Below, one piece after another: positions 1 to 64,000 of a DNA stretch of 64,000 nt. The position numbers were made by a program, and so were the translations under genes. Origin of the DNA: Caproiciproducens sp. CPB-2 (GTDB lineage: Bacteria; Bacillota; Clostridia; Oscillospirales; Acutalibacteraceae); the NCBI RefSeq assembly GCF_036287215.1, contig NZ_CP142860.1, positions 2,604,001-2,668,000 on the forward strand, written 5' to 3'. Under the pieces are notes generated by a model. That model did not search any database, had not been told where the DNA came from, and worked only from the letters and a program-made list of their open reading frames with translations. Positions within the stretch are counted from its first letter, which is position 1. Each line of letters starts with the position of its first letter.

Positions 1-2
1 TG

Positions 3-161
3 GAGGACCGGCGGGGACACCGGGCCGGGACGCTTCCGAGCCGGACGCCGGAAGAAGAACTCAGAGACAAGGTTGCTCAGCTTGAACGGAAAAACTATGA
101 TCTGGAAATGGAGAACGCTCTGTTAAAAAAAGTGAAGGAATTGGAGAGGAGGCGACGTTGA
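3..161 (+). CDS. IS3 OrfA, C-terminal part (partial)
   Basis: This is the last 52 codons of an IS3 OrfA, open from the window edge and ending TGA at 159-161. The visible part is a charged coiled-coil with a leucine-zipper look (ELRDKVAQLERKNYDLEMEN), the typical C-terminus of OrfA, which carries an N-terminal helix-turn-helix outside the window. At 125-131 there is a run of seven A in the phase A-AAA-AAA. A -1 slip there leads into the orfB frame, which stays open from the slip site, so an OrfAB fusion transposase is expected. OrfA alone normally acts as DNA-binding regulator or inhibitor. Confidence 0.8.
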   Translation, partial: EDRRGHRAGTLPSRTPEEELRDKVAQLERKNYDLEMENALLKKVKELERRRR

Positions 162-1060
162 GCTTCATCAGGCATCCGGCGGCTTACGGCGCGGTAAGCA
201 CGCTGTCTGCGGAACGGGTATTCCCTGTTTGGAAACTCTGCGGCTTTCTGCACATCACGCGCTCGGCGTATTACAGATGGCTGAAGCACCCGAAAAGCAG
301 CCGCGAGTTGGAAAACGAACTCATCGCAGGCGAGGTCGAGAAAATCCATAGCCTGCATACGGATATGGGATACCGCAGAATACGGGATGAGTTGGACAGG
401 CATCATGGCATTCATGTCAACGACAAGCGAGTACTCCGCATCGACCGTGCACTTCATATTCAGTCCAGCGTCAAATACCGTCGGCACGGGTGCACAAAAA
501 GTGCGGCATCGCCGGAATACATTGCCAAAAACTATTTGAACCGCAAATTTTATGCGGACGCTCCGAACCGAAAATGGTTGACCGATGTAACGGAATTCAA
601 GTATTTCATCGGCCCGGAAATCCGCAAGGTTTATCTGAGCGCTATTCTGGACTTGTACGACCGGCGCATCGTTGCCTATGCCGTAGGCGATCATAATGAC
701 AACAGGTTGGTATTCAATACGCTGGATGCTGCCGTGGCCGCTAATCCGGACGCACACCCGCTATTTCACAGTGACCGGGGGTACCAGTATACCAGCCGTT
801 CTTTTCACTCGAAATTGCATGCCGCCAAGATGAAGCAAAGCATGTCCAGAGTGGCGCACTGTATTGACAATGGGCCGATGGAAGGCTTTTGGGGTATCCT
901 CAAACGGGAAATGTACTATGGACGCAAATTCACCGACCGGAAACAGATCACGCAAGCCATTTCAGAGTATATTTACTTTTACAACTACCGGCGACTGCAG
1001 CGCCGATTGTCTGTTATGACACCCATGGAGTTCCATGCACAGTACGCAAAAGCTGCGTAA
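158..1060 (+). CDS. IS3 transposase OrfB (rve integrase domain)
   Basis: 300-residue catalytic part of an IS3-family transposase. The N-terminal third has the HTH_21 segment (YYRWLKHP, MGYRRIRDEL). The retroviral-integrase fold follows with the DDE triad in WLTDVTEFK, LFHSDRGYQYT and GPMEGFWGILKRE. The C-terminal YNYRRLQRRL...TPMEF signature is typical of the family. The annotated start is a TTG overlapping the orfA stop. The biologically relevant product is more likely the OrfAB fusion made by -1 frameshifting at the A7 run upstream. The frame is intact, so the element may be active. Confidence 0.9.
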   Translation: MSFIRHPAAYGAVSTLSAERVFPVWKLCGFLHITRSAYYRWLKHPKSSRELENELIAGEVEKIHSLHTDMGYRRIRDELDRHHGIHVNDKRVLRIDRALHIQSSVKYRRHGCTKSAASPEYIAKNYLNRKFYADAPNRKWLTDVTEFKYFIGPEIRKVYLSAILDLYDRRIVAYAVGDHNDNRLVFNTLDAAVAANPDAHPLFHSDRGYQYTSRSFHSKLHAAKMKQSMSRVAHCIDNGPMEGFWGILKREMYYGRKFTDRKQITQAISEYIYFYNYRRLQRRLSVMTPMEFHAQYAKAA

Positions 1061-1180
1061 AAATTGCTGCCCGCCGGTTCCGGCGGACAGCAGTCCTAAA
1101 AATCTTTTTATTTTTTCATTGTCCTCTTGACGGGGTGCACACCATAATACAGGGAGCGGCAATACTTTTTTTTGCTCATT

Positions 1181-2503
1181 TCAGGCAATGCTATTTTTTT
1201 GATTGCACTGAAATTCATCTTCATTCTCTTTTAAACAATCCGCGGAAACAGGTTCGTCTTCAATCAAACGGAAACGGTCCACAAGCTTTTTAAGCTCCCT
1301 TGCCTGTCCGGAAAGCTCCTCGCTGGCCGCCGCGCTTTCTTCCGCTGTCGCGGAATTCGTCTGCACGACGCTGGAAATGTTGTCGATTCCCCTTTTGATC
1401 TGACCGACCGCATCCGACTGGTAACCGGATGCCTGCGATATTTTCTCAACCGCGTTAAAAACAACATTTGTTGCGTTGACCACCTGAAACAGCGATTCCG
1501 CCGTCTGATTCGCAATCACGGTTCCGTTTTCAATCTGCTGAACCGACTTTTCTATCAGGGAAGTAATATTTTTTGCCGCCTGCGCGCTCTTGCCCGCCAG
1601 ATTTCTCACCTCGTCGGCAACTACGGCAAAGCCCTTTCCCGCGGCGCCTGCCCTTGCGGCCTCAACAGCGGCGTTCAATGCAAGAATATTGGTTTGGAAA
1701 GCAATATCGTCAATGACCCGGATAATTTTTCCGATTTGACTCGACGAATCGCTGATCTGCGAGATTGCTTCCATCATTTCGCTCATATGGCGGCTGCTGG
1801 AATCAATTTCGCAACGGACTTGGGAAACGTTCTGACCGGCATTGGCGGTGTGTTCGGCATTGCTTTTCACCTGTTCGGAGATTGCCGCGATGGACGATGC
1901 CAGCCTTTCCACCTCTTCCGCCTGTTCGGCGGCTCCCTGCGCCATGGATTGCGCGCCGTCGGAAACCTGGTTGGAACCGCTCAACACCTGCTCCGAAGCC
2001 TGATTGATTTCGGACAGCGTGTGATGAAAAGACTGGTCGATGTGAAAAATTGACTCCTGAAGCGCGATAAAATCCCCTTTATATTCCACAGAACGGAAGA
2101 TGTTCAGGTCCCCTTCCGCCATTTTCGCAAGGTTGGCTGATATGTCCGTAATATACATTCGAATGGATTCGATCGTTTCAGAAAAGGAAGCAGCAAGCTG
2201 TCCTATTTCATTTCCGGAATCCACGCTGACCTGCACGCTCAGATCCCCCTGCGCCAATCTCTGCGCGGCTTCGGCCATCTTTTTTACCGGTCTGCCGATA
2301 CTGCGTGAGATACGCAGCGCAATGACCAGAGAGATACAAAACGAAATCAGGATTATTAAAAAAACAATGCTGTTAGCTTGGCTTTCTTGAGTGTTAAGAT
2401 GTATGGCTGTCTGCTTCCCCATTGTTGTCTTTTCGCTAAATAAAGCATCTACGGTAGTTCGAATCTTGTCTGATAGAGGGTCGTCTTGCGCCGTCAAAAG
2501 CAT
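1181..2503 (-). pseudogene. 5'-truncated methyl-accepting chemotaxis protein
   Basis: The readable product (440 residues) starts inside the ligand-binding region. It has the last helix of a four-helix-bundle sensor, one membrane segment (about residues 46-66), a HAMP domain ([10 protein letters not shown] onward) and a complete signalling domain with the conserved hairpin tip [21 protein letters not shown] normal receptor has a second, N-terminal membrane helix and about 100 more sensor residues. The frame upstream of the ATG reaches a stop after ten codons and no matching N-terminus is seen in 2504-2728. No convincing ribosome-binding site precedes the ATG. The gene is therefore probably a remnant, although the intact signalling half could still be made. 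Its 3' end lies only 37 bp from the IS right end. Confidence 0.65.
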
Positions 2504-2728
2504 TTTCGCGTTTGCGCTTTTATTTTTCGTTCAAAACAGAAAGGGCCATTGCGGGATTCTCCGGGAACGGCCTTGTTATTCCTGATGAACCGCAAGACGA
2601 TTGGAGAATACCCGCAATGACCGCAGAAAATGGGTAGGAGATATGTATGAAAAAGAAAAAGGCATTTTCAATGAAAAAAACTGAGATTCAGGCAGAAAAA
2701 TAATTTTCCGCCGTTTTCATCCTGACCG

Positions 2729-3514
2729 TTACGGTTCTTCCAACAGCCATGTGTGCGCCGGATCAAAGATGCGGTCCGTCCATGGGTCGCCGTCAAAATG
2801 GCGGATCATCCATACATAATATATGGGATAGCCGGGCGCGTTCACTTGAGGATGGGTCAGCCCTCCGGGAACGAGGCAGAAGCTGCCGTCCTTGATTTTG
2901 CAAACCTCGTCGCCGATAAAGCAGGCGCCGAAGCCCTGCGGCTTTTCAAAGCGGTAGTAGTATACCTCCGGCTGGGGATGATGGTGCGGGGGATAACTGG
3001 ACCAGCCCCCTTGCGGCACAAGAATTTCGCCCATGACCATATTGGAATAGGGCGCTGTGTGATAATCGAAAAAAGTGCGGACCGTCCGCTGCGCTTTTCC
3101 TTCAAACTGGTCCTGTCCAAAGGTTTCCTCGGCACAGTTCTGCGGTGTAGAAAGCTTGCTTTCAAAGTCCCTTTCGTTCCCGGTGCTTTGCACAAGGACT
3201 TCGCTCTGGCGGAGCGCGGTGATTCTTACTTTCACGCCTTTGGCAACATGCAGGCAATACGGCCCGTCCCGCAGGAAGCTGTCCCGGGATGCCGCGACAC
3301 TGCCGTTCGGCCAGAGATAGGATACGCTTCCCTCGACCAGCAATATCGCCCTTTCCTCGTCTTCAGAGAAAAAGGTAAGCGATTCCCCCTGCTCCACGCG
3401 ATAAACCGTAATGTTCATCAGACTGTCCGCATAGGGCCCCTGTGTCTGCGTCAAAATTTTTTTACCGGTCCGGTCAAACACCGGATAACCGAAGATATTA
3501 GAAGATGTTTCCAT
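2729..3514 (-). CDS. iolB: 5-deoxy-glucuronate isomerase, copy 1
   Basis: IolB converts 5-deoxy-D-glucuronate to 2-deoxy-5-keto-D-gluconate in cytoplasmic inositol breakdown. The 261-residue protein has the bicupin pattern of the family, with metal-binding histidines in the SYPPHHHPQPEVYYYRF stretch and a second set near GLTHPQVNAPGY, and the hallmark RTVRTFFDYHTAPYSNMVMGE region (cited here in part). A strong AGGAGGG lies 5 nt before the ATG. It is the last gene of the minus-strand iol run, just after iolH. A second copy at 6973-7749 is about 70% identical by eye, and which one is the main enzyme cannot be told from sequence. Confidence 0.93.
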   Translation of the reverse strand: METSSNIFGYPVFDRTGKKILTQTQGPYADSLMNITVYRVEQGESLTFFSEDEERAILLVEGSVSYLWPNGSVAASRDSFLRDGPYCLHVAKGVKVRITALRQSEVLVQSTGNERDFESKLSTPQNCAEETFGQDQFEGKAQRTVRTFFDYHTAPYSNMVMGEILVPQGGWSSYPPHHHPQPEVYYYRFEKPQGFGACFIGDEVCKIKDGSFCLVPGGLTHPQVNAPGYPIYYVWMIRHFDGDPWTDRIFDPAHTWLLEEP

Positions 3515-3569
3515 GAAGCCCTCCTGTAAAAAACAAAATATTCAGCATTCCGGGCAGGGATTCCCTCTT

Positions 3570-4457
3570 TTATCTGCCCAGCAGTTCTTTCTCGATCCGT
3601 TCCCGCGTTTCTGGGGCCTGCTTCGCCATCTTTTCCGGGTATCCGAAAAGGGATACGCAGGCAATGGATTCCCCGCCGACACGGAACGTTTTATGGGCAA
3701 AATCCATTTTGCGCAGCGTCTCAAAGATGCCGGCGAAATCCACTTCCCCCTCGCCTAAACCAATGTGCTGATGGATGGTGGCGTTTACTCCCGGAGGATT
3801 CAATATATAACGGCAGTCTATGGTCTGGTTCATGGTATCCGCGAACAGGACATGGGAAAGATCGTCTCCCGCATATTCAAGCATGTGGCGGACGTCCCCC
3901 TTTCCCTTGTCATAAAAGAAACCGTGCGGCGAAGAATACACATATTTCAGGTTGTCGCTGTGATAGGATTTTACCATGTCGCAGGTTTCGTCGTTTAACT
4001 CGCAGAAATCATACGGATGAGACTGAATCTCCACGCGGATATTTTCCTTTTCAAACAGCGGAAGCAATTCATCCATGGAACGGAACCACATTCCGTTGCA
4101 AAGCTCCGGCTGATTCGGATCCCCGGACAATTCCGTGTTAATAACCTGTACGCCCATGTTGACGGCGATTTCCACAATTTTTTTCCAGTTGTCCACCGCC
4201 ATCCTGCGCTGCTCTTCAGTTGGACCGGACCAGCGGTAAACGCAAATAAAGGAAGAAATTTCCACCCCGGTTTCTCTCAGCGCCTTGCGGTATTCCGCCT
4301 CACATTCCCTGGAAAACAATGGATGCTTATAGAAGGGATTAATACGAGGATGCGGAGACTGTTCTATGTATTTATAACCCCAGTCCGCAACCTGATGGAC
4401 CATGTCGCTGATGCTCATCTGTTTTGCCAATACATCGACATCAAATGCAATCTTCAT
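3570..4457 (-). CDS. iolH: Inositol catabolism protein IolH (sugar isomerase/epimerase-like TIM barrel)
   Basis: About 295 residues, matching the Bacillus IolH pattern from its first residues (MKIAFDVD, MVHQVADWGYKYIEQSPHPR, INTELSGDP). The fold is a xylose-isomerase-like TIM barrel with potential metal ligands in the ELSGD, IQSHPYDF and GLGEGEVDF regions. The biochemical role of IolH is not settled; it is carried in many iol operons. The ATG at 4457 is preferred over one 15 nt upstream because GGAGGTG stands 6 nt before it. It lies between iolB (55 bp downstream) and iolG. Confidence 0.85.
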   Translation of the reverse strand: MKIAFDVDVLAKQMSISDMVHQVADWGYKYIEQSPHPRINPFYKHPLFSRECEAEYRKALRETGVEISSFICVYRWSGPTEEQRRMAVDNWKKIVEIAVNMGVQVINTELSGDPNQPELCNGMWFRSMDELLPLFEKENIRVEIQSHPYDFCELNDETCDMVKSYHSDNLKYVYSSPHGFFYDKGKGDVRHMLEYAGDDLSHVLFADTMNQTIDCRYILNPPGVNATIHQHIGLGEGEVDFAGIFETLRKMDFAHKTFRVGGESIACVSLFGYPEKMAKQAPETRERIEKELLGR

Positions 4458-4635
4458 AGCCATCACCTCCATATCTTAATGATTTTAACGTTTAGTTACG
4501 CCCTAAGACGATTGTATTATTACTCAGGTCCTTCGGCACACGATCTCCTCCGCTACTGATAAAGAAAAGTTTTTGGTATTTTCTTTCCCACTTATTATTT
4601 TATTAAATGGAGTCTTGGTTTTTATTTATCTGTCT

Positions 4636-5652
4636 TCAGTCCCGATAAAAGGCAGGACGATCTGTTAGCGGAACGGATTCAATTGCACCAGTTTTTTGCG
4701 ACTTAAGACAGGAGTCAGTCGTTACCGCTGCACAGTAGCCATCCCATGCAGAGGCCGCAGCAGCACAATAAGTATTGTTGTTACACGCATCAGCCCATGC
4801 CTGAAATTCAGCATTATAGGAATCTTCGAAAAATGCAAGGCCATCTGAGGTCATGCCAATTGATGAACTGTTCTTTGTGCAAACATTGACACGTGCATGG
4901 CGGGGCAACGTTGCGGTTCCATCCTCACACAGAACCTCACAGCGGATATCATAGGCATACTGGCAATTCACCCAAATTTCAGCTGTAATTACCATACCAG
5001 AGGAAGTGGTCAGCAACACAATCTGGGGATCATGCAGATTAGAATTTTGAGAATACTTCGTAGTTTTTGGGAAAATCACCTGTGCCTTAGTAAAATAATC
5101 GCCTACGAGCCAACTCATAGTATCAATTTCATGTATCGCCGTACCAGTAATTGCAACAACATCGTCAGACGGTGCAGGATAGGTCGCATTGCGATGTGCA
5201 CAATGTGCAACCAAGGGTTGACCTATCTTTCCAGTTACAACAATCTCCTTTAGTTCCTGATATGCCGGATCAAATCGGCGATTAAAGCCTAACTGTATCA
5301 GTCGCTTTCCGCCTGCTATTTCCGCATCAACAACCTTTTTTGCGCCCTCTGAGGAAGCAGACAGCGGTTTTTCACAGAAAACAAATTTTTTCAGACGTAG
5401 CGCTTCCAAGCAGAATTCCTCATGGGTTTTGTCTGCACTGACAATAACAACTGCGTCTACCTCCGAATCATTGATCAAAGAAATAGGATCTGCAATAAAA
5501 CGCACATTTTTATAAGGCGTAATAACATCTTTGGCATGAGCCGCGTTTATATCCGAAACCGCCGTAACCGTAGCATTATTGATTCTGGTCATCAAACGCA
5601 GAAAATGCTGTGTGCCCATCGAACCGACACCGACAATACCAACTTTAAGCAT
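4636..5652 (-). CDS. iolG: Inositol 2-dehydrogenase (Gfo/Idh/MocA family)
   Basis: 338 residues. The N-terminal NAD-binding Rossmann fold has GIVGVGSMG at residues 5-13 and the CEKPLS catalytic lysine motif near residue 95. The C-terminal domain has the HEIDTMSWLVG segment with the catalytic Asp/His pair. In an iol operon the likely reaction is myo-inositol to scyllo-inosose with NAD+, the first step of the pathway. Other cyclitol or sugar dehydrogenase specificities cannot be excluded. The codons are clearly more AT-rich than in iolD or iolC, suggesting a separate origin within the cluster. Confidence 0.85.
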   Translation of the reverse strand: MLKVGIVGVGSMGTQHFLRLMTRINNATVTAVSDINAAHAKDVITPYKNVRFIADPISLINDSEVDAVVIVSADKTHEEFCLEALRLKKFVFCEKPLSASSEGAKKVVDAEIAGGKRLIQLGFNRRFDPAYQELKEIVVTGKIGQPLVAHCAHRNATYPAPSDDVVAITGTAIHEIDTMSWLVGDYFTKAQVIFPKTTKYSQNSNLHDPQIVLLTTSSGMVITAEIWVNCQYAYDIRCEVLCEDGTATLPRHARVNVCTKNSSSIGMTSDGLAFFEDSYNAEFQAWADACNNNTYCAAAASAWDGYCAAVTTDSCLKSQKTGAIESVPLTDRPAFYRD

Positions 5653-5852
5653 AATAACATTCCTTACCTTTCATCTTTAAATTTTATATAATTGGACATG
5701 ATTGTGTTATGGCCTCCGCCATTGATTTTTGGCAACAGTTCAACCCCCTCTTCCGTAATTTCTCCGTGCTATGATTTCTGTTTGGTGACAATTATCAAAT
5801 ATTTGGCTATCGTCCACATATTCCAAACAAAAAGAAAGGAGATCAACTTTCT

Positions 5853-6743
5853 TTAAACTCCTGCCGTTTTTCGGATGTAATCACGGGCCCGCAACGCATA
5901 CTCAAACGGGTTGGCCTTGGCAGGATCTTGTTCAGCTTCAACAATGAACCATCCTTCATAACCGGATCGAGCCAATTCCTTGAAAACGCCAGGGTAGTCA
6001 ACGCATCCATCACCGGGAATCGTAAAGCATCCTTCCAGAACCGCCTTGCGAAATTTAAAGCCCTCGGCGTAAGCCCGCTCCATCATTGTCGGACGAATGT
6101 CCTTCAAATGTACATGGCCGATGCGGGGGGCAAACTCCTTTGCGGCCTTAACTGGATTTTCTTTTGAAAAAGTGAAATGGCCCGTATCAAAACAGAGCCA
6201 GACATAACGCGGATCCGTATGATTCATCAGCCGCTTGGTTTCCTCAAATGTCTGTACAACAGTTGCCATGTGATGATGGTAACATAGTTTGAAACCACGA
6301 TCCGCAGCAATCTTACCTAACCTATTAAGGCCATCACACAACTTCTCCCATTCTTCATCGCTTGCCACCGGTTTTTTGTCACCAAACATCGAACACTCTT
6401 TGGCAAAGAGGCAACGAGTTAATTCACATACATTAATGCGTGTTGCGCCAAGCGCCTCCAGAAAAGCAAGTTGCTTTACGAATGCCGCTTCGTTCTCTTC
6501 ATATGGCGTCGAACATAAAAAACTCGAAAACCACTGACTTGCAATTTGCAATCCTCGCAAATCAAGAGCTTTTTTGAGCGTTTTAGGGTCGGTCGGGAAC
6601 TTTCCCCCAACTTCGGTTCCTAGGAAACCCGCAAGTGCAGCTTCCGAAATCATCTGCTCAAATGTTAACTCGCCGCCAAGCTGCGGCATATCGTCGTTCG
6701 TCCATCCAATCGGCGCAATGCCAAGTTTTACATTTTTGAACAT
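5853..6743 (-). CDS. iolE: Inosose dehydratase, copy 2 (AT-richer)
   Basis: IolE dehydrates scyllo-inosose to 3D-3,5/4-trihydroxycyclohexane-1,2-dione. The 296-residue protein starts with the family signature LGIAPIGWTNDDMP. It has the TIM-barrel metal ligands in LCYHHHMATVVQT, CFDTGHF, HVHLKDIRP and FIVEAEQDP. It sits between iolG and the second iolB in the AT-richer part of the cluster. A paralogue at 14352-15248 keeps the same motifs but is clearly diverged (about half identical by eye), so the two may differ in substrate isomer or regulation. Confidence 0.9.
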   Translation of the reverse strand: MFKNVKLGIAPIGWTNDDMPQLGGELTFEQMISEAALAGFLGTEVGGKFPTDPKTLKKALDLRGLQIASQWFSSFLCSTPYEENEAAFVKQLAFLEALGATRINVCELTRCLFAKECSMFGDKKPVASDEEWEKLCDGLNRLGKIAADRGFKLCYHHHMATVVQTFEETKRLMNHTDPRYVWLCFDTGHFTFSKENPVKAAKEFAPRIGHVHLKDIRPTMMERAYAEGFKFRKAVLEGCFTIPGDGCVDYPGVFKELARSGYEGWFIVEAEQDPAKANPFEYALRARDYIRKTAGV

Positions 6744-6972
6744 TACTTATCCCCTTCGTTTGATATTTATGGTGACTCTATAGAAAAACGCAATTGTTCT
6801 TCCAAAGGACATGAAGGAAACCATCCCATCACCGTATGAGCTTCATTATCAGCCCGCAATATGCAGACTCTTCTTGGCGGGTAGTCCAAATAGCGCGTCG
6901 CCACGTCTGCCTAATCAGTCATCAAAACCATGTCAGGCAAATCCATTTAGGCAACACTGAAAGCTCACCAAT

Positions 6973-7749
6973 TCAGCTTTCCTGCAGCAGCCAAGCATGT
7001 GCCGGGTCGAAAATCCGGTCCGTCCATGGATTACCATCAAAATGGCGAATCATCCAGACGTAATACATAGAATACCCAGGCGCATTCACCTGTGGATGCA
7101 CCAAGCCTCCGGGGATCGCGCAAAAACTACCGTCCTTAATCTCTCTGGCCTCGTCACCGATAAAGCATGCACCGAATCCCTGCGGTTTTTCAAAGCGGTA
7201 ATAGTAAACTTCTGGCTGCGGGTGTTGGTGCGGAGGATAGCTGGACCAGCCTCCCTGTGGAACAATAATTTCTCCCATTACCATGTTAGAATACGGCGCT
7301 GTATGGTAGTCGAAAAATGTGCGAACCGTCCTTTGTGCTTTACCATCAAACTGGTTCTGACCGAAGGTTTCTTCCAAGCAGTTTTGAGGCGTATAGAGTC
7401 TATTTTCGAAATTTTTTTCATTTCCTGTGCTCTGAACAAGAATTTCGCTTTGACTGAGTGCTGTAACCTCTACCTGCACATCCTTTGAAACGTGCAAACA
7501 GAACGCCCCGTCTTTCAGAAAATTTTCGCGAGAAGCTGATACGCTGTCATCGGGCCATGAAAATATCACACTGCCTTGAATCAGCAACACCGCCTTTTCC
7601 TCAGATTTTGAGGAGAAGTTAAGGCGTTTCCCCTTTTCCATGCGATAGACTGTAATGTTCATCATGGTATCCGCATAAAGCCCTTTTGTTTGTGTTAAAA
7701 CCTTTTCTCCATTTCGATTAAATTCTGGATAGCCAAAAATATTATCCAT
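6973..7749 (-). CDS. iolB: 5-deoxy-glucuronate isomerase, copy 2
   Basis: 258-residue second IolB with the same cupin motifs as the copy at 2729-3514 (SYPPHQHPQPEVYYYRF and GLVHPQVNAPGY). The two proteins align end to end without gaps except at the extreme N-terminus. This copy uses more AT-rich codons and lies in the block with iolG and the AT-richer iolE. It follows the chemoreceptor gene 44 bp downstream of that gene's stop. Recent transfer from a related genome is as plausible as local duplication. Confidence 0.92.
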   Translation of the reverse strand: MDNIFGYPEFNRNGEKVLTQTKGLYADTMMNITVYRMEKGKRLNFSSKSEEKAVLLIQGSVIFSWPDDSVSASRENFLKDGAFCLHVSKDVQVEVTALSQSEILVQSTGNEKNFENRLYTPQNCLEETFGQNQFDGKAQRTVRTFFDYHTAPYSNMVMGEIIVPQGGWSSYPPHQHPQPEVYYYRFEKPQGFGACFIGDEAREIKDGSFCAIPGGLVHPQVNAPGYSMYYVWMIRHFDGNPWTDRIFDPAHAWLLQES

Positions 7750-7793
7750 GGAAAGCCTTCCTTAATACATTATTTTTATGGCCAATTGGCGGC

Positions 7794-9587
7794 CTAAATA
7801 CCTCTACCCGTATTCTCCGCGGCTTCGATGTCGCAGCTTTCTGCTGTTTCTTCTACAGATCCTTTCGCGGCATTGATTTCCAGCACTGTCTTTTCAAGGG
7901 ATTCCTCCCCACGCAATCGAAACTGGCTAATCAACTCCTTGAGCATCTGTGCCTGCCCGGAAAGCTCTTCACTGGCAGCTGCACTCTCCTGCGCTGTAGC
8001 GCTATAGGTCTGTACAGCGGTGGAAATCTGCCCAATTCCAATATCGATCTGTGAAACTGACTGCGCCTGTTGTGCAGATACCCCAGCAATGGTATCAATT
8101 AAAGACACCGCTTTCGCGGTTGCTGCCGCGCTATCTTCCAACAGACCCGCGGTGGACGATACCAAACTAGAACCCTCTTTCACCGCTCCTATGGTTTCCT
8201 CTATCAACTTTGTCGTACTGGCTGCCGCTTCTGCCGTTTTTGTTGCAAGATTTCTTACCTCATCCGCTACTACGGCAAATCCTTTTCCTGCCACGCCTGC
8301 CCGTGCAGCCTCCACTGCGGCATTAAGGGCTAAAATATTCGTTTGAAATGCAATATCCTTAATGACCTTGATGATTTTCGAGATTTCTGAAGATTTTGCT
8401 GTAATTCCTTCCATAGCACCAACCATGATTTTCATTTTATCATTGCAGTTGGAGATTTCCCTGCCTGCCGTATCAGCACTGCTGCTTGCCAGTTCTGCGT
8501 TTTCAGCGTTCTGCTTGATCTGCATGGACATCTCCAAAACAGATGCCGAAAACTCCTCGACTACACTCGCCTGCTCCGTCGCTCCCTGCGAAAGCACCTG
8601 GGCGCCGGCAGACATCTGATTCGCTCCAATTGCTACTTGCTCCGATGCTGTGCTAATTTGGCGAAGCGTCGAACTAAGCTTACTATTCAGTTTTTGCATC
8701 GAAAACAAAATTTTATTAAATTCACCAACATATTGTTCTTCACAGCTTGTTCTCGACACAAAATTCCCATTCGCCATTTCGCCCATCAGATATCTGATGT
8801 CTTCAATGATTGATCGCAAGGTCTCGCTCATGGCCAAAAATGCAGCAGTGGCTTGCCCAATCTCATCCTTAGAGAGGTAGTCTATCTGGATATGTAGATT
8901 GCCATTACTGATTTCCTCTGTCGCGCGATGCAACATCTTCACTGGTCCTACGATCATACGCACAATATAAATCGAAAGCACCGCCGCACAAACAATTCCC
9001 ACGGCCAGCGTGCATAGCATCAGCAAAATTGAAAAGTGATACAGGCTATCCGCCTCATTGCTGGCCTGTTTCGCGCCTTGCTTATTGAAATCCACCAGTT
9101 TGGAACAAGAGTAGGTAATGTCGTCAAAAATCGTACTTGTCTGACCGTCCAACAGCAGAAGTGCCTGACTGTTCTTATTCTGATCGACATATGACAGCAT
9201 TTTCTGACTCAGCTGCAAATACTGATTCCACTTCTCCTTGACGTCCGCCACAAGCTTCCGATCCTTATCATTTCTATCCGCAACAGTATAAGCGGAAACG
9301 TCTGTTTCAACCTGTTCTCTTATTTTTTCTATCTGGTTTTTGTATTTTTGTCGCATCGTGCTGGTAGTAGCTAAAATATATCCCTGTTCGTTCATTCGAT
9401 AATCCTGTGTCAGCGTATTGACCTCTTCCGCGGCAACTACGGACGGAAGCCACTGTTTACTGATCTCGTTCCCCGCGCCATCGATCCTGCTCATCAGCAG
9501 CAGGGAAACGCCCGCAATAACAGCCATACAGAACAATAGACTTATCGAAAGGACAAATAATTTTTTCCCTATTTTCAGCTGTTTCAC
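7794..9587 (-). CDS. Methyl-accepting chemotaxis protein with four-helix-bundle sensor
   Basis: Membrane chemoreceptor of about 597 residues. There is an N-terminal TM helix ([20 protein letters not shown]), an extracellular helical domain of about 150 residues with the 4HB_MCP look, and a second TM near residue 190-210. A HAMP domain and the signalling domain with the tip [20 protein letters not shown] follow. A GTG at 9587 is chosen as start because AGGGGGAG stands 8 nt upstream and [10 protein letters not shown] gives a usual cytoplasmic start; a longer frame opens at 9647. Its place between the inositol importer and catabolic genes suggests taxis towards inositol or a related cyclitol, which is inference. 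Confidence 0.88.
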
Positions 9588-9778
9588 CCAGTTCACTCCC
9601 CCTTGTTCAAACGAACGATGCAAATCTCGGACAATATTCGCCCACATTTCAGAATTTATCTATTCTGCACTTTAGAGAGGGCCATCAAAGCGAAACTGCC
9701 TTTCAAATCCCCCGGGATACTGGTTCCGGAAACTGGTGGTCATAGTAAGTCATCACCCCAAGTGCTTGCTTTCATTGA

Positions 9779-10567
9779 TTAATAGCTCATGATTGCCTTG
9801 ACAGCCTCCGCCGTCGTAGTTTTAGGCATCAGTTCAAAACCCACACGGCCTTTATAACCAATACTCTCCAAGCATTCAAACACCTTGTGGTAATTGATCT
9901 CGCCGGTACCAGGCTCATGACGGCCCGGTGCATCCGCCACATGGATATGACCGAACTGATCGCTGTACTTGGTGATGGTGTCACAGATGCTGCCTTCATT
10001 GAGCTGCATATGGTATATATCGTATAACACTTTGAGCATCGGCGAGCCGATGAGGCGGGTCATCTCCGCAGCCATCCGGGTATGTGCGAGGAAATTTCCT
10101 ACGTGGTCAGTGGTGATATTCAGAGGTTCGAGATTCATCGCGATACCACTTTCCTCCGCGACCTTTGCGCATTCTATCAGCATATCATACATCGAGCAGA
10201 TCTTGATTGTGTCGGAAAGCTTTGCGTAGTGGTCAACGACGACACCTCCTTCACCCAACGCATTGGAGTGTATCGTGACCGACTTCGCGCCAATCTTCTT
10301 TGCAGCTGCAACAGATTTCTTTAAGAAAGCAAGATACTTTTGTTTATGGGTCGGGTCAACCAGAGAGAAGTCCGCGTCGCCGTTGAAGGCAGAAATTCCG
10401 ATATCGGCTTTTTCTGCCGCCGCCTTGACTGCGTCCAGATCTTTATCAGTCCAGCCCCAGAATTCTACAAATCCGAAACCATCGTTCTTTGCCGCTTGAA
10501 AGCGGTCTATGAACGGAATTTCCGCATACATAGGTTCGATACAAGCCGATTTTGCAAGTTTCAACAT
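9779..10567 (-). CDS. Hydroxypyruvate isomerase / inosose isomerase-like TIM-barrel protein
   Basis: 262 residues of the xylose isomerase-like TIM-barrel superfamily. Likely metal ligands lie in MNLEPLN, YDIYHMQ, HIHVADAPGRHEPGTGEIN and FELMP, which is the arrangement of hydroxypyruvate isomerase (Hyi/OtnI) and similar to IolI. In this context conversion between inosose isomers (IolI role) is a reasonable guess, but the GRHEPGTGEIN motif fits the Hyi branch, so specificity is open. It lies directly downstream of the binding-protein gene of the ABC importer. Confidence 0.8.
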   Translation of the reverse strand: MLKLAKSACIEPMYAEIPFIDRFQAAKNDGFGFVEFWGWTDKDLDAVKAAAEKADIGISAFNGDADFSLVDPTHKQKYLAFLKKSVAAAKKIGAKSVTIHSNALGEGGVVVDHYAKLSDTIKICSMYDMLIECAKVAEESGIAMNLEPLNITTDHVGNFLAHTRMAAEMTRLIGSPMLKVLYDIYHMQLNEGSICDTITKYSDQFGHIHVADAPGRHEPGTGEINYHKVFECLESIGYKGRVGFELMPKTTTAEAVKAIMSY

Positions 10568-10668
10568 CTTTTTTCCTCCTGCTTGTTTTTATCAGGGTCG
10601 GTGTGGCGTATTTCCACACCGACCATTGCTTATTAAATGAAGAGGGGATCGCATAGTCTTAATCAGGA

Positions 10669-11685
10669 TTAAGTAATATCCTTACCAGCTTTGAAGTCGG
10701 CAACGTTGTCTTTGGTAACCAGAGCTGCCGGAGTCTTGGTGTGCGATTCCAGCTTCTTACCGTCCAAGACATCCAGACAAGCTTGGATTGCGCCTTTCGC
10801 CTGCAGATTCGGATACTGCGCAACAGTGCCGGTCAGAGTACCAGCCTCAATTGCAGCAACGTCGTCTGGAGACGCATCAAAATCAAATACGGAAACTTTT
10901 CCCTTGAAGCCGCCCTGCTCGATTGCCTGCAGCGCACCCTGCCCCATCTCTGCATTGATCGCCCAGACAACGTTTACATCTGGATGAGCGGACAATATGT
11001 TCTGCATAACGTTAAATGCTTCGTTACGGTCGCACTTTGCTGTCTGGGACGCAATGACTTGGAATGCGCTACACTGACCCTTAAAACCATTGAGACGATC
11101 GGCATGTGCAGCTACGCCTGAAATGCCTTCCAGATACGCGATTTTACCATCTTTAATATGCTCTGCCGCGTATTTTCCTGCAAGAGATGCTGCTTCAGAC
11201 TGGTCGATACCGACATAAGTTTCCACCTTGCCGCCAGCCTGCTCCAATGCATCGTTATCGATGGTGTCGTTTACCAGAATGACCGGAATATTGGCCTTGT
11301 TGGCCTGTACGATTGCCGGGATAAGAGCTTTGGAATCTGCTGCGGACAGGATAATTGCGTTATATCCCTTAACAACCGCATTCGATACCATGTTGACCTG
11401 TTGCTCCACATCGGTTTCTTTTGCCGGTGCCTGGAAATCCACTTCAATTCCTTTTTCCTTGGCGTAGTCATCCGAACCCTTTTCCATGTCGGTCCAAAAT
11501 GCGTCAGTTTTCGCTTTTACAATGTAGGCAATTTTGATCTGCTTGTTGGGGGAAGAAGGGGCCTCAGAGGTCTCTTCACCGGAAGGGGATGCGGAGGCCT
11601 GCATTGTGCTGGATGGACCGCAAGCGGTCAGTCCGATTGCCATCACACCTACCAGTAATGCTGCTAAAATTTTCTTGATGCTCAT
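10669..11685 (-). CDS. Sugar/inositol ABC transporter substrate-binding lipoprotein
   Basis: 338 residues. It has a lipoprotein signal peptide with lipobox LTAC at about residues 19-22, a Ser/Pro/Glu linker, then a type I periplasmic-binding fold of the RbsB group (KIAYIVKAKTDAFWTDMEKG, AADSKALIPAIVQANKANIP, EGISGVAAHADRLNGF). Anchored outside the membrane, it delivers substrate to the permease and ATPase encoded next. The catabolic context points to myo-inositol; ribose-family sugars are the alternative. Only 101 bp separate it from its neighbour isomerase gene. Confidence 0.88.
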   Translation of the reverse strand: MSIKKILAALLVGVMAIGLTACGPSSTMQASASPSGEETSEAPSSPNKQIKIAYIVKAKTDAFWTDMEKGSDDYAKEKGIEVDFQAPAKETDVEQQVNMVSNAVVKGYNAIILSAADSKALIPAIVQANKANIPVILVNDTIDNDALEQAGGKVETYVGIDQSEAASLAGKYAAEHIKDGKIAYLEGISGVAAHADRLNGFKGQCSAFQVIASQTAKCDRNEAFNVMQNILSAHPDVNVVWAINAEMGQGALQAIEQGGFKGKVSVFDFDASPDDVAAIEAGTLTGTVAQYPNLQAKGAIQACLDVLDGKKLESHTKTPAALVTKDNVADFKAGKDIT

Positions 11686-11767
11686 AGTCTTTGCTCCTCT
11701 CTTTTTCTATATAAACCCCTTTTATGGGTCTATATCTAAAAAATTGTTCTTCAAAATACGAGATGTC

Positions 11768-12730
11768 TTACTTCTTGCCCACAGATGCCTTATGGCGGAT
11801 AGAGTCTACCAGAACCGCCAGTAGGATGACTATGCCAACAACAAGCTTCTGTAGGTTAGAGGAAACATTAAGCAGATTCAGACCATTACGGATGACGACC
11901 ATTATGATCGCGCCGAAAAAAGTACCCCATACGCTGCCAAAACCGCCGAGCAAACTGGTGCCGCCAATAACGCACGAAGCGATTGCATCCATTTCATAGT
12001 CCAGGCCAGCTGTAGACTGTGCGGAGTTAAGCTTTGCTACCAGAATAATAGAAGCGATTGCAGCACACAGACCGGATAGCGTGTAAGCAAATATTTTGTA
12101 CTTGTCAACATTGATACCGGACAGCCGGGTGGCCTCCTCGTTGCCGCCGATGGAGTAAATATAGCGGCCGAATTTTCGGTACTTCATGATGTAATAGAAC
12201 ACGATGAACAGCACGATCATGAACAGAATCTGTACTGGAAACCCGGTGCCCGGAATGGTGCCCTGGCCGATCCATCGGAAGGATTCTGAGTAACCGGTGA
12301 TGGTTTGGCCGTCGGCGATGGTCAGCGCCGCGCCACGCGCCATGGACATCATGGCCAGTGTCGCGATCATCGGCTGCAGCTTAAACTTGGCGATCATAAC
12401 ACCGTTGAAAGCACCGCATACCAAGCCGATCGCCAGAGCAACGACGACACCAAAAAAGGTAGACATTTTCCCTTCCACAACAATTTTGCCCATGACGATA
12501 CCGCTGAATGCTACGATCGAACCAACCGAAATATCAATACCACCGGTAAAAATGACCAGGTTCACGCCCAGCGCCAGCACCGCCATCACGGTTACCTGCT
12601 GCAGGATGTTGACCATGTTGGCAAATGTACGGAACGCCGGCTCGATAATAGACATTACAGCGCAAAGTATGATCAATACAAACAATGCCGACATATTCGA
12701 CAGGTCAATCTTCTGAAATTTCTCTTTCAT
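11768..12730 (-). CDS. Sugar/inositol ABC transporter permease (RbsC-like)
   Basis: 320-residue membrane protein of the BPD_transp_2 family with about 8-10 hydrophobic helices. The conserved segment GVNLVIFTGGIDISVGS and the cytoplasmic coupling stretch NEEATRLSGINVDKYK are typical of RbsC/XylH/inositol permeases. The gene lies between its ATPase gene, with almost no gap, and its binding-protein gene, giving the order ATPase-permease-binding protein in the direction of transcription. Confidence 0.9.
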   Translation of the reverse strand: MKEKFQKIDLSNMSALFVLIILCAVMSIIEPAFRTFANMVNILQQVTVMAVLALGVNLVIFTGGIDISVGSIVAFSGIVMGKIVVEGKMSTFFGVVVALAIGLVCGAFNGVMIAKFKLQPMIATLAMMSMARGAALTIADGQTITGYSESFRWIGQGTIPGTGFPVQILFMIVLFIVFYYIMKYRKFGRYIYSIGGNEEATRLSGINVDKYKIFAYTLSGLCAAIASIILVAKLNSAQSTAGLDYEMDAIASCVIGGTSLLGGFGSVWGTFFGAIIMVVIRNGLNLLNVSSNLQKLVVGIVILLAVLVDSIRHKASVGKK

Positions 12731-12731
12731 C

Positions 12732-14258
12732 TTACTCTTCCCTCATTAATAGATTGGTTTTCGTACCGGTTGCATAGCCGACAACCATTTCCTCCGTGAC
12801 ATTTCTGATTTCCTCGCCCTCGATCAGGCCGGTCAGTGCACCCTCGTGCATGACATAGATACGGTCGCTGATGCCCATGCATTCCGAAAGCTCGGATGTT
12901 ACCATGATGACCGCCTTGCCTTGCTCCTTGAGCGAGTTCATAATCTTATAGATTTCCGCCTTCGCGCCGACATCGATACCGCGGGTCGGCTCGTCGAACA
13001 TGATGATGTCGGAATCGGTGTTAAGCCATTTGCAAATAACGACCTTTTGCTGGTTACCCCCGGACAGATTCTTTGCTTTCTGCTCAAGCGATGGAGTCTT
13101 AACATGTATGGAGTCGGCGATTCTCTGATTATGGGCGGTCTCCTTCGCGCGATTAAACCCGAAAGGTGTCATCGCCGTGGCCATGTTTGTAAGTGAAATG
13201 TTCTGGTTAAGCGAGAAGCTCAGGATCAGACCCTGGTTCTTCCGGTCTTCGGTCAGCAGCGCGAGGCCAATGTTCTTCGCTTGCTCGCAGCTCGCAATCT
13301 TGACCGTCTTACCCTTGACGCGAATCTCTCCACTGTCATACGGATCCGCGCCGAACACTGCACGTAGTAGTTCGGTGCGGCCGGCACCCATCAGTCCATA
13401 AAAGCAGGTAATTTCGCCAGCCCGTGCGTAAAAGGAAATTCCTTTAAGCGTGTTGCCCTGTATAAGGTCGCTCACTTCCAACAATTTTTCGCCCGGAGCG
13501 ACCGAGACCTTGGGATAATATTCATTTAATTCACGTCCGACCATCATCGCGACCATCTGATCGATTGTGGTATCACTGATGTTAACCGTATCAATATACT
13601 TACCGTCACGAAAAACTGTCACTCGGTCTCCGATTCTCAGGATTTCTTCTAAACGATGGGATATGTAGATAACCGCCACACCCTGCTCTTTCAGTTTTTT
13701 AATGATAGCAAATAAGCTGTCTACTTCCCTTTCGGTCAGTGCGGAAGTAGGTTCATCCATGATAATGATGTCGCACTTAAAGGAAAGTGCTTTCGCAATC
13801 TCAACCATCTGCATCTGCCCCACAGAAAGAGTGGAGACCAGAGCTCTTTCGGAAATATCGGAATTGATGGAGTCGAGGAGTTCACGTGCCTGACTGTACA
13901 TCCGTTTCCAATCGACTTGCCCTCCCCGTTTTGTCGGCTGTCGCCCCATGAAGATGTTTTCTGCGACAGTCAGATTCCTCAGTAAGTTCATCTCCTGAAA
14001 AATAATGCTGATACCTCTTGCTCGCTGTTCGTCTACGCTACGCGAAACGATTTCTTCCCCTTTGTAGATGATTTTCCCTTCATAGTCCGTGTTGACACCT
14101 GCCAGCACCTTCATGATGGTGGACTTTCCCGCGCCGTTCTCACCAATTAGAACATGAACCTCACCCGGCTCCACATCCAGGCGCACTTTATCCAGCGCCA
14201 ATACTCCAGGGAAGCGGACGGTAATATCTTCCATCTGGACAATATACTGATCCTCCAT
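12732..14258 (-). CDS. Sugar/inositol ABC transporter ATPase (tandem ABC domains)
   Basis: 508 residues with two ABC domains, as in RbsA/MglA. The first has Walker A GENGAGKST, signature TLSVGQMQM and Walker B IIIMDEPTSAL. The second has the degenerate Walker A GLMGAGRTE and the signature LSGGNQQKV with MFDEPTRGID. It energises import by the permease at 11768-12730. The ribosome-binding site GAAGGAGC precedes the ATG. As first gene of the importer it follows the GC-rich iolE by about 90 bp. Confidence 0.92.
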   Translation of the reverse strand: MEDQYIVQMEDITVRFPGVLALDKVRLDVEPGEVHVLIGENGAGKSTIMKVLAGVNTDYEGKIIYKGEEIVSRSVDEQRARGISIIFQEMNLLRNLTVAENIFMGRQPTKRGGQVDWKRMYSQARELLDSINSDISERALVSTLSVGQMQMVEIAKALSFKCDIIIMDEPTSALTEREVDSLFAIIKKLKEQGVAVIYISHRLEEILRIGDRVTVFRDGKYIDTVNISDTTIDQMVAMMVGRELNEYYPKVSVAPGEKLLEVSDLIQGNTLKGISFYARAGEITCFYGLMGAGRTELLRAVFGADPYDSGEIRVKGKTVKIASCEQAKNIGLALLTEDRKNQGLILSFSLNQNISLTNMATAMTPFGFNRAKETAHNQRIADSIHVKTPSLEQKAKNLSGGNQQKVVICKWLNTDSDIIMFDEPTRGIDVGAKAEIYKIMNSLKEQGKAVIMVTSELSECMGISDRIYVMHEGALTGLIEGEEIRNVTEEMVVGYATGTKTNLLMREE

Positions 14259-14351
14259 GTAATGCTCCTTCCTTCATTTTCCCCTATTTACGATACCTCC
14301 TGCGACGCACGCAGCGATTGCAAACGAACCATAATGACAAACGCGTAAAAA

Positions 14352-15248
14352 TTACATATTGATCATACTGCGGATGTATTCCCGCGCTTTCTTTGCGTAA
14401 ACAAACGGATTCGCAATGGCGGGGTCCTGTTCCGCCTCTACAAGCAGCCAGCCCTCATAATGATTCTGAGAAAGGATGTCAAAAACCGGCTGGAAATCGA
14501 TTGCGCCGTCGCCGGGAACGGTAAACGCGCCCAGACGCACCGCCTGAAGGAAGCTGAGCTTTTCCGCTTTTACACGAGCAACAACTGCCGGCCGGACATC
14601 CTTCAGATGCACATGCTTAATACGGCCCGCATATTTTTTCAGGACGGCCAGCGCGTCTTCGCCGGAAAACACCAGATGACCGGTATCGTACAGCAGAGAA
14701 ACCGCGGAGGGGTCCGTATTCTCCATCAGCCGGTCAATCTCCTGTGTGGTCTGCACAACCGTGCCCATATGATGGTGATAAACAAGCTTCATGTTCTTTT
14801 CGGCGGCAAGCCTTCCCAGCTTTTCCAGCCCCGTTGTGAGTATTTTCCACTCCGCATCGTTCATAACATATTTCCCGTCGAAAATCGGGGTATCCATCTG
14901 CCCCTGTACGCTGTGCCCCTGTTCGGAAACGACAATCACCTTCGCGCCAAGGTCGTATAGAAAATCGCGGTGCCGGATAAACGCTTTTTCGGTTTCCTCA
15001 TAAGGCTGCGTCGTCAGGAAAGAGCTGAACCACGCGCTGGCAATGCGCAGGTTCCTTTCCTCCATATAGCCTTTCAGCACACCGGCATCGTGCGGATATT
15101 TATTGCCGACCTCGGTGCCGGAAAAACCCGCGAGCGCGGCTTCGCTGATACACTGCTCAAACGAATTTTCCTTGCCGAGGTCGGGCATATCGTCGTTGGT
15201 CCATGCAATGGGGGCGATGCCGAGAAAAACATTCTTTTTATCAAACAT
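14352..15248 (-). CDS. iolE: Inosose dehydratase, copy 1 (GC-richer)
   Basis: 298 residues starting at MFDKKNVFLGIAPIAWTNDD; a longer in-frame opening to 15377 overlaps iolD, and GAGGAG about 9 nt before 15248 supports the shorter start. Catalytic and metal motifs match the family (LVYHHHMGTVVQT, LLYDTGHL, HVHLKDVRP, LLVEAEQDP). It follows iolD with a 16-bp gap and shares its GC-rich codon use, so this is probably the ancestral iolE of the cluster; the copy at 5853-6743 is diverged and AT-richer. Confidence 0.92.
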   Translation of the reverse strand: MFDKKNVFLGIAPIAWTNDDMPDLGKENSFEQCISEAALAGFSGTEVGNKYPHDAGVLKGYMEERNLRIASAWFSSFLTTQPYEETEKAFIRHRDFLYDLGAKVIVVSEQGHSVQGQMDTPIFDGKYVMNDAEWKILTTGLEKLGRLAAEKNMKLVYHHHMGTVVQTTQEIDRLMENTDPSAVSLLYDTGHLVFSGEDALAVLKKYAGRIKHVHLKDVRPAVVARVKAEKLSFLQAVRLGAFTVPGDGAIDFQPVFDILSQNHYEGWLLVEAEQDPAIANPFVYAKKAREYIRSMINM

Positions 15249-15264
15249 TAAAAACAACTCCTCA

Positions 15265-17196
15265 TCAATAGCTTCTCGCAGTTTTTCTATGCTGTTCCTT
15301 GCGTTCAAACGCTTCCCTGCCGTCCTCGCTCCGCGTCGTGCCGGCGACGCCGACATGCCACCAGGATTCGTAATCATGCGTCATGGTTTTGGGCAGGACT
15401 TTGATATCGATCAAAGTGGGAACCGTCTGTTTTTTGCTGTCGGCAAGGGCGGCCTTCAGTTCCTCCATGCTGCGCGCGGTATAGGTTTTCGCCCCGTAAC
15501 CGGCGGCGACCGCAGCGTAGCTGACCGGAACAAAATCTCCGGTCTGATTTCCCGTTTCGGGATCGCGGAAACGGAATTCCGTCCCCAGATTTCCGATGCC
15601 GTTGGACATTTCCAGATTATTGATGCAGCCGTTCGAGGCATTGTCAAACAGCAGGATATTGATTTTCTGATGCTCCTGAACCGCGGTGACGATTTCCGAA
15701 TGCAGCATCAGGAAGCTGCCGTCACCGACCATGGCGTAAACCTCCCGCTTTGGCTCCGCAAGCTTGACGCCGAGCGCGCCGGCGATCTCATAGCCCATGC
15801 AGGAAAAACCGTACTCCATGTGGTAGGAGTCGCGTGCCTCGGTCGTCCACATGCGCTGCAGATCGCCCGGAAGGCTGCCCGCGGCGCCGACAACGATCGC
15901 ATCGTCCGCGATACCGCCGCGAATGGCGCAGATCGCCGCCGTCTGGGTCAGGCTGCTGCCCGTCATCCCAACAAATTTTTCAATGCTGTCCGGGGCGCGG
16001 TCCGCGACCATCGGCTCAAAGCCCTCCCCGTAGGAATAGGCTGCCAGCCGTTTCATCTCTTCGTTCCAGGCTGCTCTGGCGTCTGAAATCTCATTGGCGT
16101 ACGCACTGCGGTAGCCTCTGTTTTTCAGCAGGACGGTGAGCACCTCCAGGGACGCCTTTGCGTCGCCGACCGCTTTGATGCTGTCCATTTTATAGGCGTG
16201 GAACCGGGACACATTGATGGAAACCATTTTTACACCCGGATTCCGGAACAGCCATTTGGAGGAAGTGGTAAAATCGGACAGTCTGGAACCGACTGCAAGA
16301 ATCAGATCGGCTTCCCGCGCGATGGTATTCGCGGCCAGATTCCCGGTCACGCCGATCCCGCCCAGATTATAGGGAGAGCTGGAGGAGCAGGCGCTTTTTC
16401 CGGCCTGCGTTTCACCGAAAGGAATATGGAACTGTTCGCAGAAACTCTGAAGAACGTCTCCGGCTCCGGAATACTTCACGCCGCCGCCGCAGATCACCAG
16501 CGGTTTTTTGCTGGCCGTCACCGCGTTCAGGACATCTTCGAGCTCTTCGTTCGCAGGAAGGCACCTTGTGATTTTATGTACGCGCTTCTGAAAGAAATAG
16601 TCCGGATAATCGTAGCTTTCGCCCTGCACGTCCTGCGGAATCGCGACACACACCGCGCCGGCCTCCGCCGGGTCGGTCAGGACCCGCATGGCGTTGATCA
16701 TGGCAGTCATCAGCTGCTCCGGGCGCTCCACCCGGTCCCAGTATTTGCAGACCGCTTTAAACGCGTCGTTCGTGGTGGTCTGCAGGCTGCCTGACTGTTC
16801 CACCTGCTGCAGGACCGGATCAGGCTGCCTGCTGGCGAAGGTGTCGCCGGGCAAAAGCAGCAGCGGAATATTGTTGACGGAAGCGCAGGCTGCGGCGGTG
16901 ACCATATTTGCCGCGCCCGGGCCGATGGAGGAAGAGCAGGCGATCATCCTTTTGCGGTTGTTCTGCCTTGCAAAGGCGGTGGCCAGGTGAGCCATGCCCT
17001 GCTCATTTTTACCCTGAAAATATTTTAATTCTCCCCGGTTTTCATCCAGCGCCTGCCCGAGCCCGCACACGTTCCCGTGCCCGAAAATCGTGATAACTCC
17101 TTCTACGAATTTATTTTCCGCCCCGTCCACGCTGACGTACTGCTGATCCAAAAAACGCACAAGCGCCTGTGCCATTGTCATTCTGGTCGTACCCAT
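15265..17196 (-). CDS. iolD: 3D-(3,5/4)-trihydroxycyclohexane-1,2-dione acylhydrolase
   Basis: 643 residues, full family length. This thiamin-diphosphate enzyme opens the cyclohexane ring to give 5-deoxy-glucuronate. The N-terminal TPP domain carries the activating-Glu region ([16 protein letters not shown]). The central domain is acetolactate-synthase-like ([15 protein letters not shown]). The C-terminal domain has the TPP/Mg2+ motif [12 protein letters not shown] ending in [18 protein letters not shown] precedes the ATG by 7 nt. It lies between iolC upstream and iolE downstream with 16-22 bp gaps, so co-transcription is expected. Confidence 0.95.
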
Positions 17197-17218
17197 AGCC
17201 GAACTCCTTTCGTAACCT

Positions 17219-18238
17219 TTATGCTCTGGCGATCATTTCGCCGTATTTTTGTTTGCAGTCGGCAATGTAATCCCGAACGGTCTTCACGTCCGGCATGCTG
17301 TCCGCACAGGAATGGCTGGCGACGAGCAGGGAAGCAGACGCGCTGCCGAATTCCAGACAGTCGATGATTTCCCAGCCTTCCAGCAGCCCGTACAGGAACG
17401 CGGAAGCGTAGCCGTCGCCGCCGCCGAAGCCCTTCAGCTTTTTAATCGGAAACGGCTTCACGGTATAGCTCTGGCCGTCGCAGGTGTAAGCGGTGGAGCC
17501 TTCCTTCCCGTGCTTGATGACAACGATTTTGGCGCAGCGGCTGTGCCAGAGTGCCGCGGTTTCCCCGTCCGAAAGACCGGGCCGGATCAGACTCTGGGTC
17601 AGGTCGTATTCCTCTCTGGAACCCAAAATCACATCTGCCTGGCCGGCGGCAATCCCGTAGTAAACGCCGAGCTCATCCTCTGACTGCCAGTTATACGCGC
17701 GGTAATCGATGTCAAAAATAACCGGCGTATCGGTTTTTTTTGCAAGGAACAGCGCCTTTAAGGCCGCTTCCCGGGACGGGCTTTCGGCCAGCGCCGTTCC
17801 GGAGATTAGAAGCGCCTTGCTCTGCTTAATGTATTCCTCGTCAATATCGTTCACATTTAACTGTAAATCCGCAATTTTATTGCGGTACATTAAAATGCTG
17901 CTTTCTTTTTCACTTAGAATTTCCGTAAAGGTAAGCCCCAGCTTTTCCCCATTTTCACAGCGGCGGATCCGGGAAGTGTCGATTCCCTCTTTTTTGAAAT
18001 AATCCGTCACATAATCACCGAACCGGTCGTCGGATACCCGCGCGAAAAAGCCGCATTTCTTTCCCAGCCGCGAAAGGCCCACCGCAATGTTTGCGGGAGA
18101 ACCGCCCAGATATTTCCTATAGGTCGTGCTCTCCGCCAGCGTTTTATAATAGTCAACCGGATTCAGGTCAATCGTAATTCTGCCCAAAGGCGTAAGGTCG
18201 AATTTTCTGTTTGCGTCAAACTCTATGTATTTCATCAT
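17219..18238 (-). CDS. iolC: 5-dehydro-2-deoxygluconokinase (PfkB family)
   Basis: 339 residues of the ribokinase/PfkB family. The N-terminal substrate region is [19 protein letters not shown]. Near the C-terminus the anion-hole/catalytic-base motif reads [15 protein letters not shown], where IolC proteins often show GGGD rather than GAGD. It phosphorylates 2-deoxy-5-keto-D-gluconate to the substrate of the IolJ aldolase. It lies 24 bp after iolJ and 22 bp before iolD. Confidence 0.93.
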
Positions 18239-18262
18239 GCCGTCCCTTTCCCTGTGCGCGTT

Positions 18263-19120
18263 TTATGAAATTTGCTCCAGAGGTATTCTGTTGTTGAAGA
18301 TTTCGATATGTTTTTTTACGTTCCCGTATACTTCCCGCACCATCGCTTCATTGAGCGCAAAGTAATTGTAGGGAGCCTCCGTCTGGAAATACTTTTCCGC
18401 TCCCCGTGTCAGAGCGTCGAAATTGGCCGTGGCAATGTTGATTTTGCGGATACCGTGCTGAATACAGGTCCTGAAATCCTGAGGGCTGATTCCCGTACCG
18501 CCGTGAAGCACCAGAGGAACCGCGACCTTCTGATGGATTTCTTCCAGAATATCAAAACGGATTTTCGGCTCTGTGGTATAGTGACCGTGTGCGTTCCCGA
18601 TTGCAACGGCCAGGGCGTCCACCCCTGTTTCCTTTACAAAATCGCGGGCGACGTCCGGATCGGTGCAGACCATTTTATGGTTGACGCTGTTGTCCTCGCT
18701 CCCGCCTACAACCCCAAGCTCAGCCTCCGTGGACGCTCCGCACTTTTCGGCCATCCGTATCACCTGTCCGGTAACCTTTATGTTCTCAGGCAGCTCGTAT
18801 TTGGAGCCGTCAAACATGACGGACGTAAATCCCAGATCGAGCGCCTGCTGTACGGTATCCACTGTCAGGCCGTGGTCCAGATGGACCGCGACATCCACTT
18901 TCGCATCCCTGGCCGCATGAACCATCATGGGCCCCATTAAATCCAACGGGGAATGTTTCAGCCGGATTTGCGCAATCTGCAGGATAATAGGGGTGTTCAG
19001 TTCTTCCGCCGCCTTGACCGCGCCAATCAGCATTTCCATATTTCCTACGTTGAAGGCTCCGACTGCCCTATCCTCTCTGGAAGCGTCCATAATGAGTTCC
19101 TTCATAGGACGGATAGACAT
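18263..19120 (-). CDS. iolJ: 6-phospho-5-dehydro-2-deoxy-D-gluconate aldolase (class II FBA family)
   Basis: 285 residues of the class II fructose-bisphosphate aldolase family. Zinc ligands and catalytic residues lie in VAVHLDHGLT, EAELGVVGG and the LHGGTGI loop, with phosphate-binding KINIATANFD. Cleavage of the IolC product yields malonate semialdehyde and dihydroxyacetone phosphate. Genuine FBP or tagatose-bisphosphate aldolases share the motifs; the position as first gene of the iol operon makes IolJ the best call. AAGGATG precedes the ATG. Confidence 0.88.
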   Translation of the reverse strand: MSIRPMKELIMDASREDRAVGAFNVGNMEMLIGAVKAAEELNTPIILQIAQIRLKHSPLDLMGPMMVHAARDAKVDVAVHLDHGLTVDTVQQALDLGFTSVMFDGSKYELPENIKVTGQVIRMAEKCGASTEAELGVVGGSEDNSVNHKMVCTDPDVARDFVKETGVDALAVAIGNAHGHYTTEPKIRFDILEEIHQKVAVPLVLHGGTGISPQDFRTCIQHGIRKINIATANFDALTRGAEKYFQTEAPYNYFALNEAMVREVYGNVKKHIEIFNNRIPLEQIS

Positions 19121-19502
19121 GTTTCATCCTTCTCTCTGTAATGTTTTGGATATGTTATGACGATATGTTATCACTATGCTGCAAATTATTCAATAGATTT
19201 TTGCGAAAACTTAGGCAATTTTTATTTATTTATAATAACTTACAATATTTAAATAATTCCTTTATCAATAATTCACAACTAATTAGTCCCAGAAAGAATA
19301 AATTTGCATTGAGTTTTGTGATTATATTTCTATATTATAATCAAATACTATTTTAATAAAAAATCAGCTAAAAGCTTTCTGAATTCGACAAATTTATGAA
19401 TTGCAAATTTTGACTAAGTTCTATATAATAAAGGAACAATGTAACCATTTTCTGTATATTGCTCTATGATTTCCCGCGAATAACATATGATTAGGAGTTA
19501 AA
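19121..19502. promoter_or_regulatory. Divergent iolJ / iolR intergenic region
   Basis: This 382-bp, very AT-rich region separates the minus-strand iol operon from the plus-strand regulator. The plus-strand promoter is clear (separate entry). No strong minus-strand promoter for iolJ could be fixed; several TATAAT-like boxes lie around 19310-19350. Close to iolJ (19150-19172) ATATGTTAT occurs twice in tandem, 13 bp apart, and the second copy is part of ACGATATGTTATC, which recurs in the hydrogenase promoter. These repeats are candidate operator half-sites. Confidence 0.5.
19401..19429 (+). promoter_or_regulatory. Sigma-A promoter of iolR
   Basis: TTGCAA at 19401-19406, a 17-bp spacer, and a perfect TATAAT at 19424-19429. 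Transcription would start near 19436, about 65 nt before the ATG. Confidence 0.7.
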
Positions 19503-20264
19503 ATGATGCGGTCTAAAAGAATTGAAGAAATCAAAGCCTACATTTATGACAACAAAACGGTGACGCTCGACCAGATCTGTGAAAGGTTCAAGGTCTCAAA
19601 GAGCACGCTCCGCAGGGACCTGGACGAGATTTTGATGGAAAGCGACATTAAAAAAATTTACGGCGGTGTGACGGCGATTCCCAAAAGGGAACTGACTTCC
19701 TTTGAGGAGCGGAATATCTCGAATTCGGCGGCAAAGGAACAAATCGCCGCAGCCGCGGCCGAGCTGGTGGAGGACGGCGATATCGTCTTCATTGATTCGG
19801 GGACGACAACGCTGCACATCGTCGACTATATACGGGATAAAAAGAAAATCACCATCCTTACCAACAACGTGGAAATCATTTTGCGCGCAATCCCGTATGA
19901 CAACATCAACATCATTTCCCTTTCCGGCACGCTCAACCGCAAAACCCTGTCCTTTACCGGCACCAGCTCCGCGCAGGTGCTGCAGAATTACAATATCAGC
20001 AAGGCGTTTATGGCCACGACCGGGTTTTCCATCGCCAACGGCGTGACGAATTCCTCTCCTTCGGAGTCCGATATCAAACGCATGGCCGTAAAGCGCAGCC
20101 AGCAGGTTTATCTTTTAGCCGACAGCAGTAAATTCGGTGCGGTTTCCCTGATTACTTACTGTGATCTGAGCCAGGTAAACGCCCTGATTACCGAAGCCGA
20201 ACCGCCCAAAGAGATCCGCAGCTTTATAACGGGCTCCGGCGGCAGAATTCTTCTTGCTAAATGA
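19503..20264 (+). CDS. iolR: DeoR-family transcriptional regulator (IolR-like)
   Basis: 253 residues. The N-terminal DeoR winged helix-turn-helix is at residues 3-58 (KRIEEIKAYI, QICERFKVSKSTLRRDLDE). The C-terminal DeoRC sugar-phosphate-binding domain has IDSGTTTLHIVDYI. Divergence from iolJ and position before mmsA suggest that it represses the iol genes until a pathway intermediate binds, as Bacillus IolR does with the IolC product; the effector here is inferred. TAGGAG precedes the ATG pair at 19503. Confidence 0.85.
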   Translation: MMRSKRIEEIKAYIYDNKTVTLDQICERFKVSKSTLRRDLDEILMESDIKKIYGGVTAIPKRELTSFEERNISNSAAKEQIAAAAAELVEDGDIVFIDSGTTTLHIVDYIRDKKKITILTNNVEIILRAIPYDNINIISLSGTLNRKTLSFTGTSSAQVLQNYNISKAFMATTGFSIANGVTNSSPSESDIKRMAVKRSQQVYLLADSSKFGAVSLITYCDLSQVNALITEAEPPKEIRSFITGSGGRILLAK

Positions 20265-20378
20265 CGCGGTATTCAACGAATTGATAAAATTGATTCATAA
20301 TCTATTTTCTTTCTGCCGATCAATGAAATCATTTTGCATATATAAATAACAATTTTCGATATTTATTTGGTAATTGAC

Positions 20379-20407
20379 TTGATTTTTTTATTATTCAAAG
20401 ATATAAT
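20379..20407 (+). promoter_or_regulatory. Promoter of mmsA/iolA
   Basis: TTGATT at 20379-20384, 17-bp spacer, TATAAT at 20402-20407. It is followed about 50 nt later by a very strong AAGGAGGAAA ribosome-binding site before the ATG at 20463. mmsA therefore has its own promoter separate from iolR. Confidence 0.7.
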
Positions 20408-20462
20408 GATTAAAAGATTCATAACTTACTCATAAGTTTATCATTTTTAAGGAGGAAAAAGA

Positions 20463-21974
20463 ATGAGTGAAGTCAAGAAACTGAGACCTTATATCAACGG
20501 AGAATTCATCGAGTCAAAGACGGAAAAATACAGTGACGCCTATGATCCGAGTACCGGCGAAGTGATCGCCAAGGTGCCCTGCTGCACACCGGATGAGGTG
20601 GAACAAGCGGTCGCAAGCGCCAAGGCGGCTTACCCGGGCTGGTCGTCCACTCCGGTCGTAAAGCGCGTGCAGATTCTTTATAAGATGCGGCAGCTGATCG
20701 AGGAGCACCTCGACGAACTGACTTATCTGGTCGCGCAGGAAAACGGCAAGAACTGGTCGGAGGCGCAGGGCGACGTGCTGAAGGCGAAGGAAGGTACCGA
20801 ACAGGCAATCTCGGCGCCTTCGCTGATGATGGGCGAAAGCCTGATGGATGCCAGCAAGGGCTACGATACCGTTCTGTACCGCGTCCCTCTGGGCGTGTGT
20901 GCGGGAATTATCCCCTTCAACTTTCCGTCCATGATCCCAATGGGCTGGATGACGCCGATCTGCATTGCGTGCGGCAACACCATCGTTTTAAAAGCGGCGA
21001 CGTTTACCCCGCAGTCCGCCCTCCGGTTTGCGGAGCTGTACAAAGAGGCCGGCCTTCCGGACGGCGTCATCAATATTGTCACCTGTTCCCGGCACGAAGC
21101 CGAAATCCTTCTGACCCATCCCGATGTAAAAGCCATTACTTTTGTAGGCTCCACCGATGTCGGCCAGCATATTTATTCCACTGCGGCGGCGAGCGGCAAG
21201 CGCGTACAGGCGCTTTGCGAAGCAAAAAACCACGCTTTGGTTTTGAACGACTCACCGGTTGAAAGAACCGCGGCCGGTATCATTAACTCCTCTTTCGGCT
21301 GCGCCGGCGAGCGCTGCATGGCGCTTCCCGTCGTCGTCGTCCAGGAAGGGATTGCCGACCGGCTGGTCGCTGAGATTGTAAAACAGGCCAGTAAGATGAA
21401 AATAGGACCTGCCTATGACAAAACCACGAAGTTAGGCCCAGTGATCAACGAGGCGCATCGCCGGTCCGTATCAAGCTGGATTCAGAAGGGGATCGACGAG
21501 GGGGCCACGCTTGTGCTTGACGGCAGGAATGTCAAAGTAGAAGGCTTTGAAAAGGGGTTTTACCTTGGGCCAACCATCTTTGACCACGTAAAGCCCGGCA
21601 TGACGGTCGGTGAAAGAGAAATCTTCGGGCCTGTGCTCTGCATTAAGAGAGTAAAAACCTTTGAAGAAGGCCTTGCCGTTATGAACGAGAATCCGTTTGC
21701 GAACGGCTCCGTCATCTTTACCCAGAACGGGCATTACGCCAGGGAATTTGTCCGCCACACCGACGGCGGCATGGTCGGCGTGAATGTCGGCATCCCGGTA
21801 CCCGTGGGATACTTCACCTTCTCCGGGCATAAAAAGTCTTTCTTCGGCGACCTGCACTGCCTTGGAAAAGACGGCTACCGGTTCTATACGGACAGCAAGG
21901 TCGTCACCACCCGCTGGTTTGATGAGGAAGAATCCAAATCCACGACTGTAAGCACCTGGGACGGCACCATCTGA
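20463..21974 (+). CDS. mmsA: Methylmalonate/malonate-semialdehyde dehydrogenase (CoA-acylating)
   Basis: 503-residue aldehyde dehydrogenase of the MmsA/IolA branch. It has the catalytic Cys in FGCAGERCMAL, the oxyanion Asn in PFNFPSMIPMGWM, and the branch-specific ALCEAKNHALVL stretch where other ALDHs carry a catalytic Glu motif. It oxidises malonate semialdehyde from IolJ with CoA and NAD+ to acetyl-CoA, CO2 and NADH, the last step of the inositol route. Own promoter at 20379 and a hairpin terminator at 22069 make it a monocistronic unit. Confidence 0.93.
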   Translation: MSEVKKLRPYINGEFIESKTEKYSDAYDPSTGEVIAKVPCCTPDEVEQAVASAKAAYPGWSSTPVVKRVQILYKMRQLIEEHLDELTYLVAQENGKNWSEAQGDVLKAKEGTEQAISAPSLMMGESLMDASKGYDTVLYRVPLGVCAGIIPFNFPSMIPMGWMTPICIACGNTIVLKAATFTPQSALRFAELYKEAGLPDGVINIVTCSRHEAEILLTHPDVKAITFVGSTDVGQHIYSTAAASGKRVQALCEAKNHALVLNDSPVERTAAGIINSSFGCAGERCMALPVVVVQEGIADRLVAEIVKQASKMKIGPAYDKTTKLGPVINEAHRRSVSSWIQKGIDEGATLVLDGRNVKVEGFEKGFYLGPTIFDHVKPGMTVGEREIFGPVLCIKRVKTFEEGLAVMNENPFANGSVIFTQNGHYAREFVRHTDGGMVGVNVGIPVPVGYFTFSGHKKSFFGDLHCLGKDGYRFYTDSKVVTTRWFDEEESKSTTVSTWDGTI

Positions 21975-22068
21975 GCCGAAACCCGTTTGTACATAGCCGG
22001 CAGCAGAACCGGCGCAGAAGCCGGAAGGACGCTGCCCCGTTCCTCCCGGCGACAATTCCTCCCTCCAC

Positions 22069-22110
22069 AGAAGCAAAAGGCTTACCGTTCATGTAAAGCC
22101 TTTTGCTTCT
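22069..22110 (+). terminator. Terminator-like hairpin after mmsA
   Basis: Long near-perfect stem: AGAAGCAAAAGGCTTA pairs with TAAAGCCTTTTGCTTCT around a short loop. The following sequence is only moderately T-rich on the plus strand, so efficiency is uncertain. Confidence 0.7.
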
Positions 22111-22250
22111 CCATTTAATATCGGCGGAATCTGTCCCGGGCCGCCCGGGACCTGCACCCAAAATGCCGTCAAACGGCGAGACTGAATAAAGCATTCCGTC
22201 TTTCTGTCAATCTAACCGCCAAATCATCAGATCAAAGGGGATTTCCCATT

Positions 22251-23468
22251 ATGATAACCGCAGCAGAAAAGAAAGCGCAGGACACGCCGCAGATCCTTCT
22301 CCTGTCCGTGATCGTGTCTCTTTTTTGGTTTTGCCAGTATGTTTATATTCCCTATCAAACGGTCTACCTGTCGGGAATCGGCTCGGCACCCACTCTGATC
22401 GGCGTTGTAACAGGCGCTTACGGATTCACGCAGTTGATTCTGCGCCTGCCGCTGGGCGTAGCGGCCGACCGCCGCGGCAGGCACAGGCTCTTTATCATGC
22501 TTGGAATTTTCAGTGCAGGAACCGCTTCCCTGTTTCGGATCTTTCTGCCGAACGAATCCGGTTTTTTCCTCGGCAACCTGTTTTCCGGCTTCGCTTCGGC
22601 CACCTGGATTTCTTTTATGATCCTGTTTTTCAGCCACTTTCAGGAAAGTAGTTTACAAAAAGCTTCCGGCTTGATTGTCGGCGCGAATAATCTGGGGATT
22701 TTTCTCGGATTTTCCATGGGCACCCTGCTTTACCGGCATTTTGGAATGCATCTGCTGTGCGTGCTGAGCGCCGCCGCCGCGCTTCCGGCGCTTTTTCTGT
22801 CTCTGTTCGTCACCGAACCATCTCATGAAAGACAGGCGCCGCCCGTAAGGGATTTGCTGAAGATATGCACGGACAGGCGGCTCATTCTTTTTTCCCTGCT
22901 TGCGCTGATTCAGCAGGGGGTACAGATTTCCACCTCCATGTCTTTTACAGCACAGGCGGCGCAGGCGCGCGGTGCGGACAGCACACAGATCGGCTTATGC
23001 TCCGTCATTTACATTGTCGCTGCGGTGCTCAGTTCTTATTTTGCCGCTTCAAAAGCGTCTCAGAAGCTCGGCCCTTCCTTCTGGATTCCTGTGATTCTGG
23101 CCTGTCTGACGCTCTACTGCCTGTTGATTCCAAATCTTCCGAACATAGAGTGGTTTTACCCCACACAGATTTTATCGGGACTTTCCACCGGGATACTGTT
23201 TTCCTTCTGTACCTCGGAGGCGATGAAAAACATCCCCTCAAAAACGAAATCGACCGCGATGGGATTTTATCAGTCGGTCTATGCGGCCGGTATGACCGCG
23301 CTCCCGGTTGTAACCGGCGCTTTGACCAGCACATTTGGATTGCGCAGCGCTTTTTACTCTCTCGCCGGTCTGACCGCAGTTGGGCTGGACGGTGCTATTG
23401 TTTATTACTGTAACCGGCGTGGAACTGATTTTGGAAGAAGAAGCGGAACCGAAGATACACCAAAATAA
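22251..23468 (+). CDS. Major facilitator superfamily transporter
   Basis: 405 residues with about 12 hydrophobic helices. The MFS loop 2-3 signature is present as RLPLGVAADRRGRHR. The substrate is not recognisable. It follows mmsA but has a terminator-like hairpin before it and a strong one after it (23508-23545), so it may be transcribed alone. A role in inositol or product transport is possible from position only. Confidence 0.8.
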   Translation: MITAAEKKAQDTPQILLLSVIVSLFWFCQYVYIPYQTVYLSGIGSAPTLIGVVTGAYGFTQLILRLPLGVAADRRGRHRLFIMLGIFSAGTASLFRIFLPNESGFFLGNLFSGFASATWISFMILFFSHFQESSLQKASGLIVGANNLGIFLGFSMGTLLYRHFGMHLLCVLSAAAALPALFLSLFVTEPSHERQAPPVRDLLKICTDRRLILFSLLALIQQGVQISTSMSFTAQAAQARGADSTQIGLCSVIYIVAAVLSSYFAASKASQKLGPSFWIPVILACLTLYCLLIPNLPNIEWFYPTQILSGLSTGILFSFCTSEAMKNIPSKTKSTAMGFYQSVYAAGMTALPVVTGALTSTFGLRSAFYSLAGLTAVGLDGAIVYYCNRRGTDFGRRSGTEDTPK

Positions 23469-23507
23469 AATTCCGCCTCGCTCCAAGGGCCTTTGGACTG
23501 ACAAATC

Positions 23508-23545
23508 GAAAAGCGCACGGCTGAATTAACAGCCGTGCGCTTTTC
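23508..23545 (+). terminator. Rho-independent terminator after the MFS gene
   Basis: Stem GAAAAGCGCACGGCTG with its complement around loop AATTA, followed by TTTTCC. The stem starts with A and ends with T runs, so it could work in both directions. Confidence 0.85.
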
Positions 23546-23680
23546 CACATTAATACCAATAGTATATTGTCATGTATTTATTACAATCATTGGAGCAATT
23601 TCCAAGACTAATTAATTAAAATAATCACATTATACTTTATGTATCAATAATTTCATGAATTTACTCAATACATCAAAACT

Positions 23681-23780
23681 ACAGCAATTCCATTTCAGTT
23701 TGCGAGATAAAACACGTTTCTCCCCCGCCAGAGGCGGGGGAGAAACGCAATCTTGTTGCAGAATCAACTGGAAATGCTGT
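23681..23780. repeat. Palindromic intergenic repeat, copy 1 (about 100 bp)
   Basis: Imperfect terminal inverted repeats (ACAGCAATTCCATTT at the left, GGAAATGCTGT at the right) surround a near-perfect central palindrome at 23715-23747 with stem CGTTTCTCCCCCGCC and a 3-nt loop. A second copy at 36864-36962 shares length and layout. Differences in the stem are compensatory, showing that the structure rather than the sequence is kept. It contains no gene and resembles a REP- or MITE-type element. Confidence 0.85.
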
Positions 23781-23853
23781 AGGAATACGATTCATCTTAT
23801 GAAGCACTCACAAAATGTTCCTCTGATAAACATGTTTCCTCCTGGGATCATCG

Positions 23854-24264
23854 TCAGACGGACTGCTTGAGCGGTTTGTTCATGCAATCTGACCCCGACA
23901 GACGGACAGAACAAGCCTGATCGTAAAACTGAATCTTATAATTTACTTTGGCCAGATGCCTTTGCAGCTCCTGAATCTGCTCCAGCACGCTTTCCCGCTG
24001 CCGGATGAAAATCTGCCGTCTTTCCTCCAGCGTCGCGTCCCCTTCGAGCGAAAGATCAATATATTCCTTGATTTTCTTGATCGGCATTCCCGTACCTTTC
24101 AGGCAGCAGATCACGGACAGCCGTTCCAAATCGGAATCCGTAAAGACTCTGATTCCGTTCTCCGTCCGTTCAACAAACGGCAGAAGGCCCTCTTTTTCAT
24201 AATAACGAAGCGTGTGCGCCGTCAGATTCATTTTTTCCGCCGCCTGTTTAATAGTATAACCCAT
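23854..24264 (-). CDS. MerR-family transcriptional regulator
   Basis: 136 residues. The MerR winged helix is at residues 1-70 (YTIKQAAEKMNLTAHTLRYYEKEGLLPF, cited in part; RVFTDSDLERL; CLKGTGMPIKKIKEYI). A coiled-coil follows, and a short C-terminal tail has two Cys (ACSVRLSGSDC). The GGAGG 7 nt before the ATG at 24264 decides the start over an ATG 15 nt upstream. The type is close to MerR regulators that control aldehyde or oxidoreductase genes, but no target lies adjacent. A TATAAT lies just upstream, and CTTAGAGTAAACATTAAG (about 24314-24331) may be its own operator. Confidence 0.8.
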   Translation of the reverse strand: MGYTIKQAAEKMNLTAHTLRYYEKEGLLPFVERTENGIRVFTDSDLERLSVICCLKGTGMPIKKIKEYIDLSLEGDATLEERRQIFIRQRESVLEQIQELQRHLAKVNYKIQFYDQACSVRLSGSDCMNKPLKQSV

Positions 24265-24567
24265 TGGAAATTCCTCCATCTATTATACAAATTGTAAATC
24301 TTTGTTTTGCTCGACTTAGAGTAAACATTAAGGCTTAAAACAGTATAACACGGAACGGAAAAAATGAAAATCGTTCTGTAATATAAACTTTTTGGTATTC
24401 TCTCTTTCGTCCGCCGTTTGCATAAAAACGTCATGAACCCAACCGCCGCCTGCCGGCCGGCGCCGTGAAAGAGCGGGATACATTTTCGTTTTGATAAAAC
24501 AGACAGGAAATGAAATACAATTCTTCGGTTTATAGTAAATATGACAGTTTCCTTTGTGAAATCCATC

Positions 24568-24595
24568 TTGCTTTTTTTCAGAACCATGATATAAT
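24568..24595 (+). promoter_or_regulatory. Promoter of the hydrogenase maturation operon leader
   Basis: TTGCTT at 24568-24573, 16-bp spacer, perfect TATAAT at 24590-24595. The start of transcription would be near 24602, about 227 nt before the first gene. Confidence 0.65.
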
Positions 24596-24601
24596 ATTAA
24601 C

Positions 24602-24807
24602 AAATAGGTTTTCGGTGCGCCGGCTGAGACGGAGCTTTTCATCTTGCGGCAAACCATGGGGAAACTTTTCAAAAAGTGATCGTACTGAATACAGGAGGGT
24701 TCGTCCCGAATGAGAAGGCGAGAGAATAGTGGAAATTCAAAAGGCACGTCTGTGTGCCTTTGTTTTGATATGCTATCCCTGTGCCTTTTCGGCGCAGGGA
24801 TTTTTTT
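24602..24807 (+). ncRNA. Candidate structured leader / attenuator RNA of the hyd maturation operon
   Basis: Between the promoter and the first gene lies a GC-rich, gene-free leader in an otherwise AT-rich gap. Visible helices are GGTTT/AAACC (24608 and 24651), ACTTT/AAAGT (about 24664-24677), GGG-TTCG-TCCC (about 24697-24707) and AAAGGCAC/GTGCCTTT (about 24739-24761). It ends in a textbook terminator (24775-24807). TGCGCCG at 24616-24622 can pair with CGGCGCA at 24790-24796 in the terminator arm, offering an antiterminator. The 5' segment GGTGC...GGCTGAGA resembles the first half of a TPP riboswitch but the conserved second half is absent. No known class is assigned. Confidence 0.5.
24775..24807 (+). 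terminator. Terminator in the hyd maturation leader
   Basis: ATCCCTGTGCC pairs with GGCGCAGGGAT (one G-U pair) around TTTTC and is followed by seven T. It ends only 22 nt before the start codon of the next gene and lies inside its transcript, so it is an attenuator rather than an operon end. Confidence 0.85.
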
Positions 24808-24828
24808 GCACGGAAAGGAGGCTATCCA

Positions 24829-25089
24829 ATGGAATCCAGAATCGCCCTGGTCGGAATTATCGTGGAAAACACCGACTCGGTGGAAAAAATCAACGCCATC
24901 CTCCACGAATACGGGGAGTACATTGTGGGAAGGATGGGCATTCCTTACCATAAACGGCACATTTCGGTCATCAGCATCGTGATGGACGCGCCGGGGGACG
25001 TCATCAGCGCCCTTTCCGGGAAACTGGGAATGATCCCCCACGTCAACATCAAGACAGTCTACTCAAAAGTTCCCCCAACGGAAGAGTAA
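24829..25089 (+). CDS. TM1266 family iron-only hydrogenase system putative regulator
   Basis: 86 residues with a NikR C-terminal/ACT-like ferredoxin fold pattern (RIALVGIIVENTDSVEKINA, ISVISIVMDAPGDVISALSG). This family is nearly always found beside hydE, hydF and hydG and is thought to be regulatory, though no mechanism is established. There is no DNA-binding domain. AAAGGAGG lies 7 nt before the ATG. It is 18 bp upstream of hydE, directly downstream of an attenuator-like leader. Confidence 0.85.
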   Translation: MESRIALVGIIVENTDSVEKINAILHEYGEYIVGRMGIPYHKRHISVISIVMDAPGDVISALSGKLGMIPHVNIKTVYSKVPPTEE

Positions 25090-25107
25090 TAAGAACGGAG
25101 ATTACGA

Positions 25108-26160
25108 ATGAGGGCACTGATCGACAGGCTTTACACGGAAAGAACGCTCAGCAAAGAAGATTTCTGCCTCCTTTTAAGCCACTGCACACCGGAAAACAGC
25201 GAATACCTTTTTCAGCGGGCCCGGAGCGTGTCCAAAAAATATTTCGGGAACTGGATTTACGTCCGCGGGCTGATCGAGTTTACCAACTACTGCCGCAACG
25301 ACTGCTACTACTGCGGGATCCGGTGCGGCAACCACAGGGCGGAGCGTTACCGCCTGACGGAACAAGAAATCCTGTCCTGCTGTGAAAACGGCTATGGGCT
25401 CGGCTTCCGTACCTTCGTTTTACAAGGGGGAGAAGATCCGTTTTATACGGACGGGGACATCATTGGTCTGGTAAGCTCCATCAAAAAAAGCTACCCCGAC
25501 TGCGCCGTCACTCTTTCCATCGGCGAAAAAAGCGAGGAAGCCTATCGGAAATACTTTCAGGCGGGGGCGGACCGCTATCTGCTGCGGCACGAGACCGCCA
25601 ACGCGCGCCACTACGGCAGGCTCCACCCGGAAAGCCAGACGCTGCAGACCCGTATGGAATGCCTGCGGGCGCTGAAGAAAACCGGCTATCAGGTGGGCAC
25701 CGGCTTTATGGTCGGGTCGCCCTACCAGACGGTGGAAAACCTTGCGGAGGATCTGCTTTTTATCCGGCAGCTCGAGCCGGAGATGGTGGGAATCGGGCCA
25801 TATATCCCCCACCACGGCACACCGTTTGCCGATCAGCCCGCGGGAAGCCTGGAACTGACGCTGTTCCTGATCGGCATCCTCCGGCTGATGCTGCCGAACG
25901 CGCTGATTCCCGCGACGACCGCGCTGGGCACCATTCATCCGAGCGGGCGGGAAAAAGGGATTTTAGCCGGGGCGAATGTCGTCATGCCCAATCTTTCCCC
26001 CGTAAGAGTGCGGAAAAAATACGAGCTGTACGACAACAAAATCTGTACGGGCGAGGAAGCGGCCGAATGCCGGTTCTGCCTGCAGAACCGGATGGAGAGC
26101 ATCGGATACCGGATTGTGGTCGACCGGGGAGATTTCCGCCCCGCCAATCTGAACGATTAA
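25108..26160 (+). CDS. hydE: [FeFe]-hydrogenase maturase HydE (radical SAM)
   Basis: 350 residues. The radical SAM cluster motif CX3CX2C is in YCRNDCYYCGIRCGN at about residues 61-73, and the TIM-barrel motif GGEDP follows the expected spacing. HydE acts on the HydG product to build the dithiomethylamine-bridged diiron subcluster of the H-cluster. It lies between the TM1266-like gene and hydG, 12 bp from the latter. Confidence 0.92.
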   Translation: MRALIDRLYTERTLSKEDFCLLLSHCTPENSEYLFQRARSVSKKYFGNWIYVRGLIEFTNYCRNDCYYCGIRCGNHRAERYRLTEQEILSCCENGYGLGFRTFVLQGGEDPFYTDGDIIGLVSSIKKSYPDCAVTLSIGEKSEEAYRKYFQAGADRYLLRHETANARHYGRLHPESQTLQTRMECLRALKKTGYQVGTGFMVGSPYQTVENLAEDLLFIRQLEPEMVGIGPYIPHHGTPFADQPAGSLELTLFLIGILRLMLPNALIPATTALGTIHPSGREKGILAGANVVMPNLSPVRVRKKYELYDNKICTGEEAAECRFCLQNRMESIGYRIVVDRGDFRPANLND

Positions 26161-26172
26161 GGAGTTTTTATC

Positions 26173-27591
26173 ATGTATAACTGCAAATCGAAAACAGCGA
26201 CCGAATTTATCGACGACGAGGAAATTCTGGATACTCTGGACTACGCCCGGAAAAACAAACAGAACCGCGCGCTCATCGACGGGCTGCTCGAGCGGGCGAA
26301 GGACTGTAAGGGCCTGTCCCACCGGGAAGCGGCCGTCCTTCTGGAATGCGACCTGCCGGACGAAAATGAAAAGATGTTCAGGCTGGCCAAAAAAATCAAG
26401 CAGGCATTCTACGGCAACCGGATCGTGATGTTTGCCCCGCTCTACCTTTCCAACTACTGCATTAACGGCTGCGTATACTGCCCCTATCATTTTAAGAATA
26501 AAAAAATCTGCCGGAAAAAGCTGACGCAGGAAGAGATCGCCCGCGAGGTCGTCGCCCTGCAGGACATGGGCCATAAGCGTCTGGCGCTGGAAACCGGCGA
26601 GGACCCGGTGAACAACCCGATCGAGTACGTGCTGGAAAGCATTCAGACCATCTACGGAATCAAACATAAAAACGGGGCTATCCGCCGCGTCAACGTCAAC
26701 ATCGCGGCGACGACCGTGGAAAACTACCGGAAGCTGAAGGAAGCCGGGATCGGTACCTACATTCTTTTTCAGGAGACCTACAATAAAAAGAGCTATGAGG
26801 AGCTGCATCCCACAGGCCCGAAGCACGACTACGCCTACCACACCGAGGCCATGGACCGCGCGATGGAAGGCGGTATTGACGACGTGGGGATCGGCGTGCT
26901 GTTCGGATTAAATATGTACCGCTACGATTTTGTCGGGCTGCTCATGCACGCGGAGCATCTGGAAGCCGCCATGGGCGTCGGCCCGCACACCATCAGCGTG
27001 CCGCGCATCCGCCCCGCCGACGACATTGACCCCAAAAACTTCACAAACGCCATCTCGGACGATATTTTTGCCAAAATCGTCGCCGTGCTGCGCATTGCGG
27101 TCCCCTATACCGGCATGATCATCTCCACCAGGGAATCCCAGAAAACGAGGGAACGCGTGCTGGAGCTGGGCGTTTCCCAGATCAGCGGCGCTTCCTCCAC
27201 CAGCGTCGGCGGGTACGTCGAGCCGGAAGAGGAGGAGGACAACTCTGCGCAGTTCGAGGTAAACGACAAGCGTACGCTGGACGAAATCGTCGGCTGGTTG
27301 CTGGACCTCGGCTTTATCCCCAGCTTCTGCACCGCCTGCTACCGCGCGGGACGGACCGGCGACCGCTTCATGACCCTGGTAAAGGCCGGGCAGATCGCGA
27401 ACTGCTGTCATCCGAACGCCCTGATGACGCTCAAGGAATATCTGGAGGATTACGCTTCCAAGGATACCAGACAAAAAGGCGAAGCGCTGATTGCCAGAGA
27501 AGTTTTCAATATTCCGAATGAAAAAGTCCGCTCGATTGCCATGGAGCATCTGCAGGAGATGAAAGCGGGCAAACGGGACTTCCGGTTTTAA
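26173..27591 (+). CDS. hydG: [FeFe]-hydrogenase maturase HydG (tyrosine lyase)
   Basis: 472 residues. The radical SAM motif is in YCINGCVYCPYHFKN (about residues 95-102). The C-terminal auxiliary cluster region has FCTACYRAGRTGDRFM and CCHPNAL with the extra cysteines. HydG cleaves tyrosine to p-cresol plus CO and cyanide and loads them on an Fe-Cys synthon for the H-cluster. The length and both cluster motifs fit a full HydG rather than ThiH. Confidence 0.95.
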   Translation: MYNCKSKTATEFIDDEEILDTLDYARKNKQNRALIDGLLERAKDCKGLSHREAAVLLECDLPDENEKMFRLAKKIKQAFYGNRIVMFAPLYLSNYCINGCVYCPYHFKNKKICRKKLTQEEIAREVVALQDMGHKRLALETGEDPVNNPIEYVLESIQTIYGIKHKNGAIRRVNVNIAATTVENYRKLKEAGIGTYILFQETYNKKSYEELHPTGPKHDYAYHTEAMDRAMEGGIDDVGIGVLFGLNMYRYDFVGLLMHAEHLEAAMGVGPHTISVPRIRPADDIDPKNFTNAISDDIFAKIVAVLRIAVPYTGMIISTRESQKTRERVLELGVSQISGASSTSVGGYVEPEEEEDNSAQFEVNDKRTLDEIVGWLLDLGFIPSFCTACYRAGRTGDRFMTLVKAGQIANCCHPNALMTLKEYLEDYASKDTRQKGEALIAREVFNIPNEKVRSIAMEHLQEMKAGKRDFRF

Positions 27592-27620
27592 AGAGGAATC
27601 CATAAGAAAGGGTGCGAAAA

Positions 27621-28814
27621 ATGAGTCTGACGGATACCCCAAGAGCCAACCGGCTTCACATCGGCATTTTTGGGAAGCGCAACAGCGGAAAGTCCTCCCT
27701 GATCAACGCGCTCACCCGGCAGGAGACCGCGCTGGTTTCGGACGTTGCCGGAACAACGGCGGACCCCGTGTATAAGTCCATGGAGATTTACGGCATCGGC
27801 CCCTGTGTGTTCATCGACACCGCCGGGTTCGACGACGTGGGCGAGCTGGGCCAAATGCGGGTGGAGAAAACGAAAAAAGTCATTGATAAAACCGACATTG
27901 CCCTGGTTGTTTTCAGCGGCGAAGACATTACGGAGGAAATCCGCTGGACAGACACCCTGCGCGAGCATAAAATCCCGGTCATCGCCGTCGTCAACAAGGC
28001 CGATATTCTTGCCGACGCGGCTGAAATCGCCGCGAAGGTCCGGAAAACCGGCAGGCTGAGCCCCATTGTGGTCAGCGCAAAGACAAAAACGGGGATTGAA
28101 AAAATCCGCGAAGAGCTCATCCGCCAGCTGCCCGAGGATTACGAGGCGAAGAGCATCACCGGCGGGCTGGCGGACAACGGGGACCTGATCCTGCTGGTGA
28201 TGCCGCAGGATATTCAGGCGCCGAAGGGCCGCCTGATTCTGCCGCAGGTACAGACGCTGCGGGAACTGCTCGACAAAAAGTGTGTCGTCCTCAGCGCGAC
28301 CACCGACAAGCTGGACGAAGCGCTGGCCTGTCTGAAAGAACCGCCCAAGCTGATTATCACCGATTCGCAGGTATTCAAGACCGTATATGAGAAAAAGCCG
28401 AAGGAAAGCAGGCTGACCTCTTTTTCGGTTCTGTTCGCCAACTACAAGGGCGACCTCCCGTATTATGTGGAAAGCGCAGGTGCGATCGACCGCCTGACGG
28501 AGCGGTCCAGGGTGCTGATTGCGGAAGCCTGCACGCACGCGCCGCTGGCAGAGGATATCGGGCGGGAAAAGCTCCCGCGTATGCTCCGCAAAAAGGCGGG
28601 GGAAGCCCTGACGGTCGACGTGGTGAGCGGTTCCGATTTTCCGGAGGACCTTTCCCCGTACGATCTGGTGATTCAGTGCGGCGCCTGCATGTTCAACCGG
28701 AAATATGTCCTGTCCCGCGTGGAACGCGCCCGCGCGCAGGGCGTTCCCATGTCCAACTACGGCGTGGTGATCGCGTATCTGTCCGGAATTCTCGATAAAA
28801 TCGATCTGAACTGA
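27621..28814 (+). CDS. hydF: [FeFe]-hydrogenase maturation GTPase HydF
   Basis: 397 residues. The GTPase domain has G1 GKRNSGKSS, G3 DTAGFDD and G4 NKAD. A dimerisation domain follows, then the C-terminal [4Fe-4S] scaffold domain with EACTHAP and IQCGACMFNRKYV. HydF is the scaffold on which the diiron subcluster is assembled and delivered to apo-HydA. The ATG at 27621 is preferred to the GTG at 27612 because AAAGGGTG precedes it at normal distance. Last gene of the maturation operon; a strong hairpin follows. Confidence 0.95.
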   Translation: MSLTDTPRANRLHIGIFGKRNSGKSSLINALTRQETALVSDVAGTTADPVYKSMEIYGIGPCVFIDTAGFDDVGELGQMRVEKTKKVIDKTDIALVVFSGEDITEEIRWTDTLREHKIPVIAVVNKADILADAAEIAAKVRKTGRLSPIVVSAKTKTGIEKIREELIRQLPEDYEAKSITGGLADNGDLILLVMPQDIQAPKGRLILPQVQTLRELLDKKCVVLSATTDKLDEALACLKEPPKLIITDSQVFKTVYEKKPKESRLTSFSVLFANYKGDLPYYVESAGAIDRLTERSRVLIAEACTHAPLAEDIGREKLPRMLRKKAGEALTVDVVSGSDFPEDLSPYDLVIQCGACMFNRKYVLSRVERARAQGVPMSNYGVVIAYLSGILDKIDLN

Positions 28815-28830
28815 CCGACGTAACCCGGTA

Positions 28831-28867
28831 AAAAAGAGAAGGCCCGTTTTACGGGCCTTCTCTTTTT
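28831..28867 (+). terminator. Bidirectional terminator between hydF and ferredoxin
   Basis: AAAAAGAGAAGGCCCG pairs fully with CGGGCCTTCTCTTTTT around TTTTA. It lies between convergent genes and has A/T runs at both ends, so it can serve hydF and the ferredoxin gene. Confidence 0.92.
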
Positions 28868-28878
28868 GTCTGTTCTGC

Positions 28879-29067
28879 TTATTCCACCGTAATGACCGAA
28901 ACCGGACAGCCTTCCTGCGCCTGGATTGCCTTGTCCTCAGCCTCGGGCGGCACATCCTCCCTGTAAACCTCGGCCACACCGTCGTCGCCCATTCTGAAAA
29001 CCTCGGGACAGGTTTCGGGGCAGAGTCCGCAGGAAATGCATCCGCTTCTGTCAAGAGTCGCTTTCAT
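28879..29067 (-). CDS. Small [4Fe-4S] ferredoxin
   Basis: 62 residues with CISCGLCPETCP near the N-terminus and a distal CPV at about residues 54-56, the layout of a single-cluster ferredoxin of the Thermotoga/Desulfovibrio type; acidic overall. It is a soluble electron carrier and a natural partner of the bifurcating hydrogenase encoded 1.5 kb away. Start at 29067 follows GAAGGATG; a longer frame to 29115 lacks a ribosome-binding site. Confidence 0.9.
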   Translation of the reverse strand: MKATLDRSGCISCGLCPETCPEVFRMGDDGVAEVYREDVPPEAEDKAIQAQEGCPVSVITVE

Positions 29068-29286
29068 AATAACATCCTTCTTTCCGGTCAAACATGACCA
29101 AAATATTTTCGTCATTTTCTATTGGAGGGATATTACGATATTTCTTTGTATTGTCGCCTGATCGCGGAATTTTATTCCGCATTCAACATTTTTTACCGGA
29201 TCATTGCTTCGATATTTTTCGTTCATCCCATTATACACAAACAGCGCCCAAAAGTAAATAACGGAAAAGATCCCGACGCATAAATT

Positions 29287-29442
29287 TTATGATCGCTTGG
29301 TATTTGGCCCAAGCGATTCCTTTTTTGTGTTGTGCGACTGGTTCTGGTTCTCCGGTTTTTTGGACCGGCCCGCTTCGTTTACGGCTTCCATCCGGTTTTC
29401 CCCGTTCAGGCCGTTTTTCTCCGGAACTTTCTTCTCGTCCAT
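29287..29442 (-). CDS. Small hydrophilic protein, possibly CPC_1213 family
   Basis: A 51-residue reading frame with GGAGGAAG about 5 nt before its ATG and a TAA stop. The product is very polar, rich in Lys, Asn and Glu, with no cysteine and no hydrophobic segment, and ends KESLGPNTKRS. That ending recalls small clostridial proteins annotated as CPC_1213 family, whose function is unknown. It begins 11 bp downstream of the stop of the HMA-like gene, so the two may share a transcript. Confidence 0.6.
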   Translation of the reverse strand: MDEKKVPEKNGLNGENRMEAVNEAGRSKKPENQNQSHNTKKESLGPNTKRS

Positions 29443-29453
29443 TTTTCTTCCTC

Positions 29454-29693
29454 CTACATCACATGGTCTTCGTTTTTTTCCGCCCGGATCTGATAGCCGA
29501 GCCGCCGGAGCGTATCCTCAATCCGGCTCTGCTCCACCCCTGTGGTGTCGTAGTCCACGGCAACTCTTCCCGTGTGCGTATTGGTGCTGACGGAGATGAC
29601 TCCGTGCAGAGTGTCAAGCTCCTTCTGAATGGTCTGAACGTCTCTTCGATCGGTCATATTTTCTATATCAAAATAAGCGCTGGCTTTTGCCAT
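29454..29693 (-). CDS. HMA-fold protein without the metal-binding CxxC
   Basis: 79 residues with the ferredoxin-like beta-alpha-beta fold of heavy-metal-associated domains (IQKELDTLHGVISVSTNTHTG, IEDTLRRLGYQI). The expected GMTCxxC loop reads NMTDRRD, so both copper-binding cysteines are replaced by aspartates, and the protein has no cysteine. It is therefore unlikely to be a CopZ-type copper chaperone. A function cannot be named; protein-protein or anion binding are options. Confidence 0.7.
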   Translation of the reverse strand: MAKASAYFDIENMTDRRDVQTIQKELDTLHGVISVSTNTHTGRVAVDYDTTGVEQSRIEDTLRRLGYQIRAEKNEDHVM

Positions 29694-29737
29694 CGATCAT
29701 CACCTCGCCCATAGTATTGACAAAGCGGGGATGAATA

Positions 29738-30286
29738 TCATCGTTTTTTTATGATTGCGTATTTTTTTATGCAGTCCAGAATCGGCCTTATTGCGTCCCG
29801 GCTGGTAAAATCCGCCGGATGGTCGTAACAGGCGAGCATTCCTTTTGCGTCTTCATCCGTTTCGGGGGCTTTTTCCAGTTTGACTTTGAGCAGATTCATC
29901 AGCATTTTATCCTTCAGGTTACATTTATTCAGGTCAAATCCGCCGCGAAGAAGGAAAAAATGAATCTTTTCCATCGCTTCTTTGGAGAAATTGGTCCTGC
30001 GAACCTCTTCAACCGTATTCGGGCGGCAGGGCGACGCACCCACGCCGAACACGATCAGCTTTTTATCCGCCAGCTCCTTCATATGGCCGGTAATGAGCTT
30101 TACGCCGTTGATTCCGCCGACGTACAGCCCGCCGCCGTAGACGATGGTACCGTACCGCAGCAAATTTTCCAGCTTTGCCCCGTCCGCTTCCAGCAGGTCG
30201 GCATCCGCCTCCTCTGCTATCCAGCGCGCATATTTTTCGGTGAACCCGGATTTCGAGCGATAAATAACGGCTGTGGTTTTCATCAT
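29738..30286 (-). CDS. Flavodoxin-domain protein (protoporphyrinogen-oxidase HemG-like group)
   Basis: 182 residues. The N-terminal FMN phosphate loop is YRSKSGFTEKYARWIA, followed by the YGGGLYVGGINGVK and GVGASPCRPNT loops typical of flavodoxin_5 proteins. The C-terminal 60 residues are an extra helical part. It is presumably a cytoplasmic FMN protein for low-potential electron transfer; the partner is unknown. Tandem ATGs lie at 30286 and 30283 after GGACGGGA; the frame upstream to 30379 is not needed. It diverges from the hydCBA operon. Confidence 0.75.
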   Translation of the reverse strand: MMKTTAVIYRSKSGFTEKYARWIAEEADADLLEADGAKLENLLRYGTIVYGGGLYVGGINGVKLITGHMKELADKKLIVFGVGASPCRPNTVEEVRRTNFSKEAMEKIHFFLLRGGFDLNKCNLKDKMLMNLLKVKLEKAPETDEDAKGMLACYDHPADFTSRDAIRPILDCIKKYAIIKKR

Positions 30287-30480
30287 CTGCTTTCCCGTCC
30301 TTTCAGCCTGAATTTGATTTCTTGATCGGTACCAATCATATCTTTCAGCCCGTAAATTGTCAAGGCGGAAATGTTTCATAAAACCTTAGTCTCTTTTTCA
30401 TTTAATAAAGAGAGTCAATGGGATAAATTTACAAAAAGATAGCTATAGCTTATTTTTTTCATCGATATTCCCAAAAATCA

Positions 30481-30509
30481 TTGACAATAAAATAACGATA
30501 TGTTATCTT
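30481..30509 (+). promoter_or_regulatory. Promoter of the hydCBA operon with overlapping palindrome
   Basis: Consensus TTGACA at 30481-30486, 17-bp spacer, TATCTT at 30504-30509. A perfect inverted repeat ATAAC-GATAT-GTTAT lies across the spacer and -10 (about 30492-30506), a position suited to a repressor. A redox regulator such as Rex is a candidate by function, although the half-sites are not the usual Rex ones. Confidence 0.65.
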
Positions 30510-30570
30510 TTTTGTAACCTTAGAGATTTTTTAACAGGTAAACCGAAACGAATTGCGAGGAGAAAAATCA

Positions 30571-31062
30571 ATGGATACTCAGTGCGACCACAAGATTTTG
30601 GATGAAATACTGGAAAAACACCAGTACAACCCCGGCAACATCATTGCGATCCTTCAGGATACACAGGAGGTGTACCGCTATCTTCCAAAGGATATTTTCC
30701 CCTATTATTCAGACAGGCTTGGGATCAGCCAGGCGCAGATTTTCAGCATTGCGACCTTTTACGAGAATTTCTCTTTGGAGCCCAAAGGAAAATATGTCAT
30801 CAAGGTGTGTGACGGCACGGCCTGCCATGTGAGAAAATCGGCTGCTATTCTGGATCAGCTGCGCAAGGAGCTGGGCCTCTCTTCAGCGAAGAAAACAACG
30901 GAAGACCTGCTTTTTACCGTTGAAACGGTATCCTGCCTCGGCGCCTGCGGACTTGCTCCCACGCTGACGGTGAATGACCGGGTCATGGGAATGATGACCC
31001 CGCAGAAGGTAACCGATTTACTTGTAACACTCAGGGAGGGCAAAACAGATGCTGAAATGTAG
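30571..31062 (+). CDS. hydC: Electron-bifurcating hydrogenase subunit HydC (NuoE-like)
   Basis: 163 residues of the NuoE/thioredoxin-like [2Fe-2S] family. An N-terminal helical part (YNPGNIIAILQDTQEVYRYL) precedes the ferredoxin fold with cluster ligands in VCDGTACHV and CLGACGLAP. In trimeric bifurcating hydrogenases this subunit carries one cluster near the flavin subunit. GAGGAG lies 8 nt before the ATG at 30571. The gene overlaps hydB by 14 nt, indicating coupled translation. Confidence 0.92.
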   Translation: MDTQCDHKILDEILEKHQYNPGNIIAILQDTQEVYRYLPKDIFPYYSDRLGISQAQIFSIATFYENFSLEPKGKYVIKVCDGTACHVRKSAAILDQLRKELGLSSAKKTTEDLLFTVETVSCLGACGLAPTLTVNDRVMGMMTPQKVTDLLVTLREGKTDAEM

Positions 31063-32923
31063 AGAAGATTTGCAGAATATCCGCAGCCTGTATCAGGCCC
31101 GCCTTGAAAAACAGAAAGTGAAAATTCTGATCTGTGCCGGCACCGCGTGTGTTGCGAACGGGTCCCTCGTATTATACGATACATTTATGAAGCTCATCGA
31201 GGAAAAAGGAATCAACTGTGCGGTTGATTTAGAGCATGAGCCGGAGGGGGAACCGCTGGGCGTAAAGAAAAGCGGCTGTCACGGATTTTGTGAAATGGGC
31301 CCGCTGGTGCGTATCGAACCAAAGGGCTATTTATATGTAAAAGTAAAACCCGAAGACTGTGAGGAAATTCTGGAAGCCAGCGTGGTCAGCGACACCTGTG
31401 TGGAACGGCTCACCTATCATAAGGGGGGCGAGTTCCACAAGCATCAGGAATCCATTCCGTTTTACGAGCGGCAGAAGCGCGTCGTGCTGGAGCACTGTGG
31501 ACATATCGACGCCACCTCCATCGGCGAATACATAGCGAACGGCGGGTACTCGGCGCTGGAAAAGGCCCTGTTCGAAATGACTCCGGAAGAAGTGCTGCAG
31601 GAAGTGGAAATTTCCAACCTGCGCGGACGCGGTGGCGGCGGATTCCCCACCGCGAGAAAATGGTCCCAGGTAAAACGCCGGAAGGCCGAAAACAAATATA
31701 TCGTCTGCAACGGCGACGAGGGCGACCCCGGCGCGTTTATGGACAGAAGCGTGATGGAAAGCGACCCGCATAAAATGCTGGAGGGCATGATCCTTGCGGC
31801 GTATACCTGCGGCGCGCAGAACGGCTACATTTATGTCCGCGCGGAGTACCCGCTCGCCGTTACCCGTCTCGGCATTGCCATCGATCAGGCGAGGAAGCTC
31901 GGGCTTCTGGGCGACCATATTCTCGGCACCGACCTGTGCTTCGATATCAAAATCAGCCGCGGCGCGGGCGCTTTCGTCTGCGGCGAGGGCAGCGCGCTGA
32001 CCGCTTCCATTGAGGGCAAGCGCGGTATGCCGCGCGTAAAGCCGCCCAGAACGGTGGAGCACGGACTGTTTGACAGCCCGACCGTACTGAACAACGTGGA
32101 AACCTTTGCGAACGTACCGGCGATTATCACAAACGGCGGTCAATGGTTCCGCGGCATCGGCCCGGAAAACAGCCCGGGGACCAAGGCGTTCGCGCTGACC
32201 GGCAACATCATGAATACCGGACTGATCGAAGTCGCCATGGGCACCACCTTGCGCGAGGTCATTTACGATATCGGCGGCGGAATGCGCGACGGCGCGGAGT
32301 TCAAGGCCGTACAGATCGGCGGCCCGTCCGGCGGATGCCTGACAAAAGAGCATCTCGACCTGCCGCTGGACTTTGACAACCTGAAAAAAGTCGGCGCGAT
32401 GATCGGCTCCGGCGGACTGGTCGTCATGGACGACCACACCTGCATGGTCGAGGTGGCGCGTTTCTTCATGAGCTTCACGCAGAACGAATCCTGCGGAAAA
32501 TGCGTACCCTGCCGCGAAGGTACCAAGCGGATGCTGGAAATTCTGGAATGCATCGTGGCCGGAAACGGAGAGCCGGGCGACATCGATCTTTTGGAAGAGC
32601 TGGCGGAAACCATTTCCGCAACCGCGCTCTGCGGGCTGGGCAAGACTGCCGCGTCCCCGGTGCTGAGCACGATCAAATATTTCCGTGAGGAATACGAAAA
32701 CCATATTATTGAAAAGCGCTGCCCCACCAGGAACTGCCAGAAACTGAAAAAGATTTACATAGACGCAGCTTTGTGCAGGGGCTGTTCCAAGTGCGCGCGG
32801 AACTGTCCCGTGGGCGCGATTACCGGCCAGATCAAATCGCCGTTTGTGATCGACGGCGCGAAATGCATCAAATGCGGCGCGTGTGTGGAAGCCTGCGCCT
32901 TCCACGCGGTAAAGGAGGACTAA
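31049..32923 (+). CDS. hydB: Electron-bifurcating hydrogenase subunit HydB (NuoF-like, FMN/NADH)
   Basis: 624 residues. The N-terminal thioredoxin-like [2Fe-2S] domain has ICAGTACVANGS and GCHGFCEMGP. The NuoF core has the FMN/NADH glycine-rich loop LRGRGGGGFPTARKW and CNGDEGDPGAFMDR. A [4Fe-4S] motif ESCGKCVPCREGTKR follows. The C-terminal 2x[4Fe-4S] ferredoxin domain is CRGCSKCARNCPVGA plus CIKCGACVEAC. It houses the bifurcating flavin site where NADH and reduced ferredoxin electrons are combined for H2 formation, or the reverse. Confidence 0.95.
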   Translation: MLKCREDLQNIRSLYQARLEKQKVKILICAGTACVANGSLVLYDTFMKLIEEKGINCAVDLEHEPEGEPLGVKKSGCHGFCEMGPLVRIEPKGYLYVKVKPEDCEEILEASVVSDTCVERLTYHKGGEFHKHQESIPFYERQKRVVLEHCGHIDATSIGEYIANGGYSALEKALFEMTPEEVLQEVEISNLRGRGGGGFPTARKWSQVKRRKAENKYIVCNGDEGDPGAFMDRSVMESDPHKMLEGMILAAYTCGAQNGYIYVRAEYPLAVTRLGIAIDQARKLGLLGDHILGTDLCFDIKISRGAGAFVCGEGSALTASIEGKRGMPRVKPPRTVEHGLFDSPTVLNNVETFANVPAIITNGGQWFRGIGPENSPGTKAFALTGNIMNTGLIEVAMGTTLREVIYDIGGGMRDGAEFKAVQIGGPSGGCLTKEHLDLPLDFDNLKKVGAMIGSGGLVVMDDHTCMVEVARFFMSFTQNESCGKCVPCREGTKRMLEILECIVAGNGEPGDIDLLEELAETISATALCGLGKTAASPVLSTIKYFREEYENHIIEKRCPTRNCQKLKKIYIDAALCRGCSKCARNCPVGAITGQIKSPFVIDGAKCIKCGACVEACAFHAVKED

Positions 32924-32928
32924 AGTTA

Positions 32929-34620
32929 ATGACCGGAGAATTTATGCTGATTGACAACATCCCGGTGGAAATAGAGGGTGAAAAGAACCTGCTCAGCCTC
33001 ATCCGCAAGGCGGGAATCGAACTGCCGACCTTTTGCTACCATTCCGAGCTTTCCGTCTACGGGGCCTGCCGCATGTGCATGGTGGAAAACAAGCGCGGCG
33101 GTATGGAAGCCGCCTGTTCCACCCCGCCCCGCGCGGGGATGGAGATCTACACCAATACGCCGAAGCTGAGAAGATACCGTAAAATGATTCTGGAGCTGCT
33201 GCTGGCCGACCACTGCCGCGACTGCACCACCTGTGAGAAAAATGGGGAATGCAGGCTGCAGGAGCTGGCGGAACGCTTCGGAATCCGGCAGATCCGTTTC
33301 AAGAACACCGCGGAGGAGCCGAAGCTGGACACCTCTTCCCTGTGCATCATCCGCGATACCAATAAATGCATTCTCTGCGGCGACTGCGTGAGAATGTGCA
33401 ACGAGGTCCAGAACGTGGGCGCGATCGACTTCATGTCCAGAGGGGCGAAAATGACGGTCAGCACCGCGTTCCATGTGCCGATCGCGGACTCCAACTGCGT
33501 CGGCTGCGGCCAGTGTGCCGCCGTCTGCCCCACCGGGGCCATTGTGGTGAAAAAGGATACCGACAGCGTCTGGGACGCCCTGAGCGACCCGGACACCAAA
33601 GTGGTCGTACAGATCGCTCCCGCCGTGCGCGTCGGCATCGGCGGAAAAATGGGCCAGAAGGCCGGCGAGGACCTGATGGGCAAAATCGTCGCGGCCCTCA
33701 AACGCATGGGCGCGGACGAGGTGTTCGACACCGCGACGGGCGCCGACCTGACCGTGATGGAAGAGGCGAACGAACTGCTGGAGCGCCTGGAAAACGGCGG
33801 AAAGCTTCCGCTGTTTACCTCCTGCTGCCCGGCGTGGATACAGTACGCCGAGAAAAAGCACCCGGAGCTTCTGCCCAATATTTCCACCTGCCGTTCCCCC
33901 ATGGAAATGTTCGCTTCCGTTTTAAAGGAAGAATACAGTCATTCCAGCCGCCGTGTCGTCAGCGTGGCCGTCATGCCCTGCACGGCCAAAAAATTTGAGG
34001 CGACAAGAGAGGAATTCAAAAAAGACGGCGTTCCCTATGTGGACTACGTCATCACCACGCAGGAACTGATTCAGATGATTAAGGAATCCGGCATCTATTT
34101 TTCCGAACTGGAGTCGGAAGCCATCGACATGCCGTTCAGCAACCGGAGCGGCGCCGGCGTCATCTTCGGTGTGACCGGCGGCGTGACCGAGGCGGTTATC
34201 CGCCGTCTTGCCGAAAATAAATCCACCACCGAGCTGCGCGCAATCGCGTTCAACGGCGTAAGAGGGATGGAAGGCACCAAGGAAACCGTTGTCCCCTACG
34301 GCGACCGCGAACTGAAAATCGCCATCGTCAGCGGGCTGAAAAACGCGGAGAACCTGATCCGCCGCATGCAGAGCGGGGAGGCAAGCTATGATTTCGTAGA
34401 GGTCATGGCATGCCCGGGCGGCTGCGTCTGCGGAGCCGGACAGCCGATTACCGACGCGCAGGGCAAAACGAAGCGCGGCAGCGGCCTTTACGCGGCCGAC
34501 AAAATGTGCAGCATCAAGCGCTCGGAAGAAAATCCGGTCGTGATGTCGCTTTATTCCGATTTACTCAAGGGAAGGGTACACGAGCTTCTCCACGTCGAAT
34601 ATAATGAGAGGAATCGGTGA
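32929..34620 (+). CDS. hydA: [FeFe]-hydrogenase catalytic subunit HydA
   Basis: 563 residues. The N-terminal [2Fe-2S] plant-type domain has CYHSELSVYGACRMC. A His-Cys [4Fe-4S] domain (DHCRDCTTCEKNGEC) and a 2x[4Fe-4S] domain (CILCGDCVRMC, CVGCGQCAAVCP) follow. The H-domain carries L1 FTSCCPAW, L2 VMPCTAKKFEA and L3 ECMACPGGC-like EVMACPGGCVCGAGQP. All H-cluster cysteines are present. The ATG at 32929 follows GGAGG; an upstream frame from 32773 overlaps hydB and is rejected. Confidence 0.96.
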   Translation: MTGEFMLIDNIPVEIEGEKNLLSLIRKAGIELPTFCYHSELSVYGACRMCMVENKRGGMEAACSTPPRAGMEIYTNTPKLRRYRKMILELLLADHCRDCTTCEKNGECRLQELAERFGIRQIRFKNTAEEPKLDTSSLCIIRDTNKCILCGDCVRMCNEVQNVGAIDFMSRGAKMTVSTAFHVPIADSNCVGCGQCAAVCPTGAIVVKKDTDSVWDALSDPDTKVVVQIAPAVRVGIGGKMGQKAGEDLMGKIVAALKRMGADEVFDTATGADLTVMEEANELLERLENGGKLPLFTSCCPAWIQYAEKKHPELLPNISTCRSPMEMFASVLKEEYSHSSRRVVSVAVMPCTAKKFEATREEFKKDGVPYVDYVITTQELIQMIKESGIYFSELESEAIDMPFSNRSGAGVIFGVTGGVTEAVIRRLAENKSTTELRAIAFNGVRGMEGTKETVVPYGDRELKIAIVSGLKNAENLIRRMQSGEASYDFVEVMACPGGCVCGAGQPITDAQGKTKRGSGLYAADKMCSIKRSEENPVVMSLYSDLLKGRVHELLHVEYNERNR

Positions 34621-34883
34621 TTGGAATGGTTATCAGTGTCTGTATTGGAACGGCATGCCACTTGGAGGGCAGCTATAACGTGATCGCCGCGTTTCAGCAG
34701 ATGATCGAAAAATACCGCCTGCACGACAGCGTGAAAATCAAAGCGGCCTTTTGCATGGGGCACTGCACTCATCAGGGAGTCTGCGTAAAAATCGACTCCG
34801 GAGAAGTGCAAAGCGTTACCGGCGCCACCGCCAAAAGATTCTTTCAGGAAAATGTGCTTGCGGTTCTGAAACCGCAGAATTGA
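34617..34883 (+). CDS. Small thioredoxin-like [2Fe-2S] ferredoxin
   Basis: 88 residues; ligands in VCIGTACHLEGS and FCMGHCTHQGVC give the C-X4-C...C-X3-C arrangement of NuoE-type clusters. The GTG start overlaps the hydA stop (GTGA) with AGAGG 5 nt upstream; an ATG nine bases further in is the alternative. As fourth gene of the hyd operon it may be an extra electron-transfer subunit or a soluble partner of the complex, beyond the usual three-subunit set. It has no homology to a maturase. Confidence 0.85.
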   Translation: MIGMVISVCIGTACHLEGSYNVIAAFQQMIEKYRLHDSVKIKAAFCMGHCTHQGVCVKIDSGEVQSVTGATAKRFFQENVLAVLKPQN

Positions 34884-34901
34884 TCTCCATATAAAAGAGA
34901 C

Positions 34902-34937
34902 GGCCGCAAAATCTTTCTTCTGCGGCTGCCTTTTTTT
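34902..34937 (+). terminator. Terminator of the hydCBA operon
   Basis: GGCCGCA pairs with TGCGGCT around a 12-nt loop, followed by GCC and seven T. Confidence 0.8.
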
Positions 34938-34968
34938 GTTTTAGAAATAAGATCATAAGAAATTTTAC

Positions 34969-35427
34969 TTATGATTTGAGCCCAAAAAACAGAAGGACGC
35001 CAACGGGAGCAAAAATATAACTGGCCTTTGAGAGAAAAATTGTTGCATTGTGGAACAAAATCGGAATTGTTATAAAACCAAAACTTAACGCTAAAATGTT
35101 AAAAAAATAAAAGGCAATCACAAAGAGGCTGAAAAGCAGAAGCAAAATTCTTGTTGCTTTTTTAGTAATGTGCAATTGATTGATAGCAGGCAAGCGTTTC
35201 CATAACATCCACATGACAAGATAGGAAATACTCAAAAAATTGAATGGTTTCAATAGGTAAAAAGAAATAAATACAGGCTCAAAGATGAAGTACATTCCGA
35301 AAGATTCCTTGTTTATCAGGACGTAAATAGAATACCCAACCGATATCGCCGCAAAAAACACAAAAACATATGCCACGATGTTTACCGCTCTGTTTCTGAC
35401 AGGATATTCTGCTTTCAAATCTTCCAT
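34969..35427 (-). CDS. Hypothetical membrane protein, four predicted helices
   Basis: 152 residues with hydrophobic segments at about 18-38, 48-70, 90-112 and 122-148 and no recognisable catalytic motif. AAGGAGGGG stands 4 nt before the ATG at 35427, so the longer open frame to 35571 is not used. AT-rich codon use contrasts with the neighbouring genes, suggesting recent acquisition. No family is recognised. Confidence 0.65.
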   Translation of the reverse strand: MEDLKAEYPVRNRAVNIVAYVFVFFAAISVGYSIYVLINKESFGMYFIFEPVFISFYLLKPFNFLSISYLVMWMLWKRLPAINQLHITKKATRILLLLFSLFVIAFYFFNILALSFGFITIPILFHNATIFLSKASYIFAPVGVLLFFGLKS

Positions 35428-35609
35428 GAAACCCCTCCTTAAAAGTATCAAGTTCTGATTCCTGATACCAGCATAGCACAGTAACAATATTCTGTAAATA
35501 TGTTTCCGTATCTGAAAATACCGCAGTCTGTAAGCCAAGTGAAAAAGCGGGGCAGTCACACTGTTGGGCATGACTGTCCCGCTTTTTCAAAGATGTTTTG
35601 CAGCAATTT

Positions 35610-36215
35610 TTATCTGGTTTTCTCAAGAAAGATACGGACGTTTTCCTCTTCCTTTTCCCTGTCCGCGTTCAGCCGCCCCAGCCGGTCGCAAAGGCCCAGC
35701 AGCGCCACATCCCGGACGGAGGTCTGCCTTTTCATTTGCTCCGCATCCGCGAAAGGAAGGTTGTTTACCACAAACAAAAGCTGCATGTGCCAGCGCACAA
35801 GGGCGGTCACTTTCTCAATGAACGCTTCGTCCCCGCTGAACTGCTTTAAAAATTCAGCCGCCATTCTTGCGCCCAGCTTGTCATGGTCGTAGGAAGTGAT
35901 CTTTCCCCTGCGGATTCTGGTCGTTCCCGGTTTGCCGACGTCATGCAGCAGCGCCGCCCACATGAAGGACCTTGCGTCGCTGCTTTTCCCCTTCACCTTC
36001 GCGGCCTCGTCCACCACCAGCATGGTGTGGTTCCAGACATTCCCCTCCGGATGATGCTGCGGCGACTGCTCGGCGTTTTTCAGATCGTGCAGCATGGCAA
36101 AGGGAACCTCCCGCAAAGCGGCGGTTTTGTCCAGCTCCTCAAAATACAGCGAAGGCTTTTCATCCGCAAGCAGGTGCTGTTCCATCGATTCAAATAAATT
36201 CTGTTTGATACTCAT
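35610..36215 (-). CDS. HD-domain phosphohydrolase
   Basis: 201 residues. The HD metal-binding set is seen as NVWNHTMLVVDEA, LLHDVGKPGT and the later RWHMQ. The protein resembles the HD domain of CCA-adding enzymes and related HDIG proteins, without the nucleotidyltransferase part. It is probably a metal-dependent nucleotide or RNA phosphohydrolase; the substrate is unknown. Start at 36215 follows GGGGAAG; longer frames run into the ogt gene. Confidence 0.8.
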   Translation of the reverse strand: MSIKQNLFESMEQHLLADEKPSLYFEELDKTAALREVPFAMLHDLKNAEQSPQHHPEGNVWNHTMLVVDEAAKVKGKSSDARSFMWAALLHDVGKPGTTRIRRGKITSYDHDKLGARMAAEFLKQFSGDEAFIEKVTALVRWHMQLLFVVNNLPFADAEQMKRQTSVRDVALLGLCDRLGRLNADREKEEENVRIFLEKTR

Positions 36216-36282
36216 GTTCTTCCCCGACTTTTCCGGCGTTTTGTGCCGTACGCAAAGGTAACGACCTGACACGAAGCTTTCT

Positions 36283-36759
36283 TCAGCGCGCCTGTTTTTC
36301 CAGAGCCAGGAGCCGCACCTTGATGTCCACGCCCCCGCCGTACCCAACAAGCGACCCGTCCGCGCCGATGACGCGGTGGCAGGGAATGAGGATCGGAATC
36401 GGATTTCTGTTGTTCGCCATTCCCACCGCGCGGAATCCCTTCGGGCTGCCGGCGCTTTCGGCAACTTCCTTATAGCTGCGGGTTTCTCCGTAAGGGATGC
36501 CGCACAGGCAGTGCCACACCTTGCGCTGGAATTCCGTTCCCGACGGAGACAGCGCGACGGTAAATTCCGTTCTGATCCCCGCCAGATATTCCCGCACCTC
36601 TTTTGCCGCCTGCTTCAGCAGCTCCGTTTCCCGGACGGCAGCGCCGCGGGGAACGGCGGCTCCCTCAAAACAAAGGTCGGTAATTCCCGTACCGTCTTCG
36701 GCGATCGCGATCCGCCCGATATCCGTGTCATAAAAAAATAAATTTTTCACCGCGCCCAT
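36283..36759 (-). CDS. ogt: Methylated-DNA-[protein]-cysteine S-methyltransferase
   Basis: 158 residues with the active-site motif IPCHRVIGADGSLVGYGGG, the cysteine acceptor for O6-alkylguanine, and the helix-turn-helix FQRKVWHCLCGIPYGETRSY that contacts DNA. The short variable N-terminal domain is like Ogt. It repairs alkylated DNA in the cytoplasm. It probably shares a transcript with the HD gene 67 bp downstream. Confidence 0.92.
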   Translation of the reverse strand: MGAVKNLFFYDTDIGRIAIAEDGTGITDLCFEGAAVPRGAAVRETELLKQAAKEVREYLAGIRTEFTVALSPSGTEFQRKVWHCLCGIPYGETRSYKEVAESAGSPKGFRAVGMANNRNPIPILIPCHRVIGADGSLVGYGGGVDIKVRLLALEKQAR

Positions 36760-36863
36760 CCTTCCTATTATGACTGCCGTTCCTGAATTTATCCTTATTT
36801 TACATAATATTGCTTTTCTATAATTTCTGTATAAGAATAAAATTCATCTTCCGGAAAACTACT

Positions 36864-36962
36864 ATAGCAATTTCGTTTCCGTTTGCAGATCAAACGCGTT
36901 CCTCCCCCGCCGAAGGCGGGGGAGGAACGCAACCTTGTTTCAGAATCAACTGGAAACGCTGT
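36864..36962. repeat. Palindromic intergenic repeat, copy 2
   Basis: Same element as at 23681-23780. ATAGCAATTTCGTTTCC is at the left and GGAAACGCTGT at the right, with a perfect central stem GCGTTCCTCCCCCGCC (36896-36911, loop GAA, complement 36915-36930). The common 3' segment TTTCAGAATCAACTGGAAA matches copy 1 except at two or three positions. Where copy 1 has a T-A pair in the stem this copy has C-G. Confidence 0.85.
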
Positions 36963-36999
36963 ATTTTGCCGGGAAGGAGGAAAGGAACGCGGCTGGAAT

Positions 37000-38055
37000 T
37001 CAATGATACTCCTTCTGTACATACCGGGAATGAAAGGCGCGCATAGCCGCGAAATATCCCAGCTTAAACTCGACGATACCGCCGACACGATAGGCGCGGC
37101 AGCTGTCGCTCACATCCAGGATCAAATGGTCCGAGCTGGCGCCGAGCAGGATCACCCCGGGGTCCAGCGGTTCCATGGTGCCGGTATCCACGTCCTGACG
37201 TCCTATCGCACAGATGGCTCTGGTGCGCACACCCCGATCGACGAAAGCGGGCCTCTTCCCATAGGAATTCACGCCGATTTCTCCCCAGGGCTGGGATGGC
37301 TTGTCCTTGATTTCCACAATTTCCGCCTGCAGGATGAACACGTCCGAACAGGTACGATCCAGATATTGGTAATGCGCCCGCTCCCTGCCGAAAAGCAGCG
37401 CCTCGCCCAGACGCAGGTTGTTGACCCCCCGCGGAATGCCGTCGTGCAGCATCAGGTCGATTGTCGCGGAATTTCCGCCGCTGACAATGCCGTTTCCCCC
37501 GGCAGCCACCATCGCCCGGCTTAAAAGCTCCAGATGCTCCAGCTTTTCGGTATCCGGCTGTACAAAGGAAAAACAGGTCAGGTTGGTCCCTACTCCATAA
37601 AGCAGCAGGGAATCCATTTTCAGGATTTCTTCCGCGGTGCGCATCAGCTGGTCATCCTCCACATACCCTTCGCGGATATCTCCCAGATCCGCCATCAATA
37701 TGATTTTATGTACCCTGTTCTGCTTTTTGGCTTCTTTCTGCAGAGCCCGCACGGTTAGAAGCTCCGAATTCAGCGACACATCGGCGCAGCGCACCACGTC
37801 GGCCGCTTCGCTCAGCATGGGGATGCGGATCAGCCATTTTTCCGCTTTCAGCTGTTCCATCCGCTCCAGGTTCTGGATACGGGCATCCCCCAGCATGCGG
37901 ATTCCCCCGTCCAGAAAAACCTGCGCCAGGCGCGGATCCCCGCCGAACATTTTGGTAACCGCCGTAATCCGGATATGGTGCCGGTCGCACAGCGCACGGA
38001 CGGTTCTGACATTTTTCAGCAGTTTTTTTGTGTCTACGGACACTTTCGGATACAT
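37000..38055 (-). CDS. Ornithine/alanine racemase family PLP enzyme
   Basis: 351 residues of the fold-III alanine racemase N-domain family. The lysine that would hold PLP is in ITAVTKMFGGDP near residue 35. Later segments GGNSATIDLMLHDGIPRGVNNLRLGEAL match the ornithine racemase (Orr) type rather than the standard Alr, whose C-terminal domain is reduced here. It may racemise ornithine for an amino-acid fermentation route, or another amino acid. GAGGTG 6 nt before the ATG at 38055 fixes the start. No ornithine aminomutase genes are nearby. Confidence 0.75.
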   Translation of the reverse strand: MYPKVSVDTKKLLKNVRTVRALCDRHHIRITAVTKMFGGDPRLAQVFLDGGIRMLGDARIQNLERMEQLKAEKWLIRIPMLSEAADVVRCADVSLNSELLTVRALQKEAKKQNRVHKIILMADLGDIREGYVEDDQLMRTAEEILKMDSLLLYGVGTNLTCFSFVQPDTEKLEHLELLSRAMVAAGGNGIVSGGNSATIDLMLHDGIPRGVNNLRLGEALLFGRERAHYQYLDRTCSDVFILQAEIVEIKDKPSQPWGEIGVNSYGKRPAFVDRGVRTRAICAIGRQDVDTGTMEPLDPGVILLGASSDHLILDVSDSCRAYRVGGIVEFKLGYFAAMRAFHSRYVQKEYH

Positions 38056-38300
38056 ATTGCACACCTCAAACCTGGTAAAAAAAGGACGCCGCGGATGATA
38101 AAATCCACAGCGCCCTTGCTATTATTATGAATTATAAATCCTGATTCCTGCATTGTCAACCCGTTTTTCGGGACAATTCATTTGTCGCTGGAATGTTTTT
38201 GCAAGTTTCTATTTTCAATCCTCCAATTATAATCCGAAAAGATTATAGCAAACGACAAGAAAACGCGAATTGATTTTTGAAACTTAGGTGAGCTTGCATA

Positions 38301-38329
38301 TTGACGCGGGCCGTTTCGTCGGGTATAAT
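38301..38329 (+). promoter_or_regulatory. Promoter of the amino-acid ABC operon
   Basis: TTGACG at 38301-38306, 17-bp spacer, perfect TATAAT at 38324-38329, start near 38336. Confidence 0.75.
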
Positions 38330-38342
38330 GGTGGACATACGA

Positions 38343-38388
38343 ACAAAGAGGTTCACTGCTTCGGCAGCGGGCCTCTTTGTTTTGTTTT
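38343..38388 (+). terminator. Terminator within the leader of the amino-acid ABC operon
   Basis: ACAAAGAGG...CTGC-TTCG-GCAG...CCTCTTTGT followed by TTTGTTTT. It starts only about 7 nt after the expected transcription start and ends 44 nt before the gene, so the operon must be transcribed through it or from another promoter. Confidence 0.8.
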
Positions 38389-38431
38389 ACCCACACCGGA
38401 TTAAAGTATTTGATTGAGAGGATTGAAGGCT

Positions 38432-39253
38432 ATGAAGAAGAAAATCATCGCGGGGATGCTGACGGGGGTGCTGATGGCGGCCACTGTGTTTGCGGGCTGC
38501 AGCTCCGGCACCGCAGCCAGTTCCGCCGCTCCCGCCGCATCAACGGATGCGGGCTCATCCGCTGCGTCGGCCGCCAGTTCAAAAGTATATCTGATTGCGT
38601 GCGACGCAAAGTACGCTCCCTTTTCCTTTGAAGAAGACGGCAAATACAAGGGGATCGACGTGGAACTGCTGGACGCCATTGCGAAAGTGGAGGGTTTCCA
38701 GTATGAACTGAAGCCGATGGATTTCAGCGGCATCATCCCCGCGATCAAGGCCGGTCAGATCGACGGTTCGATCGCCGGAATGAACATCACCGAAAAAAGA
38801 AAAGAATCCGTTGACTTCTCCGACGGATATATTCAGGCGGGTTCCTCCATCGTTGTGAACAAGGACGACGACAGCATCAAGTCCCTGGATGATCTGAAGG
38901 GCAAAACCGCCGCCGTTAAGAAGGGCACCACGGGCGCTTCGTTTGCCGAAGAAAACAAGGACAAATACGGCCTGAAGGTCAACGTTTACGACGACTCTCC
39001 CTCCATGTTCCAGGCCGTGGAAAACAAAAACGCGGACTTTTTGGTGGAAGACTTCCCGGTTATTTCCTACTCCATCAAGATCAACGCCGGTTCCAAGCTG
39101 AAGGTAGCGGTCGAGTCCATTGGCGAAGCCCCGTACGACGCCTTTGCCGTAGATAAAGGCAAGAATCAGGACCTGCTGAAAATGTTCAACGAAGGCCTGA
39201 AAAAAGTAAAGGAAAACGGAACATACGACAAAATCGTCAACCAGTACTTATAA
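38432..39253 (+). CDS. Polar amino-acid ABC transporter substrate-binding lipoprotein
   Basis: 273 residues. Signal peptide with lipobox FAGC, an Ala/Ser-rich linker, then an SBP_bac_3 domain (ACDAKYAPFSFEEDGKYKGI with the amino-acid-binding residues, GSIAGMNITEKRKESVDFS, KKGTTGASFAEENK). It binds a polar amino acid such as glutamine, arginine or histidine outside the membrane. The ATG at 38432 is taken because it begins a normal signal peptide; a TTG 18 nt upstream also opens the frame. Confidence 0.9.
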   Translation: MKKKIIAGMLTGVLMAATVFAGCSSGTAASSAAPAASTDAGSSAASAASSKVYLIACDAKYAPFSFEEDGKYKGIDVELLDAIAKVEGFQYELKPMDFSGIIPAIKAGQIDGSIAGMNITEKRKESVDFSDGYIQAGSSIVVNKDDDSIKSLDDLKGKTAAVKKGTTGASFAEENKDKYGLKVNVYDDSPSMFQAVENKNADFLVEDFPVISYSIKINAGSKLKVAVESIGEAPYDAFAVDKGKNQDLLKMFNEGLKKVKENGTYDKIVNQYL

Positions 39254-39267
39254 AAAGAGCAAAATAA

Positions 39268-39303
39268 AGCGGCAGCCCGCGCTTGCGCGGGCCGCTGCGT
39301 TTT
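39268..39303 (+). terminator. Intra-operon hairpin between binding protein and permease
   Basis: Stem AGCGG...CCCGC / GCGGG...CCGCT followed by GCGTTTT. Such partial terminators often leave more binding-protein than permease mRNA. Confidence 0.6.
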
Positions 39304-39333
39304 CCATGGGGCAGATTATAGGAGGTATGGAGT

Positions 39334-40002
39334 TTGGATTTGTTTTTGAAGATATTGCAGGAATCGCTGCCCAGCCTTTTGAGCGGGCTGCGGATCACCA
39401 TTATCATGGCAATTCTATCCCTGTTTTTCGCGTCAATCGTAGGACTGATTATGTGCATTTTCAGCATCAGCAGATTCCGCTTGCTGAAAGCCATTTCCAC
39501 TACATATATTTACGTCATTCGCGGGATTCCGCTGATGATTCTCGGCCTGTTTCTGTATTTCGGCGTCGGCGCCGCGCTGCAGATCCGCTTTGACCCCATG
39601 GTTGCCGCCGTTATTGCGCTGACCATCAACGCGGGCGCGTATATGGCGGAGATTTTCCGCGCGGGTATCCAGGCGATCGATTTCGGCCAGATGGAAGCGG
39701 CCCGGAGCCTTGGTTTGAACTATTTCAAGGCGATGAAGCGGGTAATCCTGCCGCAGGCGGTAAAGATCATGATTCCGTCCATCATGAATCAGTTCATTAC
39801 CACCATAAAGGACACCTCTATTCTTTCCGTCGTCAGTGTGAGGGAGCTCACCCTGAGCGGACAGATCATCATTGCGAACAATTACCGCCCGTTCGAGGTA
39901 TACGCGATCGTAGCCATCATGTATTTTATCTTTATTACGATTCTGACCATGATTTCAAAAAAGATGGAAAGGAAGCTGAGTTATGATAATCGAGGCGAAT
40001 AA
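39334..40002 (+). CDS. Amino-acid ABC transporter permease (HisM/GlnP type)
   Basis: 222 residues with five predicted helices. It starts with a TTG after AGGAGG at 8 nt; the nearby ATG is in another frame. The EAA loop [22 protein letters not shown] contacts the ATPase (cited in part). A single permease gene implies a homodimer. It overlaps the ATPase gene by 20 nt. Confidence 0.9.
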
Positions 40003-40711
40003 AATCAGGAAAAGCTTTGGAAAGCTGCAGGTTTTACGCGACATTTCCCTGACCGTGGACGAAGGCGAGGTGCTCTGCATCATCGGCCCGTCCGGTTCCG
40101 GAAAAAGCACGCTGCTCCGCTGCCTGAACCGGTTGGAGGATATTCAGGCCGGAAGCGTGGCCGTGCTGGGCGAGGACGTTACCCACACCAAAAACATCAA
40201 CAGGCTGAGAGAGAACATCGGCATGGTTTTCCAGTCGTTCAACCTTTTCCCCAATTACACCGTGCTGGGAAACATGCTGCTTGCCCCGCTGGAGCTGAAA
40301 AAAATGAACCGGAAGGAAGCCGAGGAGAAAGCCCTGGCCCTTCTGAAGAAGGTCGGGCTGGAGGACAAAAAGGACGTCTATCCCCAGATGCTTTCCGGCG
40401 GGCAGAAGCAGAGAGCGGCGATTGCCCGCGCGCTGCAGATGAACCCGAAAATCATGCTGTTTGACGAGCCGACCTCCGCGCTTGACCCGGAAATGGTCGA
40501 TGAAGTGCTCAAGGTCATGAAGAACCTCGCGCAGGAGGGCATGACCATGGTGATCGTAACCCATGAAATGAACTTTGCCCGCGACGTGGCCGACCGCGTG
40601 ATTTTTATGGACGGCGGCTACATTGTGGAACAGGGCTCCGCAAAGGAAATCTTTACGGCGCCCAAGAACGACCGGTGCAGGGACTTCCTCGCCAAGGTGC
40701 TCAGCGCGTAG
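39983..40711 (+). CDS. Amino-acid ABC transporter ATPase (GlnQ type)
   Basis: 242 residues; Walker [14 protein letters not shown], signature [14 protein letters not shown], Walker [13 protein letters not shown], and the H-loop VTHEM. It powers the importer with the two preceding genes. It is translationally coupled to the permease by overlap and lies 52 bp before the M20 hydrolase gene. Confidence 0.94.
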
Positions 40712-40763
40712 CTTCCGATCCTTCATCAGGAAAAAATGATATAAGGAAAGGATAGGAAAACCG

Positions 40764-41951
40764 ATGCTGACACAGGAGCAGAAGCAGGAAGTCATCGCAT
40801 TGTGCCAAAGCCTGATCCGCGAAAAAAGCTACTCCGGCGAAGAATCTTCCGCCGCGCAGGTGCTGAAAACTTTTTTGAAAGCGAAGGGCTTTGACAGCGT
40901 CCAGACGGATTCCTACGGCAATGTCATCGGCTGCATCAAAGGAAACAGGCCCGGCAACAGAATTCTGTTCGACGGACATATCGACACCGTTGCGGTCACC
41001 GACCCTTCCGCGTGGGACAGCGACCCGTTCGGCGCGGAAATCCGCGGCGGCAAAATCTACGGACGCGGCGCGTCGGATATGAAGGGCGCGGTCGCCGCCA
41101 TGGCGTGCGCGGCGAGCAATTTCGCCCGGAGCAGCGGCAGAGATTTCGCGGGTGAGCTGTACGTTGCCGGGGTCGTGCACGAGGAGTGCTTCGAGGGGGT
41201 GGCGGCGCGTTCCGTCAGTTCCCTGGTCGAACCGGACTATGTGGTCATCGGGGAAGCTTCCAACCTGAACGTAAAAATCGGCCAGCGGGGCCGAGCGGAA
41301 ATCAGACTGGAAACCTTCGGCGTCCCCGCCCACTCCGCGAACCCGGAAAAGGGTGTAAACGCGGTTTACCGGATCTGCGGCCTGATCGACCGGATCCGCC
41401 GTCTTCCCCCGCCCGAGCAGGAGGTCCTGGGGAAAGGAATTCTAGAGCTGACGGATATCAAGTCCACCCCCTACCCCGGCGCCTCGGTGGTACCGGAATA
41501 CTGTTGCGCGACTTACGACAGAAGGCTTCTGGTGGGGGAAACCCAGGAAAGCGTACTGGCTCCCCTGCAAACCTTGCTGGAAGAGGAAATGGGCAGGGAT
41601 CCTGCCCTGAGGGCGCGGGTCTCCTACGCTCAAGGGAAGGAAGAATGCTATACCGGCGCGGCAATCAGCGGCGAGCGCTTTTTCCCCGGCTGGCTGTTCG
41701 CACGGGAGGAGCCCTTTGTTCAGAACGTTGTCAGGGAGCTTCGGCGCATGGGCTTTCAGCCGGAAATCACGCAGTATCAGTTCTGCACCAACGGCAGCCA
41801 CTACGCCGGGGAAGCCGGAATCAAAACCATCGGTCTGGGACCCTCGCTGGAATCGCTGGCCCATACCATCAACGAATCTATTGAAATCGATCAATTGCAA
41901 AAAGCGGTGGAATGCTACACCGGCGCAATCAACGCCCTGCTTTCAACTTAA
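40764..41951 (+). CDS. M20 metallopeptidase family hydrolase (YgeY-like)
   Basis: 395 residues. Dinuclear zinc ligands lie in LFDGHIDTV, GRGASDMKGAVAAM, HEECFEG and the final LAHTINESIEI; the dimerisation domain lies between. It resembles YgeY, a putative hydrolase of purine/selenium-linked loci, and also deacetylases and dipeptidases such as ArgE/DapE. Its position after an amino-acid importer suggests cytoplasmic hydrolysis of an imported N-acyl amino acid or short peptide. Substrate unproven. Confidence 0.85.
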   Translation: MLTQEQKQEVIALCQSLIREKSYSGEESSAAQVLKTFLKAKGFDSVQTDSYGNVIGCIKGNRPGNRILFDGHIDTVAVTDPSAWDSDPFGAEIRGGKIYGRGASDMKGAVAAMACAASNFARSSGRDFAGELYVAGVVHEECFEGVAARSVSSLVEPDYVVIGEASNLNVKIGQRGRAEIRLETFGVPAHSANPEKGVNAVYRICGLIDRIRRLPPPEQEVLGKGILELTDIKSTPYPGASVVPEYCCATYDRRLLVGETQESVLAPLQTLLEEEMGRDPALRARVSYAQGKEECYTGAAISGERFFPGWLFAREEPFVQNVVRELRRMGFQPEITQYQFCTNGSHYAGEAGIKTIGLGPSLESLAHTINESIEIDQLQKAVECYTGAINALLST

Positions 41952-41999
41952 CAGATCCCCGCCCGGGACTTTCTTTTAACAGATTGACCCGCGGCAGGC

Positions 42000-42034
42000 G
42001 AAACCGCCCGGAAATTTCCGGGCGGTTTCGCTTT
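42000..42034 (+). terminator. Terminator after the M20 gene
   Basis: Perfect stem GAAACCGCCCGGAAA with its complement, followed by GCTTTT. It closes the ABC-hydrolase operon and stands before the convergent minus-strand genes. Confidence 0.88.
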
Positions 42035-42124
42035 TCTGCCCCCTGAGAGGGCCGGACTGACATTCCTTTCCTCTTGAAGCGCACGGTTCTGTGCTGTTAC
42101 GATCTTCCTTTTGAACCTTTTGTT

Positions 42125-42484
42125 TTATTTTAAAATCTCCCACTGCGTTTCCCTGAAACCCACCAGCACGGTATCGCCGTCCACCAGAATCGGCCGCTTC
42201 ACCAGCATTCCGTCCGTGGCCAGCAGGGCGAACTGCTCCTCCTCGCTCATGGAGGGCAGCTTTTTGGAAAGGCCCAGGGACTTATAGAGCAGGCCGCTGG
42301 TGTTAAAGAACTTTTTCAGCTCCAGCCCGCTTTTCCGGCGCCATTCCTTTAATTCCTCCGCGGTAGGGTTCTGCTCCCTGATATTCCGTTCCTCATACGC
42401 AATGCCGTTTTCCTGCAGCCATCTTTTCGCCTTCTGGCAGGTCGTGCATTTGGGATAGCATACAAATAAACACATGGCTTTCAC
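42125..42484 (-). CDS. ArsC/Spx-family thioredoxin-fold protein
   Basis: 119 residues with the N-terminal CTTC redox motif in CYPKCTTCQKAKRWLQ, the EERNIREQNPT segment and RPILVDGDTVLVGF near the end. This matches the YffB/ArsC-like branch, with glutaredoxin-like arsenate-reductase fold, rather than Spx, which binds RNA polymerase. Likely a cytoplasmic thiol reductase; no ars genes nearby. It overlaps the YwbE-type gene by 4 nt. Confidence 0.85.
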   Translation of the reverse strand: MKAMCLFVCYPKCTTCQKAKRWLQENGIAYEERNIREQNPTAEELKEWRRKSGLELKKFFNTSGLLYKSLGLSKKLPSMSEEEQFALLATDGMLVKRPILVDGDTVLVGFRETQWEILK

Positions 42485-42687
42485 TCCTGTTCTTCTATGA
42501 TTTTCTGTACCCGTCCCACCAGATCGTCCTCCTCCAGCATCACCTTGATGCCGTGGGGGTGCGTGGGGCTGTTGGTCAGAATCCGCTTGACGTGACCGCG
42601 GGTCAGCTTCCCCGTGGGCTGGTCCTTTTTCAGCACAATGTCCACCAGCGCGCCGATCTTGATATTGGCCCTGATTTTTCCGTCCAT
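42481..42687 (-). CDS. YwbE family protein (DUF2196)
   Basis: 68 residues matching the YwbE pattern throughout (IGALVDIVLKKDQPTGKLTRG, VKRILTNSPTHPHGIKVMLE). The function is unknown; the family is small and widely conserved in Firmicutes, with a KOW-like beta fold. It is translationally coupled to the following ArsC-like gene. Confidence 0.88.
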   Translation of the reverse strand: MDGKIRANIKIGALVDIVLKKDQPTGKLTRGHVKRILTNSPTHPHGIKVMLEEDDLVGRVQKIIEEQE

Positions 42688-42796
42688 GTCTTCACCCGCT
42701 TTTCAGAATGCCCGCTGCCGCGGATATCCGTTTTTCATAGTTCTTAGTATACCCTTTGATAAGCCCCGGCACAAGTCCCGCCGTGCGATAAACAAC

Positions 42797-42833
42797 AAAA
42801 CAGCGCACCGCCGAAAAGCAGGTACGCCGTTTT
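42797..42833 (-). terminator. Terminator of the DUF3793-flavodoxin operon
   Basis: On the minus strand AAAACGGCGTACC pairs with GGTGCGCTGTTTT (two or three G-U pairs) and is followed by GTTGTTT. It lies just past the flavodoxin stop. Confidence 0.7.
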
Positions 42834-42874
42834 GCTGTATGTTCTATATGGATTCAAATGAAGGAATGAGTAAA

Positions 42875-43303
42875 TTAAAGGGATGCGAGGCTTTTCCCAA
42901 GCTCTCTGCACTGTGTCTCCCCGTCCGCGTCCGGCGTGGACTGTACGATCAGGCCGTCGTCTGCCAGTCTGGCCCCCACCGCCTGTACGCGGTCCTGCCA
43001 TTCGCGCATCCACGCGCCGTCGCCCCAGCCGTAGGAGCCGAACAGGGCAACGTTTTTGTCCTTGAGCCCGCTCTCAATTTCCGTGAAAAAGGGTTCGAAT
43101 TCGGATTCTTCCAGAACCTCGTCCCCCATCGCGGGGCATCCGAAGGCGATCACGGAGCTGGATTCGATTTTTGCACGGTCAGCGTCCGAAACCGCAGTGA
43201 CTTCTGCCTGGCCGCCCGCCTGCTGTACGCCCTCGGCGATCAGATTCGCCATGGTCTCCGTATTTCCGGTACCGCTCCAATAAACAATGTAAACATTACT
43301 CAT
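42875..43303 (-). CDS. Flavodoxin
   Basis: 142 residues; FMN phosphate loop YWSGTGNTETMA at residues 8-19, second loop FGCPAMGDEVLEES, third FGSYGWGDGAWMREW. This is a short-chain flavodoxin that can replace ferredoxin when iron is scarce. It follows DUF3793 by 81 bp, behind a promoter bearing the same palindrome as the feo genes, so iron-controlled expression is likely. Confidence 0.93.
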   Translation of the reverse strand: MSNVYIVYWSGTGNTETMANLIAEGVQQAGGQAEVTAVSDADRAKIESSSVIAFGCPAMGDEVLEESEFEPFFTEIESGLKDKNVALFGSYGWGDGAWMREWQDRVQAVGARLADDGLIVQSTPDADGETQCRELGKSLASL

Positions 43304-43384
43304 AAGTCAACCGATCTTTCTCCGCGCGGCAAAATCAGGGACAAGCGGCAGGTCCGCGCGGGAATCCTCTCCGCTTCTGAAGAA

Positions 43385-43948
43385 TTATGCGGCATGAAAC
43401 AAGGCCAAAAGGGATACTCCGCTCTGCACACGCCGGTAAAAATCGTCTCTGCACAGCGTATACCTTCTGAAACGCTCGCACGCGGCCTCTTCGTCCGAAT
43501 AAACCTTCCAGTATCCGCACATTTTGCAGTTCTTTCCTCCGTGCTCAATGAAACCGATCACATCGTCCAGAGGGTAACTCAGAAACAGGCCGATTTCATG
43601 GGGAAAACAACATTCCCGGCAACGGGATTTCAGTCGGCTCAGAACCGCGGCCAGCTCCGTCCAATCCGTGTATCCGTACGCTTCCAAAAAGCGGCGGACC
43701 CGTGGGTTCTGCAGTTCCGGCCAAAGGAGACTGCTGCGGTAAACCAGCACCAAAAAGTGCGTTTCACATTCGCACAGCACTTCCAGCCTGACGTCAGCCC
43801 GTTCCAGACACCGATTGTATTCCGAAAGCAAATTTAGCAGCCCATCACTGTCTTTTCTTTTTACGGTAAACAGGCTTGCTGATTTTATTCCGGCCAGCGT
43901 TGGCGAACAGTGGAACGCAAGCATAGAATCCAGTTGGCGGTTTGTCAT
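43385..43948 (-). CDS. DUF3793 family protein
   Basis: 187 residues. The family pattern is visible: HCSPTLAGIKSASLF near the start, CECETHFLVLVYR, FPHEIGLFLSYPLDDVIGFIEHGG, and CKMCGYWKVYSDEE. Cysteines are frequent (CRECC, CKMC). The function is unknown. Clostridial homologues commonly sit beside flavodoxins and iron genes, and here the promoter carries a feo-type operator, so a role in iron homeostasis or haem/flavin handling under iron limitation is inferred. Confidence 0.85.
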   Translation of the reverse strand: MTNRQLDSMLAFHCSPTLAGIKSASLFTVKRKDSDGLLNLLSEYNRCLERADVRLEVLCECETHFLVLVYRSSLLWPELQNPRVRRFLEAYGYTDWTELAAVLSRLKSRCRECCFPHEIGLFLSYPLDDVIGFIEHGGKNCKMCGYWKVYSDEEAACERFRRYTLCRDDFYRRVQSGVSLLALFHAA

Positions 43949-43972
43949 GATGGAACCTCGTTTTTTGTTTTG

Positions 43973-43988
43973 GTTAGCGTCCGCTAAC
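43973..43988 (-). promoter_or_regulatory. Operator GTTAG-N6-CTAAC at the DUF3793-flavodoxin promoter
   Basis: Perfect palindrome GTTAGCGTCCGCTAAC located at about +1 to +16 of the promoter at 43996-44024. The same pattern stands before feoA and feoB. It is typical in size and symmetry of DtxR-family operators. Confidence 0.75.
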
Positions 43989-43995
43989 TGAAAAC

Positions 43996-44024
43996 ATCAT
44001 AACATGCGTTTTTCGCTTTGTCAA
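43996..44024 (-). promoter_or_regulatory. Promoter of the DUF3793-flavodoxin operon
   Basis: On the minus strand: perfect TTGACA (44024-44019), 17-bp spacer, TATGAT (44001-43996). Transcription begins next to the operator. The rest of 44025-44240 holds no gene or clear signal. Confidence 0.78.
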
Positions 44025-44240
44025 CTGTTTTTCTTCATGTTATCTTTGGCTAAAATTTTCAGCATTCAAGCCATTGGCAGTCGAAAGCTGATACCGCTTT
44101 CTGATTATATGCGGAACGGAGCTATCGGAGCAATCCATTCTGCATTTTTCCATCTTGCACAGTTCCACACCCTGATTTTTTGTATTGTTAAACAAATTTC
44201 ATAAAATTGAGGCTTTTATTCTCTTTCTTGGCTCTAAGTA

Positions 44241-44292
44241 TTGACAAATCCCCGATTGCGGAGTAAATTATAAATAGTTAGTGTATGCTAAC
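44241..44292 (+). promoter_or_regulatory. feoA promoter and operator GTTAG-N6-CTAAC
   Basis: TTGACA at 44241-44246, 17-bp spacer, TAAATT at 44264-44269. The palindrome GTTAGTGTATGCTAAC at 44277-44292 covers the likely transcription start. A repressor bound there would block the feo operon, as expected for iron-loaded DtxR-type control. Confidence 0.75.
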
Positions 44293-44339
44293 TACCAAAA
44301 ATTATTCCCTTGTTGTTTTGATAAAAAGGAGGATTCATT

Positions 44340-44552
44340 ATGCCGCTCACAATGGCACAGTCCGGTGTACAAAGTATTATCCATGAAATTCACGGCAAAG
44401 ACGAAACCAGGCGTTTTCTGGAAAGTCTGGGTTTTGTTGTCGGAGGCAATGTTACCGTTGTATCGGAAATCGGCGGCAACATGATCGTAAATGTAAAGGA
44501 TACCCGCATTGCAATCAGCAAGAGCATGGCAAACAGGATTATGGTGGCATAG
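44340..44552 (+). CDS. feoA: FeoA-domain protein, first copy
   Basis: 70 residues with the SH3-like FeoA fold (FLESLGFVVGGNVTVVSEIGGN; IVNVKDTRIAISKSMANRIMV; both cited in part). It is a small cytoplasmic partner thought to help FeoB transport ferrous iron. AAAGGAGG stands before the ATG. This copy differs more from classical FeoA than the next gene. Confidence 0.88.
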   Translation: MPLTMAQSGVQSIIHEIHGKDETRRFLESLGFVVGGNVTVVSEIGGNMIVNVKDTRIAISKSMANRIMVA

Positions 44553-44603
44553 AAGGCCCGATGGTCTTCATTTCATATGCAAAATTGACAGGAGGGAAAC
44601 AGA

Positions 44604-44822
44604 ATGACACTGAAAGATGCGAAATGCGGTACTACCGTAACGGTTACCGCCTTAAGCGGCGGCGGAGCAATCAAGCGCAGGATTATGGATATGGGAATCA
44701 CGAAGGGCGTACAGATTTATGTGCGGAAAGTAGCTCCTTTAGGCGATCCGGTGGAAATTACCGTCAGAAATTACGAATTGTCCATTCGGAAAGCAGATGC
44801 GCAGAACATCGAAGTGGCGTAG
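44604..44822 (+). CDS. feoA: FeoA-domain protein, second copy
   Basis: 72 residues, classical FeoA pattern: TLKDAKCGTTVTVTALSGGG, RRIMDMGITKGVQIYVRKVAPLGDP and SIRKADAQNIEV (first two cited in part). Tandem FeoA proteins are common in Clostridia. It lies 51 bp after the first copy and 71 bp before feoB, with an extra operator in the latter gap. Confidence 0.9.
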   Translation: MTLKDAKCGTTVTVTALSGGGAIKRRIMDMGITKGVQIYVRKVAPLGDPVEITVRNYELSIRKADAQNIEVA

Positions 44823-44855
44823 CCGTACGGCGAGGCCAAATTTTTATGGCGATAA

Positions 44856-44871
44856 GTTAGCTGTGGCTAAC
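44856..44871 (+). promoter_or_regulatory. Operator GTTAG-N6-CTAAC before feoB
   Basis: Perfect palindrome GTTAGCTGTGGCTAAC, 22 bp before the feoB start codon and next to its ribosome-binding site. It may control an internal promoter or act as a roadblock. Confidence 0.72.
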
Positions 44872-44893
44872 TATTATGAAGGAGGTACGCACA

Positions 44894-47029
44894 ATGTCTA
44901 TTAAAATAGCGCTTGCCGGCAACCCGAACTGCGGCAAGACGACAATGTTCAATGACCTGACAGGCAGTTCGCAGTACGTTGGCAACTGGCCAGGCGTAAC
45001 CGTGGAAAAGAAAGAAGGAAAACTGAAGGGGCACAAGGATGTTACCATTGTTGACCTTCCCGGTATTTACTCTCTTTCCCCGTATACGCTGGAAGAGGTT
45101 GTTACCAGAAATTTTCTGATCAACGAGCATCCGGATGTGATTATCAATCTGGTTGACGGTTCCAATATAGAGCGCAACCTGTACCTGACCACACAGCTTG
45201 TGGAAATCGGCATCCCCGTGATTATCGCGCTGAACATGATCGACGTGGTAAAGAAAAACGGCGATAAGATCGACACCAAAAAGCTGAGCGAAGCGCTCGG
45301 CTGCGAAGTGGTGGAAACCTCTGCGGTAAAGGGAACCGGCTCCAAAGAGGTCGCGGAAAGAGCTTATGAAATGGCAAAAGCGAAGGCCCGGACCGTTCCC
45401 CAGCACTCTTTCGGCGAATCGGTCGAAAAGGCAATCTCAGAAGTCGGAGAGCTGAGCAAAAGCTTTATTCCCGCCGACTTTTCCCGCTGGTACGCGGTAA
45501 AACTTTTTGAAAGAGATTCCAAGGTTCTGGAGCAGCTCCATTTTACAAAAGAGGTACAGGATAAGATCGAAGAAGTTATTGCCGCCAGTGAAAAAGAGGC
45601 GGATGACGACTCTGAAAGCATCATTACCAATGAGCGCTACAATTACATCGGCAAATTAGTTGCCAAATGTCTGCACAAGAAACATGCCGGAATGACGACA
45701 TCGGACAGAATCGACCGTGTGGTGACCAACCGCTGGCTGGCACTTCCCATCTTTGCCGTGGTAATGTTCCTGGTCTACTACATCTCCATTTCAACTGTCG
45801 GAACCATGGGTTCGGATTGGGTCAACGACGTTCTGTTCGGTGATATCGTACCGAATGCAGTCGGTGGCTTTTTAACTTCCGTCGGCGCCGCTGAATGGCT
45901 CAGTTCGCTGATTCTGGACGGCATTGTAGCCGGTGTCGGCGCTGTGTTGGGATTCTTACCACAGATGCTGGTGCTTTTCCTCTGCCTCGCAATCGTAGAG
46001 GACTGCGGCTATATGGCTCGTATCGCCTTTATTATGGACCGGATCTTCCGGCGCTTCGGCCTGTCCGGCAAGTCCTTTATCCCCATCCTGATCGGCACCG
46101 GATGCGGCGTGCCCGGCATTATGGCGACCCGTACCATTGAAAGTGAAAAAGACCGTCGGATGACCATTATTACAACCACCTTTATTCCGTGCAGCGCCAA
46201 GCTGCCCGTGATTGCGCTGGTTGCCGGCGCGTTGTTCCCTGAGTCGCCCTGGGTCGGTCCCTCCGCTTATTTCCTCGGTATTGCGGCGATTATCATTTCG
46301 GGAATCATCCTGAAAAAGACCAGGCTGTTTGCGGGTGATCCGGCGCCCTTTGTCATGGAACTGCCCGCATACCACATTCCGGGTGCCAAGACGGTTCTGA
46401 TTCATATGCTTGACCGCGGCAAGGCGTTCGTCAAAAAAGCGGGGACCGTCATTCTGCTCGCTACGTTTGGCGTCTGGTTCCTCAGCACCTTTGGGTGGAA
46501 CCTTCAGATGGTCGATATCGAAGAATCCATTCTGGCTTCCCTCGGACGTGTGATCGCCCCGATCTTTGCACCTCTCGGCTGGGGGCAGTGGAAACCCGCC
46601 GTTGCTACCGTTACCGGCCTGATCGCGAAAGAAAACGTTGTGGGTACCTTTGGTATTCTGTACGGCTTCGCAGAAGTGGCGGAAGACGGCGCGGAGGTTT
46701 GGACCAACCTGCAGAGCTCCTTTACCCAGCTTTCCGCTTATACCTTCCTGATGTTCAACCTTCTCTGCGCTCCGTGCTTTGCGGCGATCGGCGCGGCCAA
46801 GACCGAGCTGGGCTCCGCAAAATGGACGCTGTTCTCCGTTGGGTATCAGTGTGTGTTTGCCTATATCCTGTCCCTGATTGTTTACCAGTTTGGCACCCTG
46901 TTTATGGGCGGCGGCTTCGGTGTCGGAACAGCCGTTGCCACTCTCCTCTCTATCGGTCTTCTCTATCTTCTGTTCCGCAGCTATAAACCAACAAGCGCTC
47001 ATTCCCTGAAAGGAGCGCGCGCAGCCTAA
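44894..47029 (+). CDS. feoB: Ferrous iron transporter FeoB
   Basis: 711 residues. N-terminal G domain: G1 GNPNCGKTT, G3 DLPGIYSLSP, G4 NMID. A helical GDI-like domain follows, then the membrane domain with the two Gate regions and the conserved cysteines in GTGCGVPGIMATRT and IPCSAKLPV. It imports Fe2+. GGAGG stands 8 nt before the ATG at 44894; an ATG six codons earlier overlaps the operator side and lacks a site. Confidence 0.96.
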   Translation: MSIKIALAGNPNCGKTTMFNDLTGSSQYVGNWPGVTVEKKEGKLKGHKDVTIVDLPGIYSLSPYTLEEVVTRNFLINEHPDVIINLVDGSNIERNLYLTTQLVEIGIPVIIALNMIDVVKKNGDKIDTKKLSEALGCEVVETSAVKGTGSKEVAERAYEMAKAKARTVPQHSFGESVEKAISEVGELSKSFIPADFSRWYAVKLFERDSKVLEQLHFTKEVQDKIEEVIAASEKEADDDSESIITNERYNYIGKLVAKCLHKKHAGMTTSDRIDRVVTNRWLALPIFAVVMFLVYYISISTVGTMGSDWVNDVLFGDIVPNAVGGFLTSVGAAEWLSSLILDGIVAGVGAVLGFLPQMLVLFLCLAIVEDCGYMARIAFIMDRIFRRFGLSGKSFIPILIGTGCGVPGIMATRTIESEKDRRMTIITTTFIPCSAKLPVIALVAGALFPESPWVGPSAYFLGIAAIIISGIILKKTRLFAGDPAPFVMELPAYHIPGAKTVLIHMLDRGKAFVKKAGTVILLATFGVWFLSTFGWNLQMVDIEESILASLGRVIAPIFAPLGWGQWKPAVATVTGLIAKENVVGTFGILYGFAEVAEDGAEVWTNLQSSFTQLSAYTFLMFNLLCAPCFAAIGAAKTELGSAKWTLFSVGYQCVFAYILSLIVYQFGTLFMGGGFGVGTAVATLLSIGLLYLLFRSYKPTSAHSLKGARAA

Positions 47030-47042
47030 AGGAGGCGTTTTT

Positions 47043-47201
47043 ATGGCAACATTCATTATTTCGGTTATTCTTTTCGCGGCTCTCGCCGCGTCCGCGCGGT
47101 ACACTTACAAAGCGCACAAGGCCGGAAAATGTGTCGGATGTTCCGGGTGCGGCGGTCACTGCGACCACTGCGCCGGGACGGACGAAAGTCACAGGGCCTG
47201 A
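47043..47201 (+). CDS. FeoB-associated Cys-rich membrane peptide
   Basis: 52 residues: one N-terminal membrane helix (ATFIISVILFAALAASA), a basic linker and a cysteine cluster CVGCSGCGGHCDHC. It has GGAGG before the ATG and lies 13 bp after feoB. Such short FeoB-associated Cys-rich proteins are frequent in Firmicutes and may take a FeoC-like place or receive iron at the membrane. The cysteine spacing could bind Fe2+ or a cluster; untested. Confidence 0.85.
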   Translation: MATFIISVILFAALAASARYTYKAHKAGKCVGCSGCGGHCDHCAGTDESHRA

Positions 47202-47205
47202 TAGG

Positions 47206-47238
47206 AAAAGCGCAGGTTTGAAACCTGCGCTTTTTTTA
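47206..47238 (+). terminator. Terminator of the feo operon
   Basis: AAAAGCGCAGGTT pairs fully with AACCTGCGCTTTT around TGA and is followed by further T residues. Confidence 0.92.
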
Positions 47239-47297
47239 TAAATTTATTGAACAGAGTTGATCCATGAAAGTAAATAGGTAGAATAAGGAGAGTAAAA

Positions 47298-47699
47298 ATG
47301 TTTTCTTCCTGCAAAAAACGATATCTGTTTGCAATCTACGAGCTGGGATTCGACGGCCGCGAGGTCCACTGCAAAGACATTGCGCGCTCCCTCGGAATTA
47401 AATGTCCCAGCGCCTCCAAAATGCTAAAAGCCATTGCTTTGGAAGGGCTGATTGATAAAGAATATTACGGGACCGTGCGTTTCACCGCGCGCGGAGTCCG
47501 AATCGCGAACGAGCTGTATACCCGTTATCTGCTGCTGTACGCCTTTTTTTCCGAAACCCTTCAGGTTTCCCCGGAAAACGCACGCCGGGACGCGATATTC
47601 TCCCTGTGCGATCTCTCGGAAGAAAGTATTGATAAAATATCCGGCGTCACGCTGACCGCTGCAGTCAAAAAAAAGTCCAGCCCATTTTCCGGGGATTGA
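47298..47699 (+). CDS. DtxR/MntR-like regulator lacking the usual metal ligands
   Basis: 133 residues. The N-terminal winged helix matches DtxR/MntR (YLFAIYELG, KDIARSLGIKCPSASKMLKAI, cited in part; YYGTVRFTARG). A dimerisation part follows. Aligned by eye with Bacillus MntR, all six metal ligands are changed: D8 to Arg, E11 to Phe, H77 to Tyr or Leu, E99 to Ile, E102 to Leu, H103 to Cys. Four cysteines (5, 25, 36, 104) are present. It is probably DNA-binding, but not a classical Mn/Fe sensor. AAGGAGAG precedes the ATG. It lies between feo and mntH with its own transcript. Confidence 0.8.
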   Translation: MFSSCKKRYLFAIYELGFDGREVHCKDIARSLGIKCPSASKMLKAIALEGLIDKEYYGTVRFTARGVRIANELYTRYLLLYAFFSETLQVSPENARRDAIFSLCDLSEESIDKISGVTLTAAVKKKSSPFSGD

Positions 47700-47770
47700 T
47701 AAAAACGCCATTTTCAGATATACTGTTATTTATATTGTAAGAAAATGACAGAATCTGGGGTGCGCTTTTC

Positions 47771-49042
47771 ATGAATGCAGTCAAACAAAAAATCAGTCAG
47801 CTCTTTGCAAAGGACCATAAACGGCCGGACATTTCACTCAGCCTGTTTAAATACATAGGGCCCGGGCTTCTGGTGACGGTGGGCTTTATCGATCCGGGCA
47901 ACTGGGCGACCAATATCGCCGCCGGGTCGGATTTCGGCTACGGCCTGCTCTGGGTAATCACGCTTTCCACAATTATGCTGATTCTTCTTCAGCACAATGT
48001 CGCCCATCTGGGAATTGTAACCGGCGACTGTCTTGCGGAGGCGGCTACCCGGCACCTGCATAAAAAAATCAGCGTTCCCGTGCTGATTACCGCGCTGCTG
48101 GCCTGCGCCTCCACCGCCCTTGCGGAGCTGCTCGGCGGGGCCATCGCGCTGAATATGCTGTTCCATATCCCGGTGAAGGCCGGTTCCCTGATTGTTTTCG
48201 CGGCGGTCACGGCAATGCTTTTCAGCAACTCCTATAAGAAGATTGAAAAGATCATCATCGGATTTGTTTCCGTGATCGGGCTGTCCTTCCTGTACGAGCT
48301 GACCATGGTGAAAATCGACTGGGGCGCGGCGGCCGCGGGATGGGTGACGCCTGTTTTCCCGGAAAACTCCGCGTTTATCATTATGAGCGTGCTGGGCGCG
48401 GTGGTAATGCCGCACAACCTGTTTCTGCACTCGGAAGTCATTCAGAGCAGGCAATTTAATCTGGAAGACAAAGCTGTTTTGGAAAAACAGCTGAAATACG
48501 AATTTACGGATACCCTTTTCTCCATGATCGTGGGCTGGGCCATCAACAGCGCAATGATCCTGCTTGCGGCCGCCACCTTTTTTCAGCAGCACATCCCGGT
48601 GGACGAGCTTTCCCAGGCGCACACGCTGCTGACGCCGCTGATCGGAAACGCTTCCGCCGTCATCTTCGCCGTAGCCCTGCTTTTCGCCGGATTCTCCTCG
48701 TCGATTACCGCCGGAATGACCGGCGGCAGCATTCTGGCGGGCATGTTTGGCGAGCCCTACAGCATCAGCGACAGGCACACCCGCATCGGCGTACTGGGGA
48801 CCCTGATTGCCGCCATGGCGGCCATTCTGTTCATCAGCGACCCGTTCAACGGCCTTCTCATTTCCCAGATGCTGCTGAGCATTCAGCTTCCCATCACCAT
48901 TTTCCTGCAGCTGTACCTGACTTCCTCCCGGAAGGTGATGGGCGAATACAAAAACACGCCGCTCCACAACGCGATGCTTTGGGCGGTCGGAATCGCGGTA
49001 ACCGGCCTGAATGTCTATCTGCTGATAGACACACTCCTGTAA
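47771..49042 (+). CDS. mntH: Nramp-family divalent metal transporter
   Basis: 423 residues with about 11 helices. TM1 carries the metal-site motif GFIDPGNWATNIAAGS and TM6 the GAVVMPHNLFLHS motif; the methionine that selects Mn2+/Fe2+ over Mg2+/Ca2+ is present, so it is a transition-metal importer and not an NrmT-type Mg transporter. The second gene after the DtxR-like regulator, consistent with metal-responsive expression, although no GTTAG-N6-CTAAC palindrome lies before it. Confidence 0.92.
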   Translation: MNAVKQKISQLFAKDHKRPDISLSLFKYIGPGLLVTVGFIDPGNWATNIAAGSDFGYGLLWVITLSTIMLILLQHNVAHLGIVTGDCLAEAATRHLHKKISVPVLITALLACASTALAELLGGAIALNMLFHIPVKAGSLIVFAAVTAMLFSNSYKKIEKIIIGFVSVIGLSFLYELTMVKIDWGAAAAGWVTPVFPENSAFIIMSVLGAVVMPHNLFLHSEVIQSRQFNLEDKAVLEKQLKYEFTDTLFSMIVGWAINSAMILLAAATFFQQHIPVDELSQAHTLLTPLIGNASAVIFAVALLFAGFSSSITAGMTGGSILAGMFGEPYSISDRHTRIGVLGTLIAAMAAILFISDPFNGLLISQMLLSIQLPITIFLQLYLTSSRKVMGEYKNTPLHNAMLWAVGIAVTGLNVYLLIDTLL

Positions 49043-49055
49043 AGCCTGCGGGATT

Positions 49056-49598
49056 TCACCTATTTTCCAACTGCTTTGCGTAAATCTCCGTATAGGTGAG
49101 CCGCCCGTTCAGCCGTTCCGACTTCATCAGGCTGATCTTTTCCACCCGCATGTGCATGGGAGGAATTGCCCGCGCAAACGCTTCCCGGTCAAAGCCCGGA
49201 ACAAGCGAAACCTCACGGCCAAGGGTCAGATGCGGTTTGAATTCGCGCGTTTCAAGGGAAAATCCTTTCCTGCGCAGTTCCGTACACAGGCTTGCCTGAA
49301 GGGCCGTGAGCGCGGCGCTGTGCTCAACGCCGACCCAATAAATGTCCCCGCCGCGGCGAAAGTGCCCAAAGCCCCCGATCCTCAGCTCAAAAGGCACCCC
49401 GGCAGCCGCGTCCATCGCCTGCTTTGCCGAATCGGCCCGCGGGGTCTCGCCAAGGAAAGTTAGAGTCAGGTGCAGGTTTTCACGCCGGGTGAAATTCCCC
49501 CGTACCGAGTTTTCTTTCAGCCTTTCGATACAGCCGCACAGGCTGTCCTTCACTTCGTTCTGAAAATTAACCGCTATAAAAAGACGCATTTTGTTCAC
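49056..49598 (-). CDS. thpR: RNA 2',3'-cyclic phosphodiesterase
   Basis: 180 residues of the 2H phosphoesterase family. The two catalytic HxTx motifs are seen as LHLTLTFLGE (about residue 43) and PHLTLGRE (about residue 124). It hydrolyses 2',3'-cyclic phosphates on RNA ends. It overlaps the DUF503 gene by 4 nt (ATGA). Confidence 0.92.
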   Translation of the reverse strand: MNKMRLFIAVNFQNEVKDSLCGCIERLKENSVRGNFTRRENLHLTLTFLGETPRADSAKQAMDAAAGVPFELRIGGFGHFRRGGDIYWVGVEHSAALTALQASLCTELRRKGFSLETREFKPHLTLGREVSLVPGFDREAFARAIPPMHMRVEKISLMKSERLNGRLTYTEIYAKQLENR

Positions 49599-49876
49599 CT
49601 GATTTCTTTGAGCACATCGGTGATTTCCGCCTCGGTGCTGCTTTCAATGAAATTCACCGCATGGTCGATCACGCTGTCCGCCAGCGCGGCGGTCCCCGCC
49701 ACACAGGCGATGCCGATGACGATCGTCTGGTGGACGTCCTGACAGTCGATTTCGGCGGCGGACGCATGGAACTGATTCCGCACTTTCGCCAGAAGGCTGT
49801 TTACCACCATGCGCTTTTCTTTCAACGAATGCACCCACGGCGCGTAAAGCGTAATCTGTGCCGTCCCTATCAGCAT
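49595..49876 (-). CDS. DUF503 family protein (YlxP-like)
   Basis: 93 residues; the family pattern HSLKEKRMVVNSLLAKVRNQF is close to the N-terminus (cited up to 20 residues in part) and the ferredoxin-like fold is complete. YlxP-type proteins have been linked to ribosome maturation, but the function is not settled. Coupled to thpR by a 4-nt overlap. Confidence 0.9.
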   Translation of the reverse strand: MLIGTAQITLYAPWVHSLKEKRMVVNSLLAKVRNQFHASAAEIDCQDVHQTIVIGIACVAGTAALADSVIDHAVNFIESSTEAEITDVLKEIR

Positions 49877-50010
49877 CTGCCGTCCTCCTCTTGATCAAAC
49901 TGAAAAGCCATTCTGCCGTACGTGTGCCGCTGTAGAGCGGCGCATGCTTTTCTTTTTATTATACCCGCCTTATCCCGGAAAGTAAACGGAATGCCAAATA
50001 CGCATGAAAA

Positions 50011-50046
50011 GAGGGTACCGAATCATAGATTCGGTACCCTCTTTTT
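50011..50046 (-). terminator. Terminator of the ten-gene catabolic operon
   Basis: Perfect stem GAGGGTACCGAATC with its complement around ATA. On the plus strand it is followed by TTTTT; on the minus strand the stem is followed by TTTTCATG. It lies 6 bp past the DUF3842 stop, marking the end of the minus-strand operon. Confidence 0.85.
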
Positions 50047-50051
50047 GCTCC

Positions 50052-50480
50052 TTACCGGCCGGGCGGTTTGCCGCAGCAATGCCTTTTTATCTCTGTAACG
50101 GCTTCGTCGATATACTGCGAAATGGTCTTATCCTGCATTCCGATAATATGGACATGCCTTTTTACAGCGGGGATCAAAAACACCCTGTCCGCCAAACAGC
50201 CGGACACCGCCATCGCCATTTTCGGGCTAACTTCTCCGTACATGGCGTTCGGAAGGATGATCCCGAGCGGGCCGACAATGACATCCGCGCGGGCGCAGTT
50301 GTAAACCACCGCGTTTTCCCCGGTTGCCCCGGCGTTTGCTCCGCCCTTCATCATATTGGAGGTAGCCAGCGCGTTGGTACCCACCGCGATCACTTCCGCT
50401 TCGGGCAGCGCGTCTTTCAGCCGTTCCACAATGCTTCTGCCCATTCCGCCGCCCTGGCCGTCGATCACTACTATCTGCAT
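50052..50480 (-). CDS. DUF3842 family protein
   Basis: 142 residues beginning MQIVVIDGQGGGMGRSIVE, a Rossmann-like glycine loop, then GTNALATSNMMKGGANAGATG, NCARADVIVGPLGIILPN and GMQDKTISQYIDEAV (each cited in part), ending HCCGKPPGR. The function of the family is unknown. Its start codon overlaps the M24 gene by 10 nt and the operon terminator follows directly, so it belongs to the catabolic operon as last gene. GGAG precedes the ATG by 7 nt. Confidence 0.85.
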   Translation of the reverse strand: MQIVVIDGQGGGMGRSIVERLKDALPEAEVIAVGTNALATSNMMKGGANAGATGENAVVYNCARADVIVGPLGIILPNAMYGEVSPKMAMAVSGCLADRVFLIPAVKRHVHIIGMQDKTISQYIDEAVTEIKRHCCGKPPGR

Positions 50481-51595
50481 AGGATATCTCCATAACGGCG
50501 TGATGCGCCTTCGTTTAGATCTGTCAGAGCCACAGCGCCTGCATTTTCCACCAGCACCGTATCCGTTATACGCGGACCGCCGAATTTCGGATCGTACAGA
50601 GTCGGCAGAAGAACGTCCACCACCATATTTTTTTCCAGCACATGGTCAAGGCCCCTGCCCAGAATCGGGTAAAATTCCGACTGGCGAATTCCCACGCCGT
50701 AGCCGATATGGTCCATAAACATTCTGGCGTAGCCGTGGTCGTGGATGACCTTGAACACCCTGTCGTAAATCTCGCCGGATACCGCGCCCGGTTTGATCGC
50801 CTCCATGGCGGCCTTCTGCGCCTCCATCAGGATTTTGTAGATTTCCACCGACTCCGGCGCGACGTCGCCCAAAAAGACCGTACGGCACATCTTGGCGGCA
50901 TAGCCCTTGTAAGAAGCCCCCAGATGAATGACCACGGGCTGATTGTTGTCGATCACATAGTCTCCCGCGTAAGGGTGTACGAGCTGCTGGCGGTCGTGAC
51001 GCAGCACCTGCATACGGAACGTGCTGCCTTCCGAACCCGCCTTGCGCATGGCGTACTCCGCCTCCGCAAGGATTTCCGTCTCCTTTACGCCGGGACGGAC
51101 GGCCTCGATTCCCGCCCGCATGCCGATGGAGACAAACCGTGCGGCCTTTTTGATATACTCGATCTCCTGCTCCTCTTTAACAGAGCGGATTTTATAGCAA
51201 ATTGTCGCGATATCACCGAAATAGATGCCGGGGACGGTATCCCGCAGGCATTGGTAATCCTTCAGACTGATGAAATAACGCGTGAATCCGACTTTTGGGT
51301 TGGGGATGCCCATTTCCAGAATCATGTCCGCTGTTTTCTGGCTGACATTGTCCTTGGGAAAGAAATAAGGGATGACTTCCAGGCCCGACCGGTCGCGCAC
51401 ATGGCGTGCCTCCAGCCAGAGGCACAGCATCTTCGGTTCCCCTTTCGCCGGAATAATCAAGGAACCTCCTTCAATATCATCCACATTGGCAAAGTAAATC
51501 AGGTTTTCCCTGTCCATGATGACCGCCGCGTCCAGATCAGCTTTCTGCAGCTCCTGCTGCAGCGCGGTAATTCTGCCTACAACAATTCCTTCCAT
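50471..51595 (-). CDS. M24 (creatinase/prolidase-fold) protein without metal ligands
   Basis: 374 residues. The N-terminal creatinase domain is at about 1-135 and the pita-bread domain at 145-374. The five metal ligands of metallopeptidases are mostly missing: His224 stands for the first Asp (VVIHLGASYKGY), Lys235 for the second, Tyr299 for the His of the GHGIG motif (DHIGYGVG), and RITD replaces RIED; only Glu307 of the HE motif is kept. It is therefore more like metal-independent creatinase than an Xaa-Pro peptidase, and likely a C-N hydrolase or lyase of a small molecule. GGGAGGAG precedes the ATG. Confidence 0.8.
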   Translation of the reverse strand: MEGIVVGRITALQQELQKADLDAAVIMDRENLIYFANVDDIEGGSLIIPAKGEPKMLCLWLEARHVRDRSGLEVIPYFFPKDNVSQKTADMILEMGIPNPKVGFTRYFISLKDYQCLRDTVPGIYFGDIATICYKIRSVKEEQEIEYIKKAARFVSIGMRAGIEAVRPGVKETEILAEAEYAMRKAGSEGSTFRMQVLRHDRQQLVHPYAGDYVIDNNQPVVIHLGASYKGYAAKMCRTVFLGDVAPESVEIYKILMEAQKAAMEAIKPGAVSGEIYDRVFKVIHDHGYARMFMDHIGYGVGIRQSEFYPILGRGLDHVLEKNMVVDVLLPTLYDPKFGGPRITDTVLVENAGAVALTDLNEGASRRYGDILCR

Positions 51596-51685
51596 TACAC
51601 TTCTCCTCCCTATTAAATCGCAGGAAGGGGGCGTGACCGGCCCCCTCCTTACTTAATATTACTATTATTAACTTAGGATCACTGA

Positions 51686-52936
51686 TTATTTTGCTTCCTG
51701 AGTGTCAAAATCTGCTTTCTCACAGATCAGAGAAACGACAACGCCGCCTACCAAAGCCCAGAAAGCGGAACCGATGCTGAAAATGCTGACGCCGCTGACA
51801 CCGATGACCAGCGCGGCAAACGCGCCCATTCTGAACTTTCTGCTTCCGAAACCGTCTTGAAACGCATTGATTAGAACGTTGATCATCGCGACGCCCGCGA
51901 GAACGTTAATGAGAGAAGCGGGGATTGCTTTGACAAATGCCATGGCAAAGCTTGCGAAAAGGCCGAAGGAAGCAAACAAAACACCGTTTACAATACCTGC
52001 CGCATAGCGCCCTTCCTTATTTTCGCCGGCTTCTTCCGACGAACAGATCGCGGTCATCGGGCCCGCGATATTCGCGTTGTGGGCGCCAAACATACCGGAA
52101 AGGATACCGCCGATCCCGCTGATAATGGTCATACCGTTGACAGGCACTTTATACCCCTGTGCCATCAGAACGCCGACCGCCTGGGCGTTTTCCGCTCCGA
52201 CTACCAGCGCGGCGAGCGGAACAGAAACGGACAGAACTGTTGCGATGTTGAACTTGGGAACGACAATTTGCGGCGGTATGTACTTGAGGTCAACAGCGTT
52301 GGCCGCCATGCCGCCCGTGGCCAGCAGGGCGATGATGCCGAAAATCAAAGCCGCGAGCACCGGCGGGAATTTCTTAATCAGCTTCGGGACGAAGAAGAAA
52401 CCGATCAAGGCCGCGCCGCAGACAATCGGGGATTCCCCGGTAGAGGTCACGATGCTCGTACCGAACCGCAGCATACAGCCCGCGATCATCCCCATGACAA
52501 TGGGAAGCGGAAGCCATTTCATAACCTTGCCCATCAGGCCGGTGACACCGAGCAGAAGGACGATAATACCGGCCATGATGAAAGAAGCGGCGGCTTCATT
52601 GAAGGTGAAGCCGGTCAGAGCAGCCCCCAGCATGGAAGCGCCCGGAATGGAATACGCGCCGACGATCGGAATTTTGTAATAAAGGCCCATAACCAGGCTG
52701 ATTAAACCGCCTAAAACATAAATGCCGAAAAGCCAGGAGACAGTTTGCTCCGTGGTGTAGCCAGCCGTCGTACTGGCTTTGATGGTGACCAGCGCGGGGC
52801 CGGTGCATCCGAAAATTGCTGCGACAACACCCGCGGTAATTGTCTTGGAATTCAGATTTTTGCCCAGATCGGATAATCCTGAACCAAAGCCGGGACCCTT
52901 TTCAAAAAATGACAATCCTCTACTTACAGACGCCAT
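51686..52936 (-). CDS. BenE-family transporter (benzoate/H+ symporter-like)
   Basis: 416 residues with about 12 helices; the BenE pattern is seen in GVVAAIFGCTGPALVTIKAS, YSIPGASMLGAALTGFTF and MFGAHNANIAGPMTAIC. The family is related to NCS2/xanthine permeases, and characterised members import benzoate. It probably imports the substrate of this operon, hinting at an aromatic, heteroaromatic or other planar carboxylate. It lies 24 bp after the LarA-like gene. Confidence 0.85.
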   Translation of the reverse strand: MASVSRGLSFFEKGPGFGSGLSDLGKNLNSKTITAGVVAAIFGCTGPALVTIKASTTAGYTTEQTVSWLFGIYVLGGLISLVMGLYYKIPIVGAYSIPGASMLGAALTGFTFNEAAASFIMAGIIVLLLGVTGLMGKVMKWLPLPIVMGMIAGCMLRFGTSIVTSTGESPIVCGAALIGFFFVPKLIKKFPPVLAALIFGIIALLATGGMAANAVDLKYIPPQIVVPKFNIATVLSVSVPLAALVVGAENAQAVGVLMAQGYKVPVNGMTIISGIGGILSGMFGAHNANIAGPMTAICSSEEAGENKEGRYAAGIVNGVLFASFGLFASFAMAFVKAIPASLINVLAGVAMINVLINAFQDGFGSRKFRMGAFAALVIGVSGVSIFSIGSAFWALVGGVVVSLICEKADFDTQEAK

Positions 52937-52960
52937 AAATCATTTCTCCTCATCCAATTA

Positions 52961-54424
52961 TTATTTGTTTCTGTTTAAAATGGAAATATCGACGCCTCTT
53001 TGCTTAAGCCACTTCGGCAGCAACACGTTGTCAACCCTTTCGCTGACTTCGGGTGCTTTTTCAATCAGGAGCTTTGCAAGGGATTCGCTGACGTTCATGC
53101 CGCCCATTGCTCCATCGAAGATGATGACCTTATCCGTTCCGGTGACATTGTAAGCGAACTGCATCGCCTGTTCAGTGGATCTTGCGGTGACCGCATAATC
53201 CATATAACCGATATTCATGGAGTCGGTGTCGAACAGCTTTCCCTGTTCCTCCCCGACGACCACCGTGGGGATATTCTTGGAGAAGAACTCGGACGGATAG
53301 CCGGTCCAGGCATAGTTGTGCACGCACATCCTGATAGCCGGGTTCATCGGCGGCGTTTCCTCCAGCAGGGGCTGACCGTTCCTGCGGTAGAACGCCTCGG
53401 TGTACCAGGTGTAGGGCGGAAGCGGGCTTTCCATATCGTAAAGGTCCGTGTTCGCGCCGGTAAAGTTGGCGTAGATAACGCCTGCGGAGAAAACATACGG
53501 CACCGGGCAGGGGAAGTCGAGAACCGCGATGCATTTGTCAATTTCACCGAACAGCGTCATGATCTTGCCGTACAGCTGGCAGCCGACAAAGGTTGCGCGG
53601 TCATTCAGCGCATAAAGATCGTTGTCGCAGTCCGCGCCGATGACGCCGTGGGGGCCGCAGTTGAGGAAAGCAGCAAAGGCGAATTTGCTCTGGACGAATT
53701 TTGATTCAAAGATCGCACGGGCCGTGAAATTTGCCGCGCGGGGGCCGAGGTTCTGGTGATAGGTGCTGCGGGTTTCGCAGCGGGCATAGGACATGCCGAA
53801 CGGCTTTACAGCCTTGTCTACCTGCCTGTGGAAATGCACCTCACGCACGTCGGTGTGATGCGCGTGGATGATCCAGTCGGCGTCGTAGACCTTCTTGATT
53901 CCGTACAGGGTGCCGATCTCGGTTTCAATCGGAATGCCTTCGTCAATCGGGGCAACGCCGATCGCCTTGCCGTTATAATAGGTATCAAGGCCGTACCGTT
54001 TGATGTATTCCTCCGTCTCGCGGAAGCGCATGCCCACGCCGGCACGCAGGCGGATGTCCCTGCATCCGGTTCTCTTTTCCACAACATCCCTGATCGCTTT
54101 CAGAAGCTCGGCGTACGGTTCGCCGCCAAACAGGGTAAAGCCATGGTGGGAAGCCAGCACATTCACGGAATGCTCCGGCTTAATCATGCTCATGTCGACC
54201 TTCATCAGGGCCTCTTCCGCCGCTTTGCGGACGTTTTTGATGGCGTCCGGGCCGCCCGGCAGCAGCACGGGAGGAAGGTCCGGGAAGAGCTCGCGCAGAT
54301 AAAGGGATACCATTCCCGGCATCTCGGAAACACGCGCTTTCACCAGCGAAGGGTCAATGCCGTACTGGGAAGGCTTCGGTAAAATCGGCTTAATGGGTTC
54401 ATGCATCAATTCCGTGTAATTCAT
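52961..54424 (-). CDS. LarA-like (DUF2088-like) protein of unknown activity
   Basis: 487 residues, no close family recognised. The central part recalls nickel-pincer lactate racemase LarA: GVGMRFRETEEY (residues 129-140) in place of the GxHRxxTxxE loop, GTLYGIKKVYDADWIIHAHH (171-190) in place of the strand before the ligand His, then VHFHRQVDKAVKPFG (196-210) with Lys204/Lys207 near where LarA has its cofactor lysine, and His223. The His of the first motif is Met here. It overlaps the ferredoxin/BFD gene by 4 nt (ATGA), with GGGGAGG before the ATG. A 2-hydroxyacid racemase/epimerase-type reaction is possible; confidence in the family link is only moderate. Confidence 0.5.
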   Translation of the reverse strand: MNYTELMHEPIKPILPKPSQYGIDPSLVKARVSEMPGMVSLYLRELFPDLPPVLLPGGPDAIKNVRKAAEEALMKVDMSMIKPEHSVNVLASHHGFTLFGGEPYAELLKAIRDVVEKRTGCRDIRLRAGVGMRFRETEEYIKRYGLDTYYNGKAIGVAPIDEGIPIETEIGTLYGIKKVYDADWIIHAHHTDVREVHFHRQVDKAVKPFGMSYARCETRSTYHQNLGPRAANFTARAIFESKFVQSKFAFAAFLNCGPHGVIGADCDNDLYALNDRATFVGCQLYGKIMTLFGEIDKCIAVLDFPCPVPYVFSAGVIYANFTGANTDLYDMESPLPPYTWYTEAFYRRNGQPLLEETPPMNPAIRMCVHNYAWTGYPSEFFSKNIPTVVVGEEQGKLFDTDSMNIGYMDYAVTARSTEQAMQFAYNVTGTDKVIIFDGAMGGMNVSESLAKLLIEKAPEVSERVDNVLLPKWLKQRGVDISILNRNK

Positions 54425-55041
54425 TTCTTTTCCTCCCCTTTCGGATTTGTGTGCACAACGCGGTCCAGCAGTTGTTTATCCTCTTCGAAGTAGAACCCTC
54501 TCTTATTGTACTTTTGTACAACATCTTCGGGAAGCGTCCATGCGGTAGGCGTTACGCCGTACCACTGCCAGCCGTTTTCGTCGCGCTTCAGCTCGATTCC
54601 CGCCGCCTGAATCAGACGGAGCAGCGGCTGAATGCACTCGATGGTGCAGCCTGTGCGGATTCCCGTCACAGAAGAAATTTCGTCCGGGGTTTTGGCACCG
54701 GCCATAATCGCCGCGGCAACCTCCTCGGCGCGAACGCCTACGCAGTAGCAGATGACCTGCTCCGGATTCAGATGCGCCTTTTCACACAATTCGCGGATTT
54801 TTCCGGAATCGTATTGGGAAGCATCCACCCCGATGGTAAACGGTTTCTCCCTCTTCACCATTTTGATCGCGTGGAACGGGCAGCGGGATTCACAGTTGGT
54901 ACAGCCGCGGCACGCGTCCTCTTTTACTTTTGCTTTTCTGTCGGTTACCGAAATGGCGTAAACAGGACACACTTTTTCACAAACCTTACAGCCGCGACAT
55001 ACGTCCTGCTGCACTTCGGCCAAAAGAGTCACTCTTTTCAT
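54421..55041 (-). CDS. Ferredoxin fused to BFD-like [2Fe-2S] domain
   Basis: 206 residues. Two [4Fe-4S] motifs come first (CRGCKVCEKVCP at about 15-26 and CRGCTNCESRCP at 44-55). A BFD-like motif follows with VICYCVG and, about 30 residues on, GCTIEC. The C-terminal 60 residues, with WQWYGVTPTAWTLPEDV, match nothing I know. It probably passes electrons to or from an oxidoreductase, or activates the LarA-like protein whose start codon overlaps its stop. GAGAGGAGAGG precedes the ATG. Confidence 0.8.
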   Translation of the reverse strand: MKRVTLLAEVQQDVCRGCKVCEKVCPVYAISVTDRKAKVKEDACRGCTNCESRCPFHAIKMVKREKPFTIGVDASQYDSGKIRELCEKAHLNPEQVICYCVGVRAEEVAAAIMAGAKTPDEISSVTGIRTGCTIECIQPLLRLIQAAGIELKRDENGWQWYGVTPTAWTLPEDVVQKYNKRGFYFEEDKQLLDRVVHTNPKGEEKK

Positions 55042-55168
55042 CCGTTAAACCTCTCCTCTCCTGTTTCTGTTTTCTTGACTGCGGACCTTTTCAATACGGT
55101 TTTGTCTGGATTCATCCAATCAATTGCCTCCTTCTGGAAGTAGAGTGCTTTTCTCCCTCATCTCCTTT

Positions 55169-56182
55169 TTACCGGGTTTTCTGCTGAGAAAGTTCAAATG
55201 CTACGTCTATAATCATGTCCTCCTGTCCGCCGACCATCCCGCGGCGGCCCAGTTCGACAAGAATATCACGGGGATTCAGATGGAATTTTTCCGCCGCCCT
55301 GTAAGTGTGGAGCAGGAAGCTGGAGTAAACACCTGCGTAACCGAGCATCAGGGAAGCCGTGTTGACGACCTGCGGACGCTGCATAATCGGCTCCACGATC
55401 TCCTCGGCAACATCCATAATGCCGTACAGGTCAACGCCGGTGTCGTACCCAAGGCGGTCAAGCACCGCGCAAAGCACCTCATTCTGCGTATTTCCGGCGC
55501 CCGCGCCCAGCCCGCGGCAGGTGACGTCGATATAAGAAGCACCTTCCTCGACAGCCGCAACAGAGTTTGCGACGGAAAGGCCGAGGTTGTTGTGGGAATG
55601 GAACCCGATCGGAATCCCAATGGAATTTTTCAGCGCGCTGATTCTTGCGCGGACGTCGTCCGGCACCATATGTCCGGCGGAATCCGCAAGATTGATGTAG
55701 TCCGCACCGCATTCCTCAAAAATCTTTGCCTGCTCGACAATTTTTTCCGGAGAACCCATGTGGGACATCATCAAAAAGCCCACCGCCATCATACCGATGC
55801 TCTTTGCGTATTTGATATGCTGAATGGCGATATCCGCCTCGGTTACATGGGTGGCGACACGGACGGCCTGCGCGCCGTTGTCCTTTGCTTCCTGAAGGTC
55901 TTCAATGGTTCCGATGCCGGGGAGCAGCAAAACGGTCAGCTTCGCGTTTTTCACCACTTTGCTCGCGGCGCTGAGAAGTTCCATTTCCGGGACCTTGGAC
56001 ATCCCGTAGTTGATGGAGGAGCCCGCAATGCCGTCGCCGTGGCTCAGTTCGATCAGGCTGACGCCCACCTTGTCCAGTCCCCCTGCAATCGCGGTGGCCT
56101 GTTCCACCGTAAAGCTGTGGCTGACTGCATGGCTTCCGTCACGCAGCGTGGTATCTACAATCTTAATTTTCCTTTTTTCCAT
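55169..56182 (-). CDS. mhpE: 4-hydroxy-2-oxovalerate aldolase
   Basis: 337 residues of the DmpG/MhpE HMGL-like aldolase family. Metal and catalytic residues lie in VDTTLRDGSHAVSHSF and FHSHNNLGLSVANSV; the C-terminal communication domain that docks the dehydrogenase is present (MLGYAGVYSSFLLHT). It splits 4-hydroxy-2-oxovalerate into pyruvate and acetaldehyde, which is channelled to the partner encoded 5 bp upstream. In an anaerobe lacking ring dioxygenases the source of its substrate is unusual. Confidence 0.93.
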   Translation of the reverse strand: MEKRKIKIVDTTLRDGSHAVSHSFTVEQATAIAGGLDKVGVSLIELSHGDGIAGSSINYGMSKVPEMELLSAASKVVKNAKLTVLLLPGIGTIEDLQEAKDNGAQAVRVATHVTEADIAIQHIKYAKSIGMMAVGFLMMSHMGSPEKIVEQAKIFEECGADYINLADSAGHMVPDDVRARISALKNSIGIPIGFHSHNNLGLSVANSVAAVEEGASYIDVTCRGLGAGAGNTQNEVLCAVLDRLGYDTGVDLYGIMDVAEEIVEPIMQRPQVVNTASLMLGYAGVYSSFLLHTYRAAEKFHLNPRDILVELGRRGMVGGQEDMIIDVAFELSQQKTR

Positions 56183-56187
56183 AGCGG

Positions 56188-57057
56188 TTAGCCCTCCCTG
56201 CTCAGCAGATTTTCTGCTACTTTTTCTGCAACGGCGGTTGCCGCCTGATTGATGATGTCGAGATTGCCGGAATATTTCGGCAGGAAGTCGCCTGCACCCT
56301 CAACCTGTACAATCACGGTAACCTTGTTTCCATCGATCACCGGAGGGACACGCAGCTTGTAGCCCGGCACATAGGCCTGAACCCTTTTCACATATTCGTG
56401 CACGGATTCAATGATCTTTTTTTCATCGGGATTCTTTACAATGGAATAAATGGTGTTCGTCATCATCAGCGGCGGTTCCGCGGGATTCAGAACGATAATC
56501 GCCTTGGCTTTGTCCGCGCCGCCGACGATTTCGAGCGCTTTTTTCGTCGTCTGGGTAAACTCGTCAATGTTTGCACGGGTTCCGGGACCCGCACTCTTGG
56601 AAGAAAGGCACGCGACGATCTCCGTATAGGACGAATCCGCCACCTTATCGATGGCATAGGCAATCGGAATCGTCGCCTGCCCGCCGCAGGTCACCATATT
56701 GAAGTTATCCACGTGGGCAAGGTGGTCCAGGTTGACGCAGGGGACCACATAGGGTCCCACCGCGGCCGGGGTCATATCCATGACGATCTTTCCGGCAGCT
56801 TTCAGGATCGGCGCGTTATGTAAATGCGCTTTCGCGCTGGTTGCGTCAAATACGATTTTGATATCCGGATCCGCGGCTACCGCGTCAACGCCGTTCAGCG
56901 ATGTTTTAAAGCCCAGCCCTGCAGCTCTTTTGATGCCCTCGGACTCTACGATGCCGGCCATCATATGCATTTGCAGATGTTTGCTCTTCATAACCTTATA
57001 CATCAGGTCGGACCCGATATTGCCGGGACCAATGATGCCTACCTTAATTTTCTCCAT
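56188..57057 (-). CDS. mhpF: Acetaldehyde dehydrogenase (acylating)
   Basis: 289 residues of the DmpF/MhpF family. NAD-binding [13 protein letters not shown] comes first and the catalytic Cys is in [16 protein letters not shown]. It forms a channelled complex with the aldolase and turns acetaldehyde into acetyl-CoA with NADH. The internal ATG at 57057 is preferred because AAGGA stands 7 nt before it; an ATG two codons earlier is too close to the site. Confidence 0.94.
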
Positions 57058-57078
57058 TTTCATTTCCTTTCAAGAATG

Positions 57079-57852
57079 TTATTTGAATTTGGCTGTCACA
57101 CTGCCCATGCCGTAAAAACTCACAGTAAAGCTGTCGCCTTTTGCAGCCGGTTGTGCGGCGGTCAATGCGCCCGCCATTACAATATTTCCTTCTTTCAGTT
57201 CAATGTCAAAAGCAGAAAGTTTATTTGCCAGCCACGCGACGGAAGCCGCGGGGTTGCCCAGAACCTCGGCACAGGTACCGCTGTTCACAAGCTCGCCGTT
57301 CTTTTCCAGCGTCATGCCGGTCAGGCGCATATCCACATTGGCAATGGGAGTCATGCGTCCGCCGATGATGAACCTTGCACTGGAACCATCGTCCGCAATG
57401 GTGTCCGGAAGGGTAATCTTCCAGTCCTTGATGCGGCTGTCAACAATTTCAATCGCGGGAACCACGTACTCCGTGGCATTGTATACGTCGGCGACGGTCA
57501 CGCCGGGGCCGCGTAAAGTCTTTTTCAGGCAGAAGGCAAGCTCACCCTCGACCTTCGGCTGGATCAGCTCGTCAATGGGACAGGCTTCCCCTTCCAGTAC
57601 CAGCATTTTGTCGGTCAGATGGCCGTAATCCGGCTCATTTACATGCAGAAGGTTCTGCATGCCCTTGCTGGTAAGACCGATTTTCATGCCGATGATTTTT
57701 TCCCCCGCGGCAACTTTTTTCGCCACATTTTCAAGCTGAACGGCATAGGCGTCTTCGACGGTCATGTCCGGATTGGATGCCGTAGGCATCGCAATCTGAC
57801 GGCATTCTTTTTCTGCCTCAAATAAGTCCCGAGCAATTTTTTTGCGGTCCAT
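57079..57852 (-). CDS. 2-oxopent-4-enoate hydratase / 4-oxalocrotonate decarboxylase family enzyme
   Basis: 257 residues of the FAH-like MhpD/DmpH family: IGMKIGLTSKGMQ, VEGELAFCLKK (metal-binding Glu pair), PAIEIVDSRIKDWK. It could hydrate 2-hydroxypenta-2,4-dienoate to the aldolase substrate (MhpD/DmpE) or decarboxylate 4-oxalocrotonate (DmpH). The subfamilies cannot be told apart by eye, though IGLTSKGMQ recalls the decarboxylase branch. It lies 21 bp before the dehydrogenase gene. Confidence 0.85.
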   Translation of the reverse strand: MDRKKIARDLFEAEKECRQIAMPTASNPDMTVEDAYAVQLENVAKKVAAGEKIIGMKIGLTSKGMQNLLHVNEPDYGHLTDKMLVLEGEACPIDELIQPKVEGELAFCLKKTLRGPGVTVADVYNATEYVVPAIEIVDSRIKDWKITLPDTIADDGSSARFIIGGRMTPIANVDMRLTGMTLEKNGELVNSGTCAEVLGNPAASVAWLANKLSAFDIELKEGNIVMAGALTAAQPAAKGDSFTVSFYGMGSVTAKFK

Positions 57853-57867
57853 AAATCTTACTCCTTT

Positions 57868-58782
57868 TTATGAATGATGATCATACCCGTAGTGTTCATG
57901 GTGGAAAGACTTTTTCATCAGCTTTTCCGCCAGCACCGCGGCGATTTTCTGAGCGGTTTCCTCTTTGCCGTCATGATTCTTCAGGCATTCCAGCAGCACG
58001 CCCGCCGCCAGCCTGACCTCGTCGTTCGGTCCGGGGAAGGATACCAGCATGGACGGCCCGACCGTTCCGACGGCAATGCGCACCCCGTCCTTGACGTGCC
58101 GCCCGGTTCCCTGCCGGAATTTTACAATATAAGGCGTTGCCGCCTGCGGATCGATTCTGAGCATACTCTCGACCGATTTATCCTTATCCTCGGCGCCGAC
58201 CCCGCCGGTGGTGATAATCAGCCCGAACGCGCGCGAGACCGCGTCGGACAGCTTATATTCCATGTCGTCCAGATCATCTTCAATCACATCCCCGACGGTC
58301 ACCTGATAGCCCTCGGACTCCAGAAGCTCTTTCAGATAGGGAGTGTTGGTATCTTCAATCAGGTTCTGCTTCAGCTCAAAGCCGGTCGGGAAGATGATCG
58401 CCCGTTTGGCAATGCGCTCCCTCATTTCATCCACCATGCTATCGACCTTCTGGCTCATCCTGGCGGGGTTCTCCCCTTCCAGGCAGATCAGTCCCAGAAT
58501 CCCATTGGAATGGATGCAGGAATCCGCGGTCAGATGCACACCGTCCAGCTTCGCAAGCGCTTCCAGCAGCGCGCGCTCCTTGCCCACAATGTTTTCGGTG
58601 GGAATATCGTTCTCCATAATGTCCAGCGTGATATGGTCCGGGCGGACGTCGACCACCAGCACCTTGCTGCTCTCCAGCCCAAGCACATCCGCCACGGTTT
58701 TTGCGAGCAGGGTCAGGTTCACATGATCGAGTCTGATATGATTGACCCAGAGCTCCGTTTTTTCCAGCAGATTCAAGCCCAT
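57868..58782 (-). CDS. MoaB/CinA-type (MoCF) domain protein with N-terminal extension and His-rich tail
   Basis: 304 residues. Residues about 110-290 form a molybdopterin-binding/CinA-N-like fold (IIFPTGFELKQNLIEDTN, LIITTGGVGAEDKDKS, SFPGPNDEVRLAAG). The first 100 residues (LTLLAKTVADVLGLESSKVL and on) are an added domain I do not recognise. The end SFHHEHYGYDHHS is a His cluster like those of nickel-handling proteins. COG1058-type domains may act on ADP-ribose or pyridine nucleotides; a Mo-cofactor role is the alternative. It lies 2 bp after the NadC-like gene. Confidence 0.7.
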   Translation of the reverse strand: MGLNLLEKTELWVNHIRLDHVNLTLLAKTVADVLGLESSKVLVVDVRPDHITLDIMENDIPTENIVGKERALLEALAKLDGVHLTADSCIHSNGILGLICLEGENPARMSQKVDSMVDEMRERIAKRAIIFPTGFELKQNLIEDTNTPYLKELLESEGYQVTVGDVIEDDLDDMEYKLSDAVSRAFGLIITTGGVGAEDKDKSVESMLRIDPQAATPYIVKFRQGTGRHVKDGVRIAVGTVGPSMLVSFPGPNDEVRLAAGVLLECLKNHDGKEETAQKIAAVLAEKLMKKSFHHEHYGYDHHS

Positions 58783-58784
58783 TT

Positions 58785-59609
58785 TCAGGATCCTCTTTCC
58801 GTCTCAATTTTTTGCAGCTGGACATCCATCTTGATATCCAGAAGCGGCGCGTCAACAATTTCTTTCCCAATGCAGAGCATCTCTATTCCGTAATCAAAGA
58901 ATTTCGGAATATCTTCCAGCCTGACGCCGCCCGCAAAAGCAATCTGCAGCTTTCCGCTCATCCCCATCTCCCCGACCTTTTTGGTGCAGCGGACCACATC
59001 CTCCAGATTGCCCGTGTCAACCATCAGGATGCTGCAGCCGTTTTCCACTGCCTGCTTCGTTTCTTCCTCAATGGAATTCTCTTTACCCTTTATCTGAATC
59101 ACCTTCGTTAGATCCCCGCAGCCGCGCACGCTTTCCAGCGCGGCGGGAATGGAGCCGAGCATACGGATATAGTTTTTATCGAGATAGACCATCGGCGTAC
59201 TGCTGATGCGGAAGGAAGCGCCACCCGCGGTAATCGCCTGCCGTACACCGTTTTTAATGGCAGGAGGCATCTTTTTCCAGGACCCGGACACAATCCGTAT
59301 TTTCCCCTGCGCCAGCCGGACGGCTTTCTGCGAGGCCGTAGCGATACCGGAAAATTTGGAGAGTGTTCCAATGACTCTTTCTTCCGCCATAGCCATGATT
59401 TTCGGGGCAGCGAGCACTTCGCCGATTGGTTCTCCCGTCTTTATGCTGTCCCCCTCGTGTAGAAACAGTCTGAGCTTTGCGCCGATTTCCCCTGTCAGCC
59501 GCTGCGCCTCCTCCGCGCCGGACAGGCATCCGTCGCGCTCGGGGATCAGCAGGGCCCGGAACTCCTTGTCAGCGATTTCTTTGAATATAATATCCCGGAT
59601 ATCTTCCAT
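58785..59609 (-). CDS. NadC/ModD-like phosphoribosyltransferase homologue
   Basis: 274 residues of the nicotinate-nucleotide pyrophosphorylase fold. An N-terminal barrel-sandwich domain (LFLHEGDSIKTGEPIGEVLA) with VIGTLSKFSGIAT, then the alpha/beta barrel ending IAFAGGVRLEDIPKFFDYGI. The quinolinate-binding motifs are altered: the usual TRKT...HR appears as SGSWKKMPP...ASFR. It is therefore not a standard NadC; ModD-like or a new substrate is likely. The ATG at 59609 follows GGAGG by 5 nt. First structural gene of the operon. Confidence 0.75.
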   Translation of the reverse strand: MEDIRDIIFKEIADKEFRALLIPERDGCLSGAEEAQRLTGEIGAKLRLFLHEGDSIKTGEPIGEVLAAPKIMAMAEERVIGTLSKFSGIATASQKAVRLAQGKIRIVSGSWKKMPPAIKNGVRQAITAGGASFRISSTPMVYLDKNYIRMLGSIPAALESVRGCGDLTKVIQIKGKENSIEEETKQAVENGCSILMVDTGNLEDVVRCTKKVGEMGMSGKLQIAFAGGVRLEDIPKFFDYGIEMLCIGKEIVDAPLLDIKMDVQLQKIETERGS

Positions 59610-59632
59610 ACTCTCCTCCATTTTCGTCATTA

Positions 59633-59694
59633 ACGAACATCGTTCGTATTTATTAATTCAAGAATGGCATTCGTTATAAACGAACACCGTTCAT
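59633..59694 (-). promoter_or_regulatory. Cluster of three IclR-type palindromes before the catabolic operon
   Basis: ACGAACATCGTTCGT (59633-59647), TTCGTTATAAACGAA (59670-59684, perfect) and overlapping ACGAACACCGTTCAT (59680-59694). The core TTCGTT-N3-AACGAA recurs perfectly upstream of the regulator gene. They fill the gap between the regulator and the operon start, as expected for the operators of the adjacent IclR protein. Confidence 0.78.
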
Positions 59695-59723
59695 AATATT
59701 TTTTAGAAAAATCTCATGCCGGG

Positions 59724-60494
59724 CTATCTATAACCCAGCCTCTGAGAAATCTGTAGCGCGCAGCTCTGCACATCCTTTGCGATGGATGCGATATTTTCCA
59801 TCGGCAGTCTTGCCGTAGGGGCCGATACACTGATTGCCGCAACCGGCTGGTTCAGGTGATTGAAAATAGGAGCCGCCACGCAGCGCAGGCCGGTTTCGAT
59901 TTCTTCGTTGTCGATCGCGTAACCGCAGGAACGCACATGATTCATTTCCCGACTTAAATCTTCTAAACAGGTAAGGGTATGCTCCGTATACTGCTCAAGA
60001 TTCCCTTTCACAAACAGACGCCTGAGCGCCTCGTCGCCCAAAAACGCAAGAATCGCCTTTCCCACTCCCGTGCAGTGCATCGGGGCCCGTTTACCGGTCT
60101 GAGAATAGACGATCATGGCGCCCGGGGCATCCACCTTATCAATATAGACGATTTCATCCCCATAATGGGCGGCCAGATGGACCGTAGCATTGTGCTTGCT
60201 GACCAGCTCTTCACAAAACGGCTTTGCTTCGTTGCGCAAATCCATGCGTTTATATACCAGACTGCCCAGTTCGAAAAGCTTTATGCCTAAACGGTACCGT
60301 TTTGTCTGCACATTTTGTTCCAGATAACCCTTGCTGACCAATGTATTCACGAGCCCGTAAACGGTGCTCTTGCTTAATTTCATCTGATCTGAAATTTCGG
60401 AAATTCCAAGCTCAACCAATTGTCCGTCAAAACACTCCAGAATATCCAGCGCACGGACAACAGACTGTACGAAAACGCCCGTTTCGCCTGTCAT
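59724..60494 (-). CDS. IclR-family transcriptional regulator
   Basis: 256 residues. N-terminal winged helix (ALDILECFDGQLVELGISEI, QMKLSKSTVYGLVNTLVSKG) and the C-terminal effector domain (GVGKAILAFLGDEALRRLF, YAIDNEEIETGLRCVAAPIF). IclR proteins commonly sense aromatic or small organic acids. It lies directly upstream of and in the same direction as the ten-gene operon, which is presumably its target. AAGGAGA precedes the ATG. Confidence 0.9.
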   Translation of the reverse strand: MTGETGVFVQSVVRALDILECFDGQLVELGISEISDQMKLSKSTVYGLVNTLVSKGYLEQNVQTKRYRLGIKLFELGSLVYKRMDLRNEAKPFCEELVSKHNATVHLAAHYGDEIVYIDKVDAPGAMIVYSQTGKRAPMHCTGVGKAILAFLGDEALRRLFVKGNLEQYTEHTLTCLEDLSREMNHVRSCGYAIDNEEIETGLRCVAAPIFNHLNQPVAAISVSAPTARLPMENIASIAKDVQSCALQISQRLGYR

Positions 60495-60567
60495 TGCAAA
60501 ATCTCCTTCTGTAAAACATTAAAAGCATAGATATGATATGTTAAAAAGCAAACTTTCAGACGGCTAT

Positions 60568-60638
60568 ATTTTAGAATAAGATTCAGGAAAAGTCAATCGA
60601 ATTCTGTAATATAGAATCAATTTCGTTAATAACGAAAT
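60568..60638 (-). promoter_or_regulatory. iclR-gene promoter and upstream palindrome
   Basis: On the minus strand TTGACT (60596-60591), 17-bp spacer, TAAAAT (60573-60568). The perfect palindrome ATTTCGTTAATAACGAAAT at 60620-60638 lies about 24 bp upstream of the -35, the same core as in the operon operator. The remaining gap up to 60815 shows no gene. Confidence 0.72.
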
Positions 60639-60815
60639 AATATGCTCTGCCGTTTTGTTGAAAATCAACAAAGCGCTTCCAGATATCTCCGTTCTGATTT
60701 AGAAAATATTAATAATACTCCTTAAGATAATTGACTGTATGTATATTTAATCACAATAATACTAATCGTTATTTTTAATGGAAAGGGCAACGTCAGGCAC
60801 GTATTTTACAGACAA

Positions 60816-60851
60816 AGAAGGAGCCGGTTTCCATGGAAACCGGCTCCTTCT
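60816..60851 (-). terminator. Terminator of the chemoreceptor gene
   Basis: A 36-bp perfect palindrome centred on CCATGG (AGAAGGAGCCGGTTTCC and complement), followed on the minus strand by TTTGTC. Confidence 0.85.
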
Positions 60852-60859
60852 GATATCAT

Positions 60860-62611
60860 TTATAAATCGGACGTCTCACCCGCCAGCTGAAACCGGCCGA
60901 CCTCATCGTGAAGAATCGCCGCCTGAGCGGAAAGCTCCTCGCTGGAAGCGGAACTTTCCTGCGCGGTCGCTGCGTTTGTCTGTACCACCGCGGAAATCTG
61001 TTCGATGCCCTGGGTGATCTGAGCGATTGCCGCAGCCTGCTCCCGAGAAGCTTTATCAATCTCTTCAATGGAAATTTTGACCTGTTCGGCGGTTTCGGTC
61101 ACCCTGCTCAGCTCCGCCGCCGTATTTTCGGCGGTCTGGGAGGCGTCCCCCACCGCCTGGATCGAAGCGTTGATCAGCGAGGATGTCTGCTTTGCCGCCT
61201 CGGCGGACTTTGCGGCCAGAACGCGGACCTCATCGGCGACAACGGCAAAACCTTTCCCGGCTTCCCCCGCGCGCGCCGCCTCAATCGCCGCGTTGAGCGC
61301 CAGAATGTTCGTCTGGGAAGAAATGTCCTCGATGGCCTTGATGATCTGGCCGATCTGGTCCGAGGACACCTTCATCTCGTTCATCGCGGAGAGCATCTGC
61401 CCCATGTGGCGGTTGCTTTCCTCAATACTGGAAACCGTCTGAACGACGTAATCCGTCGCCTGATCGACGCTGGAGGCGTTGTGATTTACCTGCTCGGACA
61501 CATTGGCGGTGGACTGGGACAGCTCCTCAATGGTGGCGGCCTGTTCCGACGCGCCCGAAGCCAGCGCCTGAGAAGCGTAGGAAACCTGATCCGCCCCGGA
61601 CTTCACCTGCTGAGCGGATTCGTTCATCGTTGCCAGCGTCCGGTTCAAAGAGGTATAAATGGTCTGCAGGGACTCTTTGATCGGTATAAAATCCCCGATA
61701 TATTCCTGCTCGACGGAGGAGGTGACGTCCCCCTGGGCGATTCTGAGCAAATGGTCGGTAATGTCCTGAACAATACTGCGCATCATGACGATCAGCTGTT
61801 CCGTCGCCTGGGTCAGCACGCCCGTCTCGTCCTGCGTCATGACGACCGGCGAAGGCGGAGACTGAACGTCGCCTAAGGAAAGGCCGTGCAGACGTTTGGT
61901 AACGTTCTGAATCGGCCCGGTGATCTTTCCCGCCCACCGGTACATCAGCAGCATGCCGAAGACGGCAAGGGCCGCGCTGGCCAGAAGCAGAATGAAAAGG
62001 GACCACATTTTCTGCTGGTTTTGGCTGGCCACCGCCTTGTTGATATCGTCATAATAATTTCCCGTGCTGACATACCAGCCGTAGGGTTCAAATTTTTGGG
62101 TAAAGGCACGCTTCTGGAACGTTCCCTGCTGTCCGGGCTTGGTAAAATAAAACTCGGTATATCCGCCGCCGTCCTGATCGCCCGCGGCAATCACATTCCG
62201 TATGTAATAATTGCCCGCCAAGTCCTTGGCGTCATAGCGCATGGCGCCCTCATATTCCTTGTTCATATGCACCGCGCACAGCCCGTTGGCCTCGTCCGCC
62301 CAAAAATACCCTTCCCCGTTGTTATAGCGGGTATCCCGGACAATTTTTTTGGCATTGTCAAGCGCCTGCCGCTCCGTGATTGTCCCGTCCTGATAGCTCT
62401 GGTAGTTCGCATTCAGGGCGCTGATGATGTTTTCAACCGCGACCTTGATTTCCTTGTCATACGCCTGTTTGGTGGCGGCAATGGAAAGATTGAACGCCCG
62501 GTCCATGCAGAGATAGGAAATACCGGACAGCACCACGATCAAACTAAGCAGCAGACCTCCGATAAACAGGACCAATTTCCCTTTCAGGTGCAGCGAATGT
62601 TTTTTTGTCAT
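60860..62611 (-). CDS. Methyl-accepting chemotaxis protein with single Cache sensor
   Basis: 583 residues. TM1 at about 12-34, periplasmic sCache_2 domain at 40-190 ([35 protein letters not shown]), TM2 at about 203-224, HAMP, and the signalling domain with tip [20 protein letters not shown]. sCache_2 domains often bind small carboxylates. It lies between the IclR-controlled operon and the microcompartment operon and could steer taxis towards either substrate; inference from position. Confidence 0.92.
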
Positions 62612-62850
62612 TTTGAAATCCCCTTTTCAGTCTTTTCCTAAATATACGGCTATTGACAAAGCACTTTCCCGGATGCTTTTCCATTGCCGTCAGGATTGCT
62701 TCCATTATTTGTGAGTTGCTTAAACGGATCGATTGAAATTTACCTTTTGAACAAACAATTGCCATTATTTTCTATATAATAGCATAAAACGCTTTCGCTG
62801 TTGTTAAATTGCAAGAATATTAATGTGAAATTTTTACAATTTTCACAAAA

Positions 62851-62917
62851 AAAGAAGCCCGACTGCAGATCGTCCAAGCCTTCCGGCGTGGTCAATCTTT
62901 CCAGTAAGGGCTTCTTT
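62851..62917 (-). terminator. Long hairpin terminator of the microcompartment operon
   Basis: On the minus strand AAAGAAGCCC pairs with GGGCTTCTTT. Inside, ACTG/CAGT, AGATTG/CGATCT and CCACGCC/GGCTTGG extend the stem to a GGAA loop, and a run of T follows. It is unusually long for a terminator. It ends about 95 bp after the shell-protein gene. The rest of the gap 62612-63011 holds no supported gene. Confidence 0.75.
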
Positions 62918-63011
62918 CCGCGGGGCACAAAGATGGATTCAAGCCTGAAAGATTAAAAAAAGGATGTATTTGTTGATGCTGCGAATGGAAAGGGAACGGA
63001 ACGATGGGAAA

Positions 63012-63551
63012 CTAAAGCAGCGTTTCGTAAAGCTTGGGAGACGGCTTCGGAATCACCGTTGTCTGCACCAGAAGCTCGCACTGCTTTTTTGCCGCCTCCA
63101 CGGCGGTGCGCACGGCCCCCACGTCTCCGGTCAGGACGACCACGCCTTTTCCGCCGATGGAATAACCGATCTTGATTTCAATCAGCGTAACGTTCGCCGC
63201 TTTTGCCGCCACATCCCCGGCCGTTACCGCCGAAGCGACGGAATAGAACTCCAGCACGCCGACCGCCCCCGGATTTTCCACCTGGTTCGTCAGGCAGATC
63301 GCGGGAATCAGCTGGGAGTGGATGTTCGGAATCAGCAGGGTATCCACCAGATACTCTCCGGCGTACTTCTCTCCCACGGCCATGGAAACCTTGACGTCCC
63401 CGGTCGTCCCGCCGATCAGCACAATATACTTGCCGGGGCAGACGGTGGACGCTTTCAGCAGGTCCACGTTCGCGGCCTTGATCATATAATCGCTTGTTTC
63501 AATTCCTCTGGCAATACTGGAAAATTCAATCATACCGATTGCCTTGCTCAT
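63012..63551 (-). CDS. pduT: Tandem-BMC microcompartment shell protein, PduT-like
   Basis: 179 residues with two BMC domains (about 4-88 and 94-178). Each begins with the AIGMIEF / AVGVLEF type strand and has the KAANV helix. With the ATG at 63551 (GAGGAG 8 nt upstream) the cysteine of STVCPGKY becomes residue 38, matching the PduT pore cysteine that holds a [4Fe-4S] cluster at the three-fold axis. It forms part of the protein shell and may pass electrons. It overlaps closely with the PduS-like gene before it. Confidence 0.92.
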   Translation of the reverse strand: MSKAIGMIEFSSIARGIETSDYMIKAANVDLLKASTVCPGKYIVLIGGTTGDVKVSMAVGEKYAGEYLVDTLLIPNIHSQLIPAICLTNQVENPGAVGVLEFYSVASAVTAGDVAAKAANVTLIEIKIGYSIGGKGVVVLTGDVGAVRTAVEAAKKQCELLVQTTVIPKPSPKLYETLL

Positions 63552-63556
63552 GCTGC

Positions 63557-64000
63557 TCACTCCTCCATGCTCCGACGGATGACCGCGCCGGTCCCGTCGA
63601 TTTTTTCTATCACACCGTCAATGCTCGCGTGGATGTTCGCGGACAATCCGCCCTGCGCCGCCGCAGCCAGCAGCTCGCCCTTTGCGACGCGGTCATTGAC
63701 CTGTTTGACCGGAGCAGCCGGTTTGCCAATGTGCTGCTGGAAAGGAATGAACACCCTTTCCGGGGCAAGCTCACAGCATTCCTTTGCATGAAGCCGGTAA
63801 TAGTCCATAATATTCAGCCGGGCCGCCAGCCTGCCGGTAGGCACCTGGCCGTACCGGGCAGCCTCGCTGGGAACGGGATTCCTGTTCTGCTCCACCTTGA
63901 TGCCGCGTTCCCTGAGCCGGCCCTTCAGATAAATATTCACCTTCCGGGGAGACAGCCCCATGGGGCAGGAAAACATCTCGCAGACGCCGCATTCCGAGCA
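63557..64000 (-). CDS. pduS: PduS/RnfC-like iron-sulfur flavoprotein, C-terminal part
   Basis: The last 147 residues are in the window and the frame is open to the edge. It shows CSECGVCEMFSCP, a [4Fe-4S] motif, then LAARLNIMDYY and a C-terminal barrel-sandwich region (PVKQVNDRVAKGELLAAA) typical of RnfC/PduS proteins. In propanediol compartments PduS is a cobalamin reductase partnered by PduT. The gene order PduS-PduT with a 5-bp gap supports this. Confidence 0.85.
   Translation of the reverse strand, partial: CSECGVCEMFSCPMGLSPRKVNIYLKGRLRERGIKVEQNRNPVPSEAARYGQVPTGRLAARLNIMDYYRLHAKECCELAPERVFIPFQQHIGKPAAPVKQVNDRVAKGELLAAAAQGGLSANIHASIDGVIEKIDGTGAVIRRSMEE

Follow-up and report, generated by a model that had tools for sequence, protein, structure and literature searches.

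Anaerobic ring reductases such as the benzoyl-CoA reductases use ferredoxin-linked electrons to reduce aromatic rings. Furan acids arise when sugars are heated or broken down. In aerobic degraders of furfural and HMF, the Trudgill pathway (hmfABCDE and hmfFGH) leads from HMF or furfural through furan-2,5-dicarboxylate (FDCA) to 2-furoate, the last of these steps with HmfF, and continues through furoyl-CoA synthetase and dehydrogenase and a hydroxylation to 2-oxoglutarate (PMC6604932). The same source, a review of 2018, mentions two anaerobes reported to degrade furan aldehydes and suggests that further routes of furan breakdown may come to light in anaerobes (PMC6604932). No genes, enzymes or enzymology of an anaerobic furan route were found in the open literature searched. 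The operon described here, from Caproiciproducens sp. CPB-2, has a hydratase, MhpF and MhpE in a row as in the meta-cleavage lower pathway (mhpDFE or dmpEFG), but lacks a ring-cleavage dioxygenase among its ten genes and would have an anaerobic front end. It has relatives that share the Trudgill steps from HMF and furfural to furoate with HmfF, but unlike that pathway it would be reductive, would end in pyruvate and acetyl-CoA, and has no furoyl-CoA enzymes among the ten genes. Ring reduction would be ferredoxin-linked, as in benzoyl-CoA reductases, although no CoA thioester would take part, BCR/BamB-type proteins are absent from the ten genes and a hydride from a nickel-pincer cofactor is proposed. 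In contrast to the LarA superfamily, the LarA-like protein of the operon is paired with an iron-sulfur protein and sits in a degradation operon. Taken as a whole, the operon probably serves the anaerobic catabolism of 2-furoate, and in its relatives also that of HMF, furfural and furan-2,5-dicarboxylate by way of furoate.

In the window, the whole stretch of 64,000 nt that was analysed, all ten ORFs of the operon were present on the minus strand from position 59630 down to 50052 (Table 1), with intergenic gaps, from gene 1 to gene 10, of 2, 15, 15, 5, 127, -4, 24, 90 and -10 bases. The preliminary description of ten clustered genes with short gaps or overlaps and an IclR gene upstream was thereby borne out, as were its family labels (QRPTase, MoCF, FAA_hydrolase/DmpE-like, MhpF, MhpE, Fer4 plus BFD, BenE, M24 and DUF3842). 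A promoter-like site was located upstream of the IclR gene at 60596-60568. The terminator that had been placed at the operon end was not upheld, as the hairpins listed past 50052 (49921-49946, with 49928-49942 nested in it) carry their T-run on the plus strand, the wrong one for a minus-strand transcript, and none for such a transcript was confirmed after 50052. In the first gene, whose ORF starts at 59630, the position previously given as the operon end, 59609, is that of the third ATG in frame.

Table 1. Genes of the operon and the adjoining regulator in the window
Predicted product	Position	Strand	Family or basis
NadC-like protein (QRPTase domains, altered site)	58785..59630	-	PF01729/PF02749
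MoaB/CinA-like protein, MoCF domain plus 125-aa N-terminal part	57868..58782	-	PF00994
2-Hydroxypenta-2,4-dienoate hydratase, DmpE/MhpD-like	57079..57852	-	FAA_hydrolase/DmpE-like; TIGR03220
MhpF/DmpF acetaldehyde dehydrogenase (acylating)	56188..57063	-	TIGR03215
MhpE/DmpG 4-hydroxy-2-oxovalerate aldolase	55169..56182	-	TIGR03217
Ferredoxin/BFD protein, two 4Fe-4S motifs plus BFD-like 2Fe-2S motif	54421..55041	-	Fer4, Fer2_BFD
LarA-like protein	52961..54424	-	Predicted fold, no sequence family
BenE-family transporter	51686..52936	-	PF03594, 270 bits; TIGR00843 above cut-off
M24 (prolidase-like) protein, metal-free-looking, accessory	50471..51595	-	PF00557
DUF3842 protein	50052..50480	-	PF12953
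IclR-type regulator, probably of the operon	59724..60494	-	ORF; same strand, 93 bases upstream of first operon gene

The gene set, with its order nearly kept, was found again in dozens of distant genomes, far beyond chance, and the neighbourhood count gave a conserved unit at 53 distinct LarA-like loci, after removal of the duplicate L086 (identical to L022) and with loci lacking a LarA-like protein in the stretch (L056, L057, L060, L119-L124 and L126) left out. The first locus set, 30 loci from a scan with two peptide patterns only, is a minimum, and more loci exist. Neighbourhood labels were taken from the best BLAST match per locus against the window or locus proteins, ORFs with less than 45% query coverage being left unlabelled, and all locus and genome counts are raw values without correction for shared descent. 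Relatives of the IclR regulator occurred at 43 of the 53 loci, a count that, like those of ADH and AOR given below, may include distant paralogues. The orphan genes were conserved with mhpEF when their neighbourhoods were compared, and the earlier proposal that a planar acid is imported and converted without oxygen to 2-hydroxypentadienoate or 4-hydroxy-2-oxovalerate survives. The M24 and DUF3842 genes, present at only 34 and 7 of the 53 loci, were rejected as core members.

The lower pathway was assigned with MhpF (TIGR03215, 439 bits versus a cut-off of 282) and MhpE (TIGR03217, 510 bits versus 286), found at 40 and 41 of the 53 loci, some of the 13 and 12 absences being contig ends, and with the hydratase (48 loci), whose best model was TIGR03220 at 290 bits, under the equivalog cut-off of 409. 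At loci L016 and L023, a DapA-like aldolase replaces MhpE. As previously described, no oxygenase was visible: family-model searches of the ten genes detected no oxygenase of any kind, including ring-cleavage dioxygenases, and no furoyl-CoA synthetase or furoyl-CoA dehydrogenase; the ten genes also include no CoA ligase or molybdenum hydroxylase. Aerobic meta-cleavage was rejected for want of an oxygenase among the ten genes, and a biosynthetic direction, from pyruvate and acetaldehyde to a new pyridine cofactor, was set aside because HmfF, AOR, ADH, the transporters and the IclR regulator point to catabolism.

The label LarA-like was upheld by the predicted structure, which has the LarA fold, and not by sequence models. 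Lar_N (PF09861) was not detected by hmmscan to an E-value of 10 and the operon gene was absent from the PF09861 matches, a Pfam scan to the same E-value returned one chance-level match only, and phmmer found no match in the PDB. Alignment with LarA profiles by hhalign was weak (probability 1.8 and 6.5%). Three residues, H197, K207 and H223, were invariant in 53 LarA-like sequences with the +10/+16 spacing of LarA (p 0.0016 in a spacing test chosen post hoc). In the low-probability hhalign alignments, H197 and H223 paired with LarA H174 and H200, K207 was not paired with K184, and an invariant Arg133 apparently occupied the site of His108, which together with the missing Lar_N match would set the protein apart from the LarA superfamily; a counterpart of LarA Arg75 was not evident. 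The predicted structure is of low quality in the segments 193-200, 212-227 and 307-343, where the active site is expected. The protein appears to be a remote fold relative of the LarA superfamily and not a filed member. Its gene lies directly downstream of the ferredoxin/BFD gene at 49 of the 53 loci, 13 Cys residues are invariant in 53 ferredoxin/BFD sequences, and PFOR, counted as a ferredoxin link, was found in the stretch of six loci. The LarA-like protein would be the catalytic subunit, an NPN-dependent enzyme reducing and opening furoate, and the ferredoxin/BFD protein its electron-transfer subunit.

Operon-bearing genomes encoded LarB (25 of 28), LarC (25 of 28) and LarE (27 of 30), and the window's own genome encodes all three outside the operon. 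LarC was present in 25 of 26 LarA-like genomes versus 225 of 398 genomes of the phylum (Fisher 4.4e-6), and LarB/C/E adjoin the operon at 18 of the 53 loci. In four genomes (G007, G011, G021 and G024) with LarB and LarC but no PF09861 LarA, no client other than the LarA-like protein is visible. Most likely, then, the cofactor is the nickel-pincer nucleotide (NPN) already known as the product of LarB/C/E; of the earlier suggestion that orphan genes build a new cofactor, a possible unusual cofactor was retained, while its construction wholly by orphan genes is not required, since LarB/C/E are encoded elsewhere in the genome. Three genomes with the operon gene, the complete one of Breznakiella, that of Oscillibacter sp. 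1-3 and a MAG of 1.8 Mb, gave no LarB, LarC or LarE over the cut-off; two of these three have four PF09861 matches each, so that the lack is not specific to the LarA-like protein.

The NadC-like protein, found at 45 of the 53 loci, scored 100 bits with the nadC equivalog (cut-off 198), and its active site is altered yet conserved: the positions that we take to correspond to human His160 and Lys171 are replaced, and those of Arg161 and Asp222 are kept. A role as a quinolinate enzyme was considered and set aside on the altered site. The MoaB-like protein (47 loci; PF00994, 54.6 bits) has a conserved TGGxG motif within TTGGVGAEDKD, fell under the cut-off of all 15 MoaB/MogA/CinA models among the matches listed, and gave Foldseek matches to CinA/MoeA/Mog; at locus L022, the two proteins form one ORF. 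Both come from pyridine-nucleotide or metal-cofactor families; they probably bind, modify (e.g. adenylylate) or insert the pincer cofactor, the NadC-like protein perhaps binding or processing a pyridine-nucleotide cofactor and the MoaB-like protein acting in cofactor adenylylation or insertion.

Of the several candidate acids named in the preliminary description, furoate is the one to which HmfF, AOR and ADH in relatives point. The UbiD of locus L007 matched PtHmfF (PDB 6H6V; PMC8988006) with 581 bits, the next family scoring 194; identity to PtHmfF is 56-58% for the UbiDs of L007, L018 and L030 and 59-83% for the UbiDs of another 11 genomes, while the UbiD of G505 is identical to it across 448 residues. 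Among 398 genomes sampled from the phylum, 17 had an HmfF-like protein, 26 a LarA-like protein and eight both (Fisher 1.8e-6). For all six HmfF-like proteins with at least 54% identity to the L007 UbiD, a LarA-like protein is encoded at most 16 kb away on the contig, whereas for the 11 with at most 50% identity a LarA-like protein was present in two genomes, neither nearby. HmfF at the higher identity was found in just six of the 26 LarA-like genomes, and among the 30 peptide-pattern loci only L007, L018 and L030 had it in the stretch. In the order of G205 (113 genomes), HmfF occurred in eight genomes, each with a LarA-like protein, in seven within 20 kb. AOR, of which a furfural-oxidising example is known (PMC10816221), was in the stretch of 11 of the 12 HmfF genes from these phylum and order sets (exception L055), and ADH was beside most of the 12; no AOR was found in the stretches of L007, L018 and L030. 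The window's own genome gave no HmfF match at E<=1e-100, which leaves the orthology of the core genes as the basis for naming furoate as its substrate.

The BenE-family protein, present at 37 of the 53 loci, would be the furoate importer. A benzoate-type substrate, based on the BenE name alone, was rejected, as the HmfF loci L007 and L030 lack BenE and have another transporter (named by eye); the HmfF locus L059 retains a BenE. The M24 protein was confirmed as metal-free-looking: the positions presumed to be the usual metal ligands hold other conserved residues in a 34-sequence alignment, and its best PDB matches were prolidases, with ectoine hydrolase weaker. The DUF3842 protein is probably outside the core.

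In the proposed pathway, BenE would bring the acid into the cell, the ferredoxin/BFD protein would hand low-potential electrons to the LarA-like protein, and the latter, with a nickel-pincer-type cofactor, would place a hydride onto the furan ring. The resulting dihydrofuroate (C5H6O3), an isomer of 2-hydroxypenta-2,4-dienoate, could open to that compound through elimination at the ring oxygen, after which the hydratase would form 4-hydroxy-2-oxovalerate, MhpE would split it into pyruvate and acetaldehyde, and MhpF would yield acetyl-CoA. A more tentative proposal, which we hold somewhat less probable than its opposite, is that the ferredoxin/BFD protein and the LarA-like protein together constitute an aromatic-ring reductase of a new class, in which NPN would accept electrons from iron-sulfur clusters and donate hydride to 2-furoate, the NadC-like and MoaB-like proteins converting NPN to a new form (e.g. 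an adenine dinucleotide) that the reaction would require.

Furans could also be the substrate with the LarA-like protein as a redox-neutral NPN isomerase or epimerase on a 2-hydroxy acid, while a different enzyme, supplied with electrons by the ferredoxin/BFD protein, would reduce the ring. In the literature consulted, the NPN enzymes are racemases or epimerases, and some LarA relatives have a single catalytic His and are suspected of other isomerisations (PMC12611868, PMC7583248). This arrangement is unlikely, though of some weight, as the core has no other oxidoreductase able to reduce the ring, only one of the racemase's two histidines seems to be kept, and the ferredoxin/BFD gene stands directly before the LarA-like gene at nearly all loci. 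That the LarA-like protein uses a non-NPN cofactor made by the NadC-like and MoaB-like proteins, which are core and in one case fused, would agree with the three operon-bearing genomes devoid of LarB/C/E; the distribution of LarC, the adjacency of LarB/C/E, the four genomes with a sole visible client and the PF09861 matches in two of the three exceptions leave it only a small chance.

The furoate pathway shares its logic with one for another heteroaromatic acid, such as pyrrole-2-carboxylate, in which HmfF, AOR and ADH would serve a related ring. PtHmfF also tolerates pyrrole-2-carboxylate and oxazole-2-carboxylate (PMC8252502), and the PDB relatives of the M24 protein act on C-N bonds; however, M24 is absent from 19 of the 53 stretches, the established HmfF substrate is furan-2,5-dicarboxylate, AOR and ADH beside HmfF fit HMF and furfural, and only an oxygen ring could open directly to 2-hydroxypentadienoate, which makes such an acid improbable. 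An otherwise ordinary operon for aromatics or fermentation, joined by unrelated hitch-hiker genes, would account for the varying order and neighbours and for the variable M24 and DUF3842 genes, but is contradicted, and made very improbable indeed, by the recurrence of the core in Bacillota, one spirochaete and one deltaproteobacterial MAG with LarA-like identities of 65-92%.

Bearers of the operon occur among gut, rumen, acetogenic and syntrophic bacteria, and furans are inhibitors in biomass hydrolysates, FDCA being a plastics monomer. If 2-furoate catabolism is the function of the operon, these bacteria would have genes for furan use, the presence of HmfF in Pelotomaculum would have a suggested reason, and the question could be tested in hosts that grow in culture, Moorella thermoacetica among them. 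Nickel-pincer chemistry would then extend from isomerisation to net reduction.

The ten minus-strand genes that the preliminary description had joined into one operon were all seen among the ORFs of the window, with the IclR gene present as described and intergenic distances of -10 to 127 bases over the operon and the IclR gene. Searches of Pfam and NCBIfam bore out the family calls QRPTase, MoCF, DmpE-like hydratase, MhpF, MhpE, Fer4 plus BFD, BenE, M24 and DUF3842. The 487-aa LarA-like protein matched no Pfam or NCBIfam model and no PDB sequence, and a relaxed Pfam search gave a single match at chance level (E 0.18). No minus-strand terminator was found past the last gene, where one had been described. 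A palindromic hairpin of 16 pairs lies between a chemotaxis-type gene, named by eye, and the IclR gene; beside the operon end there is, judged by eye, a gene for a DtxR/MntR-like regulator and, after it, one for an Nramp-type metal transporter.

Coordinates of the operon and of features in related loci and genomes
Feature	Sequence	Coordinates	Strand
Ten-gene operon	window	50052-59630	-
LarA-like gene	window	52961-54424	-
IclR gene	window	59724-60494	
Palindromic hairpin	window	60816-60851	
Regulator and metal transporter genes	window	47298-49042	+
Fused NadC and MoaB relatives	L022	12911-14698	
DapA-family aldolase	L016	13519-14457	
DapA-family aldolase	L023	12339-13220	
HmfF-like UbiD	L018	4149-5501	
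Short frame resembling M24	L055	11419-11868	
LarC, LarB, LarE	G000:C1	259788-262577	
Canonical LarA homologue	G000:C1	2596428-2596997	

Among 5.8 billion proteins searched, 1528 of 7999 scored candidates were relatives of the LarA-like protein, sharing 76-92% identity with it among the 120 matches listed. Scanning genome contigs yielded 30 LarA-like loci, and the gene occurred in 26 of the 398 genomes of a phylum sample. In 53 distinct loci holding it, some cut by contig ends and all counted as independent, like the genomes below, despite shared descent, the neighbours were ferredoxin/BFD (52), hydratase (48), MoaB-like (47), NadC-like (45), IclR (43), MhpE (41), MhpF (40), BenE (37), M24 (34) and DUF3842 (7). 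In 49 of the 53, a ferredoxin/BFD gene on the same strand ended -150 to +200 bases from the LarA-like start, and in one locus the NadC and MoaB relatives were fused in a single 596-aa open frame. By these counts the single-system idea of the preliminary description withstands the gene-neighbourhood test set for it there, conservation of the orphan genes with mhpEF. The stretches of L016 and L023 lacked MhpE and MhpF and had instead a DapA-family aldolase after IclR, that of L016 being assigned by NCBIfam.

The substrate is suggested by two loci, L007 and L030, in which BenE and M24 are absent and their position is occupied by a UbiD, a UbiX and what looks by eye like another transporter. The L007 UbiD matched 6H6V, the HmfF of Pelotomaculum thermopropionicum (PMC8988006, in part), with 581 bits versus 194 bits for the next kind of UbiD. 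According to the text available from two reports, this enzyme acts on furan-2,5-dicarboxylate/furoate and tolerates pyrrole-2-carboxylate (PMC8252502; PMC6644310). In the phylum sample, HmfF-like (E<=1e-100) and LarA-like (E<=1e-50) genes occurred in 17 and 26 genomes and together in 8 (Fisher 1.8e-6, relatedness ignored). All six genomes with a UbiD 54-60% identical to that of L007 had the LarA-like gene at a distance of 0.4-15.3 kb on the contig that carries the UbiD. It was present in 2 of 11 genomes with a UbiD at <=50% (G075 and G114), in neither close to the UbiD, and was absent at E<=1e-20 from five of the 11 searched again.

HmfF (E<=1e-130) was found in 8 of 113 genomes of the order of G205, two of them already among the six; all eight carried the LarA-like gene, seven within 20 kb and G470 on another contig. 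One UbiD, in G505, was identical to 6H6V over 448 residues, with a LarA-like gene 19.0 kb away in a set comprising IclR, ferredoxin/BFD, LarA-like, NadC, hydratase, MhpF, MhpE, ADH, MoaB and AOR. Identity to 6H6V was 56-58% for the UbiDs of L007, L018 and L030, and for the UbiDs from 11 more genomes it was 59-83%. In L018, from a deltaproteobacterial MAG, the HmfF-like UbiD (56% to PtHmfF) lies one short frame past the LarA-like gene. In the HmfF genome of L055, a short frame resembles by eye the first part of the M24 protein and is possibly its remnant. The 12 HmfF genomes span eight families by the tool's own assignment (f13, f24, f75, f82, f100, f117, f134 and f149), and HmfF is close to a minority of LarA-like loci. 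Because HmfF was not found in the window's own genome, furoate use by that organism is suggested through orthology.

In the proposed reaction, furoate (C5H4O3) would accept 2 H to give dihydrofuroate, which as C5H6O3 is isomeric with 2-hydroxypenta-2,4-dienoate; elimination of the ring oxygen would then yield the latter, the hydratase substrate. Ferredoxin could be reduced by the products of neighbouring AOR or PFOR genes, the latter found in L008, L014, L015, L017, L021 and L027, and no other core protein looks capable of supplying the two electrons. LarA transfers a hydride at the carbon adjacent to the carboxylate (PMC11770544, in part), which makes hydride delivery to a furan acid a plausible extension, although the overall outcome would then be net reduction, in contrast to the nickel-pincer nucleotide (NPN) racemases in the literature covered. 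An estimate from heats of formation suggests that the ring reduction would need no ATP; the mapping of the active site onto LarA is uncertain.

A link to NPN is indicated by the cofactor genes. Of 28 genomes that carry the operon's LarA-like gene, 25 had LarC and 25 had LarB (above cut-off), and LarE exceeded its cut-off in 27 of 30; in 18 of 53 loci at least one of the three lay within the stretch itself. Across the phylum sample, 25 of 26 genomes with the LarA-like gene had LarC versus 225 of 398 overall (Fisher 4.4e-6, relatedness ignored). Four of 28 genomes, all drafts (G007, Moorella thermoacetica; G011; G021; G024), had LarB and LarC without a PF09861 LarA, so the operon protein is the only visible NPN client there. 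None of the three genes exceeded the cut-off in the complete Breznakiella genome, in Oscillibacter sp. 1-3 or in a 1.8-Mb MAG. The first two (L005 in G004, L021 in G013) have four PF09861 matches each despite this absence; either they salvage NPN or their LarAs function without it. The window's genome carries all three genes far from the window, and about 7 kb before the window begins it has a canonical LarA homologue, matched by PF09861 at E 1e-60. The NadC-like family has altered yet conserved site residues (46 sequences) and the MoaB-like protein retains the MoCF motif; since members of both families work on pyridine nucleotides or on nucleotides of metal cofactors, the two proteins might, as a tentative guess, bind, modify or insert the cofactor.

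Anaerobic growth on furfural was reportedly observed early. A 2018 review treats further furan pathways in anaerobes as yet to be discovered (PMC6604932). Within the literature covered, outside which many subscription papers fall, no gene set for an anaerobic furan route and no ring-reducing NPN enzyme was found; the component families are known, and the pathway and proposed ring reduction are new as far as these searches go. Genes for an aldehyde:ferredoxin oxidoreductase (AOR) were present in the stretches of 11 of the 12 HmfF genes, L055 being the exception, and genes for an iron alcohol dehydrogenase (ADH) in most, one of each being identified by NCBIfam; no AOR was seen in the L007, L018 and L030 stretches. 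A furfural-oxidising AOR is known (PMC10816221, in part). The arrangement reads as a route in which ADH, AOR, HmfF and the core would convert HMF or furfural, by way of FDCA or furoate, to central metabolites.
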